From Oscillospiraceae bacterium (lineage in GTDB: Bacteria; Bacillota; Clostridia; Oscillospirales; Oscillospiraceae): a DNA stretch of 64,000 nucleotides. The stretch spans positions 1 to 64,000 of the forward strand of contig JAFPWF010000027.1 in assembly GCA_017395085.1 (NCBI GenBank). The letters are read 5' to 3'. Positions 1-64,000 of the stretch are shown here, in pieces; the first letter of the stretch is position 1, and each line of letters starts with the position of its first letter. Both the position numbers and the translations under genes were made by a program. The notes under the pieces were generated by a model. The model did not search any database, was not told the origin of the DNA, and saw only the letters and a list, made by a program, of their open reading frames with translations.

Positions 1-65
1 CTTCTCCCTTCTTCTCGCAGTCGTATAATGATCTGCTCGTTGTCCTTCATTTTCTGTTTAGACAT
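1..65 (-). CDS. Partial unknown gene cut by the left edge
   Basis: An ATG at 63-65 on the minus strand opens a frame that runs off the window after 21 codons, reading MSKQKMKDNEQ then a charged, helical stretch ending IRLREEGR. A G-rich stretch (AGGGGG) lies 7 bases upstream as a possible ribosome binding site, inside a 13-bp hairpin. The start resembles short helix-turn-helix proteins of clostridial mobile or recombinase genes, but 21 residues are too few to assign a family. The hairpin just upstream makes translational or transcriptional control likely. Confidence 0.45.
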   Translation of the reverse strand, partial: MSKQKMKDNEQIIIRLREEGR

Positions 66-70
66 AGCTT

Positions 71-106
71 CGCCCCCTATGTAATTATTCTCCTACATAG
101 GGGGCG
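71..106. promoter_or_regulatory. Perfect 13-bp hairpin over the left-edge gene's ribosome binding site
   Basis: CGCCCCCTATGTA (71-83) and its exact reverse complement (94-106) flank a 10-base loop. On the minus strand the 3' arm carries the G-run that would serve as ribosome binding site for the ATG at 65. On the plus strand the stem is followed by TTTTG, so it could also end plus-strand transcription. Bases 107-209 contain nothing else I can support. Confidence 0.6.
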
Positions 107-209
107 TTTTGTCTATTGTCCGTTTTTACTGGTTCGGTTCATCACTCAGGGGTGTGTTTTGTATATTTAGGTCAGCGTGAGAAAACCACATGGAAGTAAG
201 AGAAAATGA

Positions 210-797
210 TCAGTCTATAGTGCCAAGTTCATCAAGGTTCAGCTCGAAGGCGGGGGTAAAGTGATCTAAGAAATAATCTACTTCCGGCATATGCATTTTT
301 TTCAAGGTATCTAGAGTCTGCACTTCGGCAGACAGAAACTCGTTGTTTCCAGCTTTTCGTTCTTCAATGCATTTGATATAGGCGGAAAGCTTATCGGCGG
401 CTTTTACCAGGTCAAATGAGCGCTTTTGTTTCTCCCCGGTGATCAGCTGCCGATAGGCTGGCTTCAGTTCATCGGGCAGTGTGTCAAGAAGCCTGTTGCA
501 GGCAAGGAATTCGATCTGCTTATATGCATCCCGGATCTCGCTGCTGTGATATTTGATCGGAGTCGGCAGATCTCCGGTCAGAATCTCGGAACAGTCATGA
601 AACAGCGCAACGGCAGCAGCTTCTTCCGGGTTGCAGGGAATACCGAATACATCCCGCCGGATGATACCAAGTGCATGAGCGAGAACCGCAACCATATGGC
701 TGTGCTCCTGAATGTTTTCGGGAAGGGAATTGCGCATCAGGCTCCATCTGCCGATATAGCGCATACGTGACAGATAGGCGAAGAAATGTTCTTTCAT
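210..797 (-). CDS. yfbR: 5'-deoxynucleotidase, YfbR family (HD domain)
   Basis: A 195-residue protein of the size and layout of YfbR, which removes the phosphate from deoxyribonucleoside 5'-monophosphates in nucleotide salvage. The HD-domain metal and catalytic residues are visible: H32 and H34 in EHSH, the HD pair H67-D68 in ALFHDCSE, and D135 in KAADK. The start is an ATG preceded by AAGGAG at 5 bases. It lies 29 bases after alr in the same direction, so the two are probably co-transcribed. No terminator is evident downstream. The family assignment is strong; substrate range is inferred. Confidence 0.88.
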   Translation of the reverse strand: MKEHFFAYLSRMRYIGRWSLMRNSLPENIQEHSHMVAVLAHALGIIRRDVFGIPCNPEEAAAVALFHDCSEILTGDLPTPIKYHSSEIRDAYKQIEFLACNRLLDTLPDELKPAYRQLITGEKQKRSFDLVKAADKLSAYIKCIEERKAGNNEFLSAEVQTLDTLKKMHMPEVDYFLDHFTPAFELNLDELGTID

Positions 798-826
798 ATG
801 AACTCCTTTTGCATACCGGAAAACTC

Positions 827-1954
827 TTACTCATGATACACCCGGGGAACACGCTTGGTTACGGAGCATAGCAGCTCGTACGGAATAGTATCCGCTGCTT
901 CAGAAATGGCCAGGATGCTGCCGGCAGGACCGAAGAGTTCCACTTCACTGCCGACTTTTGCCTCCGGAATATCCGTGAGGTCAATCATGCACATGTCCAT
1001 ACAGATGGAACCAAGCTGAGCAGCGGGCTTTCCTGCGACCATGTAGCAGCATTTGTTGGAGCTGTGTCTTGGAAGCCCATCGGCATAACCAGCCGCGATA
1101 ACGCCCATACGCGTACGGCGATTTGTTTCATACCTTCGCCCATAGCTGACAAAAGTACCGGCTGGATGATATTTAATGGTGCTGATGGTGGTCACCAGCC
1201 TCATAGCCGGTCTCAGACCCAGCTTTCCGTCATCGCCGTAGCCGTATAACAGAAGCCCGGGGCGGACCATATCCAGTGCGGTTTCAGGAAAAGAAACAAC
1301 GGCACCGCTGTTTGCACAATGGCGGATGGGAAAATGAATCCCGGCCTGTTCTTCGACTGCGGCAAGAACGTCCTGAAACAGACGGAACTGTTTCAGCGTA
1401 TAGTCCCGGCTCTCAAGATCCGGCTCATCAGCAACGGCGAAATGGGTGTAAACTCCCTCAAAAGTAAGGTTCGGCAAACGGCACGAACGGATGATGTTCT
1501 GTACTCCGTCTTTAAAATAGCTGCCCGCGCAGAGATAGCCCAGGCGTGACATTCCCGTATCCAGTTTGATATGCAGTTTCAGAATGCCGCCGAGGGCTTT
1601 GGCTTCTTCGGAGTACTCCATCGCTTTGGCAAGGCAGGTTGCGGTCTGTGTCAGATTCTTCCGGATCAGGACGTCGGTGTATTCCGAAGGGGTATGTCCG
1701 AGGATCAGAATCGGCATGGTGATGCCGTCATCTCGAAGTTCAAGCGCTTCATCAAGGCAGCTGACTGCGAGATAGTCGGCACCTTCCTCCTGGAGAAGGT
1801 GAGCAATGCGCAGTGCGCCGTGCCCGTAGGCGTCTGCTTTCACAACACCCAGAAAGCGGCATCCGTACGGGATAGACTCACGAATTCGGTAATAATTATT
1901 GCGGATTGCGCCCAGGTCGATTTCTGCCCAGGTGCGTTTTGTAAAATCATTCAT
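827..1954 (-). CDS. alr: Alanine racemase
   Basis: A PLP enzyme of 375 residues, normal for the family, that converts L- to D-alanine for peptidoglycan. The PLP lysine is K39 in VVKADAYGHG, and the catalytic tyrosine of the second half is Y271 in VSYGRRY. The C-terminal beta domain carries GYADGLPR and SICMDMCMIDL. The ATG start has GAGG 8 bases upstream. A consensus sigma-A promoter lies 30-60 bases before the gene, and a strong terminator further upstream isolates it from thrH. It is first in a two-gene unit with yfbR. Confidence 0.95.
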   Translation of the reverse strand: MNDFTKRTWAEIDLGAIRNNYYRIRESIPYGCRFLGVVKADAYGHGALRIAHLLQEEGADYLAVSCLDEALELRDDGITMPILILGHTPSEYTDVLIRKNLTQTATCLAKAMEYSEEAKALGGILKLHIKLDTGMSRLGYLCAGSYFKDGVQNIIRSCRLPNLTFEGVYTHFAVADEPDLESRDYTLKQFRLFQDVLAAVEEQAGIHFPIRHCANSGAVVSFPETALDMVRPGLLLYGYGDDGKLGLRPAMRLVTTISTIKYHPAGTFVSYGRRYETNRRTRMGVIAAGYADGLPRHSSNKCCYMVAGKPAAQLGSICMDMCMIDLTDIPEAKVGSEVELFGPAGSILAISEAADTIPYELLCSVTKRVPRVYHE

Positions 1955-1984
1955 ATTCTGACCCTCATAAAAGAAGATGTCAGT

Positions 1985-2013
1985 ATTATACGCATTCGGA
2001 TGGATGCTGTCAA
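1985..2013 (-). promoter_or_regulatory. Sigma-A promoter of alr-yfbR
   Basis: On the minus strand TTGACA (2013-2008) and TATAAT (1990-1985) are separated by exactly 17 bases, a perfect consensus promoter. The alr start codon lies 31 bases downstream of the -10 box. Confidence 0.85.
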
Positions 2014-2073
2014 CGAAGGCAAGCAGATATCATCCTCATACATTTGAAAGGCATCCGTCATAGAAAAATGAAA

Positions 2074-2124
2074 TAAACAGGAACTGTCCCGTAACGTCAA
2101 AAGTTACGGGACAGTTCCTGTTTA
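2074..2124 (-). terminator. Long perfect hairpin terminator after thrH
   Basis: A 22-bp perfect stem (2074-2095 with 2103-2124) closes a 7-base loop. On the minus strand the stem is followed by TTTCATTTTT, giving an intrinsic terminator about 20 bases after the thrH stop codon. The stem is much longer than the other terminators here, and its CAGGAACTGTCCC core resembles dispersed palindromes near clostridial transposase genes (from memory, unverified). It may be a captured repeat. Confidence 0.75.
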
Positions 2125-2143
2125 CGACCGGCTGGCTGCGCCA

Positions 2144-2743
2144 TCAGAGTGCTTCCTTGATCAGGCTCATCAGCTCATCGTAACTGTCACAGGAAGGCAA
2201 ACCAGGATTTGTACGGATGATCTCGTCCGTGGAACGGAACAGGATTCCGCATTTACTGGCTTTCAGCATATCAAGATCATTGAAACTGTCGCCTATGGCA
2301 ATGGTATCATAGCCGATGGACTGGAATGCACGTACCGTGGAAAGCTTCGTGTTTTTGATGCGAAGATGAAAACCGGAAATCATCCCGTCGTCTCCGACGG
2401 AAAGCTCATTGCAGAACAGTGTCGGCCAATTCAGCTTTTTCATAAGCGGCCCGGCAAACTGCGAAAAAGTGTCGCTGATAATCACAGCCTGTGTAAAACT
2501 GCGCAGTTCATCAAGAAATTCTTTTGCGCCGGGAAGAGGGTCTATTTTAGCTATCGTGTTCTGGATCTCTTTCAGCCCGAGACCGTGTTCACGCAGTATT
2601 CCGATGCGCCAGTTCATCAGCAGGTCATAATCCGGCTCATCACGGGTGGTGCGCCGCAGCTCGGGAATGCCGCTTACTTCAGAGAATGCAATCCAGATTT
2701 CAGGTACAAGAACCCCTTCCAGGTCAAAGCATATCATATTCAT
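2144..2743 (-). CDS. thrH: ThrH-like phosphoserine phosphatase / homoserine phosphotransferase
   Basis: A HAD-superfamily protein of 199 residues that closely matches ThrH, an enzyme that dephosphorylates phosphoserine and can pass the phosphate to homoserine. Diagnostic features are FDLEGVLVPEIW at the N-terminus (nucleophile D7, then E9, the DLEG signature that sets ThrH apart from SerB), TRDEPDYD, SDT at motif II, and IGDSFND for Mg binding. The frame is open for 8 more codons upstream, but ATG at 2743 has GGAGG 9 bases before it and is the better start. It follows a small unknown gene with a 49-base gap. Confidence 0.88.
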   Translation of the reverse strand: MNMICFDLEGVLVPEIWIAFSEVSGIPELRRTTRDEPDYDLLMNWRIGILREHGLGLKEIQNTIAKIDPLPGAKEFLDELRSFTQAVIISDTFSQFAGPLMKKLNWPTLFCNELSVGDDGMISGFHLRIKNTKLSTVRAFQSIGYDTIAIGDSFNDLDMLKASKCGILFRSTDEIIRTNPGLPSCDSYDELMSLIKEAL

Positions 2744-2792
2744 TGGAAATAACCTCCATCTGCTCATCAGCAGGCTTCAAATTCAGTCGAAT

Positions 2793-2978
2793 TCAGTAGA
2801 CTTGCCCATCCACGGTGACAATGGTAAGGATTCCGCGGCGGACGACATATTCATTTTCGAACTCATCCATATAGCACTGATAAAGATGATTCGGCTCCAG
2901 ATCTGTTCTCCGGACAGGAGTTCCAATTCTGTATAGACCGCGTTTTTTTGATTCTTCAATCATCTCATGTTCCGTCAA
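2793..2978 (-). CDS. Small protein of unknown function
   Basis: A 61-residue soluble protein, mostly charged and polar, with no recognised domain. Its second half (YVVRRGILTIVTVDGQVY) looks like a short beta sheet. The start is TTG at 2978, chosen because GGGAG lies 9 bases upstream; the first ATG is six codons in. It sits between pyrF and thrH in the same direction and may be co-transcribed with thrH from a weak promoter at 3022-3050. Expression is plausible from the ribosome binding site alone; the function is unknown. Confidence 0.6.
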   Translation of the reverse strand: MTEHEMIEESKKRGLYRIGTPVRRTDLEPNHLYQCYMDEFENEYVVRRGILTIVTVDGQVY

Positions 2979-3021
2979 GAAATGTCACTCCCTTCATAAT
3001 TCAGCTGCATTTGCTGTCTAT

Positions 3022-3050
3022 AAAATACCACAGCGGAATTGTTTCGTAAA
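3022..3050 (-). promoter_or_regulatory. Possible promoter for the 61-residue gene and thrH
   Basis: On the minus strand TTTACG (3050-3045) and TATTTT (3027-3022) are 17 bases apart, with TGG before the -10 box (extended -10). Neither hexamer is close to consensus, so this is tentative. It would let thrH be expressed separately from the pyr genes. Confidence 0.4.
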
Positions 3051-3070
3051 GAATGATTTAACAGTCTTCT

Positions 3071-3772
3071 TTAAAGAAAATCCGCGCGGCAGCGCAGCCA
3101 GGCACCGACAGGATCATCGGCGCGGGTGATCGGGCGACCTACGACGATATAATTGCTTCCAAGCGCTTTGGCTTCTGCAGGCGTTGTTACGCGCTTCTGG
3201 TCTCCGGCAGATCCGGCAGAAAAGCGAACGCCCGGGGTTACCGTCAGGAAATCCGGTCCGCAGCATTCATGGACTATTCCGGATTCGAGAGGGGAGCATA
3301 CCACACCGTCAAGGCCCGCATTGGCAGCATTTCTCGCATAGGATAGAACGACATCTTCCATCGGGCGTTCAATCAGGAGTTCCTTACGGAGGCTTGTCGG
3401 GTCGGTACTGGTGAGCTGAGTAACTGCAATCAGCAACGGGCGGCTGCCATCCGGACGGGTCAGCCCCTCCAGAGCAGCTTCCATCATGGCGCGTGTTCCA
3501 GCCGCGTGCAGGTTCACCATGTCAACGTCAAGAGACGACAGAACATGCATGGCTCTTTTTACGGTGGTTGGAATATCATGCAGCTTCAGATCCAGAAACA
3601 GCCGATGCCCGCGTGATTTTAATTCCTGGACGATTTTCGGACCTTCTGCATAAAACAGTTCCATTCCGATTTTCAGATATGGTCTCTCTGTTCCGAAACG
3701 ACTCAGGAAAGCGGTGGTTTCATCATACGATGGGAAATCGCAGGCGACGATTACATCCCGTGTTTTATCCAT
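3071..3772 (-). CDS. pyrF: Orotidine 5'-phosphate decarboxylase
   Basis: Last step of UMP synthesis: decarboxylation of OMP. At 233 residues it is the usual length. The catalytic network is intact in DLKLHDIPTTV (D61, K63, D66), with substrate-phosphate residues in the C-terminal VVGRPI. The frame extends to a TTG at 3787, but ATG at 3772 follows GGAGG by 5 bases and overlaps the pyrD stop codon (ATGGATAA), implying translational coupling. It is the third gene of pyrK-pyrD-pyrF. Confidence 0.95.
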   Translation of the reverse strand: MDKTRDVIVACDFPSYDETTAFLSRFGTERPYLKIGMELFYAEGPKIVQELKSRGHRLFLDLKLHDIPTTVKRAMHVLSSLDVDMVNLHAAGTRAMMEAALEGLTRPDGSRPLLIAVTQLTSTDPTSLRKELLIERPMEDVVLSYARNAANAGLDGVVCSPLESGIVHECCGPDFLTVTPGVRFSAGSAGDQKRVTTPAEAKALGSNYIVVGRPITRADDPVGAWLRCRADFL

Positions 3773-4679
3773 GGGCACCTCCGACAATGTTTTTTAAAGA
3801 ACGGATTCCGTAGCGGTCCATAACTGCAGGGAGAGCCCGCAGAATCTTAGGGCAGGCATACGGATCAATCAGATTGGCCGTACCGATTTCAACGGCTACA
3901 GCTCCGGCAAGCATCATTTCAATAACCTGTTCCGGAGTCGAAATGCCCCCGAGCCCGATAACGGGAATGGACACCGCCTGATATACCTGCCATACCATGC
4001 GAAGGGCAATCGGAAATACAGCCGGCCCGGACAAACCGCCGGTTATATTTGCAAGGATCGGGCGCTGAATTCCCGGGTCAATGCGCATACCCATCAGGGT
4101 GTTAATCAGTGAAATCCCGTCTGCACCAGCCTGTTCACATGCCGTGGCAACAGCGGAAATATCGGACACGTTGGGGGAGAGCTTCATGATAACCGGTTTT
4201 CTTGTTGCTGATTTAACAGCTTTCGTTACTTCGGCTGCGAGTTTTGGGTCAGTTCCGAAACTCATTCCGCCGCCGTGAACATTGGGACAGCTGATGTTGA
4301 CCTCCAGCCAGCCGACCTGATCCTGTTGATCCAGTTTTTCTGCAACTTCAACATATTCCGAGATTGAAAACCCGCAGATATTTGCAATGACCGGCTTGCG
4401 AAAAACCCGCCTGAGTTTCGGGAGCTCATCGCAAATGACGGATTCCACTCCGGGATTCTGCAGCCCGACGGAATTCAGCATCCCGGATGCTGATTCGGCA
4501 ATTCTGGGCAGGGGATTGCCTTCCCGCGGAGAAGCGGTCGTCCCCTTGAAGGAAAAGCTGCCGAGACAGTTGATGTCGTAAAGCTCGGCGAATTCATAGC
4601 CGTACCCGAAAGTACCGGAAGCAGGAATGATCGGATTGTCAATCGGGATACCGCAGAGAACGGTATTCAAACTTCCCAA
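3765..4679 (-). CDS. pyrD: Dihydroorotate dehydrogenase B, catalytic subunit
   Basis: FMN-containing catalytic subunit of the NAD-dependent class 1B enzyme, oxidising dihydroorotate to orotate together with PyrK. The class 1 catalytic cysteine is present (C131 in NISCPN), with NPIIPASGTFG and FKGTT near the N-terminus and the FMN-phosphate segments GLGGI and EIGTA near the end. The start is taken as TTG at 4679, 7 bases after GGAGG and inside the end of pyrK. The frame is open further upstream, but that part lacks family similarity. This gives 304 residues, close to the family size of about 311. Confidence 0.93.
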   Translation of the reverse strand: MGSLNTVLCGIPIDNPIIPASGTFGYGYEFAELYDINCLGSFSFKGTTASPREGNPLPRIAESASGMLNSVGLQNPGVESVICDELPKLRRVFRKPVIANICGFSISEYVEVAEKLDQQDQVGWLEVNISCPNVHGGGMSFGTDPKLAAEVTKAVKSATRKPVIMKLSPNVSDISAVATACEQAGADGISLINTLMGMRIDPGIQRPILANITGGLSGPAVFPIALRMVWQVYQAVSIPVIGLGGISTPEQVIEMMLAGAVAVEIGTANLIDPYACPKILRALPAVMDRYGIRSLKNIVGGAHG

Positions 4680-5404
4680 AGCAAGTCCTCCTTCCGAAAA
4701 ACCGGGCCATCCTTGCACACACGCCTCATTCCGGATACTGTTCTGATGCTGCAGCCCATACAGGCGCCGAAACCGCAGCCCATCCGCACATCCAGCGATA
4801 GTTCACCCGGTGCATCGGTAATTTGACAAACAGCCTGCAGCATTGCCTTCGGCCCGCAGGCATAAAACATGGAACAGCGCTGCAGAACCTTTGCATCTGT
4901 GACACGGCCCTTCTGACCGGCAGTACCGTCTTCCGTATAGACTTTCAGACTGCCTGAGCAGGATTCAAAACGTTCAACACAGCATACATCTTCAGCAGAA
5001 CGAAAACCGAGAACTGTGCTGAATGCAGCACCGGAATCAAACAGGCGTTTTGCGAGTCCAAGCAGAGGGGCAATACCGCTCCCGCCTCCGATCAGCAGAG
5101 GTGCTTTACCCGAATCTTTGAGAGAAAAACCGTTTCCGAGACCTGTCGTGATCTCAAGAGTACTGCCTTCAGCCAGGCGCTGCAGCTGAGCAGTTCCGGG
5201 GCCAACCTGTTCCACCATCAATTCAAGCCATCCCGGCCCCCAGTCGAGAACAGAAAACGGACGATGCAGAAAGAACCCCGGCAGTGAAACCGTAACAAAC
5301 TGCCCGGGAACGCTGATTGCGTCGGTATTGCCGGAAAAATGCAGCAGCGCGACTTTTGGCGTCAGGTGTTCGGTACTGACAAGAGTAAATAAGCCCGTCT
5401 TCAA
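4667..5404 (-). CDS. pyrK: Dihydroorotate dehydrogenase B, electron-transfer subunit
   Basis: Iron-sulfur flavoprotein that carries electrons from PyrD to NAD. The FAD-binding HRPFS motif (about 47-51), the NAD-domain GGGSGIAP and a 2Fe-2S cysteine cluster (C210, C215, C218, C230 in the C-terminal quarter) are all visible. The start is TTG at 5404, just after GGAGGG; a TTG at 5416 is also in frame. It heads pyrK-pyrD-pyrF. The transcript leader before it is only about 30 bases, so a PyrR-type attenuator is not present. Confidence 0.92.
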   Translation of the reverse strand: MKTGLFTLVSTEHLTPKVALLHFSGNTDAISVPGQFVTVSLPGFFLHRPFSVLDWGPGWLELMVEQVGPGTAQLQRLAEGSTLEITTGLGNGFSLKDSGKAPLLIGGGSGIAPLLGLAKRLFDSGAAFSTVLGFRSAEDVCCVERFESCSGSLKVYTEDGTAGQKGRVTDAKVLQRCSMFYACGPKAMLQAVCQITDAPGELSLDVRMGCGFGACMGCSIRTVSGMRRVCKDGPVFRKEDLLWEV

Positions 5405-5438
5405 GTTGCCCTCCAAAATGTTCTCTGATGATAATGCT

Positions 5439-5468
5439 ATCCTATCATATCTGGGGAAACACTTTCAA
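5439..5468 (-). promoter_or_regulatory. Promoter of pyrKDF
   Basis: On the minus strand TTGAAA (5468-5463) and TAGGAT (5444-5439) are 18 bases apart, with TGA before the -10 box. The site is back to back with the promoter of the divergent TetR gene, so the regulator could control pyrKDF as well as itself. That is inference from position only. Confidence 0.5.
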
Positions 5469-5479
5469 GAAAAAAAGCA

Positions 5480-5507
5480 TTGCAAAGTCTGCTTTTTGTG
5501 GTATAAT
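5480..5507 (+). promoter_or_regulatory. Promoter of the TetR-family gene
   Basis: TTGCAA (5480-5485) and a perfect TATAAT (5502-5507) are 16 bases apart. TGG immediately precedes the -10 box, giving an extended -10 element. Confidence 0.75.
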
Positions 5508-5558
5508 TTTAACAAAGTCGCAATTGTGTATAAACATGTTGTAAGGGAGTGATATCTG

Positions 5559-6122
5559 TTGGCCAGCGGTACCAAAGAAGCCTTAGCGTCAGCTCTGCGT
5601 CAGATGATGACCGTGAAACCGATCGATAAAGTAACCGTAAAGGATATCGTTGAGATCTGCGGCGTAAACAGGCAGACTTTCTACTATCATTTTGATGATG
5701 TGGACGATCTGCTGGAATGGGTATTTGAACAGGATTCCGACCGTGTTTTTCCGAGCGTAGTCGTATATGATCACTGGCTGGAAGATATGATGGTCTATTT
5801 TGATTATCTCGTGTCCAACAGCGCATTTACCCTGAATGTGTATCATTCCAACAGCAGGCTCTACATGCTGCGCTATCTGAAGGACCGCATGGCATACTGC
5901 ATTCGCAGTTTTGCGGAAATCGCTTCGGAAGGAAAAAACATTGACCGTCAGGACTTTGAGTTTGTGGTAGAGTTTTATGCCAACTGTGCAATCGGCTTTA
6001 TTGCACAGTGGATGGATGCCGGAATGAAATTCCCGAAAGAAATCACCAGAGAAAGAATTTTGAAGGTGATGGACCAAAGCGTTGAAAATATCCTGGCAAG
6101 ATTTTATAATCCGAAAGAATGA
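5559..6122 (+). CDS. TetR-family transcriptional regulator
   Basis: A 187-residue regulator with an N-terminal helix-turn-helix at about residues 22-45 (KVTVKDIVEICGVNRQTFYYHF), matching the TetR signature. A C-terminal all-helical domain resembles the DhaS/TetR_C-type group that lacks a recognised small ligand. The start is TTG, 9 bases after GGGAG. It is transcribed alone: its own extended -10 promoter precedes it and a terminator follows. It diverges from pyrKDF, so a role there is possible but nothing in the sequence proves it. Confidence 0.85.
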   Translation: MASGTKEALASALRQMMTVKPIDKVTVKDIVEICGVNRQTFYYHFDDVDDLLEWVFEQDSDRVFPSVVVYDHWLEDMMVYFDYLVSNSAFTLNVYHSNSRLYMLRYLKDRMAYCIRSFAEIASEGKNIDRQDFEFVVEFYANCAIGFIAQWMDAGMKFPKEITRERILKVMDQSVENILARFYNPKE

Positions 6123-6144
6123 AAGACGTTTGAGTACCTGACGT

Positions 6145-6178
6145 CCTGCCGTATTCTGTATACCGGCAGGGCGTTTTC
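6145..6178 (+). terminator. Terminator after the TetR-family gene
   Basis: CCTGCCG (6145-6151) pairs with CGGCAGG (6164-6170), followed by GCGTTTTCTT. It lies about 20 bases after the stop codon. Confidence 0.75.
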
Positions 6179-6260
6179 TTAAATCGAACATGCATCCTCT
6201 GATTACGATTTCTCAAATTAAACAGAGGTTTTCTGGTGACTGAGGATGTTTAAATTGCTG

Positions 6261-6290
6261 TTGCAAAGCAAAGTGCAGTTGGTGTATAAT
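6261..6290 (+). promoter_or_regulatory. Promoter of rpe-recR
   Basis: TTGCAA (6261-6266) and TATAAT (6285-6290) are 18 bases apart, ending 29 bases before the rpe start codon. Confidence 0.7.
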
Positions 6291-6319
6291 AATTCGCCAA
6301 TATTTGGGGAGGGATCGTT

Positions 6320-6979
6320 TTGATCTATGTTTCGCCTTCGTTGCTGGCTGCTGATTTTGCAAATCTGAGAGAAGAAATTGACGATGTGAAAGCGGCCGGG
6401 GCTGACTGGCTTCACTATGATGTGATGGACGGCCACTTTGTGCCGAATATATCCATGGGAATTCCGGTTTTGGAGTCGGTCCGGAAAGCAACTGATATGT
6501 TCCTGGACGTGCACCTGATGATTACTGAACCGCTGCGGTATGCCAAACGGTTCTGCAGCGCCGGTGCGGACTTGGTAAACGTGCATGTTGAAGCCGCCGG
6601 CGAAGCAGAAATACACCGTACCTTGGCTGAGGTAAAAGAAGCCGGAAAACTCTGCGGAGTAACCCTGAAGCCCGCAACTCCTGCAGAAGCTGCTACTCCG
6701 TTTCTGGATGAGGTGGATCTGATTCTTGTGATGACGGTTGAACCGGGTTTTGGCGGGCAGCATTTTATGGAAGATCAGCTTGAAAAGGTCAGACAGATCA
6801 GGAAGATGATCGATCAGACTGGACGGCAAGTCCGTTTGGAGGTGGACGGCGGAATAGATGCAAAAACCGCGCCGCTCTGTCTGAAAGCCGGTGCAGACAC
6901 GTTGGTTGCCGGTAGTGCGGTATTCAGGGCAGCCGATCGTAAAGCTGCAGTACACAGCATCCGCGGCATCAATTCTTGA
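6320..6979 (+). CDS. rpe: Ribulose-phosphate 3-epimerase
   Basis: TIM-barrel enzyme of the pentose phosphate pathway that interconverts ribulose 5-phosphate and xylulose 5-phosphate. All signatures are present: SPSLLAADF at the start, HYDVMDGHFVPN (metal and catalytic Asp), DVHLMI, VEPGFGGQ and LEVDGGI (second catalytic Asp). At 219 residues it is the normal length. It starts with TTG, 6 bases after GGAGGG. recR follows after 16 bases. Confidence 0.95.
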   Translation: MIYVSPSLLAADFANLREEIDDVKAAGADWLHYDVMDGHFVPNISMGIPVLESVRKATDMFLDVHLMITEPLRYAKRFCSAGADLVNVHVEAAGEAEIHRTLAEVKEAGKLCGVTLKPATPAEAATPFLDEVDLILVMTVEPGFGGQHFMEDQLEKVRQIRKMIDQTGRQVRLEVDGGIDAKTAPLCLKAGADTLVAGSAVFRAADRKAAVHSIRGINS

Positions 6980-6995
6980 AGATGAGGTTTCCTTC

Positions 6996-7595
6996 ATGAC
7001 ATATTTTCCCGCATCGTTAGAACGGCTGATTGACAGCTTTGCTTCACTTCCCGGTATCGGGCGTAAAAGTGCGCAGAGGCTTGCCTTCCATGTGTTGTCC
7101 CTGCCCGATCAGGAAGCGCTCGCATTCTCTGATGCGATTGCTTCGGCAAAAAAAGAAGTCCGGCGCTGCAAAGTGTGCCGCAACTATACGGACCACGAGA
7201 TCTGTTCCATTTGTTCAAGCGACAGGCGGGACAGAAGTGTGATCTGTGTCGTCTCAGATCCGAGAGATGTCCTGAGCCTGGAACGAGCCAGGGAGTATAA
7301 CGGTTTGTATCACGTTCTGCATGGAGTAATTTCGCCGATGAACCACATCGGGCCGGACGATATTGGGGTAAAAGAACTGCTGGTGCGTGCGGCGGGTGAC
7401 GAGGTTCAGGAAGTGATTATGGCTACCAATCCCGATACGGAGGGCGAAGCAACGGCACTTTATATTTCCAGACTTCTGAAGCCTTTCAATATTAAAGTTA
7501 CCCGTCTGGCATACGGCATTCCGGTTGGTTCAAACCTGGAATTTGCAGATGATGCAACTCTGATGCGTGCGCTTGAGGGCCGCACGGAACTGTAA
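6996..7595 (+). CDS. recR: Recombination mediator RecR
   Basis: Ring-forming DNA-binding protein that acts with RecO (and RecF) to load RecA at gaps. From ATG 6996 (GAGG 9 bases upstream) the protein has 199 residues, the standard size. It shows the helix-hairpin-helix SLPGIGRKSAQRLAFH, a four-cysteine zinc finger (C58, C61, C70, C73), the Toprim segment with VSDPRD, and ATNPDTEGEAT. The open frame extends upstream across rpe, but that part has no family similarity. Confidence 0.95.
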   Translation: MTYFPASLERLIDSFASLPGIGRKSAQRLAFHVLSLPDQEALAFSDAIASAKKEVRRCKVCRNYTDHEICSICSSDRRDRSVICVVSDPRDVLSLERAREYNGLYHVLHGVISPMNHIGPDDIGVKELLVRAAGDEVQEVIMATNPDTEGEATALYISRLLKPFNIKVTRLAYGIPVGSNLEFADDATLMRALEGRTEL

Positions 7596-7636
7596 CAGCA
7601 TTTTGCTGTGTTATATATTATTATCAAGGAGAAAGA

Positions 7637-9298
7637 ATGACACCTAAACTGAAAATAATCCCGCTTGGCGGTTTGGGAGAAATCGGGAAAAACATGACCG
7701 TGATTGAATTCGGGAACGACCTGATTATTATCGACTGCGGCATGGGATTCCCGGATGAGAACATGTACGGCATTGATGTGGTGCTTCCGGATATCACTTA
7801 CCTGCGCAACAATGCCAGCCGTATCCGGGGCATGATCATCACACACGGTCATGAAGACCATATCGGGGCAGTTCCTTTCGTGTTGAAGGAACTGGATATT
7901 CCTATTTATACCACGCCGTTGACCGCAGCGCTGATTGAGCTGAAGCTGGAAGAGGAGGATTTGCTTTACAACACTCAGATCTTTACAAAAAAAGCGGGCT
8001 CCGTATTCCGGATCGGCAGTTTTTCCATTGAGTTTATCCGCGTTAACCACAGTATTCCGGATGCAGTTGCACTTGCAATCCGCACTCCTGTCGGTACGGT
8101 GATCCATACGGGAGACTTTAAAATTGATGTAACGCCAATAGCAGGCGGGATGACGGATCTTGTTCGGTTTGGCGAACTGGGAAATGAAGGCGTTCTGGCC
8201 CTGCTCAGCGATTCGACCAATGTTGAAACGCCGGGACATTCCGCATCCGAACGGAAAGTCGGGGAAAGCTTTGACAAACTGTTTGTGAACTGCGACAAGC
8301 GGATCATTATTACAACTTTTGCTTCAAATGTCCATCGTCTGCAGCAGATCATTAATGTAGCTGCAAAATACGGGCGTAAAGTTGCCGTGACGGGCAGAAG
8401 TATGGAAAATGTTCTCCGGACGGCAATGGTTCTTGGATATATGGATGTTCCTGAGGACGTCCTGGTTGATTTGGATCAGATAAACGGTCTGCCGAAAAAT
8501 CGGATTGTAATCATATCTACCGGAAGCCAGGGAGAGGCAATGTCCGCGCTGTACAGGATGGCTTTCTCAGAGCACCGTCAGATCCAGATTGATTCCGACG
8601 ACCGTGTGATTATTTCGGCGTCTGCCATCCCGGGAAATGAAAACACAATCAGCCGTGTTATCGATGAGCTTTTCCATAAAGGCGCAGAGGTGATCTACGA
8701 TCGCCATACCGATCTTCATGTGTCCGGCCATGCCTGCCAGGAAGAGCAGAAAATGATCCTTGCTCTGACAAGACCAAAGTATTTTATTCCCGTGCACGGC
8801 GAGCATCGCATGCTGGTGAAGCACGCGGAACTCGGAAGAATGATGGGTGTAAGTTCCAGAAATATTGTGATCGCCGAGAACGGAACCGTTATTGAGTTCA
8901 CCAAAAAAGGCGTGCTCTGTTCCGATACCGTTCCTTCCGGTGCGGTCCTCGTGGACGGAAGCGGAGGAATCGGCGAAGTCGGAAGTGTTGTGATGCGCGA
9001 CCGCCACAAGCTGGCCGAAGACGGGATGATTGTTGTTGTTCTGACATACTCATCACACGACCATAAGCTTCTCGCGGAACCGGAAATATTAACGCGCGGG
9101 TTTATTTATGTGAAGGAAGCGGAATCCCTGATGGATGAGCTGGTTTCCATCGTTCTTGAGACAGTGGAAAAATGTGATGCGCAGCATATAACGGATTGGA
9201 ACAGCATCAAGACAAAAGTAAAATCAGATCTGTCCGGATACCTGTATAAAACAACGCGCAGAAGTCCGATGATACTCCCGGTTATCACGGAAATCTGA
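7637..9298 (+). CDS. rnjA: Ribonuclease J
   Basis: Metallo-beta-lactamase/beta-CASP ribonuclease with 5'-3' exonuclease and endonuclease activity, central to mRNA decay and rRNA maturation in Firmicutes. The zinc-binding HGHEDH sits at 70-75, followed by HTGDFK, the beta-CASP region (SDSTNVETPGHS, TTFASNVHRLQQ) and PVHGEHRML. At 553 residues it is full length for RNase J1. The ATG has AAGGAG 5 bases upstream. Only one paralogue lies in this window. Confidence 0.95.
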   Translation: MTPKLKIIPLGGLGEIGKNMTVIEFGNDLIIIDCGMGFPDENMYGIDVVLPDITYLRNNASRIRGMIITHGHEDHIGAVPFVLKELDIPIYTTPLTAALIELKLEEEDLLYNTQIFTKKAGSVFRIGSFSIEFIRVNHSIPDAVALAIRTPVGTVIHTGDFKIDVTPIAGGMTDLVRFGELGNEGVLALLSDSTNVETPGHSASERKVGESFDKLFVNCDKRIIITTFASNVHRLQQIINVAAKYGRKVAVTGRSMENVLRTAMVLGYMDVPEDVLVDLDQINGLPKNRIVIISTGSQGEAMSALYRMAFSEHRQIQIDSDDRVIISASAIPGNENTISRVIDELFHKGAEVIYDRHTDLHVSGHACQEEQKMILALTRPKYFIPVHGEHRMLVKHAELGRMMGVSSRNIVIAENGTVIEFTKKGVLCSDTVPSGAVLVDGSGGIGEVGSVVMRDRHKLAEDGMIVVVLTYSSHDHKLLAEPEILTRGFIYVKEAESLMDELVSIVLETVEKCDAQHITDWNSIKTKVKSDLSGYLYKTTRRSPMILPVITEI

Positions 9299-9334
9299 TT
9301 TGTAGATCTGATCTGGAGAAAGGGGGCGTACCGG

Positions 9335-9667
9335 ATGAATATTCAGATTTTCGGTAAAAGCAAATGCTTTGATACCAAAAAAGCGGAGCGATTTTTTAAG
9401 GAACGAAGAATCCGCTACCAGTTTATCGACATCATAAAATACGGTATGAGTCGTGGAGAACTGAAAAGTGTCTGCGGTGCGCTTGGGGTGGAAGCCCTTG
9501 CAAATCCTGAAGACCGGGACTATCCGCTTTTTCAGTATCTGGCTTCCGATGAGGCAAAGATGGAAAAACTTTACGAAATCCCGGAACTGCTTCGTACTCC
9601 TGTGGTACGCAACGGGAAATCAGCGACAGTCGGGTACTGTCCGGAAGTGTGGGAAAACTGGAAATAA
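9335..9667 (+). CDS. ArsC/Spx-family thioredoxin-fold protein
   Basis: A 110-residue thioredoxin-fold protein of the ArsC/Spx/YffB group. A single cysteine in the active-site loop (C11 in GKSKCFDTKKAE), the GLRTPVVRN-like segment LLRTPVVRNG and the length all fit. Spx proper has CxxC; here the second position is not cysteine, so this looks more like a YffB/MgsR-type member than a disulfide-switched Spx. Its function (redox regulator or thiol reductase) is not determined by sequence. It follows rnjA by 36 bases. Confidence 0.8.
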   Translation: MNIQIFGKSKCFDTKKAERFFKERRIRYQFIDIIKYGMSRGELKSVCGALGVEALANPEDRDYPLFQYLASDEAKMEKLYEIPELLRTPVVRNGKSATVGYCPEVWENWK

Positions 9668-9702
9668 AACTGAAAAAAGTACCCGAAAGACACAATTATT
9701 CA

Positions 9703-9731
9703 TTGACAAGTAAACGGAATAGTGGTAATAT
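9703..9731 (+). promoter_or_regulatory. Promoter of rplU-rpmA-obg
   Basis: TTGACA (9703-9708), a 17-base spacer and TAATAT (9726-9731) preceded by TGG form a strong extended promoter. Initiation near 9738 would give a leader of about 75 bases before rplU. Confidence 0.8.
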
Positions 9732-9734
9732 TCC

Positions 9735-9812
9735 ATAGCCGCCTTGAAAGGGTTAGAAAGTGAGCGTTGTCTCCGCCCCCAGAGCGAGCCCTGTATTTAG
9801 GAGGAAATATTT
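9735..9812 (+). ncRNA. L21-type ribosomal protein leader
   Basis: The transcript between the promoter and rplU contains GCCGCCTTGAAAGGGTTAG, AAAGTGAGC and CTCCGCCCCC, a layout that matches the L21 leader found before rplU in Firmicutes, where L21 is thought to repress its own operon. AGGGTT (9749-9754) can pair with AGCCCT (9787-9792) as a closing stem. Recognised by eye; a covariance search would confirm it. Confidence 0.65.
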
Positions 9813-10127
9813 GTGAAGCATGCCGTAATTCTTACCGGCGGAAAGCAGTATCGTGTCGCGGAAGGCGATGTGATCTTTGTGGAAAAGCTCGAAGCGGACG
9901 CCGGCGAGGAAGTCACTTTTGACAAGGTCCTTTGTGTTGTGGACGAGGAAAACTCGACCATCGGCAAACCCTTTGTTGAAGGCGCGACCGTAACCGCGAA
10001 GGTTGTAAAGAATGGGAAGAGTGCCAAGATCCGTGTCTACAAGATGAAGCCGAAAAAAGGATATCGTCGCACGCAGGGTCACAGGCAGCCCTATACCAAG
10101 CTTTCAGTCGAAGCGATTCATGCGTAA
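9813..10127 (+). CDS. rplU: Large ribosomal subunit protein bL21
   Basis: A 104-residue ribosomal protein that binds 23S rRNA. It has the typical start ([16 protein letters not shown]) and the basic C-terminal segment [22 protein letters not shown] start 8 bases after AGGAGG. It is followed directly by rpmA with a 34-base gap. Notably, there is no gene for the protease Prp between them, which most Firmicutes have at this position. Confidence 0.97.
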
Positions 10128-10161
10128 TTCAACACAGCTTTAACGATGGAGGGATAATCAG

Positions 10162-10425
10162 ATGGCACATAAAAAAGGAATGGGTTCGACCAAAAACGGT
10201 CGTGACAGTGAATCCAAGCGTCTCGGTGCAAAGCGTGCGGACGGTCAGTTCGTTCTGGCCGGCAACATTCTGGTTCGTCAGCGCGGAACAAAGATTCACC
10301 CCGGCACCAATGTCGGCAAGGGGAAGGACGACACCCTGTTTGCTCTGGTCGACGGTACTGTGAAGTTTGAACGTCTGGGCAAAGAGCGTAAAAAAGTTTC
10401 TGTTTACGAAGAGATTGCCCAGTAA
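10162..10425 (+). CDS. rpmA: Large ribosomal subunit protein bL27, without the Firmicute N-terminal extension
   Basis: An 87-residue ribosomal protein whose N-terminus reaches the peptidyl transferase centre. It begins [16 protein letters not shown], so residues align from the mature Ala-His-Lys-Lys form. The roughly nine-residue LQFFA-type extension that Prp removes in most Firmicutes is missing, in agreement with the absence of prp next to it. The ATG follows GGAGG at 8 bases (GATGGAGGGATAATCAG). A hairpin terminator or attenuator separates it from obg. Confidence 0.97.
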
Positions 10426-10437
10426 ATTGACGGGTTG

Positions 10438-10502
10438 AGGCCGGACATCTGTCCGGCCTTTTCCATATTCCGGCCTGTGAAGCGCAGACGTGTTCGGCCG
10501 GA
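10438..10502 (+). terminator. Terminator/attenuator with alternative pairings between rpmA and obg
   Basis: AGGCCGGAC (10438-10446) pairs with GTCCGGCCT (10451-10459) and is followed by TTTTCC, a good intrinsic terminator. The same complementary block recurs: TCCGGCCT again at 10469-10476 and CGGCCGGA at 10495-10502, so two tandem hairpins or competing long-range pairs can form. No new promoter is visible before obg, so obg is probably reached by read-through. Confidence 0.65.
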
Positions 10503-10515
10503 TTCGGAGGATCAT

Positions 10516-11796
10516 ATGTCAAGTTTTGTTGATCATGCGAGGATTCATATCCGCGCTGGGAAAGGCGGAGACGGTGCAGTCGCATTTCACAGGGAGAAAT
10601 ATGTTGCGGCAGGCGGGCCGGACGGCGGAGACGGCGGACGCGGCGGCAGTGTCATATTTGTTCCCGATGATAATCTGACCACCCTGATGGATTTTCGGTA
10701 TAAGCGGAAGTTTGTTGCCGAGGACGGAGCAAACGGGCAGGGAAAACGGTGTGCCGGCAAAGACGGGGAAGACCTTTTGGTGCGTGTTCCTGCAGGCACT
10801 TTGATCCGGGATACGGAATCCGGTGCGCTGATGCACGATATGTCGGACGGAAAGCCGTATCTTGCGGCAAAAGGCGGGCGCGGCGGTTGGGGCAACATAC
10901 ACTTTGCAACCCCGACCAGACAGGTACCAAGATTTGCAAAGCCGGGTCTTCCGGGAGAGAGCAGAGATATTACCCTGGAACTGAAACTGTTGGCAGATGT
11001 CGGGTTGATCGGTTTTCCGAACGTTGGGAAATCCACCCTGTTGTCCGTGGTCAGCAATGCACATCCGAAAATTGCGAACTATCATTTTACGACGCTGTTT
11101 CCGAATCTGGGTGTAGTCTATGCGGAGGAAGGCAGCAGTTTTGTTATGGCGGATATCCCGGGCATCATTGAAGGTGCGGCAGACGGAGCCGGACTCGGAC
11201 ACGATTTTTTACGGCATATTGAACGCTGCCGTCTGCTGGTGCACGTTGTGGACGTGTCAGGCTCAGAGGGCAGATCTCCAGCGGAGGACTTTGATATCAT
11301 CAATTCCGAGCTGCGGGAATATAGCGGCGTGCTTGCTGAAAGGCCGCAGATTGTTGTGGCAAACAAATGTGACATTCTGGGAGAAGACAGGAGCGCAGTC
11401 GATGTACTGCGTGAACGTGCCGAAGAGCACGGTTATCCCTTCCTGGAGCTGAGCGCAGCCGCACACAAGGGAATTGACAGACTTGTTCGCCTTTGTATGC
11501 AGAAGCTTTCCGAACTTCCGCCGCCGGAACCGTTTACCGCTGATTATATTGCTCCGGAACCGGTATTGGATGGAGCCGAAGATGTGGTAATCAAAAAATC
11601 TGAAGGAATTTGGCAGCTGGAAGGTGACTGGTTAAAGCGTGTTGCGGCTACGGTGAATTTTTCTGACTACGAAAGCCGGCTCTTCTTTGACCGTGTCCTT
11701 CGGAAAGCCGGTATTTTTGACCGCCTGGAAAGCATGGGCATCCAGGACGGAGAAACAGTCTGCATCTATGACCTGATGTTTGATTACCGTTACTGA
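10516..11796 (+). CDS. obg: Obg-family GTPase
   Basis: Essential ribosome-associated GTPase acting in 50S assembly and stress control. Order of domains: glycine-rich Obg fold (about 1-160, with AGGPDGGDGGRGG), G domain (G1 GFPNVGKST at 166-174, G3 DIPG at 213-216, NKCD near 287) and a C-terminal OCT domain (about 340-426), as is usual in Firmicutes. The ATG start at 10516 follows GGAGG by 5 bases; the open frame begins earlier but only within the attenuator region. 426 residues. Confidence 0.96.
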   Translation: MSSFVDHARIHIRAGKGGDGAVAFHREKYVAAGGPDGGDGGRGGSVIFVPDDNLTTLMDFRYKRKFVAEDGANGQGKRCAGKDGEDLLVRVPAGTLIRDTESGALMHDMSDGKPYLAAKGGRGGWGNIHFATPTRQVPRFAKPGLPGESRDITLELKLLADVGLIGFPNVGKSTLLSVVSNAHPKIANYHFTTLFPNLGVVYAEEGSSFVMADIPGIIEGAADGAGLGHDFLRHIERCRLLVHVVDVSGSEGRSPAEDFDIINSELREYSGVLAERPQIVVANKCDILGEDRSAVDVLRERAEEHGYPFLELSAAAHKGIDRLVRLCMQKLSELPPPEPFTADYIAPEPVLDGAEDVVIKKSEGIWQLEGDWLKRVAATVNFSDYESRLFFDRVLRKAGIFDRLESMGIQDGETVCIYDLMFDYRY

Positions 11797-11797
11797 A

Positions 11798-12262
11798 ATG
11801 AAAAGAAGCCGAATCCGTTTGGCGGTTTACGGCCTTTTGACAGCTGCGGTAATGTGCCTGATTTATTTCCTGTCTGCCCAAAACGGAGACGAATCAGGAA
11901 ATTTGAGCCGCTGGCTGATGGAAACCGCAATCGGGAGATTTCTTTTGCGTATCCTGCCGCCGCTGACCGGTTCCGGAGCGGCACTGGACATTCGAAAATA
12001 TGCTCATATGGCGGAATATACACTGCTTGCCATGACTTCAGCGATGTTTTACCGGGAGTTGACGTGCGAGTCTGTTCCGAAATGGGCATTATGCTGTTCA
12101 GCTCTTCACTCTTTCCTGTATGCATGTTCCGATGAGTATCACCAGACCTTTGTGGAAGGCAGAATCGGGCAGTTTTCGGATGTGCTGATTGATATGGTCG
12201 GCGTTTTTGCAGGGATACTGTTTGTTTTTCTGCTTGTCAGCCTGAGAAAGGACAGATCATGA
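11798..12262 (+). CDS. VanZ-like membrane protein
   Basis: A membrane protein of 154 residues with about four helices and the VanZ-family signatures KYAHMAEYTLL and DEYHQTFVEGRIGQFSDVLID. VanZ gives low-level teicoplanin resistance in its original setting; most chromosomal homologues have no known function. The ATG comes one base after the obg stop codon and has no strong ribosome binding site, so it depends on coupling to obg. A TTG at 11780 is also in frame. The gene ends in an ATGA overlap with the P-type ATPase-like gene. Confidence 0.82.
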   Translation: MKRSRIRLAVYGLLTAAVMCLIYFLSAQNGDESGNLSRWLMETAIGRFLLRILPPLTGSGAALDIRKYAHMAEYTLLAMTSAMFYRELTCESVPKWALCCSALHSFLYACSDEYHQTFVEGRIGQFSDVLIDMVGVFAGILFVFLLVSLRKDRS

Positions 12263-13944
12263 GTCAAAAGGGTAAAGAATCCAGAATAATCCCTTCGGTT
12301 CTTTCCATTCCGGAAAAACTGAACGGATTGCTTCTGCGCGTCCTGAAAATGAGATTGACGTTGGAACGAGTATTTTCTGTCCGGGATCTGCTGCTTTTGC
12401 TTGGCGCGTTTCTTCTGTTCCTTCTGCGGAGCGTCATACCGTTGCCCGGCATACTGCGTACAGTATTCATGATTCTGATTCTTCTCCTGGCAGGCATCCC
12501 TGTTCTGCTGCAGGGCATTCGATTGGGACTCAGGCGGGCTGTCCCGTATGAAGAAGCCGCTGTTTTGCTTGCGGTTTTCATTGCTGTACTGCTGAAGAAA
12601 CCGGAGGTCTCGGCAGTTTTTCTGCTGTGTACTGTTTTTTTGTGGCAGGTGGAAGGGTATTGCCTGCTGCATGTGGATGCAGCGCCAAGTGCGTTGGCTG
12701 ACATTGATGAGGATGCCAGAAACCTTGTCCTCGCAGCCGATTCGGAAAAAAGCAGGGAACGCAGTGTGATTGCTTTTTCAGCTGTATTGTTCTTTGCGCT
12801 GTTTCTCCTTCTTGCTCTGATTCTGGCGATTGTCTGTTTGTTCCATCTTCAGAATGCTTCTGTATGGATTGCACGCAGCCTTGTTCCTCTGATGCTCGCT
12901 GGGACATCCGCTGTTTTATTCTCATCCCTGCTGACACACTTTGGCGCAATATACAGTACTGCGAAAGCAGGCTCATTTTTCCGGAATGATCAGGTCCCGG
13001 AAGACTTTTCACGCTGCAGGTTATTCGCATTCGGAAAAACCGGAACCGTAACGGATGGTCGATTTCTGATTTCTGAAATCATGCCGGTAGGTGTCTCGGA
13101 AGAAGAACTGCTGAGAATTGCAGCGGTGGCTGAGTGTAAATCGAATCATCCGATCGCGATTGCTCTGAAAGCTGCGGCAGGCCTGAAAGAAGGTGTGGTT
13201 CCCTCCGGTGTTCTGGATGTCCGTGAGGTGCCCGGAAAAGGAGTGAGCACATTCTTCTCCGGGAGACAGATTTATGTTGGAAATGCCAGGCTCCTGGATG
13301 AGCATAACATCTGGTATCAGGTCCCGTCTAAGTCTGGAACTGCGATTCACGTTGCGGTTGACAGCACATATCGTGGTTATATTCTGATTTCAGATTCCAT
13401 CAGAGATAATGCTTTTGAAGCATTGGAAGAATTGCGCGCCCAGGGAGTAAAACAGATTGCAATGCTGACGGGCGATGTGCAGTCTGTCTCACGGGTGGTC
13501 GCTTCGGCTCTCAATTTTGACATGGTGAAATCGGAGCTGACCGCAAACGACAAAGCATCAGCCATTCATTACCTGCGGGCTACGCAGGGAGAAAGCGGAA
13601 AAATTGCTGCAGTCGGAGACGGCGTTCACGACAGTGTAATGTTTGATGCTGCAAATGTATCCGTATGTATGGATGTGAAGCCGGACAAAGATGTTGATCT
13701 GAGTATCTGCACGGACGAAATTCTTACGCTTCCTCAGATTTACAGGATTTGCAGAGAGTCGGAAAGGACTCTATGGATCAGCGTGTTCGGCGTGGCCGGA
13801 GCGAAACTGCTGCTCTGTATTCTTGGTTTGTTTCAGGTGCTTCCGCTTACATTTCTTGCGGTCTTTGACTGCGCAGTGGGAACCGCTGCTGTGATCTATT
13901 CACTGACATGTCTGACACTGGAGCACAGAGGAAACCGGAGATGA
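12259..13944 (+). CDS. Degenerate P-type (P1B-like) ATPase, lacking actuator domain and catalytic Asp
   Basis: A 561-residue membrane protein that clearly descends from heavy-metal P-type ATPases but has lost the parts needed for transport. The phosphorylation motif DKTGT reads GKTGT (G259 in FAFGKTGTVTDG). GDGxND reads GDGVHD (H457). No CPC or similar metal motif precedes the P domain, and the stretch where the actuator domain with TGES should be is only about 45 residues. Still present: the N-domain HP motif (SNHPIAIAL), MLTGD, and paired membrane helices before and after. The reading frame is intact and the ATG overlaps the vanZ stop (ATGA), so this is a maintained pseudoenzyme, not an obvious pseudogene. 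Function unknown; a regulatory or scaffolding role is inference. Confidence 0.85.
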   Translation: MSQKGKESRIIPSVLSIPEKLNGLLLRVLKMRLTLERVFSVRDLLLLLGAFLLFLLRSVIPLPGILRTVFMILILLLAGIPVLLQGIRLGLRRAVPYEEAAVLLAVFIAVLLKKPEVSAVFLLCTVFLWQVEGYCLLHVDAAPSALADIDEDARNLVLAADSEKSRERSVIAFSAVLFFALFLLLALILAIVCLFHLQNASVWIARSLVPLMLAGTSAVLFSSLLTHFGAIYSTAKAGSFFRNDQVPEDFSRCRLFAFGKTGTVTDGRFLISEIMPVGVSEEELLRIAAVAECKSNHPIAIALKAAAGLKEGVVPSGVLDVREVPGKGVSTFFSGRQIYVGNARLLDEHNIWYQVPSKSGTAIHVAVDSTYRGYILISDSIRDNAFEALEELRAQGVKQIAMLTGDVQSVSRVVASALNFDMVKSELTANDKASAIHYLRATQGESGKIAAVGDGVHDSVMFDAANVSVCMDVKPDKDVDLSICTDEILTLPQIYRICRESERTLWISVFGVAGAKLLLCILGLFQVLPLTFLAVFDCAVGTAAVIYSLTCLTLEHRGNRR

Positions 13945-14540
13945 ATGTTTACGATTTTGATGAAACAATTTTTCACCCGGACAGCTCTTTCAGTTTCTTC
14001 TGCTTCTGTGCACGGCATAATACGCTTGCTGTGTCAAAGTGTATTCCTTCGGCTGTAGTACAGTTTTTTCGATATCTGATTCACGGAAAGTCGGATGCCC
14101 GGCAGTTGAAAGAAGCGCTGTTTTCCTTTCTGAACAGGATAGACAATGTGGAGTATTACGTTCAAAGATTCTGGGAAGTACACGCCGGTCAAATCGCACC
14201 ATGGTATCTTGCACAAAAAAAGCCTGATGATTTAATCATTTCAGCATCTCCGGATTTCCTGCTTCGGCCGATCGTTCAGGAGCTTGGAGTGAATCTGATA
14301 GCTACGCGTATGAATCCGTATACCGGAAAGATTACGGGAAAGAACTGCCATGATCATGAGAAAGCCAGACGATTGCTGGAGCTTTATCCCAATGCGATTG
14401 TGGATGAATTTTATTCAGATTCCAGGTGTGATGATCCGCTGGCAGAGCTTGCCGCTAAGGCCTATCTGGTCAGAGGAAATGAACGGATTCCCTGGCCGGA
14501 CAGAAACAAAGATCATCTTGTTCCTGGGATTAATAATTGA
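13941..14540 (+). CDS. HAD-superfamily phosphatase (HAD-IB-like)
   Basis: A 199-residue HAD hydrolase starting NVYDFDETIFHPDSS, with both motif I aspartates, ISASPDF as motif II and VDEFYSDSRCDDP as motif IV. The closest relatives by appearance are SerB-like HAD-IB phosphatases; the substrate is not evident. The start is ATG 13941, which overlaps the stop of the P-type ATPase-like gene (ATGA) and follows CGGAG closely. It is the last gene of the obg chain; a terminator comes 10 bases after. Confidence 0.82.
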   Translation: MNVYDFDETIFHPDSSFSFFCFCARHNTLAVSKCIPSAVVQFFRYLIHGKSDARQLKEALFSFLNRIDNVEYYVQRFWEVHAGQIAPWYLAQKKPDDLIISASPDFLLRPIVQELGVNLIATRMNPYTGKITGKNCHDHEKARRLLELYPNAIVDEFYSDSRCDDPLAELAAKAYLVRGNERIPWPDRNKDHLVPGINN

Positions 14541-14550
14541 CTCCGAACAA

Positions 14551-14577
14551 AAAAGACGGCTGTGTCAGCCGTCTTTT
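14551..14577. terminator. Terminator after the HAD gene (bidirectional)
   Basis: GACGGCT (14555-14561) pairs with AGCCGTC (14567-14573) around a 5-base loop, flanked by AAAA and TTTTT. It can serve the plus-strand obg chain and the convergent minus-strand gene at 14634. Confidence 0.85.
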
Positions 14578-14633
14578 TCATCAGTTCAGTATTGTGCGGT
14601 GGCGGTATGCGTAACCGGATGATTCAGCTCTGC

Positions 14634-15110
14634 TCATGCATCCTGCTTGAATTCCGGGACAAAGCTTCTGTCATAACCCATTTCACGCAGGCGGCGGTTA
14701 ATCTTCTTGATTTCCTTGTTAAACATTAAAGTTCGCAGTTCGTCGTCTCCAACAAAGCGACAGTAACCTGCACAGAAGTTTTCAAACATGGCTTTATTCT
14801 GCGGAGAAAGCTTTCCCCAGAGCATCAGCATACAGAGAACTGCTCCGACAAAGAAGGAAATGATGAGATAATGCGGACAGAAGCGAAAAATGACGAACAG
14901 AACAATTGCAGAAAACACGGTGCACACAATAATTGAAGTGTTGGTATATCGCTTTGCACCGACAGCAATCAGATTCGGATCAATCTCCTGCATTTTACGG
15001 ATCATGGGGTAAGCAGTCATCAGATTGAAAAGAAACTGCCGCATAAAAAGATAAAACCACAGCCATCCGCCGAAAAAAACACCCGCGCAGAGCATAATCT
15101 TTGTTTCCAT
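14634..15110 (-). CDS. Membrane protein of unknown function
   Basis: A 158-residue protein with three predicted membrane segments: about 5-28, then two helices at about 58-78 and 80-97. The C-terminal 60 residues are cytoplasmic-looking, charged, and contain RRLREMGYDRSFVPEF. No family recognised. It is a single gene with a good ribosome binding site (GGAGGG, 6 bases before ATG), convergent with the HAD gene and divergent from the Asp23 gene. Confidence 0.75.
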   Translation of the reverse strand: METKIMLCAGVFFGGWLWFYLFMRQFLFNLMTAYPMIRKMQEIDPNLIAVGAKRYTNTSIIVCTVFSAIVLFVIFRFCPHYLIISFFVGAVLCMLMLWGKLSPQNKAMFENFCAGYCRFVGDDELRTLMFNKEIKKINRRLREMGYDRSFVPEFKQDA

Positions 15111-15249
15111 ACTTTTCCCTCCGGATCATTTTAATGCAATATATCACAATTTATCGGTTCTTTCAATTGCAAACCGTATTTTTATAGAAAATGATTCCGT
15201 TCCGGACTTGAAAAACGCGGTGTTTAGGCTTTCTTTTTTCCATGTTTCG

Positions 15250-15258
15250 TGTTAAAAT
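15250..15258 (+). promoter_or_regulatory. Possible extended -10 promoter of the Asp23-nusB chain
   Basis: TGT-TAAAAT at 15250-15258 fits an extended -10 box 30 bases before the Asp23 start. No clear -35 hexamer is present at the right distance, so confidence is limited. If correct, it drives the long chain of genes that runs to about 30.3 kb. Confidence 0.4.
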
Positions 15259-15288
15259 ACAAAAGATACTATTTTGGAGGAAATAATC

Positions 15289-15654
15289 ATGGGTGATAAC
15301 AACTATATCAGTTATCAGGAAGAGAACGGCAGCATTAACATTTCAGAAGAAGTGATTCTGACGATTGTTCGCGCTGCTGTTACGGAAGTGGAAGGGGTTG
15401 CCTCTCTTTCCACCACAGCCGGTACCGAGCTTGCTGAGTTGATTGGACTAAAGTCGATTCCGAAGGGCGTTACCACTCGCTTTGACAATAACAAGATCAT
15501 CACGGATGTAATTATTAACGTTTCCTATGGGAATAATGTGGTAAATGTTGCAAAGGCTGTACAGGATTCCGTGAGAAGTGTAATTCAGGCAACGACAGGA
15601 TTTGAAGATGCGGAAGTCAACGTACATGTTTCCGGGATTTCGTTTGAACGATAA
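15289..15654 (+). CDS. Asp23/Gls24-family envelope stress protein
   Basis: A 121-residue Asp23/Gls24-type protein: the family core SEEVILTIVRAAVTEVEGV, then VTTRFDNNKIITDVIINVSYG and the C-terminal VNVHVSGISF. Members are abundant cytoplasmic proteins linked to membrane and cell-envelope stress; the family is commonly placed just upstream of nusB in clostridia, as here. ATG start 8 bases after GGAGG. 15 bases separate it from nusB. Confidence 0.9.
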   Translation: MGDNNYISYQEENGSINISEEVILTIVRAAVTEVEGVASLSTTAGTELAELIGLKSIPKGVTTRFDNNKIITDVIINVSYGNNVVNVAKAVQDSVRSVIQATTGFEDAEVNVHVSGISFER

Positions 15655-15669
15655 GACTGGAGAAGGGGA

Positions 15670-16122
15670 ATGAACAGAACAACTGCCCGACAGATTGCGG
15701 TTCAACTGGTATTCTCCATGGAGGTAAACCGTATTTCCGCTGAAGAAGCTGTACAGATGTTTTTTGACGAGGATCATTACGCTTCTCTGCAGAGTGAGGA
15801 TGCGGTCTATGATGAAATGCCTGATTCCGCGCAGCTCGCGTACATCAGCAGCTTGCTGAGACTGGTGGAAGAACATCGCACCGAAATCGACGAGCTGATA
15901 TCTCATTATTCGGATTCCTGGAAGCTGGAACGCATGACGAAATCGACACTGGCCGTTTTACGCTGTGCAGTTTGCGAAATCAGCTACATGGATGACATTC
16001 CTAACTCGGCTGCCGTGAATGAAGCCGTCGAACTTGGGAAAAAATTTGACTCTCCGAAAGCAGCAGCTTATATAAACGGAATTCTGGGAAGCCTTCTCCG
16101 GGAGAGGCAAAATCAGCCATGA
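15670..16122 (+). CDS. nusB: Transcription antitermination factor NusB
   Basis: All-helical RNA-binding protein that works with NusE (S10) at boxA during rRNA transcription. The N-terminal RTTARQIAVQLVFSMEVN and the C-terminal IPNSAAVNEAVELGKKF, AAAYINGILGSLLR are typical. The usual 150 residues. The ATG follows GGAG and AAGGGG within 12 bases. Its last codons overlap the xseA start (ATGA). Confidence 0.95.
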   Translation: MNRTTARQIAVQLVFSMEVNRISAEEAVQMFFDEDHYASLQSEDAVYDEMPDSAQLAYISSLLRLVEEHRTEIDELISHYSDSWKLERMTKSTLAVLRCAVCEISYMDDIPNSAAVNEAVELGKKFDSPKAAAYINGILGSLLRERQNQP

Positions 16123-17345
16123 CCTGGGATTCCATGCAGCTGTACACCGTCAGCGAACTGAATGAAGCAATTCAATCACTGCTGGATTCAGATCAGCGGT
16201 TTTTGTCGGTTTGTGTAAAAGGGGAACTCTCCAACTACAAAGTGTATCCTTCCGGCCATCATTATTTCACTTTGAAAGATCAGGAGAGCAGCCTTCGTTG
16301 CGTCATGTTCCGAAGCCATGCATCCAGGCTTCATTTTCGTCCGGAAAACGGCTTGCAGGTTTCTGCTGTCGGCAGGGTTCAGGTCTTCCTTCGGGACGGC
16401 TGTTACCAGCTTTACTGCACCGATTTGATCCCGGATGGGGTCGGTGATCTTCAGCTTGCATTTGAACAACTTAAAAATAGACTGTATCAGGAAGGTCTGT
16501 TTGAACTTGCTGCAAAAAAATCTCTCCCGATCTTTCCGGAACGTATCGTTTTGATTACATCTCCGGTTGGTGCTGCTGTTCAGGATATGATCAGGATACT
16601 CCGGACACGCTGGCCTCTAGCAAATATTATGGTGTATCCGGTTCAAGTTCAGGGGAAGGAGGCACCGTCAGAGATTTCGGAAGCAATTTCGAAAGTGAAT
16701 GAATGGCGCTGTGCCGACTGCATTATCACTGGCCGTGGCGGCGGTTCTCTGGAAGATCTGTGGGCTTTCAATGAGGAATGCGTAGCGAGAGCGATCTACG
16801 CTTCGCAGATTCCGGTCATCTCGGCGGTAGGTCACGAACCGGATGTTACCATTTCGGATTTTGTTGCGGATCAAAGAGCCTCGACACCGTCCAATGCGGC
16901 GGAAATTGCTGTTCCAGATCAGAGAAAAATCCGGGAGCAGATCGATGCATTGACGGCTCGGCTCTGTCATGCGGAAAACCGACTGCTGCAGCAGAAGAAA
17001 CTGAAGTTGGAACACTATCAAACCAGCACGGTTCTTCATGAGATTTCATATTATACGGATCTTCGGCGGATGGAAATTGACCGGTTGAGTGATTTGCTGA
17101 ACGGTAGCGTTCAGAAAATCCTGTCAGAAAGATATTCTGCTTTGTCGTCTGTCTCGGCATCATTAAATGCCATGAATCCCTTGAACGTCCTGTCACGGGG
17201 TTATTTATTTGCCGAGAATGATCAGCATACCGTGCTCCGTAGTGTTTTACAGGTCACGGATGAAGAGCATATTAACCTGCAGTTTGCCGACGGGAGAGCA
17301 CGATGCGTTGTTGAAGACCGGGAGGTGCGTGAATTTGGCAAATAA
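16119..17345 (+). CDS. xseA: Exodeoxyribonuclease VII large subunit
   Basis: Catalytic subunit of the single-strand-specific nuclease ExoVII. It starts with an OB-fold domain (YTVSELNEAIQSLL, VKGELSNYK, GHHYFTLKD) and continues with the conserved core LPIFPERIVLITSPVGAAVQD, GRGGGSLEDLWAFN and SAVGHEPDVTISDFVADQRASTPSNAAE. 408 residues, near normal. It overlaps nusB by 4 bases and xseB by 11 bases. Confidence 0.95.
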   Translation: MTWDSMQLYTVSELNEAIQSLLDSDQRFLSVCVKGELSNYKVYPSGHHYFTLKDQESSLRCVMFRSHASRLHFRPENGLQVSAVGRVQVFLRDGCYQLYCTDLIPDGVGDLQLAFEQLKNRLYQEGLFELAAKKSLPIFPERIVLITSPVGAAVQDMIRILRTRWPLANIMVYPVQVQGKEAPSEISEAISKVNEWRCADCIITGRGGGSLEDLWAFNEECVARAIYASQIPVISAVGHEPDVTISDFVADQRASTPSNAAEIAVPDQRKIREQIDALTARLCHAENRLLQQKKLKLEHYQTSTVLHEISYYTDLRRMEIDRLSDLLNGSVQKILSERYSALSSVSASLNAMNPLNVLSRGYLFAENDQHTVLRSVLQVTDEEHINLQFADGRARCVVEDREVREFGK

Positions 17346-17574
17346 GAAAATGACATTTGAGGAGTCAATCAAGCGCCTGGAGGAGATCGTCGGCCATCTG
17401 GAAAAGGGCGACCTTCCTCTTCAGGATTCCATCCGGTGTTTTGAAGAAGGGAATATACTGGTAAAGGAATGCAGCCGCATGCTGGACGAAGCAGAACAGA
17501 AAGTCATTATGCTTCGGTCCGGAAAGTCTGGTGAAGCGGAGGAAGTGCCTTTTGAAGAATCTAAGCTGTCCTGA
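17335..17574 (+). CDS. xseB: Exodeoxyribonuclease VII small subunit
   Basis: A small helical subunit of ExoVII (79 residues) with the family's TFEESIKRLEEIVGHLEKGDLPLQDSI pattern (quoted in part) and a second helix SRMLDEAEQKV. The start is taken as TTG at 17335, 9 bases after GGAGG and within the end of xseA. ATG at 17350 is the alternative. It overlaps ispA by 23 bases. Confidence 0.92.
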   Translation: MANKKMTFEESIKRLEEIVGHLEKGDLPLQDSIRCFEEGNILVKECSRMLDEAEQKVIMLRSGKSGEAEEVPFEESKLS

Positions 17575-18439
17575 TCTGGAAGCCTACCGGGCAGCGGTGG
17601 ACGACAAACTCCTGAAAGAATTTCTGCTGTCGGAGGAGGATGCTCTTTTCGGCTTTTCCGATGCAATGCGTTACAGCCTGCTTTCCGGAGGAAAACGAAT
17701 CCGGGCCACGTTGGTTCTTGAATTCTGTCGTATCTGCGGGGGAAATATACCGTCAGCACTCGATATTGCATGTGCGGTGGAGATGCTCCATACATACAGT
17801 CTCATTCACGATGACTTACCCTGTATGGACAACGACAGCCTTCGAAGAGGAAAGCCGACCAATCACATCGTATACGGAGAGTGCGTGGCAACACTTGCGG
17901 GCGATGCGCTTCAGGCGGAAGCGTTTCACACGATTCTGACCTCTTCTGTGTCGGACTCGGCAAGGCTTCGCTGCGCCGGCCTGCTTGCAGATGCGGTTGG
18001 CCTGCAGGGGATGTGCGGCGGGCAGTATCTGGATATGATCGGAGAAGGGAAGCAGCTTTCCGTAAACCAGCTGGATTTGATCAACAGGAAAAAGACCGGT
18101 GCTCTGCTAGCGGCAAGCTGTGCTATGGGTGTCGCCTCGGCAGACGGTTCCAGAGAACAGGAAGATGCAGCCAGACAGTACGGTGAACTGCTTGGCCTTG
18201 CGTTCCAGATTCGTGATGATATGCTGGATGTTCTGAGTACGGAAGCTGAGCTAGGGAAACCGATCGGTTCGGATGCAGCAGAAAAGAAGAATACGTATAT
18301 GGCGCTGCTGGGTCAGGCTGCATGTGAAGCAGAGATCGCCCGTCTCAGCAAACAGGCCGTGAGCATCCTGCACACTCAGTTTTCAGACACCGTGTTTCTG
18401 GAGGACCTTACAAAGCAGCTTGCTGCGCGAAAGAAGTAA
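17552..18439 (+). CDS. ispA: Polyprenyl (farnesyl) diphosphate synthase
   Basis: Condenses IPP with allylic diphosphates to give farnesyl diphosphate, feeding undecaprenyl phosphate for the cell wall. The two Asp-rich metal motifs are present: HDDLPCMDND and QIRDDMLD, with GGKRIRATL and KKTGALLAAS. 295 residues from TTG 17552, placed 9 bases after GGAGG; a GTG at 17531 is also possible. It sits 3 bases before dxs, so two steps of isoprenoid supply are made from one transcript. Confidence 0.93.
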   Translation: MKNLSCPDLEAYRAAVDDKLLKEFLLSEEDALFGFSDAMRYSLLSGGKRIRATLVLEFCRICGGNIPSALDIACAVEMLHTYSLIHDDLPCMDNDSLRRGKPTNHIVYGECVATLAGDALQAEAFHTILTSSVSDSARLRCAGLLADAVGLQGMCGGQYLDMIGEGKQLSVNQLDLINRKKTGALLAASCAMGVASADGSREQEDAARQYGELLGLAFQIRDDMLDVLSTEAELGKPIGSDAAEKKNTYMALLGQAACEAEIARLSKQAVSILHTQFSDTVFLEDLTKQLAARKK

Positions 18440-18442
18440 AAT

Positions 18443-20293
18443 ATGAATATTATGAATACAGTCAATTCCTCGGCTGACATTAAAAGGCTGTCTGATGAGG
18501 AATTGAATTGTCTTGCATCAGAACTGAGATCCTTTCTGGTGGACAGTGTTTCCAAAACCGGAGGACACCTGGCTTCCAATCTGGGGGATGTGGAGCTTAC
18601 GCTTGCACTGCACAGAGTGTATGACACATCAAAGGATCGCATTGTTTTTGATGTCGGGCATCAGAGTTATGTGCATAAAATCATAACCGGGCGGCGTGAT
18701 CAGTTTGGTACGCTCCGGCAATACGGCGGCATATCCGGTTTTCCAAAGCCGTATGAAAGCAACGACGATGCATTTATTGCAGGTCATGCATCCAATGCGG
18801 TTTCCGTTGCTGTCGGCATGGCACAGGCGAGAACCCTTCTCGGCAAAGACTATAATGTAGTTGCTGTTATGGGAGATGGCGCTTTGACCGGCGGGCTGGC
18901 CTACGAAGGGCTTTCTGCCGCAGCCGCAAGCGCGGAACCCATGGTAATTATCCTGAATGACAATACCATGTCGATTGACCCGAACGTCGGAGGCACGGCG
19001 AGTCTTTTGCAGAGTATGCGTATTCGACCGGGATATATCCGGTTCAAACGCTGGTACCGCGATATATTATCCGGCTTCCCAAAACTGTACGCGTTTAACC
19101 ATTCCGTGAAGGAATGGATGAAAGACCGGCTGCTTCCTGTCAATATGTTCAGCGCAATGGGGCTGAATTATATCGGGCCTGTAGACGGGCATAATCTGAA
19201 GGAATTGGAATCGGTGCTCAGCCTGGCACGTGACATCAGGGACCCGGTTCTTGTGCATGTCCTGACCAAAAAAGGAAAAGGCTGCGAGTATGCGGAAAAA
19301 CACCCAGAGATTTACCACGGCGTTGGGCCGTTTAACGCAGCAACGGGCGAAATGTCACCCTGCGGGGAATCTTTTTCCGACCGGTTCGGAATCGAAATCT
19401 GCCGCTTGGCAGAGCAGCATCCGGAACTTGTTGCCATTACGGCCGCCATGTCGGGCGGTACCGGACTGGACGGTTTTGCAAAAAAATACCCGAAGCGCTT
19501 TGTAGATGTCGGGATTGCGGAAGGACATGCTACCTCCATGTCCGCCGGAATGGCAAAGCAGGGCCTGATCCCGGTATTTGCCGTGTATTCCAGTTTTCTG
19601 CAGCGTGGCTTTGATATGATGATCCACGATGTATCCCTGCTCGGAATGCATGTGGTGTTCTGTGTGGATCGTGCGGGGCTGGTCGGCAGCGACGGAGAAA
19701 CGCATCACGGGATCTTTGACGTATCTTATCTGAGAACGGTACCAGGTATGAAGATATTCTGTCCCGCGAGTTTTCCGGAACTGGAGGCCATGCTGGAAAC
19801 CGCAGTCAGCGAGTGCAGCGGTCCGGCGGCAGTCCGCTATCCCCGCGGAGGCGAATGCGATTATCATGCGTTTCATCCTGAACGGGAAACCGTTCTGCGG
19901 ACAGGAACCGATCTGACGATCGTAGCTTACGGAACGATGATTTCGGAAGCCCTGCATGCGGCAGATGAACTGCAGAGGAACGGTATTTCTGCTGAAGTGA
20001 TTAAACTGGGTGAAATCGGAGGAAATGAATACCCGCTCGTGATGCAATCTCTTTCTTCAACGCACAGATTGCTGACTTCGGAAGAAGTTTGTGCTGCTGG
20101 ATCAATTGGCCCTGTCCTTGCATCTGAGGCAACCAGAATGGGAATCGTTTTAAAGTCCTCGTTTTTGAATTTAGGAGAAGGCATTGTCTGCCACGGGACA
20201 CGGGAACGCCTGATGCAGGATCACGGAATTGATGCCGCATCAATTGCTGTTGCTGCATTCAGCCTTTGCGGAGATCGGAACAATGGCGGATAA
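18443..20293 (+). CDS. dxs: 1-deoxy-D-xylulose-5-phosphate synthase
   Basis: First enzyme of the MEP pathway, a thiamine diphosphate transketolase-like enzyme joining pyruvate and glyceraldehyde 3-phosphate. Features: GGHLASNLGDVELTLALH, DVGHQSYVHKI, the ThDP motif VMGDGALTGGLAYEGL to NDN, the pyrimidine-domain DVGIAEGHA, and HHGIFDVSYLR. 616 residues, full length. The ATG lies 3 bases after ispA with only a weak ribosome binding site; the end overlaps tlyA by 11 bases. Confidence 0.95.
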   Translation: MNIMNTVNSSADIKRLSDEELNCLASELRSFLVDSVSKTGGHLASNLGDVELTLALHRVYDTSKDRIVFDVGHQSYVHKIITGRRDQFGTLRQYGGISGFPKPYESNDDAFIAGHASNAVSVAVGMAQARTLLGKDYNVVAVMGDGALTGGLAYEGLSAAAASAEPMVIILNDNTMSIDPNVGGTASLLQSMRIRPGYIRFKRWYRDILSGFPKLYAFNHSVKEWMKDRLLPVNMFSAMGLNYIGPVDGHNLKELESVLSLARDIRDPVLVHVLTKKGKGCEYAEKHPEIYHGVGPFNAATGEMSPCGESFSDRFGIEICRLAEQHPELVAITAAMSGGTGLDGFAKKYPKRFVDVGIAEGHATSMSAGMAKQGLIPVFAVYSSFLQRGFDMMIHDVSLLGMHVVFCVDRAGLVGSDGETHHGIFDVSYLRTVPGMKIFCPASFPELEAMLETAVSECSGPAAVRYPRGGECDYHAFHPERETVLRTGTDLTIVAYGTMISEALHAADELQRNGISAEVIKLGEIGGNEYPLVMQSLSSTHRLLTSEEVCAAGSIGPVLASEATRMGIVLKSSFLNLGEGIVCHGTRERLMQDHGIDAASIAVAAFSLCGDRNNGG

Positions 20294-21080
20294 GATTCGT
20301 CTGGATCGCCTGGTTGAACTTCAGGGATTTGCTGAGAGCAGGGAACGTGCGAAGGCAGTCATCATGAGCGGGGCAATCTATATCAACGGTAATCGCGCGG
20401 ATAAGCCCGGAATGATGGTTCCCGCGGATTGCAGCATTGAGATGCACGGTGCCCCGCTTCGCTACGTGTCAAGGGGCGGTTTAAAACTTGAAAAAGCACT
20501 TCAGGTATTCCCGGTTTCTGCAAGTGGAAAAACCTGCATGGATTGCGGAGCCTCCACCGGCGGTTTTACCGATGTCCTGCTGCAAAACGGCGCGCGGAGA
20601 GTGTATTCGATTGATGTCGGATACGGTCAGCTTGCCTGGAAGCTGAGACAGGACATCCGTGTGGTAAATCTCGAACGTTGTAACGTGCGTTATCTGACGA
20701 ATGAGCAGATTCCGGAATCGATTGATCTTGCAGTCATGGACGTTTCCTTTATTTCAGTTCGCCTGCTGTTTCCGGTTGTCTGGCAGTTTTTAAAAGAGAA
20801 TGGGGATTATATCTGCCTGATCAAACCGCAGTTTGAGGCAGGCAGAGAGCAGGTTGGAAAGAAAGGCGTCGTCAGGAATGCAGAAGTCCATGAACAGGTG
20901 ATAACAGATTGCCTGAAAGCGGCAGGAGACTGCGGATTTGCTGTTGCAGGTCTGGATTATTCACCCATACGCGGACCGGAAGGCAACATTGAGTTTCTTT
21001 GTTACTTGAAAAAAAATCATGGATCCGGAATCGCTCCGGATATCGGCGCCGTCGTGAAGGCAGCGCATGGGGGGATTTGA
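20283..21080 (+). CDS. tlyA: TlyA-family rRNA 2'-O-methyltransferase / hemolysin A
   Basis: Two domains: an N-terminal S4 RNA-binding domain (RLDRLVELQGFAESRERAK) and an FtsJ-like SAM methyltransferase with CMDCGASTGGFTDVLLQ and IKPQFEAG. Homologues methylate 16S and/or 23S rRNA ribose; the hemolysin name is historic. The start is ATG 20283, which overlaps the dxs end; the open frame before it has no family similarity. 265 residues. Its TGA overlaps the nadK ATG. Confidence 0.9.
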   Translation: MADKIRLDRLVELQGFAESRERAKAVIMSGAIYINGNRADKPGMMVPADCSIEMHGAPLRYVSRGGLKLEKALQVFPVSASGKTCMDCGASTGGFTDVLLQNGARRVYSIDVGYGQLAWKLRQDIRVVNLERCNVRYLTNEQIPESIDLAVMDVSFISVRLLFPVVWQFLKENGDYICLIKPQFEAGREQVGKKGVVRNAEVHEQVITDCLKAAGDCGFAVAGLDYSPIRGPEGNIEFLCYLKKNHGSGIAPDIGAVVKAAHGGI

Positions 21081-21928
21081 TGGTTGCTGTTTGCCCGAAT
21101 CCATACAGAGACACTGATCTGAAGCTTACTGTACAGTGTGTCCGGATGCTGCATTCAGAAGGCTTTGAATGCGCCGTATGCCCGGTATTCACTTCGGAGG
21201 ACTGGGCAGTGCCGGAAGGCTTTGACACCACTCTTCTTCAAGATCTCACAAACATTCTTCCTGATGTCTCTCAAATTCTTGTACTGGGCGGAGATGGGAC
21301 AATTCTTGCTGTCGTCAGGCAACTGAAGGGCTCAGAGATACCGATTTTGGGCGTCAATCTCGGAACGAAAGGTTTTATGACCGCACTGGAGCCGGACGAA
21401 ATACATGCTATTCCGGCTGCTCTTTCGCCCGATCAGAAGATCAGCAAAAGAATGATGCTGAAATTGTCATTAAAACGCGGCGGAGAAGAGATCCTGTTTG
21501 ACCGGGCGCTGAATGATATCGTGATTCACGGATACGGCGAATGCATTCAGCCCACTGCCTGGGCGGATGGGAAAAAAATGTTCTCTTTTTCCGGCGACGG
21601 GCTGATTCTTGCTACGCCTACCGGCTCAACAGGTTATTCCATGTCTGCCGGAGGCCCGATCGTGGAACCGGAAGCACGGTCCATTTTGCTGACCCCGATC
21701 TGTGCACATACGCTTTCCGCAAAACCGTTTGTCGTTTCCCCGGATAAGACAGTAACTGTTCTGACAGAAAAACTGACCGGACGCAGAGCTTATCTTGCAG
21801 TTGACGGATATATGGTTGCAGATCTTGAAAGCGGAGATTTACTTGAGGTTCAACGCGCTGAGGAGTGCGTGGACATGATTGACATCGGGCACAAGAGTTT
21901 TTTTGACCAGCTTGAGAAACTTGCATGA
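21080..21928 (+). CDS. nadK: NAD kinase
   Basis: Phosphorylates NAD to NADP. The GGDGT motif sits at 70-74 (VLGGDGTIL), with NLGTKGFM, the catalytic ND pair in LNDIVIHG, and TPTGSTGYSMSAGGP. From ATG 21080 (joined to the tlyA stop as TGATG, with a G-run 5 bases upstream) it has 282 residues. A longer frame exists but lies inside tlyA. It ends in an ATGA overlap with argR. Confidence 0.94.
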   Translation: MVAVCPNPYRDTDLKLTVQCVRMLHSEGFECAVCPVFTSEDWAVPEGFDTTLLQDLTNILPDVSQILVLGGDGTILAVVRQLKGSEIPILGVNLGTKGFMTALEPDEIHAIPAALSPDQKISKRMMLKLSLKRGGEEILFDRALNDIVIHGYGECIQPTAWADGKKMFSFSGDGLILATPTGSTGYSMSAGGPIVEPEARSILLTPICAHTLSAKPFVVSPDKTVTVLTEKLTGRRAYLAVDGYMVADLESGDLLEVQRAEECVDMIDIGHKSFFDQLEKLA

Positions 21929-22392
21929 AGGGAAAAACACAGGCCATGAAAAAGAACCGCCATAAGGTCATCCTCGAGATTATTGAAACCCAGGATATTC
22001 AGACCCAAAACCAGTTGATGCACGCCCTTGAGAAGAGAGGGATCATAACTACGCAGGCAACCCTTTCCCGGGATATTCACGATATGCACCTGACGAAGGA
22101 AGCGGGGCCGGATGGGGGATATCGGTATGCTGCGGTACGCAAACCGGATAACGATCATTTTCTTCGTCTCCAGAAAATATTCAAAGAAAGCGTTATTTCC
22201 TTTGATATCGCACAGAATCTTTTCGTGATCCGGACACTGCCCGGCCTTGCATCGGCAGCATGCAGCGCCATGGATGCCATTGAAGTGGACGGGTTGGTTG
22301 GAACGATAGCCGGAGATGATACTGCCTTTCTCGCGATGAAGGACAATGCTTCGGCGCAGGCATTGTATTCGGAAATCAGGAACCTGTTTTGA
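21925..22392 (+). CDS. argR: Arginine repressor ArgR
   Basis: Hexameric regulator of arginine metabolism. It has a winged helix N-terminal domain (HKVILEIIETQDIQTQNQL, TQATLSRDIHDM) and a C-terminal arginine-binding domain ending in GTIAGDDTAFLAM. 155 residues from the ATG that overlaps nadK; a second ATG seven codons on is the alternative. argR next to recN, in an isoprenoid/nadK operon, is a standard clostridial and bacillar arrangement, and no arginine genes are close. Confidence 0.93.
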   Translation: MKGKTQAMKKNRHKVILEIIETQDIQTQNQLMHALEKRGIITTQATLSRDIHDMHLTKEAGPDGGYRYAAVRKPDNDHFLRLQKIFKESVISFDIAQNLFVIRTLPGLASAACSAMDAIEVDGLVGTIAGDDTAFLAMKDNASAQALYSEIRNLF

Positions 22393-22414
22393 AAGATACG
22401 GTACGGGAACACGG

Positions 22415-24106
22415 ATGTTACGCGAACTGAAAATTGAAAACGTAGCGGTCATCGCACATGCGGATATTGGCTTTGAACCGGGCTTCAACGTTTTGACCGG
22501 TGAAACCGGTGCAGGGAAAAGCATTATTATCGATTCTATTGCTGCAGTAACCGGTATGCGCGTCAGTCGGGATCTTGTGCGAAGCGGCTCGGAAAAAGCT
22601 GTTGTGACGGCAGTATTTGATTCGGATCATGCAGAGGGCTGGCTTGCTGACAATGAGATAGACGCGGAAGATCGTCAGCTGATTCTGCAGCGGAGAATAA
22701 CCGCCGATGGGAAAAGCAGCTGCAGAGTAAACGGCTATCCGGTTACTGCTTCACAGATGCGTGAACTGGGTTCCTTGCTGTTGGAGATTCACGGCCAGAA
22801 TGACGGAGCGCAGCTGCTGGATGAACGGACCCATCTTGCATCTCTCGACCGATATGCGGATCTGGATCTCAGCAAATACCGCGATGCATACCGCAAGCTC
22901 CTGGATCTTCATAAAGAAATGGAGAATCTGCTCGCTGCGGAAGCGGAAAAGGAACATTTGCAGATTGTCCTGACGGAAACGGTAGAGGAACTGGAGAAAG
23001 CTGCGGTTCGACAGGGCGAACAGGAAGAGCTGAGAACGCGCAGGGATATTCTGCGAAATGCAGAGAAATTGAAAGAAGCGCTGCAGATTACGAGGGAGGC
23101 GCTGACATCCGATGAGGGCGCGCTTTCCCATGCTCAGCTTGCTGCAAGGCAATGCAGACGTGCAGCTTCTTTAGCGGACGAACTGAGTACTGTTTCGGAG
23201 GAACTGGAACAGGCAGCAGCACTGTTAGGGGACGCAGACGAGTCTCTTCGTGAGTTTGAAGAAAAGCTGAATGATTCCGCGGACGATTACGACAAACTGG
23301 AACAGAGGCTGCGTGATCTTGCCAGGTGGGAACGAAAGTATCGCTGTGCTGCCGATGATCTTCCTGCGTATCTGGATACCAGCAGACTTCGATTGAGAGA
23401 ACTGAACATTTCCGAGGAGCGCCTGGATCAGCTGAACAGTATGATCCAAAAGCAGGAATCATTCTGTCATGAACTTGCCGATCGTCTGCATGCGCAGAGA
23501 GCGGAAGCAGCAAAGTCTCTTGGAAATCAAGTCGAACGGGAACTGAAAGATCTGGCTATGCCGTTTGCGCGCTTTCAGGTGGAACTGGACTCGCTGCCCG
23601 AATTAAAAGCGGACGGAAAAGATACTGCAAAATTCCTGCTGTCAGCCAATAAGGGAGAAGAACCCGGTCGGATCAGCAGGATTGCTTCCGGCGGTGAATT
23701 GAGCCGAATTATGTTGGCACTGAAAAATGCTTTTTCACGGAAAGATCCTGTTCCTACCATGATATTTGACGAAATCGACACGGGTGTCTCCGGTGTAGCG
23801 GCACAGCGGGTCGGAGAAAAGCTAGCTTTGCTTTCCGCAGAAAAGCAGGTGCTCTGCGTCACGCACCTGCCTCAGATTGCTGTGATGGCCGATCGGCACT
23901 GTCTGATTGAAAAGGCTGATATTGCGGATCGCACGGAAACCAACGTGCATCTTCTGTCACACACCGGAAGGATCGGGGAACTAGCGCGCCTGAACGGCGG
24001 CGAAAACATTACGGAAACCACACTGCTTTCTGCAGAAGAACAACTGCAGTATGCGGAAAACTATAAGGCCCGTTTGAAAGGAGCTTTGAAGAATGGGAGT
24101 ATATGA
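22415..24106 (+). CDS. recN: DNA repair protein RecN
   Basis: SMC-like ATPase that acts early in double-strand break repair. The N-terminal half has Walker A GETGAGKS (29-36); the C-terminal half has the ABC signature RIASGGELSRIMLALK, Walker B MIFDEIDTGVSG and the switch CVTHLPQIA. Between them about 250 residues form long coiled coils rich in E, L, A and K. 563 residues from ATG 22415; the open frame starts 69 bases earlier within argR. It overlaps tyrS. Confidence 0.95.
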   Translation: MLRELKIENVAVIAHADIGFEPGFNVLTGETGAGKSIIIDSIAAVTGMRVSRDLVRSGSEKAVVTAVFDSDHAEGWLADNEIDAEDRQLILQRRITADGKSSCRVNGYPVTASQMRELGSLLLEIHGQNDGAQLLDERTHLASLDRYADLDLSKYRDAYRKLLDLHKEMENLLAAEAEKEHLQIVLTETVEELEKAAVRQGEQEELRTRRDILRNAEKLKEALQITREALTSDEGALSHAQLAARQCRRAASLADELSTVSEELEQAAALLGDADESLREFEEKLNDSADDYDKLEQRLRDLARWERKYRCAADDLPAYLDTSRLRLRELNISEERLDQLNSMIQKQESFCHELADRLHAQRAEAAKSLGNQVERELKDLAMPFARFQVELDSLPELKADGKDTAKFLLSANKGEEPGRISRIASGGELSRIMLALKNAFSRKDPVPTMIFDEIDTGVSGVAAQRVGEKLALLSAEKQVLCVTHLPQIAVMADRHCLIEKADIADRTETNVHLLSHTGRIGELARLNGGENITETTLLSAEEQLQYAENYKARLKGALKNGSI

Positions 24107-25316
24107 AGAATTAATTGCCCGCGGCCTGATTGCACAGGTAACCAGCGAAGAAGAGGTACGGAAACTGGTCAATGCCGGGAAAGCCCGGTTTTATATCGGT
24201 TTTGACTGTACCGCTGACAGTTTGACAGCCGGTCACTTTATGGCACTCTGCCTGATGAAACGGCTGCAGATGGCTGGAAACACTCCGATAGCGCTGATCG
24301 GCGGAGGTACCACGATGGTCGGCGATCCTTCCGGAAGAACGGATATGCGGAAGATGCTGACCCGTGAGGATATTGATCACAACGCCGAATGCTTCCGGAA
24401 GCAGATGGAACGCTTTATAGATTTCAGCAATGGCAAAGCGATCATGGTTAACAATGCGGACTGGCTTCTTGACCTCAATTATGTGGAACTCCTTCGCGAA
24501 GTTGGAACGCATTTCTCGGTCAATAATATGCTCCGTGCCGAATGCTATAAAAACAGGATGGAACGCGGACTAAGCTTTTTTGAATTCAACTATATGATTA
24601 TGCAGTCATATGATTTTTATTATCTGTTTCAGCATTATGACTGCAACATGCAGTTTGGCGGAGATGATCAGTGGAGCAATATGCTCGGCGGAACCGAACT
24701 GATTCGCCGGAAACTCGGAAAAGATGCACACGCCATGACTATTACCCTCCTGACCGATTCTCAGGGGAATAAGATGGGTAAAACTGCCGGCAATGCGGTA
24801 TGGCTGGATCCGAATAAAACCAGCCCGTATGATTTCTACCAGTACTGGCGTAACGTAGGCGACGCGGATGTAGTCAAGTGTCTTCGCATGCTTACGTTCC
24901 TTCCTCTGGAACAGATAGACGAGATGGCAAAATGGGAAGGCAGCGAATTGAATCAGGCAAAGGATATCCTGGCCTGGGAGCTGACAGCGCTTGTCCATGG
25001 CGCGGAAGAGGCCGATAAAGCCCGGAATACATCCAGAGCCCTGTTTGCCGGTGCCGGTGCTCAGGACGATGCTCCGGAAGTGGTTTTGGAAGCTTCAGAA
25101 CTGGAGCATGACGGCATGACGCTTCCCGCCCTTTTGGTACGCGCCGAATTATGCAAGAGCAGGAGTGAGGCACGCACCAATATCATCCAGGGCGGTGTCA
25201 GCATTGACGGTGTTGCCGAAAAGGATTTTAACCGAATTCTTACGGGAGAAGAACTGCGGAAGGGGATTCTTTTGCGCAGAGGAAAGAAGAATTATAAGAA
25301 AATAGTTCTGAAGTGA
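24093..25316 (+). CDS. tyrS: Tyrosyl-tRNA synthetase
   Basis: Class I synthetase charging tRNA-Tyr. The HIGH motif reads TAGH in ADSLTAGHFMAL, a common TyrRS variant; the KMSKS loop reads KMGKT in GNKMGKTAGN. A C-terminal S4 domain closes the protein. 407 residues. The ATG follows AAAGGAG by 9 bases, inside the end of recN. It has no T-box leader, being embedded in the operon, so it appears not to be controlled by tRNA charging here. Confidence 0.95.
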   Translation: MGVYEELIARGLIAQVTSEEEVRKLVNAGKARFYIGFDCTADSLTAGHFMALCLMKRLQMAGNTPIALIGGGTTMVGDPSGRTDMRKMLTREDIDHNAECFRKQMERFIDFSNGKAIMVNNADWLLDLNYVELLREVGTHFSVNNMLRAECYKNRMERGLSFFEFNYMIMQSYDFYYLFQHYDCNMQFGGDDQWSNMLGGTELIRRKLGKDAHAMTITLLTDSQGNKMGKTAGNAVWLDPNKTSPYDFYQYWRNVGDADVVKCLRMLTFLPLEQIDEMAKWEGSELNQAKDILAWELTALVHGAEEADKARNTSRALFAGAGAQDDAPEVVLEASELEHDGMTLPALLVRAELCKSRSEARTNIIQGGVSIDGVAEKDFNRILTGEELRKGILLRRGKKNYKKIVLK

Positions 25317-26047
25317 AACGTCTCGTTTTATCTTTCATCCTTTTCTCAGTGCTTCTGATGCCGAATTTCTGCGCATTTGCGGATCTGCAGAATACCGGTG
25401 GTGTCTTACAGTACTTCGATGAAAATGGCAGGCCTGCATCAGAGATTGGTATTGATGTTTCCTATTATAACAATCAAATCGACTGGCAGGCGTTAAAAGA
25501 TCAGGGGTTTGATTTTGCAATCATCCGCCTGGGCGGACGGGGCTGGGGAACCGGCAGAATGTACGGTGACAGGCTGACGCAGAGCTATCTGCGAGGCGCT
25601 CAAAATGCCGGCATTCAGATCGGAGCGTATTTTTATTCAACTGCCAGAAACCCTGCCGAAGCGAAAGAAGAAGCGCAGGCCGCACTGTATGAACTGAACG
25701 GGATCCCCCTGGATTATCCTCTGTTCATTGATATGGAGATTTCCGGTGATGATCCGAACGGCCGATCGGATACGCTGAGTCCTTCTGAACGTGCCTCGGT
25801 AATTGAAACGTTTTGCAGAACCGTTTCATCTGCCGGTTATCAGACAGGACTCTATGCGAGTGAGGGATATTGCCGCTTTAACCTGAACTATGAGGCAGTT
25901 GCTCAGTTTCCGCTGTGGCTGGCAAGTTATACGGTGGACAACCGTCTTCCGCAGTATATTGACGGATATGCCATGTGGCAGCAGACTGACTCGGCATATG
26001 CCGGCGGAATCGACGGACCGTTTGATCTCGATTTGCTTTTGCGTTGA
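25313..26047 (+). CDS. Secreted GH25 lysozyme-like muramidase
   Basis: A 244-residue protein with a signal peptide (MKRLVLSFILFSVLLMPNF then CAFA) followed by a GH25 (Chalaropsis-type) muramidase domain: GIDVSYYNNQIDW, FAIIRLGGRGWGTG, GAYFYS, FIDMEI (with the catalytic Asp-x-Glu) and the closing LWLASY and AMWQQTDS. It would cut peptidoglycan outside the membrane. GTG start overlapping the tyrS stop, with no clear ribosome binding site, so translation likely depends on tyrS. Confidence 0.9.
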   Translation: MKRLVLSFILFSVLLMPNFCAFADLQNTGGVLQYFDENGRPASEIGIDVSYYNNQIDWQALKDQGFDFAIIRLGGRGWGTGRMYGDRLTQSYLRGAQNAGIQIGAYFYSTARNPAEAKEEAQAALYELNGIPLDYPLFIDMEISGDDPNGRSDTLSPSERASVIETFCRTVSSAGYQTGLYASEGYCRFNLNYEAVAQFPLWLASYTVDNRLPQYIDGYAMWQQTDSAYAGGIDGPFDLDLLLR

Positions 26048-26076
26048 TGTATTCCGGTTCCCGGGGGGAGTTCAGA

Positions 26077-28005
26077 TTGAACAGGAAATATGATTCTTAT
26101 ATTCCATGGGCTGAAATGGAACTGTTTCACAATGGATCTTCCTGTGATGCCGGAAGGATATTCGGCTGCCACTGGGTACCGGATTTGCAAGAGTACAGAT
26201 TTCTGGTTTGGGCTCCGCATGCGAAACAGGTAAACCTTGTCGGTGATTTCAGCGGATGGAATCCCGAACCAATGGAGCGCTTGAGCGGCGGTGAGTGGTG
26301 CCTCTTCACGGCAAATGCCGTCGTCGGCCAATATTATAAGTATCTGGTCCAGTCAGCAGATGGATCTGCTGTTTACAAAGCAGATCCGTTTGCCGCTTTT
26401 TCGCAGTGTGGATCGGAAACTGCTTCCATCGTCTGGAACGGAGGCCACTATTGCTGGCATGATCAGCTGTATCTTCAGACCAGAGCAGAGAAAAACTTTC
26501 TCGTGGAACCGATGAGTATGTATGAGGTTCATCCCGGTTCCTGGCTTCATGGTGAGTGCACTTCGGAATATCGGAGCACTGCGGATGAACTCGCCTTATA
26601 TTGCATTGATATGGGATACACCCATGTGGAATTGCTTCCGCTTACGGAGTATCCCTATGACGAATCATGGGGATACCAGGTTACCGGCTATTATGCGCCT
26701 ACTTCACGTTACGGTGATCCGGATGATTTTAAATACTTCGTTGACAGGCTGCATGGTGCAGGAATCGGCGTTATCATGGACTGGGTCCCGGCTCATTTTC
26801 CGCGGGATGAACACGGCCTTTCCCGCTTTGACGGTACTCCGCTGTTTGAATGCAAAGAGGAAAGAATGTCGCAGCATCCTGAATGGGGTACCCTGATTTT
26901 TGATTATGGCTCTCCTGAGATTCAAAGCTTTCTTATCTCTTCTGCCTGCAGTTTTTTTGACGTATATCATATTGACGGAATACGGGTTGATGCGGTTTCC
27001 TCGATGCTGTACCTGAATTATGGCAGGAAAGACGGTGAATATACTCCGAACAGGGAAGGCGGTACGACAAATCTGGAGGCTGTAGACTTCCTGCGCAAGC
27101 TCAATACTGCAGTATTGACACGTTTCCCGGGAGCGATAACCATTGCGGAGGAATCAACGGCATTCCCGTTGATCACTGCTCCTCCGGATTGCGGCGGCCT
27201 CGGTTTTTGTCTGAAATGGGATATGGGTTTTATGCACGATACCCTGGAATATATGATGCTGGATCCGTATTTCAGACAATGGAATCATGACAAGCTGACA
27301 TTTTCCATGATCTACGCGTTTTCTGAGAACTTTGTTCTGGCATATTCCCATGATGAGGTCGTTCACGGAAAACGCTCCATGATCAGCAAAATGTACGGAG
27401 ACTACGATAACCGGTTTGCTTCACTCCGTGTTCTGTATGGTTATCAGTTTTCCCATCCCGGGAAAAAGCTGACCTTTATGGGGAACGAATTCGGTCAGTT
27501 TATTGAATGGAACCCGAATCAGCCGCTGGACTGGTTTCTTCTGGAATACCCGCGGCATCGGCAGCTGCAGGATTATCTGCGAGAATTGAATTTGTTGTAC
27601 CGCCGAAATCCTGCCATGTATCAGCGTGACAACACATGGGAAGGCTTTCAGTGGCTGAATGTGGATGATGCTCAGCGCAGTTCTGTTGCATACCTGAGAA
27701 CGGGGGAAAAGGATGCCGTCAGCCTGGTTTGTGTGATGAACTTTACGCCGGTAGAATATGAGGGTTTCGTGTTCGGGCTTCCCGGAATGGGGTACCTGAA
27801 AGAAATCCTGAACAGCGATAATCTCAGATTCGGCGGCGGCGGCAGCGGAAATCCCCGCAGAATCTGCGCGAAAAAACAGGCTTTTCAGCAGTATCCATAT
27901 TCCGCAGAAATCAGACTGCCCGCTCTCTCTGCTGTGTTTTTTGAATATCGCTCTGCGGAAGAGAAATACAGCAGGGTTCCGGCAGATCAAGTTATTGGAG
28001 CGTGA
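26077..28005 (+). CDS. glgB: 1,4-alpha-glucan (glycogen) branching enzyme
   Basis: GH13 enzyme that makes alpha-1,6 branches in glycogen. An N-terminal CBM48 domain (FLVWAPHAKQVNLVGDFSGW) precedes the barrel. The catalytic triad is D305 (GIRVDAV), E358 (AEES) and D426 (YSHDEVVHG); DESWGYQVTGYY and the final WNPNQPLDW are typical. Start TTG 26077, 6 bases after GGGGAG; earlier in-frame ATG/TTG codons are poorer. 642 residues. No glgC, glgA or glgP is in this window. Confidence 0.94.
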   Translation: MNRKYDSYIPWAEMELFHNGSSCDAGRIFGCHWVPDLQEYRFLVWAPHAKQVNLVGDFSGWNPEPMERLSGGEWCLFTANAVVGQYYKYLVQSADGSAVYKADPFAAFSQCGSETASIVWNGGHYCWHDQLYLQTRAEKNFLVEPMSMYEVHPGSWLHGECTSEYRSTADELALYCIDMGYTHVELLPLTEYPYDESWGYQVTGYYAPTSRYGDPDDFKYFVDRLHGAGIGVIMDWVPAHFPRDEHGLSRFDGTPLFECKEERMSQHPEWGTLIFDYGSPEIQSFLISSACSFFDVYHIDGIRVDAVSSMLYLNYGRKDGEYTPNREGGTTNLEAVDFLRKLNTAVLTRFPGAITIAEESTAFPLITAPPDCGGLGFCLKWDMGFMHDTLEYMMLDPYFRQWNHDKLTFSMIYAFSENFVLAYSHDEVVHGKRSMISKMYGDYDNRFASLRVLYGYQFSHPGKKLTFMGNEFGQFIEWNPNQPLDWFLLEYPRHRQLQDYLRELNLLYRRNPAMYQRDNTWEGFQWLNVDDAQRSSVAYLRTGEKDAVSLVCVMNFTPVEYEGFVFGLPGMGYLKEILNSDNLRFGGGGSGNPRRICAKKQAFQQYPYSAEIRLPALSAVFFEYRSAEEKYSRVPADQVIGA

Positions 28006-28009
28006 GGTT

Positions 28010-30334
28010 TTGAACCTGACACAGGTTATCAAATACGGCGGAAGCTATCAGGAGCATTGGAGTTCAGACTACAAGCTTTCCATACAGTATACCGGACAGA
28101 AAAGCGTCCTGCTGCAGTACAGCTCCGGATTATGGAAGCCTTTGGATGACTGCCTTCCTGATTTGCCGATGGCCGATTATTATTTTCAACAGGCTGCCAA
28201 TGCGGCAGTTGCCGTACGAAAATTTCTTGCATCCGGATTGATGCCGTCTGATTTGACACAGCTATGCCCGGTTCCATGCCAGGGACCGGTTTTTGCTGCC
28301 GAATGTATGAGAATTCTGATGGATGATTATGGGCTGCAGCTGGAAACGATATACCCGTATGTGGTTTCTGCCTGGGGGCGGGATCTTTCTGATTGGGAAT
28401 GTGATCAGCTCTCCGGACTTCAGCCGCGGACTTGCCGTTTACTGAAGCTGCTGCAGAAAAGTATGCAGGTAATCCCTCCTGTGCTGCATGATACCCGGTC
28501 CGCAAAGTTCAGGAAACCATACGGTGCGGTTCCCGCCGGTTCACGGGTTCATCTTGCAATTGAATCAAAAAGCTGTTGCATAAGAGCCGCAGAGCTTGAA
28601 GTATACGTTGATCAGCAGAAGGACATCTACCCGATGCTTCAAACGGAAACCGGTTGGGAAACCGATTTTTCAGCTTCCGATCAACCCGCGGCTTTATGGT
28701 ACCGTTTCCGCGTAAAACTGGAGAGCAGCGAATACTGGGTTGTTGCAGCCGAGGATGGGTTTCATGCAAAGCTTACCGAGGAACCCGGGGATGGCTTTCG
28801 GCTTACGGTATATAAGCCTGAATTCGATACTCCGAAGTGGTTTCAGCATGCTGTGCTGTATCAGGTGTTTCCTGACCGGTTTGGCTTTTCTGAGGACGAT
28901 ACGGCCGAGCGAGGAATCGCCTATCACAGAAAGATCGGACAGAACCCGGAACTGCATTCTTCTTTAGAGGAAGAAGTTCGATGGAAACCCCGCGGAAAAG
29001 AACCCAGTTATCTTCCGGATGATTTTTACGGCGGCACACTGAACGGGATTCGATATCGGCTTCCGTACCTGAAACAGCTGGGGATCACGTGCCTGTATTT
29101 AAACCCGATTTTTGAAGCTCGTTCCAATCATCGATATGACACTTCGGATTATTTGAGGATCGATCCGATTCTGGGCAGCAATCGTGATTTTGAATTGCTC
29201 TGCAAAGATGCGCGTTCCATGGGAATCCGGATCCTGTGCGATGGTGTGTTTTCTCATACCGGCGCAGACAGCATTTATTTCAACCGTGACGGACATTATC
29301 CGAATCCCGGAGCGTGTCAGAAGGAGCATTCCCCGTATGACAGCTGGTATGATTTCAAAAGCTTTCCGGATGATTATCGTTGCTGGTGGGGATTTCTGGA
29401 ATTGCCTGAAGTGGAAGAAACCGATCCGGGCTGGCAGGACTTCATCATCAGCGGAGAGAACTCTGTCCTGCGTCAATGGCTGCGGCGGGGTGCTGCCGGA
29501 TGGCGTCTGGATGTGGCGGACGAACTCCCGGATGATGTGCTGAATAAGATGCGTCAGGCTGTAAAATCAGAAAGCAGAGAGTATGTTCTGCTTGGTGAAG
29601 TCTGGGAAGACGCAGTGATCAAGGAAAGTTACGGAAAAAGGAGAAATTATGCTCTGGGCTGTTCTTTGGATTCCGTTATGAACTACCCGCTGCGGACTGC
29701 AGTACTCGATTTCCTGAGAAGCAAGACCTCGGCATACGATCTTTCAGCTTTTCTTACTTCACAGCGGATCAATTATCCGGAACCGTTGTATCTGTCCCTG
29801 ATGAATTTGCTTGGATCCCATGATGTGGAACGCCTTCTTACAGCTCTTGCAGTAAAAGAAAGCCTGAAAGAACTGAATCGAGACGAACAGCTGGCCCTGG
29901 AAGAATCCCTGTCAGACGAAGATCTGAGCAAAGCCGGCGATCTAGCGCGGCTTGCATACTCGATTATCTTCAGTATTCCCGGAGTACCCAGTATTTATTA
30001 CGGCGATGAGCTGGGTATGACGGGTACAAATGATCCTTTTAACCGCAGGCCCTACGGAATCCATGCGGAATCTGATCTTCGGGATTATCTCTCAAAGCTT
30101 ATTCTCCGCAGAAAGCAGCATCCGGCGCTGTGTTCCGAAAACGTGTTTTTCCTGGCGGCAAATCAGGATGTTCTTCTGATCCTGAGCCAGGATGCATCGG
30201 AAGCAGTTCTGACAGCGGTGAACCGGTCACCCGAGAGCAGACCATATGATCTGCAGGTGAACGGAGTATCGGCGAGTGGGGAATTATCTGCTTATGGTTG
30301 GGATACAAAGATTCTGTCCAAAAGCGCAAAATAA
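28010..30334 (+). CDS. GH13 alpha-glucan hydrolase with an uncharacterised N-terminal region
   Basis: A 774-residue intracellular protein; no signal peptide. Residues about 270-720 form a GH13 catalytic region: WFQHAVLYQVFPDRF, GITCLYLNPIFEA, and the triad D501 (GWRLDVADE), E530 (LLGEVWED) and D605 (GSHDVERLL). This is the pattern of neopullulanase/maltogenic amylase-like enzymes. Before it is a CBM34-like stretch (about 180-270) and an N-terminal part of about 170 residues I do not recognise. TTG start 9 bases after GGAG, 4 bases after glgB; a glycogen-debranching or maltodextrin role is inferred. Confidence 0.85.
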   Translation: MNLTQVIKYGGSYQEHWSSDYKLSIQYTGQKSVLLQYSSGLWKPLDDCLPDLPMADYYFQQAANAAVAVRKFLASGLMPSDLTQLCPVPCQGPVFAAECMRILMDDYGLQLETIYPYVVSAWGRDLSDWECDQLSGLQPRTCRLLKLLQKSMQVIPPVLHDTRSAKFRKPYGAVPAGSRVHLAIESKSCCIRAAELEVYVDQQKDIYPMLQTETGWETDFSASDQPAALWYRFRVKLESSEYWVVAAEDGFHAKLTEEPGDGFRLTVYKPEFDTPKWFQHAVLYQVFPDRFGFSEDDTAERGIAYHRKIGQNPELHSSLEEEVRWKPRGKEPSYLPDDFYGGTLNGIRYRLPYLKQLGITCLYLNPIFEARSNHRYDTSDYLRIDPILGSNRDFELLCKDARSMGIRILCDGVFSHTGADSIYFNRDGHYPNPGACQKEHSPYDSWYDFKSFPDDYRCWWGFLELPEVEETDPGWQDFIISGENSVLRQWLRRGAAGWRLDVADELPDDVLNKMRQAVKSESREYVLLGEVWEDAVIKESYGKRRNYALGCSLDSVMNYPLRTAVLDFLRSKTSAYDLSAFLTSQRINYPEPLYLSLMNLLGSHDVERLLTALAVKESLKELNRDEQLALEESLSDEDLSKAGDLARLAYSIIFSIPGVPSIYYGDELGMTGTNDPFNRRPYGIHAESDLRDYLSKLILRRKQHPALCSENVFFLAANQDVLLILSQDASEAVLTAVNRSPESRPYDLQVNGVSASGELSAYGWDTKILSKSAK

Positions 30335-30337
30335 GTC

Positions 30338-30366
30338 TTGCATTCTTTGATAAACTGTGATAAATT
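30338..30366 (+). promoter_or_regulatory. Promoter of rplS
   Basis: TTGCAT (30338-30343), a 17-base spacer and TAAATT (30361-30366) preceded by TGA. It starts just after the stop of the preceding gene. Confidence 0.7.
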
Positions 30367-30372
30367 ATTTAA

Positions 30373-30458
30373 GCTTGCGATTCGGCAGGTGTATTAAGGC
30401 GGTCCGCTGCTGTGTATTTGCTCCGGTATGAACGTCTATATCGTGAAAGGATTGGATT
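30373..30458 (+). ncRNA. Structured leader of rplS (L19 leader-like)
   Basis: An untranslated leader of about 85 bases precedes rplS. It contains GCGGTCCGCTGC, a compact self-complementary element. Its position and length agree with the L19 leader of Firmicutes, but I cannot align the consensus by eye. Confidence 0.4.
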
Positions 30459-30800
30459 ATGGATCTGGTCAAAATTCTGAGCGAACAGTATATGAAGCCG
30501 GAACTTCCGGAGATGAATGTCGGTGACACTGTTCGCGTCCTTGTCCGTGTAAAGGAAGGGAACCGTGAGCGTACCCAGGCTTTTGAAGGCACGATTATTG
30601 CCAAAAAGCATGGCGGTATCAATGAAACCATTACAGTGCGCCGTATTTCCTACGGTGTCGGCTGTGAAAAGGTTTTTCCGGTTCACTCACCCTCCATCGT
30701 GTCTGTCACGACTGTCCGCAAAGGTAAGGTTCGCCGGGCGAAGCTTTACTACCTGCGCGACCGTGTCGGCAAGAAGGCTAAGGTTAAGGAGCGCCTGTAA
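30459..30800 (+). CDS. rplS: Large ribosomal subunit protein bL19
   Basis: A 113-residue protein at the 30S-50S interface. Typical motifs: [28 protein letters not shown], quoted in part, [18 protein letters not shown] and the basic C-terminus [24 protein letters not shown] 7 bases after AAAGGA. Single gene between its own promoter and a strong terminator; the usual trmD/rimM/rpsP neighbours are not here. Confidence 0.97.
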
Positions 30801-30813
30801 TCGGCGCATGATG

Positions 30814-30852
30814 AATGGCGTCTTCACACAGAAGACGCCATTATCCTTTTTT
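30814..30852 (+). terminator. Terminator after rplS
   Basis: AATGGCGTCTTC (30814-30825) pairs fully with GAAGACGCCATT (30831-30842) around a 5-base loop, followed by ATCCTTTTTT. Confidence 0.88.
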
Positions 30853-30867
30853 GTGTAGGTGAGAACT

Positions 30868-32337
30868 GTGCCACTATCAAGAAAACGGTCCGGAATGCCG
30901 CTGCTCCTGATCACAATCCTCTTTGCGGTACAGCCGTGTCTGGACGTGCTGGCATTCTGGACAAAAAATGATACTGCAACTCCTGCCGGTTACATTCGGC
31001 TGGTCATTCTGGTTCTCCTGCCCCTGATTTCGTTTGTCGTTTCCGGGGAGAAAAAGAGGCAGCTGGCTTTCTATTCGATTGCCGGCGGCTTTTGTCTGCT
31101 TCATTGCCTGAACTGTTTCCGCAACGGATATATCAGCCCCGCATATGATATCCGATACCTGGCCAGTGTGATCCAGATGCCGGTTTTTACCGTCTGTTTT
31201 TTCACTCTCATTCATGATAATGATACCAAGGAGGCAGCTTTGCGCGGGGTTAAGGCCGCCGCTCTTTTGACGCTTCTGTTTTTTATCCTGGCCAGGATAA
31301 CCAGCACAGGGAATGTAACCTACGGAGAAGGCTTGGGGTACAGCGGCTGGGTAATTGATGAAAACCGTAACGCCAACAGTACGATTTTTGTGATTCTAGG
31401 CTGTTTCAGTATCTATTTCGCTCTGAACAGTTCGAAAAACACTTATCTCTTTCTGATCCCTCTGACAGTCGATATCGTCTATCTGGTTACCGGAACAAAA
31501 GGCTGTTATTTTTCGATTTTTGCCGTTTTTCTCTCCTACGGTGTCTATCTTCTGTATCAGAAATATGTTCTGAGAAAAGAATTGAAACGGACGGCGCTCA
31601 TCATTCTGACTGTTCTGGCAGTCTTTTCCGCTGTCATATATCCGTGGACTCCGCGCTATAAAGTTACCGAAGCTCAGAGAAAAACAGCAAGAGGAACTCA
31701 GGGTGAAATTGAGGCAACCCTGCTTGAAAAGGGTATTGATATTACCGATATGAGTCCGCAGGAACGGTTTGACAATCCTGTTGTAAAAGAAGTTTTTGAG
31801 TTCTACTATTGGAAATATCTTGGTGTTAAGCCTGACCTGATTGATCGGTTTACAATGGATCGAGTTTTGATGCAGTACAAGATGTCGACCAATGTAGCGA
31901 AGCTGATCGATGCGCGCGTTATGGAACGGAACTATGCGGACATGGTGTTTCAGGACAGCGATCTGCCGACAAAGATTGTCGGTTTTGAAGCGTCTGAAAT
32001 GGGCTTCGACGGGGTTTACGACCTCGAAAACGATTGGCATGCGGTCTTTTACTATTATGGATATCTAGGCTTTTTCCTGTATGTCGGTTTTGTGTTAACG
32101 ATTCTGTATCGCTGCCTTCTGGTTTTATGGAGGGATTCTTTCAAAACAATCACTTTGGAACAGTTCTGTTGTTTTCTGGTATTTATTCTGGTTATAGGGC
32201 TTGCACACTTTTCCGGTGCAACCTTGAGAAGACCGAATGTATCCATCTGGCTTTCGCTGATTCTCGCTCTCATGACATTATGTACGGAGGCAAAAGAGTA
32301 TGAAGCTCAGTATCATCGTACCGGCCTTCAATGCTGA
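30868..32337 (+). CDS. O-antigen ligase/polymerase-like membrane protein
   Basis: A 489-residue multi-pass protein (about 10 to 12 helices) with a long extracytoplasmic loop of about 110 residues before the last helices, the layout of Wzy/WaaL-type O-antigen ligases and polymerases. In a Gram-positive it would act on a capsular, teichoic or other surface polysaccharide. The start is taken as GTG 30868, placed after AGGTGA; GTG 30859 is also possible. It overlaps the next gene, a glycosyltransferase, by 38 bases. Substrate unknown. Confidence 0.7.
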   Translation: MPLSRKRSGMPLLLITILFAVQPCLDVLAFWTKNDTATPAGYIRLVILVLLPLISFVVSGEKKRQLAFYSIAGGFCLLHCLNCFRNGYISPAYDIRYLASVIQMPVFTVCFFTLIHDNDTKEAALRGVKAAALLTLLFFILARITSTGNVTYGEGLGYSGWVIDENRNANSTIFVILGCFSIYFALNSSKNTYLFLIPLTVDIVYLVTGTKGCYFSIFAVFLSYGVYLLYQKYVLRKELKRTALIILTVLAVFSAVIYPWTPRYKVTEAQRKTARGTQGEIEATLLEKGIDITDMSPQERFDNPVVKEVFEFYYWKYLGVKPDLIDRFTMDRVLMQYKMSTNVAKLIDARVMERNYADMVFQDSDLPTKIVGFEASEMGFDGVYDLENDWHAVFYYYGYLGFFLYVGFVLTILYRCLLVLWRDSFKTITLEQFCCFLVFILVIGLAHFSGATLRRPNVSIWLSLILALMTLCTEAKEYEAQYHRTGLQC

Positions 32338-33238
32338 AAAAACGATTCATCAGTGTCTTGATTCTATTCTGGCTCAGACCGTCCCGGAATTTGAACTGAT
32401 TGTCATTAACGACGGTTCTGCAGATTCTACGGAAGAAATTTTAAAAGACTACCTCAGCAGATACCCGGGTCTCCTTCGGTTTCAGACCGTTGAAAACGGG
32501 GGACAGGGGAGAGCACGGAATATAGCCCTTGACATGGCAAAAGGAGACTATATCGGTTTTGTTGACAGCGATGACTGGGTGGAACGGGATATGTTCCCGA
32601 AGTTGCTGCTGCTTGCAGAATCAGAGGACTGTGACATCGTTCACTGTGATGTGACTTCCCATTTTCCGGATGGCAGCACGGCGGCTGAGAAGGTTTATCG
32701 GCCTAACTGTCCGATTGCATCGGCCGGATTTGCAAATAATATGGTTTTCCGTCGCAGATTGCTGGAATCAATTCGCTTTCCGGAAGATAAACTCTGGTAT
32801 GAAGATACGGAATTTACAGCACGCTGTATTCACCGGGCCAAAAAAGAAGCGCATCTGAATGAGTCTCTTTATCATTACAGGCGAGGCCTTCCTTCAACTA
32901 TGAACAACCAGAATGCCATGAAGAATCTCGACATTCTGACCGTAATGGAGCATCTGGAGGATGAATTCCTCCCGGACGACAGGGATGATTTTGAATTTCT
33001 GGTGATCAATCATGTTCTCCTGGACGCCATGAACAGAGTACAGTCTATGGACGTGCCGGAAAAAAAAGACGTTTTGTGGCTGATGCGGGCTTATGTTCAT
33101 GAAAGAATTCCGCATCTGAAGCTATCGGAAAGTTACCGGAAGGAGAGCCGCAACAGAAGAATCATCATGATGATGCATTATGCCGGGCTTTCCGGGCTGG
33201 CGGAATTCATTCTGAACATGAAAAACGGACGGAATTAA
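32300..33238 (+). CDS. Family 2 glycosyltransferase
   Basis: A cytoplasmic GT2 enzyme of 312 residues. It has the GT-A start LSIIVPAFNAEKTIHQCLDSIL, VINDGSADST, NGGQGRARN, the DxD-like VDSDDWV and the ED acid in YEDTEF. The C-terminal 100 residues are helical without membrane segments. The ATG follows GGAGG by 9 bases within the end of the O-antigen-ligase-like gene, so both probably serve one surface glycan. The stop codon lies inside the terminator loop. Confidence 0.88.
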   Translation: MKLSIIVPAFNAEKTIHQCLDSILAQTVPEFELIVINDGSADSTEEILKDYLSRYPGLLRFQTVENGGQGRARNIALDMAKGDYIGFVDSDDWVERDMFPKLLLLAESEDCDIVHCDVTSHFPDGSTAAEKVYRPNCPIASAGFANNMVFRRRLLESIRFPEDKLWYEDTEFTARCIHRAKKEAHLNESLYHYRRGLPSTMNNQNAMKNLDILTVMEHLEDEFLPDDRDDFEFLVINHVLLDAMNRVQSMDVPEKKDVLWLMRAYVHERIPHLKLSESYRKESRNRRIIMMMHYAGLSGLAEFILNMKNGRN

Positions 33239-33250
33239 CCGTCCGTTTTT
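33221..33250. terminator. Terminator spanning the stop codon of the GT2 gene
   Basis: AAAAACGGACGG (33221-33232) pairs with CCGTCCGTTTTT (33239-33250). The 6-base loop contains the TAA stop. It also lies 16 bases from the end of the convergent minus-strand operon and can act in both directions. Confidence 0.88.
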
Positions 33251-33265
33251 CTGATGATAAAGGAT

Positions 33266-33685
33266 TTACATAAATTTAGGTTTTTGATTGTTTTGATTCG
33301 GAACAAAACCGACTTGAATCTCCGGACGAATTTCCTTTAAACGATCCAGTACCTGTTCGGCATCTGATTCATCGTTAAAAATCAGATTGGCAAATTCACG
33401 ATCCTCATGAACCAGAATCAGCCTGTAGTAATAATAAGCCGGGCTGTCATCCGGCTGGCACTCACTGATCCGGATAAAACTACGGTCAATATAGTCATAG
33501 GGGACATAATAGTCTTTGCCGAGGTCGCGATAGTAGAAAGCAAGTTTGCCTACCTTTGCGCGTGGCTGCTTTCGGAGTCCCTGATGGCCGTACGGATCTG
33601 CCGATTCGTGATCCTGAAGCATAGGTCCGTCGGTAACGATACGTTTATCCGTACCGCGGAGCTTCAGCTTTCCATAACCAAACAT
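33266..33685 (-). CDS. Protein of unknown function
   Basis: A 139-residue soluble protein beginning MFGYGKLKLRGTDKR, rich in tyrosine and charged residues (AKVGKLAFYYRDLGKDYYVPYDYIDR, quoted in part as YYVPYDYIDR). It looks like a small alpha/beta domain. No family recognised. The start is the ATG that overlaps the PAP2 stop (TGATG) with AAGGAG about 13 bases upstream; a longer frame is open but lies inside the PAP2 gene. It is last in the moxR operon. Confidence 0.7.
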   Translation of the reverse strand: MFGYGKLKLRGTDKRIVTDGPMLQDHESADPYGHQGLRKQPRAKVGKLAFYYRDLGKDYYVPYDYIDRSFIRISECQPDDSPAYYYYRLILVHEDREFANLIFNDESDAEQVLDRLKEIRPEIQVGFVPNQNNQKPKFM

Positions 33686-34326
33686 CAGAGGTGCGCTCCT
33701 TTCACACGGGAACGGGAAAGGCTCCAGGAATACCATCTGGAATTGCTTGGAATACCGCAGGCAATCAACACACCGATTAACCCTGCTATGGTACCGGTAA
33801 TCATTCCACCCAGCACATCGGAAGGATAATGTACGACAAGATAGATTCTTGAAATACCCATTAAAATACCGAAACACAGCGCCAGCCAGGACCAGTTTTT
33901 CCGCCCGAGAACAAAAACCGGAATCATGGTTGCGAACGCGGCATTGGTATGACCGCTGGGAAAACTGAAATCACTCTCAACATGGCTGCCGAGAAGCACC
34001 CAAAGCGGATAGTAAAACCCGTTGACATCTGCATAAGGACGCGGTCTTGCGATGACAACCTTCAGCCACACGTTCACGGCGATTGCGCCGATTGCAAGGC
34101 CGATTGCCATAGCCGTGCCGAATCGTCTTGTAGGACGGATAAAGAGAAGCACAAGAGACAGAAAAATTAAAAAGATTCCGCCCTTGCCGAGAATGGAAAT
34201 GAATTCCATAAAAGGCGTCATCCAGGCTCCGCACAAATCATAAATGCCGTGCACAGCAGCGGTAACAGACTGATCGAAAACAGAAAAAACGGTATTCAGC
34301 CAGGCGGCAGCGGCAGTCATAGTCAT
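33685..34326 (-). CDS. PAP2-family membrane phosphatase
   Basis: A 213-residue protein with about five membrane helices and all three PAP2 motifs: KVVIARPRP, PSGH and SRIYLVVHYPSDV. Members dephosphorylate lipid phosphates such as undecaprenyl pyrophosphate (BcrC-like) or phosphatidic acid; substrate not decided by sequence. ATG 8 bases after GGAAGGAG. It lies 18 bases after the transglutaminase gene and overlaps the next gene by one base. Confidence 0.88.
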   Translation of the reverse strand: MTMTAAAAWLNTVFSVFDQSVTAAVHGIYDLCGAWMTPFMEFISILGKGGIFLIFLSLVLLFIRPTRRFGTAMAIGLAIGAIAVNVWLKVVIARPRPYADVNGFYYPLWVLLGSHVESDFSFPSGHTNAAFATMIPVFVLGRKNWSWLALCFGILMGISRIYLVVHYPSDVLGGMITGTIAGLIGVLIACGIPSNSRWYSWSLSRSRVKGAHL

Positions 34327-34344
34327 AAGTGATACTCCTTCCTG

Positions 34345-36570
34345 TTACAGTAATCCGGAAAGAAAACGAAACCGGAATCGTTCCCAACGGTTGAGGGTTG
34401 CATAAGTTTCCTGGAGCATATTCTCAAATGCCTGATAAGAGGAATGAAACTCTTCCTGGGTAAGTTCATGCTGGCTGAAAGCGGCTTTTTCAGCAGGTAT
34501 CCGAATAGAATCCGGTAATTCAGCTCCATAAGAGGAAACCTGCAGCGCATATCGATAAAGCAGAATAGCCTTTTGATTGACTCCCGCAGAATTAAAACGA
34601 GATTCGTACCGGACGCGGAGCAGATAATAGCGGCCAAACAGCAGGGCGGCAAGCAATGCGGGGATTCCCAACAGCCACAACAGGATACGAAGAAAGACAC
34701 GTTTCGACGCCGAGGTTTCGGAAACTGACTCTTCCGATGAAGAATCATCGGAAGCCGTCTCGGGCTGCTCCGCTTCGGATTCATCAGACGGAACATCCGA
34801 GGGATCGCTTTCAAAATCAGGCACTTCGGAATTGCCGGAGTCCAATGCGTTTTCCGATCCGGTTTCGGGAACTTCACCCGGTTCGGATTGAGAAGCTGCC
34901 AGGCTTTCGCCTTCCGATGCCGTTACTTCCACAGGAATCCAACCGAAACCATCCAGATATACTTCAGCCCAGGCATGCGCGTTTTCTCCCGTGATTCTGA
35001 CGTTCGCATTCGGCACACTGTTCACCATGTAGCCTTCACAGATTCTGGCAGGGATGTTAAGGGTCCGAAACAGGGCCACAGCAGCCGTAGCATAGTGAAT
35101 GCAGTATCCGCGCGGAGAAACGGTCAGAAAATAGACTGCATAATCCGAATCCGGATAAGCTTCGACGGAAAGATCATAAATCCCCTGACTGCGGACAAAA
35201 GTAGAAACAGCGTTCAGGATGTTATCCTGTTCTGCATTTAATCCGTTGCTGATGCAGACCTGATTCATTGCGCTGCGGGTGGATTCTGGAAGTCTGGTAT
35301 AGTAGGAGTGAACAAATTCACGATACTGCTGTTCCTCCTGAACCAGAGAAGAAGGAAGAGCAAAATCATTGTTCGGATGGTAGGGGTCAGAAGACAGACG
35401 ATAAAAATCCCCGCCGTAGCTTGTCAGTTCGTCTGATGGAACTGAAATATCCCCCAGGGAGCCTGTCATGGTGAAATAGGGCAAATACAGAATATCGTAG
35501 GCTACAGGGGTAAACAGTTGAAACGGATGTTTTTCGGTCTCCTGGCGGTTCAGGATCGAATGACCGGCGTAGTTTAAGGCGTTCCCGTGGCTGTTTTCCA
35601 CGGCTGAAGACCAGGCAGTTCCCAGATAATCCCCGTAGGACTTTCCGCGCAGATAGACGGTACCGGATACGTCGGTCCGCAGAGTCATGGCTGTTTGAGG
35701 GAGAGAAGAATAATCAAAGGGACTTGTCAGATCAAGATTATCCTGATCATGCCCCCATCCGGAGGGAGCGTGTGTCATTTCGCCATTGGCAGAGTTCCCG
35801 GAAGCAGGAGATCCTTCCGACGAAGCCCCGGTGCCGCCAAACCAGTTTGAAAGCAGATTTCCGACCCGGTCAAACTGCTGAGACATCGTGACATCGCGCT
35901 CATCATAATGATATGTGGAGGGGCGATAGAGCAGCAGGAGACCGGCAAGGACAAGAATACACGGAACAATCCCCAGTAAAAAGGCTTTCCCGGCACCGTC
36001 CGTAACCCGGTATGAGTCACCGCTTAGCTGGAGACCGAGCCAGAATACAAGAACTCCGAGGGTTGGAATCACAGGAGGTGTTCCGTTTACCAGGATACAG
36101 GCGAGGAAAACCGGGAATGTTGCCAGACGGGCAAGTGAAATGCGAAAACTTGCGGAAGTGAGAGAAAACGAAATAAATGCTGCGAGGAGAAACAGCATGG
36201 ACAGCAAGGCCGGCGCTGCAAGCCCGGACTCGCTATCCCGGAATGCCTCGGAACTGCTGCTGAAATGATGATAATAGGTCCCAACGACCTGATCAGCCAG
36301 AGCCTCAAAGGATTCCGATATCGTGTGGCCGCTTTGCCGGAAAAGCAGAATCAGAATGAGCGCACAGAACGGGATTCCGATGAGCGGGCCGAACCGGAAA
36401 CTGGAAGCAATCCACAGCAGCACGCAAAGGAGCGCCAGCAATATGCCGGCGTGCAGTGAAACAATAAGACCGAAACTGTCGCAGAACAGAAGGCAGATGC
36501 TCTCCATTCCGATCAGAAGCAGAAGGAGATTTCCGGTCCGGTTCAAAAATGAATTGAAGTACGTATTCAT
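34345..36570 (-). CDS. Membrane-anchored transglutaminase-like protein (TgpA type)
   Basis: A 741-residue protein: six or so N-terminal membrane helices (about 1-220), an outside region, a transglutaminase core with C490 (RGYCIHYATAA) and H532 (NAHAWAEVY), a third-position acid that is Glu (E548, IPVEVT) in place of the more common Asp, an acidic low-complexity linker of about 60 residues (Ser/Glu/Asp/Pro), one more helix and a DUF4129-like tail. This is the usual third partner of MoxR and DUF58 genes. The start is ATG 36570 (ATGA overlap with the DUF58 gene). The target protein is unknown. Confidence 0.85.
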   Translation of the reverse strand: MNTYFNSFLNRTGNLLLLLIGMESICLLFCDSFGLIVSLHAGILLALLCVLLWIASSFRFGPLIGIPFCALILILLFRQSGHTISESFEALADQVVGTYYHHFSSSSEAFRDSESGLAAPALLSMLFLLAAFISFSLTSASFRISLARLATFPVFLACILVNGTPPVIPTLGVLVFWLGLQLSGDSYRVTDGAGKAFLLGIVPCILVLAGLLLLYRPSTYHYDERDVTMSQQFDRVGNLLSNWFGGTGASSEGSPASGNSANGEMTHAPSGWGHDQDNLDLTSPFDYSSLPQTAMTLRTDVSGTVYLRGKSYGDYLGTAWSSAVENSHGNALNYAGHSILNRQETEKHPFQLFTPVAYDILYLPYFTMTGSLGDISVPSDELTSYGGDFYRLSSDPYHPNNDFALPSSLVQEEQQYREFVHSYYTRLPESTRSAMNQVCISNGLNAEQDNILNAVSTFVRSQGIYDLSVEAYPDSDYAVYFLTVSPRGYCIHYATAAVALFRTLNIPARICEGYMVNSVPNANVRITGENAHAWAEVYLDGFGWIPVEVTASEGESLAASQSEPGEVPETGSENALDSGNSEVPDFESDPSDVPSDESEAEQPETASDDSSSEESVSETSASKRVFLRILLWLLGIPALLAALLFGRYYLLRVRYESRFNSAGVNQKAILLYRYALQVSSYGAELPDSIRIPAEKAAFSQHELTQEEFHSSYQAFENMLQETYATLNRWERFRFRFLSGLL

Positions 36571-37511
36571 TGGATACGCACCTCGCCGGCAAAGATCATA
36601 AAAACACACCGGGCATCCGTTGCATCAAAACCGCAGGGTTCCCGCATCGGCCAGCTGAGAAGAGATGCTACGGCGTCATCGGTTTCATCTTCATTTCCGA
36701 CAGGATACAAACTGTCAGAGACAATCACGTGGGGCTCTTCCAGTTCATCCAGTTTTCTCGAGAGCCATCTTAGAACTTCGAGACCGCGATCATGCTCGCC
36801 TACACGGGAGAGTACAACAAAAATGGTGCTGTTTTCGGGAATCAGCGCCTCGCGGACAATGAGGGAATCTGTTTTGGAAGATAATTTCCAGTGTATGCTG
36901 TTGGAAGCGTCGCCCGGTCGATAGCCCCGCAGATCATGATCCTCTGCAAAACCGCCTCCGTATTTTGGCTTCAGAATCGAGGCTGTATTCAATGATGTTT
37001 CAAACTGGATCGGATGATCTGGTTCATCAGCAGACGGCATCACCGTACAGGATGCTTCCGTTCCGCCTTTGCGATTGATGGAGAAAAGGCCAAACAGGTC
37101 ACGGCATTCAAAGCGGCTCAGGGAACAGCGAAGCTGGCCGCATTCATGCGTGGGAAGGGGGATTTTGCTCTGGCTGCTTTCAATGTTGCGAAAAATAAAG
37201 TTAAGATGTGAGATTTCACCCGTATAGCAGTTGTGAATCGTCAGGTGAACGGTGACAGAATGAACGGGCAGAATGTGCGGATTGCTGAAATCCAGTACCA
37301 GATGGGCTTCACTGTCCCGCATCACACGCGGCGACGCAATCAGGTGAATTCTTAAGCCTGTCATGGATGGAAGGGAAGCCAGCAGAATGACCAGCGGCAG
37401 AAGAACGGCAGCCGCAAAGATGTACGGGCCAAGCCATCCGATGTAACTGGCACGAAAGAGCCAGGCAAGAGCAATCAGCAGCAGATAAAGAAGAACATGA
37501 AGAATCGGCAT
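36567..37511 (-). CDS. DUF58-family protein
   Basis: A 314-residue protein with two N-terminal membrane helices (about 5-45) and the DUF58 signature RGYRPGDASNSIHWKLSSKTD, followed by a VWA-like part (STIFVVLSRVGEH). DUF58 proteins pair with MoxR ATPases in a chaperone-like system. It starts at ATG 37511 in a TAATG junction with moxR, with no ribosome binding site of its own, and overlaps the transglutaminase gene by 4 bases. Confidence 0.88.
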   Translation of the reverse strand: MPILHVLLYLLLIALAWLFRASYIGWLGPYIFAAAVLLPLVILLASLPSMTGLRIHLIASPRVMRDSEAHLVLDFSNPHILPVHSVTVHLTIHNCYTGEISHLNFIFRNIESSQSKIPLPTHECGQLRCSLSRFECRDLFGLFSINRKGGTEASCTVMPSADEPDHPIQFETSLNTASILKPKYGGGFAEDHDLRGYRPGDASNSIHWKLSSKTDSLIVREALIPENSTIFVVLSRVGEHDRGLEVLRWLSRKLDELEEPHVIVSDSLYPVGNEDETDDAVASLLSWPMREPCGFDATDARCVFMIFAGEVRIQ

Positions 37512-38455
37512 TATTTAATACTTGGTGCATCTACCGATGCGAACAGCTCAACCAGCGTGTTTTTCTTCGACTCGGCATCCGGCATTTCCTGAGACCAGAT
37601 CAGCCGGTGCTCGATACATTCAAAGAAAACAAATCGGATATCCTTGGGGAGAACATAGTCCCGACCCTGAATCCATGCCGTGGCCTTGCCAAGCGCAGTC
37701 AGTGCAAGAGATGCTCTTGGGCTGGCTCCCTGAACAATTCGCCCGTCGTTTCTGGTCGCTTCACACAAACGAACGATGTAGTCTATGATGTCATCTTTAA
37801 TATAGACCTGTTCCGCTTCCCGGCGGATCCGCATCAGTTCTTCCCGGTTCACAACCTGCTGCACGGTATCGGTCGAGATCCCTTTTTGTTTCCTGCGGAT
37901 CATCTCAATCTCGTCATTGTGAGCAGGATAGCCCATGGACAGGCGAAGCATAAAGCGGTCCATTTGGGAGTCGGGGAGCATTTGGGTTCCCTTTGCTCCG
38001 GTAGGATTCTGCGTTGCGATGACAATAAACGGCTGTGGAACGGGGTATGTGTTGTTATCGACCGTTACCATGCCTTCCTCCATGGCCTGGAGCAGAGCAG
38101 ACTGCGTTCTGCTGGTGGCACGGTTCAACTCATCAGCCAGAAAAAGGTTGCACAGTACGGCCCCTTTCTGGTAAGTCATTTTACCTGATTCCTTATCAAA
38201 AATCGAATAACCGGTGATATCCGAAGGAAGAACATCCGGCGTGAACTGTACGCGGCCATACTCAAGCCCGAGCGCTTTGGAAATGGAAATCGCCATGGTG
38301 GTTTTCCCCACACCCGGAATATCCTCCATTAAAATATGACCGCCTGCAATAATGGCAAGAAGCACTTTGATCAAAGTCTCATCTTTCCCGACAATCACCT
38401 TGCTGACTTCGCGAATAATCAGCCGCGCATTTCCGATCGAGTTGATATCATTCAT
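37511..38455 (-). CDS. MoxR-family AAA+ ATPase
   Basis: A 314-residue AAA+ ATPase: Walker A GVGKTTMA, Walker B LFLADELNRA, the MoxR hallmark QSALLQAMEEGMVTVDN, sensor 1 ATQNPTGAKGT and the lid with GASPRASLAL. Members act as chaperones, often with VWA or DUF58 partners. It is first in a five-gene minus-strand operon. ATG 7 bases after CTGGAG. Its promoter carries a palindrome between the hexamers. Confidence 0.92.
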   Translation of the reverse strand: MNDINSIGNARLIIREVSKVIVGKDETLIKVLLAIIAGGHILMEDIPGVGKTTMAISISKALGLEYGRVQFTPDVLPSDITGYSIFDKESGKMTYQKGAVLCNLFLADELNRATSRTQSALLQAMEEGMVTVDNNTYPVPQPFIVIATQNPTGAKGTQMLPDSQMDRFMLRLSMGYPAHNDEIEMIRRKQKGISTDTVQQVVNREELMRIRREAEQVYIKDDIIDYIVRLCEATRNDGRIVQGASPRASLALTALGKATAWIQGRDYVLPKDIRFVFFECIEHRLIWSQEMPDAESKKNTLVELFASVDAPSIK

Positions 38456-38494
38456 AAGTATTCTCCAGAGGCTTAAACAATATGTAACTTTAGT

Positions 38495-38523
38495 ATTTTA
38501 CCATATATGGTAATTGTGGGCAA
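38495..38523 (-). promoter_or_regulatory. moxR promoter with a palindromic operator-like site
   Basis: On the minus strand TTGCCC (38523-38518) and TAAAAT (38500-38495) are 17 bases apart, with an extended TGG. The spacer holds a perfect 14-base palindrome, TACCATATATGGTA (38499-38512), which overlaps the -10 box. A repressor bound there would block RNA polymerase. The regulator is not identifiable. Confidence 0.65.
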
Positions 38524-38538
38524 GTATTATTTCATGCC

Positions 38539-38567
38539 TTGTCTTTCCGGATAAAATGTGATATAAA
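38539..38567 (+). promoter_or_regulatory. Promoter of mgtE
   Basis: TTGTCT (38539-38544), 17 bases, and TATAAA (38562-38567) preceded by TGA. The leader to the mgtE start is about 30 bases, too short for a magnesium riboswitch. Confidence 0.65.
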
Positions 38568-38603
38568 AAATTGTTTATGGCTTTTTTATGAGGGGGTGGA
38601 ATC

Positions 38604-40013
38604 ATGGACGAACTCGAAAACGCGGATGCTCTGGATTATGAAACCATACAGGAACAGCGGAATGACGAACTTTCGGCTTTGCTTGACAGCCGGAATATGC
38701 GCGCCCTGAAACAGCGTATGGAAGAAATGAATGAATTTGACGTGGCCGAGTTTTTGTCAGAAATCCCTGACAACCGTATGCCGATGGTTTTTCGTCTGCT
38801 TTCCAAGGAAACAGCATCTGATGTATTTGCCAATTTTGATGTACCGGATCAGGAAAGAATCATCAACTCCATGACGGATTCGGAACTTGCCGGGATTATT
38901 GAAGAGTTATATTTGGACGATGCTGTGGATATGATGGAGGAACTGCCGGCCAATGTGGTAAAACGTGTGATGAGGGCCGCAACTCCGCAGACGCGTGCGC
39001 TGATCAATCAGTATCTGAACTATCCGGAAGATTCTGCCGGCAGTATTATGACGGCAGAATTTGTAGATCTGAAAAAATATATGAGCGTGAAGGAATCATT
39101 CGCCAGAATCAGACGGATCGGGGAAGACAAGGAAACCATCTACATCTGTTTTGTCATTTCATCCCACCGCAAGCTGGAAGGAATTGTCACGGTGAAAGAT
39201 CTTCTGCTTGCGGATGACGACACGATTATCGAAGACCTGATGGACCGGAACGTGATCTTTGCCACAACGACGGAAGATCAGGAGAGCGTTTCGGAAAAGT
39301 TTTCCGATTACGACCTGATGGCTTTGCCAGTCGTGGATACGGAAGGCAGACTGGTCGGCATTGTCACCGTTGACGATATTATCGACGTCATGGAGCAGGA
39401 GACTACGGAAGACTTCGAACTCATGGCTGCCATGACTCCGTCGGATAAGCCTTACGCCCGGTCAGGAATCCTGGAAATCTGGAAAAACCGGATTCCCTGG
39501 CTGATGTTTTTGATGCTGTCCGCCACATTTACCAGCATGATTCTGACCCACTTTGAATCCATGCTGGCCGTTCAGGCGGCGCTGATTGCCTTTATACCGA
39601 CTCTGATGGGGACGGGCGGCAACAGTGGGGCTCAGGCAAGTACGGCGGTGATTCGATCCCTGTCGCTGGGAGATACCGAGCCAAGGGATGCTCTTCGTGT
39701 CGCATGGAAAGAATTGCGGATCGCCCTTCTCTGCGGCCTTTCGCTTGCCTGTGTGAACTTTGTCAAGATGCTGATTCTGGACGGCATGATCATGAAGAAT
39801 GAAGGAATCACCATTCCGGTCGCGTTAACAGTCAGCCTGGCAATTCTGTTTATTGTGATCTTCGCCAAGGTTGTCGGAAGTATGCTTCCGATCGCGGCAG
39901 AAAAGATCGGTGTGGATCCGGCTGTAATGGCAAATCCTTTAATTTCAACGGTAACGGACACCGTCTCGCTGCTGATTTATATCTATATCGCAAAACTGAT
40001 TTTACGCATCTGA
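38604..40013 (+). CDS. mgtE: Magnesium transporter MgtE
   Basis: A 469-residue magnesium channel of the MgtE family. It has an N-terminal helical domain (about 1-135), two CBS domains (about 140-265; GIVTVKDLLLA and GIVTVDDIIDVME) that sense cytoplasmic Mg, and five C-terminal membrane helices with PTLMGTGGNSGAQAST, the conserved pore region. ATG after GGGGGTGG. First gene of a six-gene chain that also carries potassium uptake. Confidence 0.95.
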   Translation: MDELENADALDYETIQEQRNDELSALLDSRNMRALKQRMEEMNEFDVAEFLSEIPDNRMPMVFRLLSKETASDVFANFDVPDQERIINSMTDSELAGIIEELYLDDAVDMMEELPANVVKRVMRAATPQTRALINQYLNYPEDSAGSIMTAEFVDLKKYMSVKESFARIRRIGEDKETIYICFVISSHRKLEGIVTVKDLLLADDDTIIEDLMDRNVIFATTTEDQESVSEKFSDYDLMALPVVDTEGRLVGIVTVDDIIDVMEQETTEDFELMAAMTPSDKPYARSGILEIWKNRIPWLMFLMLSATFTSMILTHFESMLAVQAALIAFIPTLMGTGGNSGAQASTAVIRSLSLGDTEPRDALRVAWKELRIALLCGLSLACVNFVKMLILDGMIMKNEGITIPVALTVSLAILFIVIFAKVVGSMLPIAAEKIGVDPAVMANPLISTVTDTVSLLIYIYIAKLILRI

Positions 40014-40024
40014 GGTGACAGACC

Positions 40025-40951
40025 ATGGAGTTTTCGGTCCTCCTGGAAAAAATGCTGATCTTTATTGCACTGATGCTGATCGCGTATATAATGGCGAGGC
40101 GCGGCATCCTCGGGTCTGACTTCACTCGGACAGCCAGCAAACTTGTGGTGGATGTTTTTCTGACCGGCACAATCCTGAGTTCCATGATTACAACTGGCAG
40201 CGAGCAGAGTCTCGCAAGTATCGGCAAAATTGTCATCATGACCTTTGTGATCCAGTTGATCGGATATGCCGTTGCAGCTTTTGCAATGCGTTTTGTTCAG
40301 GCGGAAGAAAATCGTGCAGCTCCGCTGGAACTCCTGATGGCCGTACCCAATACCATGTTTATAGCGCTCCCGATTGCCCAGTCGATATACGGGTCGTATG
40401 CCGTGCTGATTCTGTCTGTGTCCTGCATTGCCTTCAATTTTTTGCTGTACAGCTACGGCGTGTGGAAACTGAACGGAAAACTGGGAGGCAAGCTTCGTAT
40501 GCGGGAACTCTTCAGTGTACCGCTGATTGCCACATTGGCCGGCATTCTGATTCTTGTCCTGAAGATACCGATTCCGGGCGTACTGGTGAGTCTGTTTTCA
40601 TCTTTGAACGGTGCCACCATGCCGATGTCCATGATGGTCATCGGCGCATCTCTCGGAAGTGTCAGCCTGCTGGAAGCTTTTCGCAACGGAAAACTGGCGT
40701 TTGTGAGCCTGATTCGGCTGATCGTGATTCCGGTTCTGGTTTGGGCGATCTGCCGATTCTTAACCGACGATACCGTCCTTTTGATGACATGCATGATCAT
40801 ATCGGCAGCACCGAGTGCGGTGATGGTTACCATTCTGTCCATACAGTACGGGAAGGATGGCACGTTCTGTTCGGAAGGCGTGCTTCATACTACGGTCTGT
40901 TCCATGGTGACAATTCCGGTTTTGATTGCGGTCCTCTCCCATTTTTGCTGA
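40025..40951 (+). CDS. AEC-family transporter
   Basis: A 308-residue protein with about 10 membrane helices of the auxin efflux carrier/malate permease family (AEC). Typical segments: the N-terminal ARRGILGSDFTRTASKLVVDVFL and the P/G-containing AVPNTMFIALPI. Bacterial members export or take up organic acids such as malate or malonate; substrate unknown. ATG after GAGGTGA. 11 bases after mgtE. Confidence 0.87.
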   Translation: MEFSVLLEKMLIFIALMLIAYIMARRGILGSDFTRTASKLVVDVFLTGTILSSMITTGSEQSLASIGKIVIMTFVIQLIGYAVAAFAMRFVQAEENRAAPLELLMAVPNTMFIALPIAQSIYGSYAVLILSVSCIAFNFLLYSYGVWKLNGKLGGKLRMRELFSVPLIATLAGILILVLKIPIPGVLVSLFSSLNGATMPMSMMVIGASLGSVSLLEAFRNGKLAFVSLIRLIVIPVLVWAICRFLTDDTVLLMTCMIISAAPSAVMVTILSIQYGKDGTFCSEGVLHTTVCSMVTIPVLIAVLSHFC

Positions 40952-40966
40952 TTGGAGGGGTGCAGC

Positions 40967-41578
40967 TTGCATATACCGAAATCAGAGACAAATCAGGTGA
41001 ATATCCTGAGCTTTTCTGAAGCAAAAGAAAAAAGCACCTCGAATGTGTATGACAGAAATGCTTGGCTGTATATTCCGGATTTCTACACGGAATACCGTTA
41101 TGTTCTTGGTACGCGCGGACAGCAGCCGGTGATCTGCATCGGAATCAATCCTTCTACAGCTGAACCTGACAATCTGGATCCAACTCTGAAGTCCGTTGCA
41201 AGAATTTCTGCCGCGAACGGATTTGACAGCTGGCTGATGTTTAATGTATATGCACAGCGTGCAACAAGACCTGACGACATGGATCTTTTTTGCAATGAAA
41301 GGCTTCATCATGAAAACCTGCTGGCCTTCCGGGAGCTTTTGGCGATTGCCTCGGCCTGCGGCTGCAAACCTGTCGTCTGGGCTGCCTGGGGAGCGATAAT
41401 TGAAAAAAGATCCTGGCTCATGAAATGCGTTCGAGACCTGAATGATCTGGCCGAGCAGGTTCAAGCAGACTGGGTCTGCGCCGGAAACTGCTCCGTCAAG
41501 GGACATCCGCACCACCCGCTGTACCTGAAAAAGGATGAACCGTTTCATGAATTTGATATCAGGAGGTATCTGGCATGA
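40967..41578 (+). CDS. DUF1643-family protein
   Basis: A 203-residue soluble protein that matches DUF1643: CIGINPSTAEPDNLDPTL, FNVYAQRATRPDDM, and a C-terminal GHPHHPLYLKKD. The family's function is unknown. TTG start 6 bases after GGAGGGG; a TTG at 40952 is open too. It ends in an ATGA overlap with trkA, so the potassium genes follow directly. Confidence 0.85.
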   Translation: MHIPKSETNQVNILSFSEAKEKSTSNVYDRNAWLYIPDFYTEYRYVLGTRGQQPVICIGINPSTAEPDNLDPTLKSVARISAANGFDSWLMFNVYAQRATRPDDMDLFCNERLHHENLLAFRELLAIASACGCKPVVWAAWGAIIEKRSWLMKCVRDLNDLAEQVQADWVCAGNCSVKGHPHHPLYLKKDEPFHEFDIRRYLA

Positions 41579-42939
41579 AGATAGTGATCGCCGGGGGTGG
41601 AAGAATCGGCGGAACGGTTGCTGCCGTTCTGTCCGAAGAGGGGCATGACATTACACTGATTGATCACGATTCGGAAACAATCCGCACTGCTTCCAACGCT
41701 ATGGACATCATCTGTGTGGAAGGAGACGCAGCAGACCCGGAAGCGCTGAAAGAGGCTGGCGTCAGCAGCGCTGACTTGCTTCTCGCGGCAACAGAAAAAG
41801 ACGAAGTCAATATGGTGTGCGGCATTGCAGCCCGCAGGCTCGGGGCAAAGCATGTCATTGCCCGGATTCGTGATCCGCGATACCTGCATCAGATGGATTT
41901 TCTCAGGGATGTGCTCGGCCTGTCGCAGATCGTTAACCCTGAATATGAATGTGCAAAGGAAATCTCCAGGATTTTGCGATTCCCCGGAGCTGCGCGTGTG
42001 GATTCATTCTCCAAGGGCAGCGTCGAAATTGTCGAGCATAAGATTCCTGTTAACGGCGTTCTGGACGGTGTTGTCATCAGGGAACTGCAGAAAACGATCG
42101 GGCCTAAGGTGCTGGTCGCCCTGATCGAGCGAAACGGCAATGCATTGATTCCGAACGGAGATACCATGCTGAAGGCGGGGGACCGTCTCAGCATTACGGG
42201 CGCATCCAAAGAACTGCGACGTTTCTTTATCAAGATAGGCCAGTATAAAAAACCGGTGAAGCAGGTAATGGTCATCGGCGGCGGCAGAATTACGGTCTAT
42301 CTGACACAGCTTCTGCGTGAAAACGGAATTGACGTTACCGTCATTGAGCGCGATCGCAAAAAATGCGAAGAGCTGTGTGATTTGATTCCCGAAGCGCATA
42401 TCGTGTGCGGGGATGCAACCCACAGCGAGGTCGTGCAGGAAGATGGAATTTCATCCGCGGACGGTTTTGTATCGCTGACCGGTGACGACGGAGACAATAT
42501 TATCACATCTCTGTATGCGCGCAGCTGTCAGGTCGGCAAAGTCGTTACAAAACTGAATTCCGAGCATTTTGCCGAGATTCTTTTCAATTCCGGGTTGGAC
42601 AGCATTGTTTCCCCAAAAAAGATCGTAGCAGAGCAGCTTGCACGTTACGTCCGTGCGATCAGCGATTCAGCCGGAAGCAGTATGGAGACCCTGTATCGGC
42701 TGGTCGACGGGAAGGTAGAAGTTCTGGAGTTTCGCGTAGAAGAAGATTCCGTCTGTGTCGGCGTTCCATTGAGTGAACTGAAACTTCGCCCCAATGTGCT
42801 GATCAGTGCAATTATACGAGGGAGAAAGAGTATTATTCCGAGCGGCGGAACGGTGATTTTGCCCGGCGACCATGCGATCGTTGTTACAACAAGCGGTCAC
42901 TTGCGGCGTCTGGATGATATTCTTGATAAGCATCAATGA
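41575..42939 (+). CDS. trkA: Potassium uptake regulatory subunit TrkA
   Basis: A 454-residue cytoplasmic protein with two tandem RCK units. Each has a Rossmann NAD site (VIAGGGRIGGTVA at the start and VIGGGRITVYL near 225) and a C-terminal RCK-C part. It gates the TrkH channel according to nucleotide binding. ATG 7 bases after AGGAGGT and overlapping the DUF1643 stop. It overlaps trkH by 4 bases. Confidence 0.94.
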   Translation: MKIVIAGGGRIGGTVAAVLSEEGHDITLIDHDSETIRTASNAMDIICVEGDAADPEALKEAGVSSADLLLAATEKDEVNMVCGIAARRLGAKHVIARIRDPRYLHQMDFLRDVLGLSQIVNPEYECAKEISRILRFPGAARVDSFSKGSVEIVEHKIPVNGVLDGVVIRELQKTIGPKVLVALIERNGNALIPNGDTMLKAGDRLSITGASKELRRFFIKIGQYKKPVKQVMVIGGGRITVYLTQLLRENGIDVTVIERDRKKCEELCDLIPEAHIVCGDATHSEVVQEDGISSADGFVSLTGDDGDNIITSLYARSCQVGKVVTKLNSEHFAEILFNSGLDSIVSPKKIVAEQLARYVRAISDSAGSSMETLYRLVDGKVEVLEFRVEEDSVCVGVPLSELKLRPNVLISAIIRGRKSIIPSGGTVILPGDHAIVVTTSGHLRRLDDILDKHQ

Positions 42940-44378
42940 ATTACCGTATGATTTCCAGGGTTCTGGGATTGATTCTGCTGATCTATGCCGGATTGATGGT
43001 GCTGCCGGCCATAGTCGGGCTGTTGTACGGCGAAACAGCCGTTCCGTTTCTGAAAGCTTTTCTGATTACTGCTCTTCCGGGCGGAATACTGGCTGCCGTT
43101 CGTCCAAAGTCAAAAATCATGGTTACGCGCGACGGGTTTGTGATTGTAGGACTCGGTTGGATTCTTATTTCTCTTGTCGGCGCAGTTCCGTTTGTTTCTT
43201 CCGGGAGCATACCGCACTACATAGACGCTTTGTTTGAAACCGCGTCCGGTTTGTCGACAACCGGCGCATCGGTCCTGGCAGATTTTGACGGTATGCCGAG
43301 AGGGGTCATGTTCTGGAGGATCTTCAATCACTGGATCGGCGGTATGGGCGTTCTGGTTTTTCTGATGGCTGTTCTTCCAATGAGCGGAGAACATTCCATG
43401 CACATCATGCGGGCGGAGGTTCCCGGCCCGACCGTCGGGAAACTCGTACCGCGCCTGAAGCGAAGCGCAAGAATCCTGTACATGATCTATATTGCGCTTA
43501 CGGTGATTGAAGCAGTCGTTCTGCGAATCTTCGGTATGTCGGCGTATGATGCAGTTCTGCATGCTTTTTCTACGGCTGGTACCGGCGGATTTTCTACCAT
43601 GTCGAACAGCATCACCGGCTTTCAGAGTAAAGAGATTGAAACGATTCTTTCTGTATTTATGATTCTGTTCGGCATTAACTTCAATCTGTATTACCTGATT
43701 TTGATCGGCTCGTTCCGGAAAGCATTTTTTAACGAAGAACTTCGGACCTATCTGATTCTGATTGCCGTTTCGACTGCGCTGATTACGCTCGGGCTCCACA
43801 GGGTCCAGCAGATGCAGACGGCTGCTGCCGCGCATGCTGCATTTTTCAATGTGGCTTCCATCATCAGTACAACCGGATTCGGAACAGCTGATTTTACCGA
43901 ATGGCCGGAGTTCTGCAAATGGGTCCTGATCCTGCTGATGTTTTGCGGAGGCTGTGCGGGCAGTACAGGCGGCGGGATGAAACTGTCGCGCATTATGATT
44001 CTGTTTAAATCCGCTTTGGCTGAACTGAAACGAATCAGCAGGCCAAGAAACATTGTCAGGGTTCAGATGGACGGCGAACGGGTTGCAGATGAAACGGTAC
44101 GGGCAAGCAGCCAGTTTGCGGTAGTCTATATGATTCTGCTGCTCTTGTTTTCCATCTTACTGTCATTGGATGGAACAGATATCATTACTTCGTTTACAGC
44201 TTCGCTTTCCTGTCTGTCGAACGTCGGTCCCGGGATGTCGGCTGCCATCGGTCCGGCAGGAAGTTTTGCATTTTTCAGTGCGCGCAGCAAAGTCATCCTG
44301 ACTCTTGCCATGCTTCTCGGAAGACTGGAAATCTATCCGATTTTGCTGCTCTTCCTGCCAAGAACATGGCAGCGGTAG
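42936..44378 (+). CDS. trkH: Potassium uptake membrane subunit TrkH
   Basis: A 480-residue channel-like transporter with four repeated M1-P-M2 units. The selectivity regions are visible: TTGASV, TAGTGGFS, TTGFGTADF and SNVGPGM, each with the key glycine. It couples K uptake with TrkA, whose gene it overlaps by ATGA. Nothing in the region suggests osmotic regulation. Confidence 0.94.
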   Translation: MNYRMISRVLGLILLIYAGLMVLPAIVGLLYGETAVPFLKAFLITALPGGILAAVRPKSKIMVTRDGFVIVGLGWILISLVGAVPFVSSGSIPHYIDALFETASGLSTTGASVLADFDGMPRGVMFWRIFNHWIGGMGVLVFLMAVLPMSGEHSMHIMRAEVPGPTVGKLVPRLKRSARILYMIYIALTVIEAVVLRIFGMSAYDAVLHAFSTAGTGGFSTMSNSITGFQSKEIETILSVFMILFGINFNLYYLILIGSFRKAFFNEELRTYLILIAVSTALITLGLHRVQQMQTAAAAHAAFFNVASIISTTGFGTADFTEWPEFCKWVLILLMFCGGCAGSTGGGMKLSRIMILFKSALAELKRISRPRNIVRVQMDGERVADETVRASSQFAVVYMILLLLFSILLSLDGTDIITSFTASLSCLSNVGPGMSAAIGPAGSFAFFSARSKVILTLAMLLGRLEIYPILLLFLPRTWQR

Positions 44379-44417
44379 GATTCTGAAAGCGTTGAGATTA
44401 TGAAAGAAAGGAACTTC

Positions 44418-45083
44418 ATGATATACCTGATTGATTTTGAAAATGTACACGAGGACGGTTTTGCTTCTCTGGGCCGTCTGGGGGAAAAGGACGCAGTTTA
44501 CTGTTTTTTTACCAAAAACGTTGCGAAAATCAGCATGTCGGCTCTAGCCGGAATGCGCAGCGGACAGCTCCATTTTGTGGAAGCGGAGAGCGGAAAACAG
44601 AGCCTGGATCTGGCTTTGGTCAGTTATCTGGGTTATCTGATCGGCACAAGACCGCAGGAGCAGTGCTTTGAAATAATCAGCAACGACAACGGTTTCAGTA
44701 AGGTTGCTGATTTCTGGAATAAGCGCGGGAATGGGACAAAGGTCAGAGTTCGGAAGATCGCGGAACAGAAGCAAAAAGCAGAAACCGGAAGGAATCCGGC
44801 ATCCCCGCAGCAGGCCGTAATCCCTCAGGAGCCTGAAATCACAGGCAGCGGGAACACTTCCGGATCTGCCGAGGAGGAAAAGCCTTATGACCCCGCAATT
44901 CTCAGCGCGCTTTCCGCGGCGGGGATCAATGCTTCGACTGCTGAGTTTTTGCTGACACAGACAGAGAAATACCGCCAGGACAAAAACCTGAAACAGCTTG
45001 TTTACCGCGCGGTTGTAAAAAAATACGGGCAGAAATCCGGGACGCAGATCTATAACACTGCCAAGAAAATCCTGATGAAATAA
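44418..45083 (+). CDS. PIN/NYN-like domain protein, possible nuclease
   Basis: A 221-residue protein. The N-terminal 115 residues look like a PIN/NYN-like domain: MIYLIDFENVHEDG (D6, E8, N9), KQSLDLALVSYLGYLIG and ISNDNGFSKVADFW, the acidic residues expected of a metal-dependent nuclease. A Gln/Pro/Glu-rich linker (about 120-160) leads to a helical C-terminal domain. ATG 44418 follows AAAGG at 7 bases; ATG 44400 is in frame but poorly placed. Last of the mgtE chain. Nuclease activity is an inference. Confidence 0.75.
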   Translation: MIYLIDFENVHEDGFASLGRLGEKDAVYCFFTKNVAKISMSALAGMRSGQLHFVEAESGKQSLDLALVSYLGYLIGTRPQEQCFEIISNDNGFSKVADFWNKRGNGTKVRVRKIAEQKQKAETGRNPASPQQAVIPQEPEITGSGNTSGSAEEEKPYDPAILSALSAAGINASTAEFLLTQTEKYRQDKNLKQLVYRAVVKKYGQKSGTQIYNTAKKILMK

Positions 45084-45129
45084 CCTTTCTCTTTCAGCGC
45101 TTGGCGACCGGGTTTTTTGTGCTTGCCCC

Positions 45130-45158
45130 TTGCGTGGTATATGGAAATCTGCTATAAT
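45130..45158 (+). promoter_or_regulatory. Promoter of tRNA-Ser
   Basis: TTGCGT (45130-45135), a 17-base spacer and a perfect TATAAT (45153-45158), 13 bases before the mature tRNA. Confidence 0.8.
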
Positions 45159-45171
45159 CCATATATCCTTT

Positions 45172-45260
45172 GGAGGGTTACCGAAGCGGTCATAACGGGG
45201 CGGTCTTGAAAACCGTTAGAGCGAAAGCTCACAGGGGTTCGAATCCCTTACCCTCCGCCA
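45172..45260 (+). tRNA. tRNA-Ser(UGA)
   Basis: An 89-base serine tRNA with encoded CCA. The acceptor GGAGGGT pairs with ACCCTCC; the anticodon loop CTTGAAA reads TGA (decodes UCA). A long variable arm (GAGC-GAAA-GCTC) and the T loop GGTTCGAATC confirm the serine type. Confidence 0.96.
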
Positions 45261-45264
45261 ATGT

Positions 45265-45298
45265 GCACGGTAATTCCACGGGAATTGCCGTGCTTTTT
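45265..45298 (+). terminator. Terminator after tRNA-Ser
   Basis: GCACGGTAATTCC (45265-45277) pairs with GGAATTGCCGTGC (45281-45293), 13 bp with one G-U pair, then TTTTTA. Confidence 0.85.
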
Positions 45299-45353
45299 AT
45301 CGCAGGTCTAACACCGTGTTTGACATCTTATCTCATACCGGGAGGAAAGTGAT

Positions 45354-46316
45354 TTGAGAACAGTTCAATGGATTAGAGAAGAGCATTATGACTCCGTGAT
45401 GAATGAAGTCGTTTTGCCCTATCTGGACCCGCGCAGGCAGACTGGATATTTTGAGCGCGTCAAAGGGGCAAAGATCTACTATGAACACTATCATGCGGAT
45501 CATCCGAAGGGCGTGATAGTAATCAGCCACGGGTTTACAGAATCCATCCGGAAGTATTATGAATCCATTTATTATATGCTGCAGGCCGGGTATTCCGTAT
45601 GGGGCGTGGACCACAGAGGACACGGAAATTCGTTTCGTCATAATGAAAACCCGTATGTTGTTCATATCCTGCGATTTGAAGACTATGTCCTGGATCTGAA
45701 ATGTCTGACGGAAACCCGTGTAAAACCGGCGTCAGGGGAGCTTCCGCTTTACTTGTACTGCCACTCCATGGGTGGATGTATAGGCGCCTGGCTGATTGAA
45801 GCCGAACCGACGCTCTTCCGGAAAGCTGTTTTGTCTTCCCCCATGCTTGGACTCACTTTCGGGAAAATTCCTACCCCGATTGTTTATGTCGGTGCAATGA
45901 TTAAGAGCATGAACGGGAGAATAAAGGAACCGCTGCAGCCGATCAACGCATTTCCGGATCCTGATTTTGAAAACAGCTGTGACAGTTCCGAATGCCGTTA
46001 TTATTTTTATAACAGAATGCGCGCCCGAAACCGGGAACTGCAGGTTACCTCAGCCTCCATGGGTTGGGGAATGGAAGCCGTAAAGGCATGCAGAAGAGTT
46101 ACGTCCCGAGCTCAAACCGGCAGAATTCAAATTCCGGTACTTCTGTTTCAGGCTGGAAATGATACGGTTGTCGACAATGCTGCGCAGAATCTTTTCTGTT
46201 CCCGAGTGAAAAGCTGTGAGCTTCAAAAGGTTCCCGGAATCAAGCATGAAATCTATATGGCGGATTCAGAAGTGCTGATTCCGTATTGGAATAAAATATT
46301 TGATTTTCTAGATTAA
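45354..46316 (+). CDS. Alpha/beta hydrolase, lysophospholipase-like
   Basis: A 320-residue alpha/beta hydrolase of the monoglyceride lipase/lysophospholipase (PldB-like) group. GHSMGG reads CHSMGG with nucleophile S138; the acid is in AGNDTVVD and the histidine in IKHEIYM. It has ISHGFTES (oxyanion strand) and VDHRGHGNS. No signal peptide. TTG start 8 bases after GGAGG. Single gene between two strong terminators. The lipid substrate is inferred from family. Confidence 0.88.
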   Translation: MRTVQWIREEHYDSVMNEVVLPYLDPRRQTGYFERVKGAKIYYEHYHADHPKGVIVISHGFTESIRKYYESIYYMLQAGYSVWGVDHRGHGNSFRHNENPYVVHILRFEDYVLDLKCLTETRVKPASGELPLYLYCHSMGGCIGAWLIEAEPTLFRKAVLSSPMLGLTFGKIPTPIVYVGAMIKSMNGRIKEPLQPINAFPDPDFENSCDSSECRYYFYNRMRARNRELQVTSASMGWGMEAVKACRRVTSRAQTGRIQIPVLLFQAGNDTVVDNAAQNLFCSRVKSCELQKVPGIKHEIYMADSEVLIPYWNKIFDFLD

Positions 46317-46359
46317 AAACATCCCGGAAAAGGAAAGTAATCCTTTTCCGGGATGTTTT
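46316..46359. terminator. Bidirectional terminator between the hydrolase gene and gatD
   Basis: A 19-bp perfect stem (46316-46334 with 46341-46359), flanked by A and T runs, lies between two convergent genes. Confidence 0.9.
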
Positions 46360-46393
46360 CTGGATAAGCGTAAACGACGCGTGAACCGTTTTG

Positions 46394-47131
46394 TTACGGC
46401 TTGCAGCCAAGGCGCTCAAGCATGGCACGATGTGCATCGGTTTCAGCATCATCCTGCAGCGGCTCCAGGTTGCATGCGCCAAAGCGATGTTCCAGCGCAA
46501 CAGAAAGAATATGGTCACAGAACACCGGGTTTTTGGGCAGCAGAGGCCCGTGGCTGTAACTCCCGAATACGTTCAGAAACCTTGCTCCTTCCGTTTTGTC
46601 CTCTCCGTTGTTTCCATAGCCTACCATGACATCGGCAAGCGGCTGAACAGATGGGCCAAGCCATGTTTTCCCGCTGTGATTCTCAAAACCAACCAGTATG
46701 CTTCCGCCGCAGGCGTCAGAGCAGCGGTAAACCGTATTTCCGATCATCCGCTGGTGCGAGCCGATTGTATAGAGGTCAAGCGCTCCGATAAAATCACAGC
46801 GGATCCCGTCATAGGTTTCATAGTACTGGCCGAGCATCTGATAACCGCCGCAGATGGCGAGTACGGTGACGCCGTCCTGTATGGCAGCAAGGATTTCCCT
46901 GTCTTTTCCGCTTTGGAGGTCGGGAAGGAGAACTTCCTGTTCAAAATCCTGCCCGCCGCCGATAAATACGAGATCACAATCGGAGAGATCCAGACGATCG
47001 CCGATCTGACAGCGCTGTACTTCCGACTCGATTCCCCGCCAGAGAAGCCTTTGCTGGATGCAGATAATATTTCCCCCATCTCCGTAAAGATTCAAAACAT
47101 CCGGATAGAGATGGCATATTTTCAGCTTCAT
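46394..47131 (-). CDS. gatD: Lipid II isoglutaminyl synthase, glutaminase subunit GatD
   Basis: Type I glutamine amidotransferase (245 residues) that supplies ammonia to MurT for amidating the D-Glu of lipid II. The nucleophile is C94 (LAICGGYQ) and the histidine is H194 (GSYSHGP). The N-terminal HLYPDVLNLYGDGGNI is typical of GatD/CobB-like proteins. ATG with AAGGATC about 6 bases upstream. It follows murT by 29 bases in the same direction. Confidence 0.94.
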   Translation of the reverse strand: MKLKICHLYPDVLNLYGDGGNIICIQQRLLWRGIESEVQRCQIGDRLDLSDCDLVFIGGGQDFEQEVLLPDLQSGKDREILAAIQDGVTVLAICGGYQMLGQYYETYDGIRCDFIGALDLYTIGSHQRMIGNTVYRCSDACGGSILVGFENHSGKTWLGPSVQPLADVMVGYGNNGEDKTEGARFLNVFGSYSHGPLLPKNPVFCDHILSVALEHRFGACNLEPLQDDAETDAHRAMLERLGCKP

Positions 47132-47160
47132 AATAAGATCCTTCTTCCAGAACAGGAGAA

Positions 47161-48549
47161 TTATTCCCAGAATTCAGCCCCGCCGCATCGGTGAACGATC
47201 ACTTTGCGCAGGTCCAGCATGGCAGTATAGGTCGGAAGAATAAAAACCGGAAGATCCAGAGTTTCGAGATGATCAACAAGTGATGCAGGGTTTTGAATCA
47301 CAAGAATGCGCTGATCGGAGAAGCCGGCGTATTTCAGGCGGACACGCATATCTTCCGCCCTTTCACCGGAAACAATCAGGCTTCCGATCCGATCGGACAT
47401 GGAGATCAGCGATTCAAAGCCGGCGTCCCAGATCCACGAGACATCGGTGCCGTCCGCACTCCGGTCATTCAGACAGAACACGAAAACAAACGGGTTTTGA
47501 ACCTGAGAAAGATATTCGAGTGCCTGCGTGCAGCCGGCAGGGTTTTTTACAAGGATCATTCTGGTTCCGCCTGCCAGAGGGAAAGACTCCATCCTTCCGA
47601 AACCGCACGAAAAGCTGCCAAGCGCTGAGCAGCAGATTTCCTGCGAAATCCCAAACGATACGGATGCCGTAAATGCCGCAGCGGCGTTGTACAGGTTATA
47701 TACAGCGGGGAGATTCACGCTAAGGTCTATCACGCCCTGAGGGGTCTGCATGAGAACGTCACTGTGGCGTTCATCCATTTGAAAGACCTTGGAGATGGCG
47801 TAGTCGGGAATCGGCCGCCGGTAACCGCATTGCGGACACCGAAATCCTCCGAGATGGGCATAGGTGTGATAGTCATAGTCATATTCGGTTTTGCAGCGAA
47901 TACAATGGCTGGCATCAGAGAGTGCGGAGCCGGCAGACCTGAATCCTGTTAATTCGTTGACTCCGTACCAGCAGATTCTGTTCGGTAAACCGTCTAACGA
48001 AAGGGAAGCCGTTAAGGAGCAGTCGGCATTTAAACAGAGCAACGCTTCCGGAACCGACCGGATGCCTTCCCGGATGTTGGACAGCGTATGGGTGATTTCC
48101 CCATAGCGGTCCAGCTGATCACGGAAAAGATTTGTAACAACAATCACGGACGGCATCAACTGGCCGAACACCAGTCTCGCAGCTGCTTCATCGCATTCGA
48201 TGACCGCCGTATGTTTTTTCATTTTACCGGAACACCGGGCGTTCATGACAAACTCCGTTGTGATTCCGCTGAGCAGATTCGCACCCGATCGATTTGAAAA
48301 ATAGTCCAGCCCGGCTTCGAGGCAGGCCTCTTCAATCATTCTGGAGCAGGTCGTTTTGCCGTTCGTACCGGTGACCGTCACAATCCGGACCCCCTTTGAC
48401 AGACGGGAGAGCAGATCCGGACATAGTTTCAATGCGATTCTGCCGGGCATTGCGGTACCGCCGCGATGCAGAAGGCGTGAAGCAAAACGCAGCAGTTTAC
48501 AAAGCAATATGGCAAGGACCACGCGCAGTTTCGTCAAAAAGGACATCAT
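47161..48549 (-). CDS. murT: Lipid II isoglutaminyl synthase, Mur-ligase subunit MurT
   Basis: Mur-ligase-like subunit (462 residues) that activates the lipid II D-Glu carboxyl with ATP. Walker-type VTGTNGKTT, NLFRDQLDRYGE and a four-cysteine zinc ribbon (CIRC ... CPQC) inserted in the middle domain, then a DUF1727 C-terminal region. The open frame runs 66 codons further upstream, but ATG 48549 with GGAG at 6 bases is the family-consistent start. The promoter ends 34 bases upstream. Confidence 0.94.
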   Translation of the reverse strand: MMSFLTKLRVVLAILLCKLLRFASRLLHRGGTAMPGRIALKLCPDLLSRLSKGVRIVTVTGTNGKTTCSRMIEEACLEAGLDYFSNRSGANLLSGITTEFVMNARCSGKMKKHTAVIECDEAAARLVFGQLMPSVIVVTNLFRDQLDRYGEITHTLSNIREGIRSVPEALLCLNADCSLTASLSLDGLPNRICWYGVNELTGFRSAGSALSDASHCIRCKTEYDYDYHTYAHLGGFRCPQCGYRRPIPDYAISKVFQMDERHSDVLMQTPQGVIDLSVNLPAVYNLYNAAAAFTASVSFGISQEICCSALGSFSCGFGRMESFPLAGGTRMILVKNPAGCTQALEYLSQVQNPFVFVFCLNDRSADGTDVSWIWDAGFESLISMSDRIGSLIVSGERAEDMRVRLKYAGFSDQRILVIQNPASLVDHLETLDLPVFILPTYTAMLDLRKVIVHRCGGAEFWE

Positions 48550-48583
48550 ACGGTTCTCCGGTTTTTCTGAATAGTTTTGGTCG

Positions 48584-48612
48584 ATTATATCATGCCGGCT
48601 GATGCTTGACAA
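48584..48612 (-). promoter_or_regulatory. Promoter of murT-gatD
   Basis: On the minus strand TTGTCA (48612-48607) and a perfect TATAAT (48589-48584) are 17 bases apart. Confidence 0.8.
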
Positions 48613-48639
48613 GCGAAAACGGCTGCTGCAGACTGGCAA

Positions 48640-48740
48640 AAAGAAAACGAAGCGGGAACCCGCTTCGCTTCCTTTATGAATGAGGACAAAATGAAAAAGA
48701 TGAAAAACTGTTACTTGCAAGCATAATATAATAGAAACAT
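48640..48740 (-). ncRNA. Candidate small RNA ending in a terminator upstream of murT
   Basis: Inside the 334-base gap between murT and the next gene, CGAAGCGG (48648-48655) pairs with CCGCTTCG (48660-48667) around GAAC. On the minus strand it is followed by TTTTCTTTTT, a terminator with no gene in front of it. A TGGACT and TATTAT pair, 18 bases apart, stands about 75-100 bases upstream on that strand. This suggests a short transcript of roughly 95 bases. It also holds a 16-codon frame (MLASNSFSSFSF...). Tentative. Confidence 0.35.
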
Positions 48741-48812
48741 GTTTCAAAAATAGTCCAGAAAATGTTTCATAATTGTAAAATGAAAATCTTGAAAAATGAT
48801 ACCGAAATTTTG

Positions 48813-48841
48813 TTGAAAATGTCCCTGCCGGATGATATAGT
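48813..48841 (+). promoter_or_regulatory. Promoter of the zinc-ribbon membrane protein gene
   Basis: TTGAAA (48813-48818), 17 bases, TATAGT (48836-48841) preceded by TGA. Confidence 0.65.
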
Positions 48842-48883
48842 TCCTGTAATTGACATCATGCGGGAGAGAGGGGGATACCCTGT

Positions 48884-49171
48884 ATGAAACCATATGTTTC
48901 AGAATTTGAAAGAGGAAGAAAAATCGTGCTGGTGCTTCTCGTTCTGGCAATCGCTTTCGGTGTCGTTGCATTGTGTTCTGCAGAGAATTCCAGCCAGCAG
49001 GTGATCTTTATTTTTGCTGCGTTTACCTGCATGGCAGGCCTCATCGTGGCATCTCTGAAACTATGCCGATGCCCGCACTGCGGGAAAAGGATCCTGAACG
49101 GAGTTCTTGTGAAAAAAATCTGTCCGAATTGCAGAAGAAGTCTGACAACGGGAAAAAGGGTAAAACGTTAA
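48884..49171 (+). CDS. Small membrane protein with a C-terminal zinc ribbon
   Basis: A 95-residue protein: two membrane helices (about 13-33 and 39-58), then a short cytoplasmic tail with two CxxC knuckles (CPHCGKRI and CPNCRRSL) that would bind one zinc. Basic C-terminus. No known family; the architecture suggests a membrane-tethered sensor or partner. GGGGGAT about 10 bases before ATG; it has its own promoter and is followed by another promoter, so it is transcribed alone. Confidence 0.75.
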   Translation: MKPYVSEFERGRKIVLVLLVLAIAFGVVALCSAENSSQQVIFIFAAFTCMAGLIVASLKLCRCPHCGKRILNGVLVKKICPNCRRSLTTGKRVKR

Positions 49172-49187
49172 GCAAAAACACCAGATC

Positions 49188-49215
49188 TTGACATTTTTTG
49201 AATTGCGAATACAAT
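49188..49215 (+). promoter_or_regulatory. Promoter of the NagD-like HAD chain
   Basis: TTGACA (49188-49193), 16 bases, TACAAT (49210-49215). It is the only clear promoter before the nine-gene chain that ends at 61224. Confidence 0.7.
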
Positions 49216-49256
49216 ATCATACATATGGCAAAACATGACAGCGGAGGACGGATGAG

Positions 49257-50072
49257 ATGGATTGGACGAAACTGAGAAACTGCGAACTGTTCCTGTTTGA
49301 TATGGACGGCACTCTGTACCTGGGTGACATCGTATATCCCGGTGCAATAGAACTGATCCGCAGGCTGCCCGATCTCGGGAAACGTTATATTTATCTGACA
49401 AACAATTCCTCCCGGGCCGGAACAGATTATATTACGCGTTTGCAGAAACTCGGATTTCCCTGTGAAGCTGAAAATGTATTCACTTCTGGGATGGCTACGG
49501 CTCTTTATCTGAACAGTCATTATCCGGGAGCCAGCGTATATCTTGCCGGAACGAAGGCTTTCTACCGCGAACTGAAAGCATACGGCATTCAGCTGGTAAA
49601 CGATGAGTTTGGGCATACAGCTTCGGATTCTGTCGATGTGGTGGTACAGGGATTTGATACGGAGCTTGTTTATGAGAAGCTGAATCTGGCATGTCATTTT
49701 CTCAGACGAGGCGCATCCTTCATTGCTGCCAATCCGGACTGGGTTTGTCCGATGCCGAATGACGAGGTTCTCCCGGACTGCGGGAGCATCTGTGCGCTTC
49801 TGACTGCTTCCACCGGGGTCAAACCCACATTCATCGGGAAACCAAACCGAAATATGATCGATGTGATTTCAGAGCAAACCGGCATTGATAATCATCGAAT
49901 CTGTGCGGTCGGCGACAGATTGTATACGGATATTGCCGTAGCACAGAATGCGGATGCGGTTTCGGTTCTTGTCCTTTCCGGCGAAACATCTGCGGAAATG
50001 GCTTCCAAAGCGGAACGCCAGCCGGATTATACGCTTCCGTCGGTCAAGGAACTTTTGGACATTTTATGCTGA
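49257..50072 (+). CDS. HAD-IIA family phosphatase (NagD-like)
   Basis: A 271-residue cap-type C2 HAD phosphatase. Motifs: FDMDGTLYLGD (motif I), LTNNSSR (motif II), FIGKPNRN (motif III) and VGDRLYTDI (motif IV). Relatives dephosphorylate nucleotide or sugar phosphates (NagD, YutF). Substrate not determined. ATG 9 bases after GGAGG. It overlaps the mannosyltransferase-like gene by 7 bases. Confidence 0.9.
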   Translation: MDWTKLRNCELFLFDMDGTLYLGDIVYPGAIELIRRLPDLGKRYIYLTNNSSRAGTDYITRLQKLGFPCEAENVFTSGMATALYLNSHYPGASVYLAGTKAFYRELKAYGIQLVNDEFGHTASDSVDVVVQGFDTELVYEKLNLACHFLRRGASFIAANPDWVCPMPNDEVLPDCGSICALLTASTGVKPTFIGKPNRNMIDVISEQTGIDNHRICAVGDRLYTDIAVAQNADAVSVLVLSGETSAEMASKAERQPDYTLPSVKELLDILC

Positions 50073-51835
50073 ACGCATCGATTCTCTTTGCGCTTCTTTG
50101 TGTTCTCGGTCTTCTGCTCTTTTTCTCCGGATTGCCCACGCTGTCAACGTGCGCGCTTCCGTCCATAGTATCTGATCACAGCGGGCAGTCATTCAAACGT
50201 CCGCTTGAGAGTGTCCTCGTGATCCTGGTCACCGCAATCTATGCTTTCGCCGCATTCTGGAATCTCGGAAACAGACAGTCTCCGCAAAGTTTTATCTCGA
50301 TGGCTGAAAAGGCGGCTGTTCTGGAAATGGACACTCCCGAAGACGCGGGCCGTCTCGCCCTTTTCCCAGGGATCGGCAGCGGATCATACCGGATTGAGTA
50401 TTCGGTAGATGCCGAAGGCTGGTTCCCGTTGGAATCTTTCCTTCAGGATCACGTTGCAGTTTTAAAGTGGGCTTTTATTCCGTTAAATCTGGACGATTCT
50501 GTTCGTTATCTCAGAATCATCTGTGATTCCGGAAGCCCGTGGCTTGGGGAAGTCGCACTGTTTGCACCGGACGGAACAAGGCTGCCATTTCATACAGATG
50601 TCATACTTCTCTGTGATGAACCGGATACCGTTCCGACTGCTTCTGATTTTTTGAATTCCAGTTATTTTGATGAGATCTACCATGTCAGGACGGCATGGGA
50701 ACACCTGAACGGCATATGGCCGTATGAAATCTCTCACCCTCCGCTCGGTAAAGAACTCATTTCCCTGGGTATTCTGATTTTTGGAATGACGCCGTTCGGC
50801 TGGCGTTTCAGCGGGACCCTGATTGGGGTGCTGATGATCCCCGTCATGTATCTCTTTGTGAAGCGGCTGTTTTCCAGCGGCAGAATTGCTGTCCTCAGTT
50901 CTGTTCTTTTGGCCTCCGGATTCATGCATTATGTACAGACAAGAATTGCGACGATAGACAGCTTTGCCGTGTTCTTCATTCTCCTGATGTACTATTTTAT
51001 GTATGGATGGCTTTCAACGGGCAAACGCCTGGATCTGGCATTATGCGGTTTCTTTTTCGGGCTCGGTGCCGCCTGCAAATGGACCTGTTTATACGCCGGC
51101 GCAGGGCTTGCAGTTCTCTGGCTTTCTGATTGGCTCCGGAACCTGAGCAGGGAAGGGAAACGGGTTCTCCCCGCTTTTCTGAAAAACGCCGCTTTCTGTA
51201 TGCTTTTCTTTCTTGCTGTTCCTGCTCTGATTTATTATCTTTCCTATGCTCCGTACGGCAGATCGGAAGGCGCGGCACTTTTTACCGGAAGTTTCACGAA
51301 AACTGTTCTCGAGAATCAGCGTTTTATGTTTCAGTATCATGCTTCGATCGTAGCGGAGCATCCGTATTCTTCCCGCTGGTATCAATGGATACTGGATATT
51401 CGGCCGATTCTTTATTATCTGGAATACCTTCCCGCCGGAAAACGAATCAGCATTGCCGCATTTGTGAATCCCGTGATCTGCTGGGGCGGGCTCTTTTCTT
51501 TGATGATTCTACTGTATCTGGGTATTTGGCGCAGAAACCGGCTGGCATTTTTTTTAATTGTTGCCTATCTGTCCGGGCTGCTTCCCTGGATGTTTATTTC
51601 GCGCTTGACGTTTGAATACCATTATTTTGCATCCGCTGTATTTCTGATTCCGATGATCTCCTATATATTCTGGATTATGGAAAACAATATGCGGCAGGGA
51701 AAGATATTTTCCCTCAGCTTTACAGTAGCAGCTCTGATCCTTTTTGTTTTGTTTTTCCCCGTTCTGAGCGGGCTCCCGATTGACGATGTCCTCGGCTCGA
51801 AACTTCTCGGCTGGCTTCCGAGCTGGCCGATCTGA
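50066..51835 (+). CDS. Protein O-mannosyltransferase-like membrane glycosyltransferase (GT39/PMT)
   Basis: A 589-residue polytopic protein of the PMT superfamily. The first extracytoplasmic loop has the acidic pair of the family in YFDEIYHVRTAWEHL, followed by ISHPPLGKELI; later MHYVQTRIATIDSF is typical. A domain of about 110 residues lies between the first helices and this loop (about 80-190). Members transfer mannose or another sugar from a polyprenyl donor to secreted proteins. The acceptor is unknown; the lipoproteins encoded downstream are candidates. Confidence 0.8.
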   Translation: MLNASILFALLCVLGLLLFFSGLPTLSTCALPSIVSDHSGQSFKRPLESVLVILVTAIYAFAAFWNLGNRQSPQSFISMAEKAAVLEMDTPEDAGRLALFPGIGSGSYRIEYSVDAEGWFPLESFLQDHVAVLKWAFIPLNLDDSVRYLRIICDSGSPWLGEVALFAPDGTRLPFHTDVILLCDEPDTVPTASDFLNSSYFDEIYHVRTAWEHLNGIWPYEISHPPLGKELISLGILIFGMTPFGWRFSGTLIGVLMIPVMYLFVKRLFSSGRIAVLSSVLLASGFMHYVQTRIATIDSFAVFFILLMYYFMYGWLSTGKRLDLALCGFFFGLGAACKWTCLYAGAGLAVLWLSDWLRNLSREGKRVLPAFLKNAAFCMLFFLAVPALIYYLSYAPYGRSEGAALFTGSFTKTVLENQRFMFQYHASIVAEHPYSSRWYQWILDIRPILYYLEYLPAGKRISIAAFVNPVICWGGLFSLMILLYLGIWRRNRLAFFLIVAYLSGLLPWMFISRLTFEYHYFASAVFLIPMISYIFWIMENNMRQGKIFSLSFTVAALILFVLFFPVLSGLPIDDVLGSKLLGWLPSWPI

Positions 51836-51838
51836 GAA

Positions 51839-52108
51839 ATGATGAAAGAATATCTATTTTACGCCGGAGTACTCTGCTGTATCGTACTCGGCATCTGGTT
51901 GCTCATCAAAATATTTGCGGCTCCGATCAAAGGAATACTTAAATTCATTCTGCATGCGGCAGTCGGACTTCTGATTCTGATTGCCGTGAATGTCATCGGC
52001 GGCTTTTTCGATTTTTATATCCCGCTCACCTGGATTTCCGTCATACTTGCGGGAGTTGGTGGAATTCCAGGGGTGATTTTGCTGATCCTGATCCATCTTT
52101 TGTTTTAA
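51839..52108 (+). CDS. BofA-family membrane protein
   Basis: An 89-residue protein with two or three membrane helices, ending in the BofA signature (NVIGGFFDFYIPLTWISVI, then GIPGVILLILIHLLF). In Bacillus BofA holds back pro-sigma-K processing during sporulation. Clostridial homologues exist in spore formers and relatives whose role is unproven. It starts 3 bases after the mannosyltransferase-like gene and its TAA overlaps an ATG of the next gene (TAATG). Confidence 0.82.
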   Translation: MMKEYLFYAGVLCCIVLGIWLLIKIFAAPIKGILKFILHAAVGLLILIAVNVIGGFFDFYIPLTWISVILAGVGGIPGVILLILIHLLF

Positions 52109-52119
52109 TGGAGGAGACC

Positions 52120-54174
52120 ATGGCGAAAACTCCGGCAAAAAAACAGCAATCCGAAGAAAAACTTCGTGCGTTATCCGGTTCTTCCTCATCGGAGTACGGT
52201 AATGAAAGCATCTCGCAGTTACAGGGTCCTGACCGTGTCAGATTGCGTCCGGGGGTCATTTTCGGCTCAGACGGTTTGGACGGCTGCGAGCACGCCGTTT
52301 TTGAAATTCTTTCCAATTCCATTGATGAAGCGCGGGAAGGATATGGAAACCTGATCACGGTTACCTACTACTCTGACTGTTCCATTGAGGTGGAAGATTT
52401 TGGCCGCGGATGTCCTCTGGACTGGAATCCCAGAGAAGATCGATGGAACTGGGAACTGGTGTTCTGCGAACTGTATGCAGGCGGAAAATATAACAATAAT
52501 GCAGTCGGAGGAGACTACGGTTTTGCGCTCGGTCTGAACGGCCTCGGCTCCTGTGCGACGCAGTATGCATCAAAATACATGGATGTAACAGTTCGCCGGG
52601 ACGGTTTTCGCTATGACATGCGGTTTGAAAAGGGTTATCCGGTCGGAGAAAAAGGGAAGGAACTGCAAAAATCTCCCGCTGACCGCCGGAAAACAGGTAC
52701 CCAGATCCATTGGCTGCCCGATCTGGACGTATTCACCGATATCCGGATCCCTGAGGAGTACTTTGATGATATCCTGCGCAGGCAGGCTGTCGCCAACGCC
52801 GGAATCACTTTCCGCCTCAGGCTTCAGCAGGAAAACGGCAGTTTTGATATCCGAGATTATCTGTATGAAAACGGAATACAGGACTATGTTTCAGAAATCG
52901 CCGGAGAAAACCCGCTGACATCAACTCATTTTATTCAGACTGAGCGGCAGGGAAGAGACCGTGAGGACAAGGACGACTACAGGGTGAAAATTTCCTGTGC
53001 GTTCTGTTTTTCGAACCGTGTAAACCGGTTGGAATACTACCATAACTCCTCATGGCTGGAAAACGGAGGCGCTCCCGATAAAGCGGTACGTTCCTCTTTT
53101 CTATCCGCCATTGACGCTTATATCCGCAATTCCGGAAAATATCAGAAAAATGAAACCGCCATCCGTTTTCAGGATATTCAGGACTGCCTGGTTCTGGTTA
53201 CAAACTGCTTTTCCACCCAGACATCTTATGAAAACCAGACGAAAAAAGCGATCAACAACCGTTTTATTCAGACGGCGATGACGGAGTTTTTCAAGGAGCA
53301 GCTGGAAGTATATTTTCTGGAAAATCAGGCCGAAGCCAACCGCATAGCTGATCAGGTTCTGATTAACAAGCGAAGCCGCGAAGCTGCAGAACGAGCCAGA
53401 ACCGTCACAAAAGGGAAACTTTCCGGCAAAGTTGACATTGCCAACCGAATTCAGAAGTTTGTGGACTGCCGCAGCCGTGATGCGCAGCAGCGTGAACTCT
53501 ACATTGTTGAGGGTGATTCCGCACTGGGTGCCTGTAAACTATCACGGGATGCAGAATTTCAGGGCATCATGCCGGTGCGCGGCAAGATTCTGAACTGTCT
53601 GAAGGCGGATTATGTCCGCATTTTTAAAAGCGACGTCATTACGGACCTCATCAAGGTGCTGGGCTGCGGTGTTGAAGTCAAGGACAAGCATGTAAAGGAT
53701 CTTTCCGCTTTTGACCTGCGGAATCTCCGCTGGAACAAGATCATCATCTGTACCGATGCCGATGTGGACGGTTATCAGATTCGCACTCTGATACTTACCA
53801 TGCTCTATCGCCTGGTTCCCACTCTGATTGACGAGGGATTCGTGTATATTGCGGAATCCCCCCTGTATGAAATCAATGCGAAGGGGAAGACCTGGTTTGC
53901 CTATACAGAAAGAGAAAAAGCTGAGATCCTGTCCGGACTGAAAAACACCAAAGTCAGCATCAATCGCTCCAAAGGCCTTGGTGAAAACGATCCCGATATG
54001 ATGTGGATGACAACCATGAATCCGCAGACGAGACGGCTGATCAAAGTCATGCCGGAGGATGCACAGCGTATGGCGGAAATGTTCGACCTGCTCCTCGGCG
54101 ATAATCTGGAAGGTCGCAAAAACTATATTGCACAGTTCGGCTCGAATTTTCTGGATCAGGCAGACCTGAGCTGA
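52120..54174 (+). CDS. parE: Divergent type IIA topoisomerase subunit B (topoisomerase IV/gyrase B-like)
   Basis: ATPase and TOPRIM subunit of a type IIA topoisomerase, 684 residues. GHKL ATPase: EILSNSIDE (catalytic Glu and Mg Asn), VEDFGRGCP, GLNGLGSCATQYAS; the QTK loop is in ENQTKKAIN. TOPRIM: YIVEGDSALGACKLSRD and CTDADVDGYQIR. Canonical GyrB/ParE read EGDSAGGSAK and MTDADVDGAHIR here, so this is a divergent branch. ATG 52120 follows GGAGG by 5 bases; ATG 52108 in the bofA stop is the alternative. 19 bases before subunit A. Confidence 0.85.
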   Translation: MAKTPAKKQQSEEKLRALSGSSSSEYGNESISQLQGPDRVRLRPGVIFGSDGLDGCEHAVFEILSNSIDEAREGYGNLITVTYYSDCSIEVEDFGRGCPLDWNPREDRWNWELVFCELYAGGKYNNNAVGGDYGFALGLNGLGSCATQYASKYMDVTVRRDGFRYDMRFEKGYPVGEKGKELQKSPADRRKTGTQIHWLPDLDVFTDIRIPEEYFDDILRRQAVANAGITFRLRLQQENGSFDIRDYLYENGIQDYVSEIAGENPLTSTHFIQTERQGRDREDKDDYRVKISCAFCFSNRVNRLEYYHNSSWLENGGAPDKAVRSSFLSAIDAYIRNSGKYQKNETAIRFQDIQDCLVLVTNCFSTQTSYENQTKKAINNRFIQTAMTEFFKEQLEVYFLENQAEANRIADQVLINKRSREAAERARTVTKGKLSGKVDIANRIQKFVDCRSRDAQQRELYIVEGDSALGACKLSRDAEFQGIMPVRGKILNCLKADYVRIFKSDVITDLIKVLGCGVEVKDKHVKDLSAFDLRNLRWNKIIICTDADVDGYQIRTLILTMLYRLVPTLIDEGFVYIAESPLYEINAKGKTWFAYTEREKAEILSGLKNTKVSINRSKGLGENDPDMMWMTTMNPQTRRLIKVMPEDAQRMAEMFDLLLGDNLEGRKNYIAQFGSNFLDQADLS

Positions 54175-54193
54175 AAGACGGGAAGAATGCTTT

Positions 54194-56431
54194 ATGAGAA
54201 AGAAGAAGGCAGAAGAACCGAAAAGAATATCCGATAACCCAAACGTACTCGGCCTGCACGGTGAAACGACCGAACAGATGATTACGGACACGCTGGAACA
54301 GAACTATATGCCATACGCGATGAGTGTGATTGTGTCGCGTGCCATCCCTGAAATTGACGGCTTCAAACCATCGCATCGTAAACTTCTGTATACCATGTAT
54401 AAAATGGGGTTGCTGAGCGGATCGCGTACCAAAAGCGCCAACATCGTCGGTCAGACGATGCGTTTGAATCCGCATGGTGACGCTGCAATCTATGAGACAA
54501 TGGTTCGCCTGTCGGCAGGAAATCAGTCCCTGCTGATGCCTTTTGTAGATTCGAAAGGGAACTTCGGCAAGGTTTATTCCCGTGACATGTCATATGCGGC
54601 GTCCCGCTATACCGAAGCGAAGCTCTCCAAAATATGTACTGCCGTATTTGACGACATCGATAAGGACAGCGTCGATTTTGCCGACAATTATGACGGCACG
54701 ATGAAGGAACCTCTACTCCTTCCGACGGCTTTTCCGAATGTTCTGGTTTCCGCAAACAGCGGCATTGCAGTCGGCATGGCCAGCCAGATCTGCGGGTTTA
54801 ATCTGAATGAGGTATGCAATGCCGCGATTGCGCTGCTTCAGGAAGGAGAAGCGGATCTCCTGAGTATCATTCCTGCACCGGACTTTCCCACGGGTGCTGA
54901 AATTCTTTATGATCGCTCAGCCATGGAAAGCATCTACCGGACCGGCCGCGGGAGTGTGGCACTGCGGGCAAAGTGGCGGTACCACCCAAAAGACAATCTG
55001 ATCGAGATCACGGAAATACCGTATACGACGACCTGCGAAGCCATCCTCGACAAAGTCGCAGATTTAATTAAAAGCGGGAAAATCCGTGAAATCAACGATA
55101 TGCGGGATGAAACAGACCTTTCCGGTCTTAGGCTTGCCATTGATCTGAAGCGCGGGACAGATCCTGAAAAGCTGATGCAGAAGCTCTTTAAGTCCACAAC
55201 ACTTCAGGATTCGTTTCCCTGTAATTTTAATATTCTGATCGAGGGAAACCCCCGTGTCATGGGTGTTCAGGAAATTCTGGAGGAGTGGATCGCCTGGCGG
55301 ACAGAATGTGTTCGCCGCAGGATTTATCACGAATTATCCGGGAAAAAGCAGAAGCTGCATCTGCTCCGCGGTCTGGAACAGATCCTGCTGGATATAGACC
55401 GTGCCATCGAGATCATTCGCAATACCGAAATGGAAGCCGATGTGATACCGAACCTGATGATGGGATTCGGAATTGACGAAGAACAGGCTGAATTTGTGGC
55501 GGAAATCCGGCTCCGCAATATCAACAGAGAATATATTTTAAAACGTACGTCGGAAACCGAAGCGCTGGAAAAAAACATCGCCGAACTTGAGAGCATCCTG
55601 AACAGCCGGCGAAAACTGAAGAAGGTTCTGATTGATGAACTGACCAAGATCAATCAGCAGTTTCCGACTCCGCGGCGGAGTACCATCGTATATGCGGATC
55701 AGCTGCCGGACATTCCTGATACGGAACCTGTGCCGGAGGATCCGGTAACGGTCTTCCTTTCAAAAGAGGGGTATTTCAAAAAAATTTCGCCGCAGTCTCT
55801 TCGGATGAGCAGTGAGCAGAAGTTCAAGGAGGGCGATACTCTTCGGCGAAGCCTGGCGACCAACAATGCGCGGGAGATTCTGTTCTTGACAGATCTGGCG
55901 CAAATCTATAAGCTTCGATTGTCGGAAACAGAACTGAGCAAAGCATCGTCGCTTGGCAGCTATCTGCCCACGCTCCTTAAAATGGACGAGGGCGAAAGCA
56001 TCCTGGATATGATCGATCCCGCAGACTACAGCGGAACGGTGCTTCTCGCCTTCGCAAACGGGAAAATTGCCCATGTGCCGGTTTCAGTCTGGCAGACAAA
56101 AACCAATCGGAAAAAACTTGTGAATGCATTTTCCTCAAAGAGCCCCCTGATCGGTGTGCTCTGTCTTTCGGAGGCAGCCGATATTGCTGTTTATACGGAT
56201 GATATGCGTGCGCTTGTTTTTCATTCTTCCCTGATTCCCTTAAAGCCCACGCGCAGCAATCAGGGGAACACTGCCGTTGTTCTCCGCGGGAAAAAGCAAT
56301 TGAAAGAGCTTAATCTTCTTTCTGATACCGTGATAAAAGATCCTTCCCGTTATCGTGCGCGCAGCATTCCGAAGTCGCCGGTCATCCTGAGGCCGGAAGA
56401 TACCGGTGAGGAACAGTTGAGTATTTTATGA
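54194..56431 (+). CDS. parC: Type IIA topoisomerase subunit A (topoisomerase IV/gyrase A-like)
   Basis: DNA-cleaving subunit, 745 residues. The active-site tyrosine is in YAASRYTEAKL; upstream PEIDGFKPSHRKLLYTMYKMG and NPHGDAAIYE are the conserved WHD region. The C-terminal half has a coiled-coil and a partial beta-propeller-like region without a clear GyrA box, supporting a decatenase-like rather than gyrase role (inference). It partners the divergent subunit B. It overlaps the next gene by ATGA. Confidence 0.88.
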   Translation: MRKKKAEEPKRISDNPNVLGLHGETTEQMITDTLEQNYMPYAMSVIVSRAIPEIDGFKPSHRKLLYTMYKMGLLSGSRTKSANIVGQTMRLNPHGDAAIYETMVRLSAGNQSLLMPFVDSKGNFGKVYSRDMSYAASRYTEAKLSKICTAVFDDIDKDSVDFADNYDGTMKEPLLLPTAFPNVLVSANSGIAVGMASQICGFNLNEVCNAAIALLQEGEADLLSIIPAPDFPTGAEILYDRSAMESIYRTGRGSVALRAKWRYHPKDNLIEITEIPYTTTCEAILDKVADLIKSGKIREINDMRDETDLSGLRLAIDLKRGTDPEKLMQKLFKSTTLQDSFPCNFNILIEGNPRVMGVQEILEEWIAWRTECVRRRIYHELSGKKQKLHLLRGLEQILLDIDRAIEIIRNTEMEADVIPNLMMGFGIDEEQAEFVAEIRLRNINREYILKRTSETEALEKNIAELESILNSRRKLKKVLIDELTKINQQFPTPRRSTIVYADQLPDIPDTEPVPEDPVTVFLSKEGYFKKISPQSLRMSSEQKFKEGDTLRRSLATNNAREILFLTDLAQIYKLRLSETELSKASSLGSYLPTLLKMDEGESILDMIDPADYSGTVLLAFANGKIAHVPVSVWQTKTNRKKLVNAFSSKSPLIGVLCLSEAADIAVYTDDMRALVFHSSLIPLKPTRSNQGNTAVVLRGKKQLKELNLLSDTVIKDPSRYRARSIPKSPVILRPEDTGEEQLSIL

Positions 56432-57504
56432 ATAGGGTAACTGTTAAGCTGGCTCTTCTGATCCTGGTGCTTGTTCTGCTTTCCGGCTGTTCCGCTTTTG
56501 ATAAAACTTATGTGGTGGAAGCAGATTATCCGCTGGCTGCCAGAAAGGAAGTATCGCCGGATGATACTCTGACGGTTTCCGGCCTTTCCGATCTCCGTGA
56601 CGGGATCCGCAGTGTGGTTGCCGACGGGCTTGAAAGCCGCACGATCCTTTTTGACGCTTCCTATGCCGGGAACCCGGCAGAGGATCTGGCGGCTGCATGC
56701 TGGCAGGTTCGTACGGAAGATGCTCTCTGCATTTACTGCGTTGAAAACATTGCCTATGAACTCACCCAGATCGTATCGGTTACGGAGGCAAAAATCAGCA
56801 TCACCTACAGCCCCAAGGCGATCCCGGTAGCGGATATCGTCAGCATGCCTTATGCGACGGAACTGAATGAATGCATTGCGGATGCCATCAGTTCCGGACG
56901 GTCAAAAATGGCGATTCTGATCTCCAGGTCGACTTTAACCGCTGAGGATATGGCCGCAAAGTTTTCGGAAGTATACCGAAAGAATCCCGGCCTTTCTCCG
57001 GTGGAACCCTCTGTTTCCGTTGTGATGTTTTCCGGCAACGGAACGCAGGGCCTTTATGAGGTTGAAGCTGACACCGGACTGACAGCGGAAACATTTCAGG
57101 CTCAAAAGGAAGCCATGGATTCCCTCGCATTTGAACCGGAAGAAGGCGCCAATGAATTAACCCTTGCGGAGAATGCTGCGAAGTTCCTTTTAGATGCCTG
57201 CCATACCGATGCCCCCGGCTCGGTTTATTCCGCATTGATTGAGAAGAATGCCTCACCCGAAGGAATTGCTCTGGCTTATGTGGAACTTTGCCGGAGAAGC
57301 GGGCTGGACTGCAGAATCGTTTACGGTCAGAAAGACTGGCAGGATCACTGCTGGAATATCGTTCGGATTGATGGGGAGTATTACCATGTCGATCTGTTTG
57401 CGGGGATGGATAATGGTTTCCTGAAAAATGATTCCGCCTTCTGGGGCAGTTACCGCTGGGCGGTAAACGAGTATCCCAAATGTAATGGGAGTTATGAAAT
57501 ATGA
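56428..57504 (+). CDS. Lipoprotein with an inactive-looking transglutaminase fold
   Basis: A 358-residue lipoprotein (lipobox LLSGCSA). The C-terminal third has the transglutaminase-like pattern: SVYSALIEKNASPEGIALAYVELC, HCWNIVRIDGEYYHVDLF. Histidine and aspartate are in place, but the position of the catalytic cysteine (usually GVCEGYA) reads P277 in ASPEGIA, so the peptidase or crosslinking activity should be lost; a binding role is likely. The first 270 residues are unrecognised. Start in ATGA overlap with the topoisomerase A gene. Confidence 0.8.
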   Translation: MNRVTVKLALLILVLVLLSGCSAFDKTYVVEADYPLAARKEVSPDDTLTVSGLSDLRDGIRSVVADGLESRTILFDASYAGNPAEDLAAACWQVRTEDALCIYCVENIAYELTQIVSVTEAKISITYSPKAIPVADIVSMPYATELNECIADAISSGRSKMAILISRSTLTAEDMAAKFSEVYRKNPGLSPVEPSVSVVMFSGNGTQGLYEVEADTGLTAETFQAQKEAMDSLAFEPEEGANELTLAENAAKFLLDACHTDAPGSVYSALIEKNASPEGIALAYVELCRRSGLDCRIVYGQKDWQDHCWNIVRIDGEYYHVDLFAGMDNGFLKNDSAFWGSYRWAVNEYPKCNGSYEI

Positions 57505-58580
57505 AAACTTCAGTAACCCATAGGGAAAGGGAAAAAGAAAGGCTTCCCGTGTGGGCCCTTGTCGTGATTGATGTCCTCGCAACCTGTTTTGCGCTCGGGC
57601 TTTTTATGCTGTTCCATCTGGTCCTGCCGAGAATTCAGGATCAGAAAACTGCCGAAGCAGAAGCATTTTATACCACGTCCATTTCCACCGCTCCTTCCCC
57701 GGAGCCTGCTGCTGAAACGTCGGAGCTGTCAGAACAGCCGCAAACTCCGGAAGACGACTGGAAATTTGCAAACCTGACAACTGACGATGTTGTAATATCG
57801 GATACAGGTTATTCCAGCCATGATATTCATATAGACATTCTTTCCTATGACGAAGGGGAAGGGATTATCACAAGCCCTTATACCGTTGCCGATATCTATG
57901 TTCGGGACGTGCGGTGCCTGCAGTCATACTTCGCGGGAGGGAAATACATCCCGACAGGCCATGGGGAACCGATGCTCAGCCTGATGGAAAAATCAGGTGC
58001 TATTGTTGCCTCCAACGGGGATTATTACAGCATGCAGCTCGGATCCGGAGTTCTCAGAAATGGTGTTCTTTACCGGTACCCGGTTGCGGATTTCGATGTA
58101 TTTGTTCTCTATGATGACGGATCTGTGAAAACCATCCGCAGAAAAACCATAAGGACGCAGGCCGGGTGGGAAGAAGCTTTCGACCACGCCTGGCAAGCCT
58201 GGTCATTCGGTCCGTCCCTGCTTGATGAGAATGGAGTACCGTATCAAAATCTGCGTGATAATCTGTTTGGCTTTGTGGTGAACAGAAATCCGCGTACCGG
58301 GATCGGATATTTTGAGCCGGGCCATTACTGCCTGGTTGTGATTGACGGGCGTTCCGATGAAGCTCCGGGAGCAACCATCGAGGAATTGGCTGCTGTTTTT
58401 GAAGATCTGGGCTGTGTACAGGCCTACAACCTGGACGGCGGCGGCTCGAGCGTCATGGCATTCAACGGGGATATTATCACCAACCAGAGTGCGGACAGAA
58501 AACTTCCGGATATTATTCTGGTTGCGGAATTCGAAGGCTCGCCTGCTGAGCAGGATCTGAAATTGGGATCGGAGGGATAA
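57501..58580 (+). CDS. Membrane-anchored phosphodiester glycosidase-like protein (NAGPA family)
   Basis: A 359-residue protein: one N-terminal membrane helix (about 17-43), a Pro/Glu/Ser-rich linker (about 55-85) and a C-terminal NAGPA-like domain with VASNGDYYS and AYNLDGGGSSVMAFNG, the family signature. Bacterial members are surface proteins linked to glycan or teichoic acid processing; the animal enzyme uncovers mannose 6-phosphate. ATG in ATGA overlap with the previous gene. The partner glycan is not known. Confidence 0.87.
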   Translation: MKTSVTHREREKERLPVWALVVIDVLATCFALGLFMLFHLVLPRIQDQKTAEAEAFYTTSISTAPSPEPAAETSELSEQPQTPEDDWKFANLTTDDVVISDTGYSSHDIHIDILSYDEGEGIITSPYTVADIYVRDVRCLQSYFAGGKYIPTGHGEPMLSLMEKSGAIVASNGDYYSMQLGSGVLRNGVLYRYPVADFDVFVLYDDGSVKTIRRKTIRTQAGWEEAFDHAWQAWSFGPSLLDENGVPYQNLRDNLFGFVVNRNPRTGIGYFEPGHYCLVVIDGRSDEAPGATIEELAAVFEDLGCVQAYNLDGGGSSVMAFNGDIITNQSADRKLPDIILVAEFEGSPAEQDLKLGSEG

Positions 58581-58585
58581 TCAAT

Positions 58586-58783
58586 ATGTTCAGGCGCATT
58601 CTTCCACATGTCTGTATTGTATTCTCCCTGATGTTCCTCGTTCTCCTGATTCTGCATGCGTTCAATCCTTATATCGGTTTTATTTCTGGCACGGTTTCGC
58701 TGTGCTGTCTTGCCCTGTTCTGTATTGTTGCATTTGCCACTGCGGTCGTTCTGGTATGGATGGACCGCCATGACGATCGATGA
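58586..58783 (+). CDS. Small membrane protein of unknown function
   Basis: A 65-residue protein of two membrane helices (about 8-27 and 31-58) and a short basic tail (WMDRHDDR). It has a good ribosome binding site (GGAGGG 9 bases before ATG) and an ATGA overlap with the CotH gene, so it is real despite its size. No family recognised; a helper for the neighbouring secreted proteins is possible. Confidence 0.75.
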   Translation: MFRRILPHVCIVFSLMFLVLLILHAFNPYIGFISGTVSLCCLALFCIVAFATAVVLVWMDRHDDR

Positions 58784-61224
58784 AGAGGATCTTATCTGAT
58801 AACAGAATCATCCTTTTGCTTTTTCTCGTTGTAGCGGCTGCTCTGACAGCGTGCGGAAATGGTTATGCTGAGAAAACAGCAGAGCTTCCGGCCGATCTGT
58901 CCGGAGATACGGTTCCGTACTCGGAATCTTTTAAAGAAGGGCAATCAGCCCTGAACATGCTGAAGATTTCTGAAGCAATGCCTTCGAACAAGGATTGTCT
59001 TTTGGATGAGGACGGGGACAGTTCCGATTGGCTTGAATTGGTCAATCTTGGGGAAGAGCCCGCTTCTCTGAAAAACTGCTGGCTGTCTAATGATGCCGGT
59101 GAGCCCGAAATGTGGCAACTTCCCGATCTTTTACTCGGAAGCGATGAGAGAATCCTGATTTTCTGTTCCGGGAAAAACAGAACGGAAGGGGAGTATCACA
59201 CCAACTTTACCCTGTCGAAAAGCGGCGGCTGCATTTGTTTGTCTTCAACCTCATCTGTGCTGGATAACGCATACTATCCTGTTGCGGAAAAAGATGCTTC
59301 GTTTGTTTTCCTCTCTGAAAAGGATCAAACACTGGAGAAGGCAATCATGACCTGGCAGGTTACTCCGGGTTTCCCTAACAACGGGGAAGGTTACGAGGCT
59401 TATCTGTCGCAGTATGATCAGCATGGAGCGCTGGTGATCAATGAAGCAGTTTCCTATAACCGGACATTTCCGGAGAAACCGGGCAAGTATTATGACTGGA
59501 TAGAATTAAAGAACACATCCGATAAGCCGGTTTCCCTGAACGACTATTATCTTTCCGATCAGGACAGCGATCTCTATAAAACACAGCTTCCGGATAGACA
59601 ACTAGGACCGGGGGAAACCTTTCTCGTTTTCTGTTCAGGAGATGAACAGCTCAGTTCCGGCCAGTTCTTTCACGCCGGGTTTGCGGTAGGTGCGGAAGAC
59701 CGGCTTTATGTTACGGATTCCGGCGGTCTTCTTTCAGATCAGCTGTATCTGCACGATATCCCGCTGCACGGCAGTATCGGAAGAATGGATCATCAAAGCG
59801 GGTTCTGGTATTTTGCCAGCCCCAGCCCGGGAAAAGACAATCTGGGCGGTTTTCGAAGCATCACCAGATCACCGAAGGCTTCAGTTGAGCAGGGAGTTTA
59901 CAATGATCTGGACACTTTGGAAATCGAGCTGACCGGCGCCGGGACCATATACTATACCCTGGATGGAAGTATTCCGGACCAGTCTGACACGAAATACGAA
60001 GGCCCGATTCCCATCTGCAAAACTACGGTTCTCCGCGCGGTCTGTGTGGAGGACGATAAATTGACCGGGTATCCAGCCTCGTTCAGCTATATTTTAAATG
60101 AAAATGATACGCTTCCCGTTACAAGTCTGGTGTGCGAGCCGAAAGACATGTTCGGATACGGCGGGGTATACAGTGCTGCAAGGCTGCTGGATGCCAAATG
60201 CGATGCATCGGTTTCATTCTTTGATTTCGCCGGAGAAGGTTTTTCTGCTGAATGCTCCGTGGAACTGCACGGCGCGCATTCCAGAACCGTATTCAAGAAA
60301 AAAAGCTTTGAACTGAAGTTTGCCTCCCGATACGGCGGGGATGTGGATTACGATCTTTTCGGAGACGGAATCAGGACCAGGTTTTCCACCCTGCTTCTTC
60401 GAGGCGGCAGCTCAGTAAACCTGGATACGGTACGCGACTGTTTTGCTTCAAAGCTGATGGTAGAGTTCATGCCATGGCTGTATCCGCAGAATACCCGCTA
60501 TACGGCAGTGTATCTGAATGGAGAATATTACGGGATTTATGCGTGGCGTGAAGCCTACTCGGAACAGTATTTTGCCGATCATACTGGAATGACGGAAGAC
60601 GGGATTCAGATGGTAAGAGGTCCGGTCAGCGGCGGAGAACTGTTTCATCTGCTGAATGATATCGGAACGCACAGCATGAGTTCTTCTTCGCAGTATGAGG
60701 AAGCTGCCAAACAGTTTGACATGGACTCTCTGGCCGGCTGGATGGCAATTCAGTCCTATTTTGACAATCAGGATATCAACGGGAATATCCGATATGTTCG
60801 TCTGTCTGATTCTGCGAAATGGCAGCTGATCGCTTATGATCTGGACTATTCCTGCCTGACATCGACGACTGGTTGGGGTACGGTATTATCCTCCTATCAG
60901 TTGGGGAACGTATGCCGGTCGCTCCTCGGAAATGAAGAATTCCGGCAGCTGCTGCTTGTTAACTGCGCGGAATTATATCAAAGCGGATTCCGGACTGAAC
61001 GCATTCTGGAGAGTTATGACGAACTGCTGGCGCCGCTCGACGAAGCCAGTGTACGGAAAGACTGTCTGAGATGGAATGATGACTATCTGAAATGGCTGAA
61101 AAATACAAAAGCCATGCGGAACCACCTGAGTGATTCCCGCATGGTGAACTGGTTGGCAGGCCTGAAAGAGCTGACCAAAGCATCGGATGAACAGATGCAT
61201 CTGTATTTTCCGGAATATTACTGA
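58780..61224 (+). CDS. LTD- and CotH-domain surface lipoprotein
   Basis: An 814-residue lipoprotein (lipobox ALTACGN). In order: two lamin-tail-like (LTD) domains (about 58-200 and 215-345: ISEAMPSNKDC, DWLELVNLG; INEAVS, DWIELKNTS), a chitobiase-type domain (about 385-435, GTIYYTLDGSIPD), then a CotH kinase-like domain (about 440-790) with VFKKKSFELKF, YLNGEYYGIYAWRE and AYDLDYS. CotH proteins phosphorylate other proteins in spore coats, or act on surface targets such as cellulosomes. Last in the chain; the substrate may be a neighbour. Kinase activity is inferred. Confidence 0.88.
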   Translation: MKRILSDNRIILLLFLVVAAALTACGNGYAEKTAELPADLSGDTVPYSESFKEGQSALNMLKISEAMPSNKDCLLDEDGDSSDWLELVNLGEEPASLKNCWLSNDAGEPEMWQLPDLLLGSDERILIFCSGKNRTEGEYHTNFTLSKSGGCICLSSTSSVLDNAYYPVAEKDASFVFLSEKDQTLEKAIMTWQVTPGFPNNGEGYEAYLSQYDQHGALVINEAVSYNRTFPEKPGKYYDWIELKNTSDKPVSLNDYYLSDQDSDLYKTQLPDRQLGPGETFLVFCSGDEQLSSGQFFHAGFAVGAEDRLYVTDSGGLLSDQLYLHDIPLHGSIGRMDHQSGFWYFASPSPGKDNLGGFRSITRSPKASVEQGVYNDLDTLEIELTGAGTIYYTLDGSIPDQSDTKYEGPIPICKTTVLRAVCVEDDKLTGYPASFSYILNENDTLPVTSLVCEPKDMFGYGGVYSAARLLDAKCDASVSFFDFAGEGFSAECSVELHGAHSRTVFKKKSFELKFASRYGGDVDYDLFGDGIRTRFSTLLLRGGSSVNLDTVRDCFASKLMVEFMPWLYPQNTRYTAVYLNGEYYGIYAWREAYSEQYFADHTGMTEDGIQMVRGPVSGGELFHLLNDIGTHSMSSSSQYEEAAKQFDMDSLAGWMAIQSYFDNQDINGNIRYVRLSDSAKWQLIAYDLDYSCLTSTTGWGTVLSSYQLGNVCRSLLGNEEFRQLLLVNCAELYQSGFRTERILESYDELLAPLDEASVRKDCLRWNDDYLKWLKNTKAMRNHLSDSRMVNWLAGLKELTKASDEQMHLYFPEYY

Positions 61225-61233
61225 CGGAGAAAA

Positions 61234-61318
61234 TGGTGCGGGCACGGGGACTTGAACCCCGACGCCTTTCGGCATAAGAACCTAAATCTTACATGTCTGC
61301 CAATTTCATCATGCCCGC
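61234..61318 (-). tRNA. tRNA-Leu(UAG)
   Basis: On the minus strand, 85 bases with encoded CCA. Acceptor GCGGGCA pairs with TGCCCGC; the anticodon loop TTTAGGT reads TAG (decodes CUA). The variable arm is long (class II) and the T loop is GGTTCAAGTC. Confidence 0.95.
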
Positions 61319-61333
61319 ACATGGAATAACAAC

Positions 61334-61361
61334 TGACCCTATTGCGGATGCAATAGGGTCA
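61334..61361 (-). other. Hairpin between the two tRNAs
   Basis: TGACCCTATTGC (61334-61345) pairs with GCAATAGGGTCA (61350-61361), 12 bp with a GGAT/ATCC loop. On the minus strand only GTTGTTATT follows, so it is a poor terminator; it may be a processing or attenuation element of the Gly-Leu tRNA transcript. Its last base touches the encoded CCA of tRNA-Gly. Confidence 0.6.
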
Positions 61362-61437
61362 TGGAGCGGGCAACGAGGCTCGAACTCGCTACCTCCACCT
61401 TGGCAAGGTGGCGCTCTACCGGATGAGCTATGCCCGC
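61362..61437 (-). tRNA. tRNA-Gly(GCC)
   Basis: On the minus strand, 76 bases with encoded CCA. Acceptor GCGGGCA pairs with TGCCCGC; CCACC-TTGCCAA-GGTGG is the anticodon arm with GCC. It is promoter-proximal to tRNA-Leu in one transcript. Confidence 0.96.
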
Positions 61438-61450
61438 ATCAACAGACGGT

Positions 61451-61500
61451 ATTTTATCACAAATCCTTTTTTTGTCAATAGTAAAAATCTGCCATATCAT
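61451..61500. promoter_or_regulatory. Overlapping divergent promoters for deoC and the tRNA pair
   Basis: On the minus strand TTGACA (61478-61473) and TAAAAT (61456-61451) with an extended TGA are 16 bases apart and drive the tRNAs. On the plus strand TTGTCA (61472-61477) and TATCAT (61495-61500), 17 bases apart, face deoC. The two -35 boxes cover the same bases, so only one polymerase can bind at a time. Confidence 0.65.
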
Positions 61501-61516
61501 GATCGCATCATGATAT
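61494..61516. promoter_or_regulatory. Operator-like dyad before deoC
   Basis: ATATCATGAT (61494-61503) and ATCATGATAT (61507-61516) form a perfect 10-bp inverted repeat with a 3-base centre. It covers the plus-strand -10 box and start site of the deoC promoter, typical of a repressor site. Confidence 0.65.
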
Positions 61517-61545
61517 CAGAATTATTTTGAACGGAGGTTATTTTC

Positions 61546-62214
61546 ATGGAATTAAAAGATGTTCTGAAAACCTGTGACCATACCCTGCTTCGTGTGGATG
61601 CAAGTTCTGGAGAAATCATGGAACTTTGTGATCAGGCGGTTCGGTACGGCTGTGCGAGTGTCTGTATTCCGCCTTGCCATGTGGCGGGGGCCAAGAGATA
61701 TCTTTCCGGAAGGATGAAAGTCTGCACGGTCATCGGCTTTCCGAACGGATACTGCACGACTGCAGTCAAGGCATATGAAGCGGCTGATGCGGTACGTAAC
61801 GGTGCGGATGAGATTGACATGGTAGTGAATCTTTCCATGGTGAAAGACGGTTGCTGGGAAGATGTAAAAAATGATATTATGGCCGTACGGAATGCATGCA
61901 GGGGCAAGGTACTGAAAGTGATCATTGAATGCTGCCTGTTGACGGAAGAAGAAAAATTAATGCTCTGTGACATTGTTTCGGAATGCGGGGCAGAGTATAT
62001 TAAAACTTCCACCGGTTTCTCAAAAGGCGGAGCAACTCATGATGATGTCAGGCTGATGCGCGCACGCTGCCCGTCATCCGTAAAAGTAAAGGCTGCCGGC
62101 GGAATCTCAACCTTGGAGGATGCCGAAGAATTCCTCTCTGAAGGCGCTGACAGGCTCGGAACCAGCAGAATTGTTAAGATCGCCATGGCCCTGGAGCAGG
62201 ATGGGGATGCCTGA
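61546..62214 (+). CDS. deoC: Deoxyribose-phosphate aldolase
   Basis: Class I aldolase that splits deoxyribose 5-phosphate into glyceraldehyde 3-phosphate and acetaldehyde in nucleoside catabolism. DHTLLRVDA at the start, the assisting D in EIDMVVN, the Schiff-base lysine in EYIKTSTGF and the second lysine in VKVKAAGGI are present. 222 residues, normal. ATG 8 bases after GGAGG. A dyad overlaps its promoter. It overlaps tgt by 8 bases. Confidence 0.94.
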   Translation: MELKDVLKTCDHTLLRVDASSGEIMELCDQAVRYGCASVCIPPCHVAGAKRYLSGRMKVCTVIGFPNGYCTTAVKAYEAADAVRNGADEIDMVVNLSMVKDGCWEDVKNDIMAVRNACRGKVLKVIIECCLLTEEEKLMLCDIVSECGAEYIKTSTGFSKGGATHDDVRLMRARCPSSVKVKAAGGISTLEDAEEFLSEGADRLGTSRIVKIAMALEQDGDA

Positions 62215-63343
62215 ATATCAGCTGCTGAAAACAGAGGGGCACGCCAGGCGCGGAATTCTTCATACGGCCCATGGTTCCATCCAGACACCGGTTTTCATGA
62301 ATGTTGCGACTCAGGCCGCCATCAAAGGTGCAGTTGCAGCCTCGGATCTTCCCACGCTGAACTGTCAGGTTGCGCTTGCCAATACCTATCATTTACATGT
62401 CAGGCCGGGGGATGAGCTGATTCGCGAACTGGGAGGACTGCATCGGTTTATGAACTGGAACGGCCCGATTCTGACTGACAGCGGGGGATTTCAGATCTTC
62501 TCCCTGGCAGGGCTCAGAAAGATTCGCGAAGAGGGAGTTTCTTTTCATTCGCATGTCGATGGAAAAAAGCTCTTTATGGGGCCGGAGGAAAGCATGCGGA
62601 TTCAGGCGAATCTCGGTTCCGATATCGCGATGGCATTTGATGAATGTGTGAAGATCCCTTCTCCGAGGAAATATGTCGAAGAATCTGCGGATCGTACTTT
62701 TCGATGGCTTCAGCGATGCAAGGCTTCCTGGCTTCAGCTGCGTTTTGAAGAACACGCTGTGAATCCCGGTCAGATGCTGTTCGGGATCAATCAGGGTGCC
62801 GTGTATCACGACATCCGGCTCGAACACATGAAGCGAATTGCGGAGCTTGATCTTCCCGGATATGCAATCGGCGGACTTGCTGTCGGAGAAACCCATTCCG
62901 AGATGTATGACACCATTGAAGTTGTGGAAGAATGGATGCCGAAGGATCGGCCTCGTTATCTGATGGGAGTCGGTACGCCTGTCAATATCATTGAATCGGT
63001 CGCAAGGGGAGTGGATTTCTTTGACTGTGTGATGCCCGCGCGTAATGGACGTCACGGTCATCTGTTTACGAAAGACGGAGTTCTTAACATCCGAAACGAA
63101 AAATACGCCAAAGACCAGCAGCCGATCGATTCAGGATGCAGCTGCCCGGTATGCAGAAACTATTCCAGAGCTTATCTCCGTCATCTGTTTCAGGCGAAAG
63201 AAATGCTTTCGATGCGCCTGGCGGTCATGCACAATCTTCACTTTTATAATCAGCTGATGGAAGAAATCCGGACTGCACTGGATACGGGCACGTTCGAGCA
63301 ATATCGAAGAACATATTCAAATATCCTCGACAACAGAATTTAA
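62207..63343 (+). CDS. tgt: tRNA-guanine transglycosylase
   Basis: Inserts preQ1 at position 34 of GUN-anticodon tRNAs on the way to queuosine. The catalytic acid lies in LTDSGGFQIFSL, with GINQGAVYHDIR, GGLAVGE and the second Asp in FFDCVMPARNGRHG. The zinc site is CSCPVC with C and H later. The start ATG 62207 (MPEYQLLKTEGHARRG) is supported by the family; earlier in-frame ATGs lie inside deoC. 378 residues. Confidence 0.94.
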   Translation: MPEYQLLKTEGHARRGILHTAHGSIQTPVFMNVATQAAIKGAVAASDLPTLNCQVALANTYHLHVRPGDELIRELGGLHRFMNWNGPILTDSGGFQIFSLAGLRKIREEGVSFHSHVDGKKLFMGPEESMRIQANLGSDIAMAFDECVKIPSPRKYVEESADRTFRWLQRCKASWLQLRFEEHAVNPGQMLFGINQGAVYHDIRLEHMKRIAELDLPGYAIGGLAVGETHSEMYDTIEVVEEWMPKDRPRYLMGVGTPVNIIESVARGVDFFDCVMPARNGRHGHLFTKDGVLNIRNEKYAKDQQPIDSGCSCPVCRNYSRAYLRHLFQAKEMLSMRLAVMHNLHFYNQLMEEIRTALDTGTFEQYRRTYSNILDNRI

Positions 63344-63345
63344 TC

Positions 63346-63374
63346 TTGAAAAGTAAAGCACGGCAGAGTATAAT
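63346..63374 (+). promoter_or_regulatory. Promoter of yajC
   Basis: TTGAAA (63346-63351), 17 bases, and TATAAT (63369-63374), just after the tgt stop. Confidence 0.75.
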
Positions 63375-63403
63375 ACAAACACCGTTACATTGGGAGGTTT
63401 AGT

Positions 63404-63739
63404 ATGAATCTTATTCTTACAGCAGCGGCAGGAGCCGGCGGCGGAAGCATGATTATCATGCTCGTTGCCATGTTTGCCATCTTTTATTTTCTGATTATTC
63501 GCCCGGAGAACAAGAAAAAGAAAAAGACGGAAGAGATGCGCAGTTCTCTTTCTCTGGGAGATGGGATTACAACGATCGGCGGAATTACAGGAAAAATCGT
63601 TCAGATTACGGAAGACACCATCACCTTTGAGACCGGGGAAGACCGTGTCCGTCTGCAGGTTAAAAAATGGGCGATTTCAACCACGGACAAGATGGAAGCA
63701 GCGGAAGCTGCAGAAGCGTCCAAAGGCAGAAAACGCTGA
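63404..63739 (+). CDS. yajC: Preprotein translocase subunit YajC
   Basis: A small single-helix membrane protein (111 residues) of the Sec holotranslocon. The helix at about 12-30 ends in FYFLIIRPENKKKKK, followed by SLSLGDGITTIGGITGKIV and ISTTDKME, all typical. The last residues are alanine- and lysine-rich. ATG 6 bases after GGGAGG. It has its own promoter and terminator; tgt-yajC linkage is standard. Confidence 0.93.
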   Translation: MNLILTAAAGAGGGSMIIMLVAMFAIFYFLIIRPENKKKKKTEEMRSSLSLGDGITTIGGITGKIVQITEDTITFETGEDRVRLQVKKWAISTTDKMEAAEAAEASKGRKR

Positions 63740-63750
63740 TAATTTCCGAT

Positions 63751-63778
63751 AAAACAGCGCCCGAAAGGCGCTGTTTTA
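63751..63778 (+). terminator. Terminator after yajC
   Basis: AAAACAGCGCC (63751-63761) pairs with GGCGCTGTTTT (63767-63777) around CGAAA. Confidence 0.88.
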
Positions 63779-63792
63779 TGCATTTTAGTAGT

Positions 63793-63985
63793 TTACATAA
63801 CATCATTATTGTAAGTATTTGTCCCTCATATTGTCACAGCTGCAGAGTTTGCATCACAAGATATAGACCATCTCCAAATATCGAAAAAAAGGAAGTAAAA
63901 ATTTCAAAATAGTTTCGTCAATTTACATAATATTACATAAATGTTGAGAACGGCTCTTGATTTAAACCCAGAAATGTAATATATT
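63793..63985 (+). promoter_or_regulatory. Right-edge regulatory region with repeated TTACATAA and a likely promoter
   Basis: TTACATAA occurs at 63793-63800, 63923-63930 and 63933-63940, the last two one helical turn apart. Further on, TTGATT (63957-63962), 17 bases and TATATT (63980-63985) form a possible promoter for a gene beyond the window. No open frame worth calling lies in 63779-64000. Confidence 0.45.
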
Positions 63986-64000
63986 GTATCCGTAATTAAC

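Follow-up and report, generated by a model that had tools for sequence, protein, structure and literature searches.

P-type ATPases are named for a phosphorylated Asp and for the cycle of their A, P and N domains. The locus described here raises the question of what such a protein can be once both this Asp and the A (actuator) domain have gone. It lies in a window of 64,000 nucleotides (the whole stretch of DNA analysed) from an Oscillospiraceae bacterium, in which the frame 12259-13944 on the forward strand translates without a stop into 561 residues. An earlier note, made from the sequence alone, had proposed a pseudo-pump with Gly at the Asp position, GDGxND altered to GDGVHD, no CPC-like motif and no actuator with its TGES, in which the N-domain HP and the TGD remained; translation, profiles and alignment bore out every one of these readings. 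The protein is called pseudo-pump A below, and its features are as follows (rows are those of a 70-row alignment and genus counts those of 91 orthologues, both described further on):

12259..13944, + strand: pseudo-pump A, an actuator-less P1B-type ATPase relative of 561 aa (open reading frame, profiles, alignment, AF2 model)
12679..12753, + strand: short linker (residues 141-165) at the site of the actuator domain of real pumps (alignment; flanked by long helices in the AF2 model)
12901..12909, + strand: GTS (residues 215-217) replacing the metal-binding CPC of helix M4 (alignment)
13033..13035, + strand: Gly259, codon GGA, where DKTGT has its phosphorylated Asp; 69/69 rows with a letter here have G, S or A
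13132..13152, + strand: N-domain ATP-site Glu292 and His297-Pro298, kept in 69/69 rows with a letter; genus 91/91, 84/91 and 89/91
13234..13242, + strand: N-domain GxG (Gly326, Gly328), kept in 70/70 rows; genus 83/91 and 91/91
13279..13284, + strand: N-domain Gly341-Asn342, kept in 70/70 rows; genus 91/91 and 87/91
13468..13476, + strand: P-domain TGD (404-406), kept; D in 69/69 rows with a letter; genus D 90/91
13552..13554, + strand: P-domain Lys432 (HAD motif III), kept in 69/69 rows with a letter; genus 91/91
13615..13632, + strand: GDGVHD (453-458), the counterpart of GDGxND, with both Asp retained and His for the Asn; that column has H 63, Q 5 and S 1 of 69

Pfam recognized PF00702 in pseudo-pump A at 72.6 bits and gave no match to the actuator family PF00122, and none of its residues falls in the actuator columns of the alignment. 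Among the NCBIfam models TIGR01494 was above its cut-off and the pump equivalogs were far below theirs, TIGR01525 scoring 208.6 bits against a cut-off of 346.25. The closest PDB relatives by sequence are the Cd, Zn and Cu P1B pumps. The AF2 model has helices at all P1B membrane positions and carries P and N domains on them, with only the short linker at the actuator site, which is the structure that the earlier note had foreseen. Pseudo-pump A shares with the P1B heavy-metal ATPases (ZntA, TIGR01525/TIGR01512) its descent, the order of the membrane helices, the P/N fold and the residues of the ATP pocket, where its E, H, GxG and GN presumably correspond to E1064, H1069, G1099, G1101, G1149 and N1150 of ATP7B. 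Unlike the ZntA-type pumps it has neither a TGES actuator nor the CPx of M4 nor the Asp nucleophile (the local sequence around Gly259 is FGKTGTVTDG), and GDGVHD stands in the place of GDGxND; a phosphoenzyme cycle is impossible. Pseudo-pump A is almost certainly not a pump.

A homologue search returned 952 proteins, the best 120 of which were listed. The first 69 of these together with the window query make up the 70 actuator-less rows that we aligned with intact pumps; because the top match, P0002, is the window's own database cluster with 7 differences, the window is in effect counted twice among them, and P0073, a 376-aa fragment with SKTGT, was left out of the counts. The 69 homologues are 320-573 aa long (63 of them at least 500 aa) and share 43-99% identity. 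All 70 rows are empty in the actuator columns. The Asp column reads G in 25, S in 43 and A in one with one gap, and never D. The ATP-pocket residues are unchanged wherever they are covered. From these column counts the phosphoryl-transfer site is therefore always gone and the nucleotide pocket never, within the 70-row set. An assembly or reading error at Gly259 is ruled out by G, S or A in every row with a letter, and a lone degraded gene by the protein family together with the genus-wide orthologues and the dN/dS given below. The closest named relative loci come from Oscillospiraceae and Ruminococcaceae MAGs, many of them from rumen or abomasum; the actuator-less fragments P0049 and P0054 are named Cd2+/Zn2+-exporting ATPase by one source.

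A profile built from 35 members was run over 102 genomes of the window's genus, and 95 loci were fetched with their flanks: 90 orthologues from 90 genus genomes, two paralogues (the intact ZntA-like genes at L178 and L181) and three pumps of other genera (L185-L187). With the window included, 91/102 genus genomes have an orthologue of pseudo-pump A. Two of the remaining 11 have a match followed by the HAD gene described below, cut by a contig end in G264 and weaker in G241, and the remaining nine have a completeness of 80% or less. On a quick tree the 91 genus genomes form one clade (93 rows with P0071 and P0072; SH-aLRT 95); this tree contains long branches (L183, L174, P0100 and L132) and doubtful joins, and its main result was repeated in a careful tree of 42 rows, 16 of them pseudo-pump A, where the clade has a support of 96/94 under a mixture model. 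The intact pumps P0074 and P0075 adjoin the clade.

The actuator is absent from 9/91 genus orthologues, a single clade that includes the window, and is present in degenerate form (at least 60 residues in its columns) in the other 82. These 82 retain the TGES Glu in 10 cases, the first Cys of CPC in 17, the second in 7 and the Asp in 29, which are also the only 29 of the 91 with Asp; the residue in its place differs between clades (G, S, E, N, T or C). TGES Glu, both CPC Cys, Asp and GDGxxD occur together in 0/91 orthologues, and the intact full-length DKTGT homologue in sister strains that the earlier note had named as the counter-case was not found among them. The complete set is carried by 21 of 22 control pumps, P0100 being without the second Cys. 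L132 comes closest to an intact pump: its Asp and CPC are present, but it has SGDK for TGES and reads GDAEND. The pocket residues, the TGD Asp and the motif III Lys are kept at the genus counts listed above, the His of HP being replaced by Asn in 6/91 and by Ser in 1/91. The proteins thus form a natural graded series within the genus, from actuator-bearing forms without CPC and TGES to forms also without Asp and then to forms without the actuator. Seven orthologues (L107, L108, L143, L152, L154, L159 and L160) lie in longer frames of 792-956 aa from stop to stop.

Selection was estimated with our own Nei-Gojobori script on close pairs of orthologues, some of which share a row and none of which contains the window gene. 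For pseudo-pump A, dN/dS was 0.048-0.264 in 21/21 pairs, inside the range below 1 that the earlier note had expected of a real pseudoenzyme family; three pairs within the actuator-less clade gave 0.150, 0.264 and 0.159 (the last with a dS of 1.45). The neighbouring HAD gene gave 0.049-0.177 (18/20 pairs computable) and ObgE 0.016-0.080 (6 pairs); pseudo-pump A is therefore under constraint, weaker than that on ObgE and similar to that on the HAD gene. Mean identity in M3-M4 was 0.31 in actuator-bearing and 0.44 in actuator-less forms versus 0.64 in real pumps, in M5-M6 0.28 and 0.39 versus 0.59, and in the N domain 0.48 and 0.66 versus 0.42; since the 22 control pumps are taxonomically wider, the low membrane values are more telling and the high N-domain values less so. 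Diverged membrane helices with conserved N and P domains are the reverse of the pattern in real pumps. Conserved loss of catalytic residues, a retained fold and purifying selection are found together, and pseudo-pump A is very probably a maintained pseudoenzyme, as the earlier note had suggested, to judge from a conserved family with Gly, Ser or Ala and no actuator throughout its 70 rows. Given the invariant pocket and the modelled N/P fold, it probably still binds nucleotide.

The genes around pseudo-pump A in the window are:

10513..11796, + strand: obgE, with L21 and L27 upstream of it; upstream neighbour
11795..12262, + strand: VanZ-family membrane protein (PF04892, 69.2 bits), whose stop overlaps the start of pseudo-pump A in ATGA
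13941..14540, + strand: HAD-IB phosphatase, candidate phosphatidylglycerophosphate (PGP) phosphatase (PF12710, 63.9 bits), overlapping pseudo-pump A in ATGA, motifs intact

VanZ was called in 25/91 orthologous loci, and Obg was called in the fetched flank, in the orientation of the pump gene, in 33/91, at varying distance. The HAD-IB gene lies downstream of the pump gene in 86/91 loci, directly in 61 and after a gap of 60-650 bp in 25. A nitroreductase-like gene lies in this gap in 12/12 read of those 25 loci (L124-L129, L132, L138, L144, L146, L150 and L164); our first guess for it, VanZ, was discarded on reading it. Five loci (L171, L172, L180, L182 and L183) have no adjoining HAD-IB gene, which is found elsewhere in four of the five genomes (G109, G209, G212 and G256) and was not found in G232. 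Across the genus the HAD-IB gene is present in 93/102 genomes and in 34/34 of those at least 90% complete. Among 81 genomes sampled across the taxonomic family it is present in only 13, two of them of this genus. Outside the genus it has no fixed neighbour and no relative of pseudo-pump A beside it in the 8 loci read of 11 fetched; because HAD-IB is there not beside the pump family, the pairing is specific to the genus and may be a matter of position. In one locus of another genus (L201 62-2284, genome G041) the next sizeable gene after the HAD-IB homologue, on its strand, by eye resembles another kind of P-type ATPase (ALITGES).

The HAD-IB protein of the window has its motifs I, II and IV intact (DFDET, SASP and SDSxxD), and among the 86 genus neighbours a pattern search recognized motif I in 85, motif II in 82 and motif IV in all 86. 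It scored 71.7 bits against TIGR01490 (below the cut-off of 98.3), 42.3 bits against the histidinol phosphatase model and 18.5 bits against the PgpC model TIGR01545 (E 0.0014); because the TIGR01545 cut-off of 259.25 was not reached we do not file it as PgpC. According to PMC11629553, PgpC is predicted to be peripheral, requires Mg and is limited to LPA and PGP. The HAD-IB neighbour resembles PgpC in its HAD catalytic motifs and in a weak match along most of the model length, and differs in falling far under the equivalog cut-off and in being outscored by TIGR01490 and the histidinol phosphatase model.

The YqeG/Gep4-type proteins of PF09419 are PGP phosphatases, going by the Pfam name. With presence counted as a match spanning at least 100 positions in the 81 family genomes, PF09419 occurs in 1/13 genomes with HAD-IB (G031, which has both) versus 53/68 without (Fisher p 2.6e-6, relatedness uncorrected), that is, YqeG is absent from 12/13 of the former versus 15/68 of the latter. 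Adding two partial matches gives 55/68 and p 7.9e-7, again with relatedness uncorrected, so that 13-15 of the 68 genomes have neither. Matches to PF09419 were tallied in 88/102 genus genomes, but we did not take them for PGP phosphatases, because all those listed are short (about 30 residues), lie at the C-terminal end of the model and come from frames of 266-521 aa. The window's own genome has 0 matches to PF09419 and does contain pgsA, and PgpA is absent from 102/102 genus genomes. The anticorrelation is the pattern of one PGP phosphatase that tends to replace another, and makes the HAD-IB neighbour a candidate for the non-orthologous replacement of the YqeG/Gep4-type enzyme. On this gene displacement we lean slightly towards the HAD-IB phosphatase being the PGP phosphatase of the cell; if this is true, a pathway gap would be filled in these gut bacteria.

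Could the actuator missing from pseudo-pump A be encoded elsewhere, as in a split pump? In the window's own genome (84.5% complete) one frame of 856 aa has an A-domain match above cut-off, and the only other PF00122 signal, partial and below cut-off at 21.5 bits, led to a second pseudo-pump, whose relatives have no actuator; the split pump was rejected accordingly. This protein lies outside the window:

G000:C68:71136-72776 (L214/L215), - strand: pseudo-pump B, 547 aa

Like pseudo-pump A it is P1B-derived, actuator-less, similar in length and widespread in the genus, where 73/102 genomes have a match of at least 179 bits. Unlike A it keeps the Asp, its ATP pocket is without the Glu, His and GN, and it has other neighbours: in 16 of 19 fetched loci a tyrosine-recombinase-like gene adjoins it or is at most one frame away, and fba was called in 11 (names by eye). 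Counted over the 112 relatives of 520-565 aa among 120 listed (the other 8 were left out), 112/112 have no actuator and retain D, K and G of DKxG, and in 112/112 the N-domain Glu, the HP His and the GN pair are gone. Across these relatives GxG is kept, TGD reads TED and GDGxND is replaced. Pseudo-pump B itself has DKPGV, QP for HP and TED for TGD, and its AF2 model (pLDDT 81.8) has the P1B fold. From these losses, two pump families of one genus have therefore died, each by losses that complement the other's, and both have been retained. On the tree B is a lineage separate from A (100/100), a place that is less sure because B sits on a long branch. A duplication of one dead pump is unsupported, because A and B do not together form one side of a branch free of intact pumps.

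What, then, is pseudo-pump A kept for? A functionless relic of a pump in slow decay, kept by chance, would fit the many ways in which the transport motifs were lost (Asp to G, S, E, N, T or C by clade) and the fast divergence of the membrane helices, and yet is extremely improbable against the low dN/dS in all 21 pairs, the orthologues in 91 of 102 genus genomes, the invariant ATP pocket of the actuator-less group and the overlapping reading frames in the window. The helices at all P1B membrane positions would allow continued transport, for instance as a passive or non-phosphorylating channel or permease; that conservation is lowest in M3-M4 and M5-M6, that M4 offers no metal ligand and that no phosphoenzyme can form at Gly259 make this highly improbable. 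More room is left for a dead subunit that regulates an intact P-type pump in a hetero-oligomer, given the intact paralogues at L178 and L181 and the dimer reported for MgtA (PMC10925321). In the window's own genome, 84.5% complete, only the 856-aa frame has an A-domain match above cut-off, however, and the conserved neighbour of pseudo-pump A is a phosphatase and not a pump, and we hold this explanation to be unlikely.

The complementary losses invite the idea that A, with its pocket and no Asp, and B, with Asp and no Glu, HP His or GN, pair as a split sensor that does not transport; both are actuator-less in the window's clade, and B is widespread in the genus. But no working site can be assembled from the two, because B is also altered in TGD and GDGxND. 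Moreover A keeps its own Asp in 29/91 genomes, no B match at 179 bits exists in G215 and G219, which belong to the nine genomes whose A has no actuator, and the genes are about 57 kb apart and belong to separate lineages, so that such a pair is very unlikely. A wider variant, in which A and B together or A alone sense adenine nucleotides at the membrane and, by way of HAD-IB, gate the final step in making phosphatidylglycerol, two pumps having been converted independently in one genus, we regard as decidedly unlikely too.

Because the pumping parts are lost and the ATP pocket is kept, our own reading of pseudo-pump A is a probable nucleotide-binding protein that serves as regulator or scaffold for the phosphatase. 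The operon structure suggests that it may work with the HAD-IB enzyme, a point on which we are evenly divided. In this reading the metal site and TGES of an ancestral Zn/Cd-type P1B pump were lost and, in the window's lineage, also the Asp and the whole actuator, an order of losses that is read from the tree and carries no dates. What remains, as sequence and model show, is a membrane anchor with a nucleotide-binding N domain, and hinged to this a P domain in which no aspartyl-phosphate can form. Most likely ATP or ADP binds in the intact pocket; N would then close upon P, a change of shape without transport, and this closure would dock or regulate the HAD-IB phosphatase encoded in the overlapping frame behind. 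In this way one step in the synthesis of anionic lipids would be coupled to the membrane and to the energy state. This whole explanation, an ATP-binding membrane pseudoenzyme that regulates or docks the HAD-IB phosphatase, has in our judgement as much against it as for it.

The closest published precedent that we found (PMC6592433) is the degenerate P4-ATPase domain that is fused to guanylate cyclase in alveolates (PfGC-beta) and has lost signature residues. There as here a degenerate P-type ATPase module sits with an enzyme, a signalling enzyme in that case. The alveolate module is of the eukaryotic P4 type and fused to the cyclase, whereas pseudo-pump A is a free-standing, actuator-less bacterial descendant of P1B pumps whose gene is beside a phosphatase gene. 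Among the matches listed from open-licence PMC papers we found no paper on a bacterial pseudo-P-type ATPase or an actuator-less P-type ATPase; the phage Ca pump of PMC12363816 was set aside as unrelated since DKTGT is kept there. The graded series in this genus shows a pump becoming a nucleotide-binding module, and the pseudo-pumps allow a direct question, namely what role N/P closure can have when it is uncoupled from transport. They also carry a risk of misnaming: P0071, which bears an actuator and has GKTGT and no CPC, passes the cut-offs of both TIGR01525 and TIGR01512 in NCBIfam and would be labelled a heavy-metal or cadmium pump.
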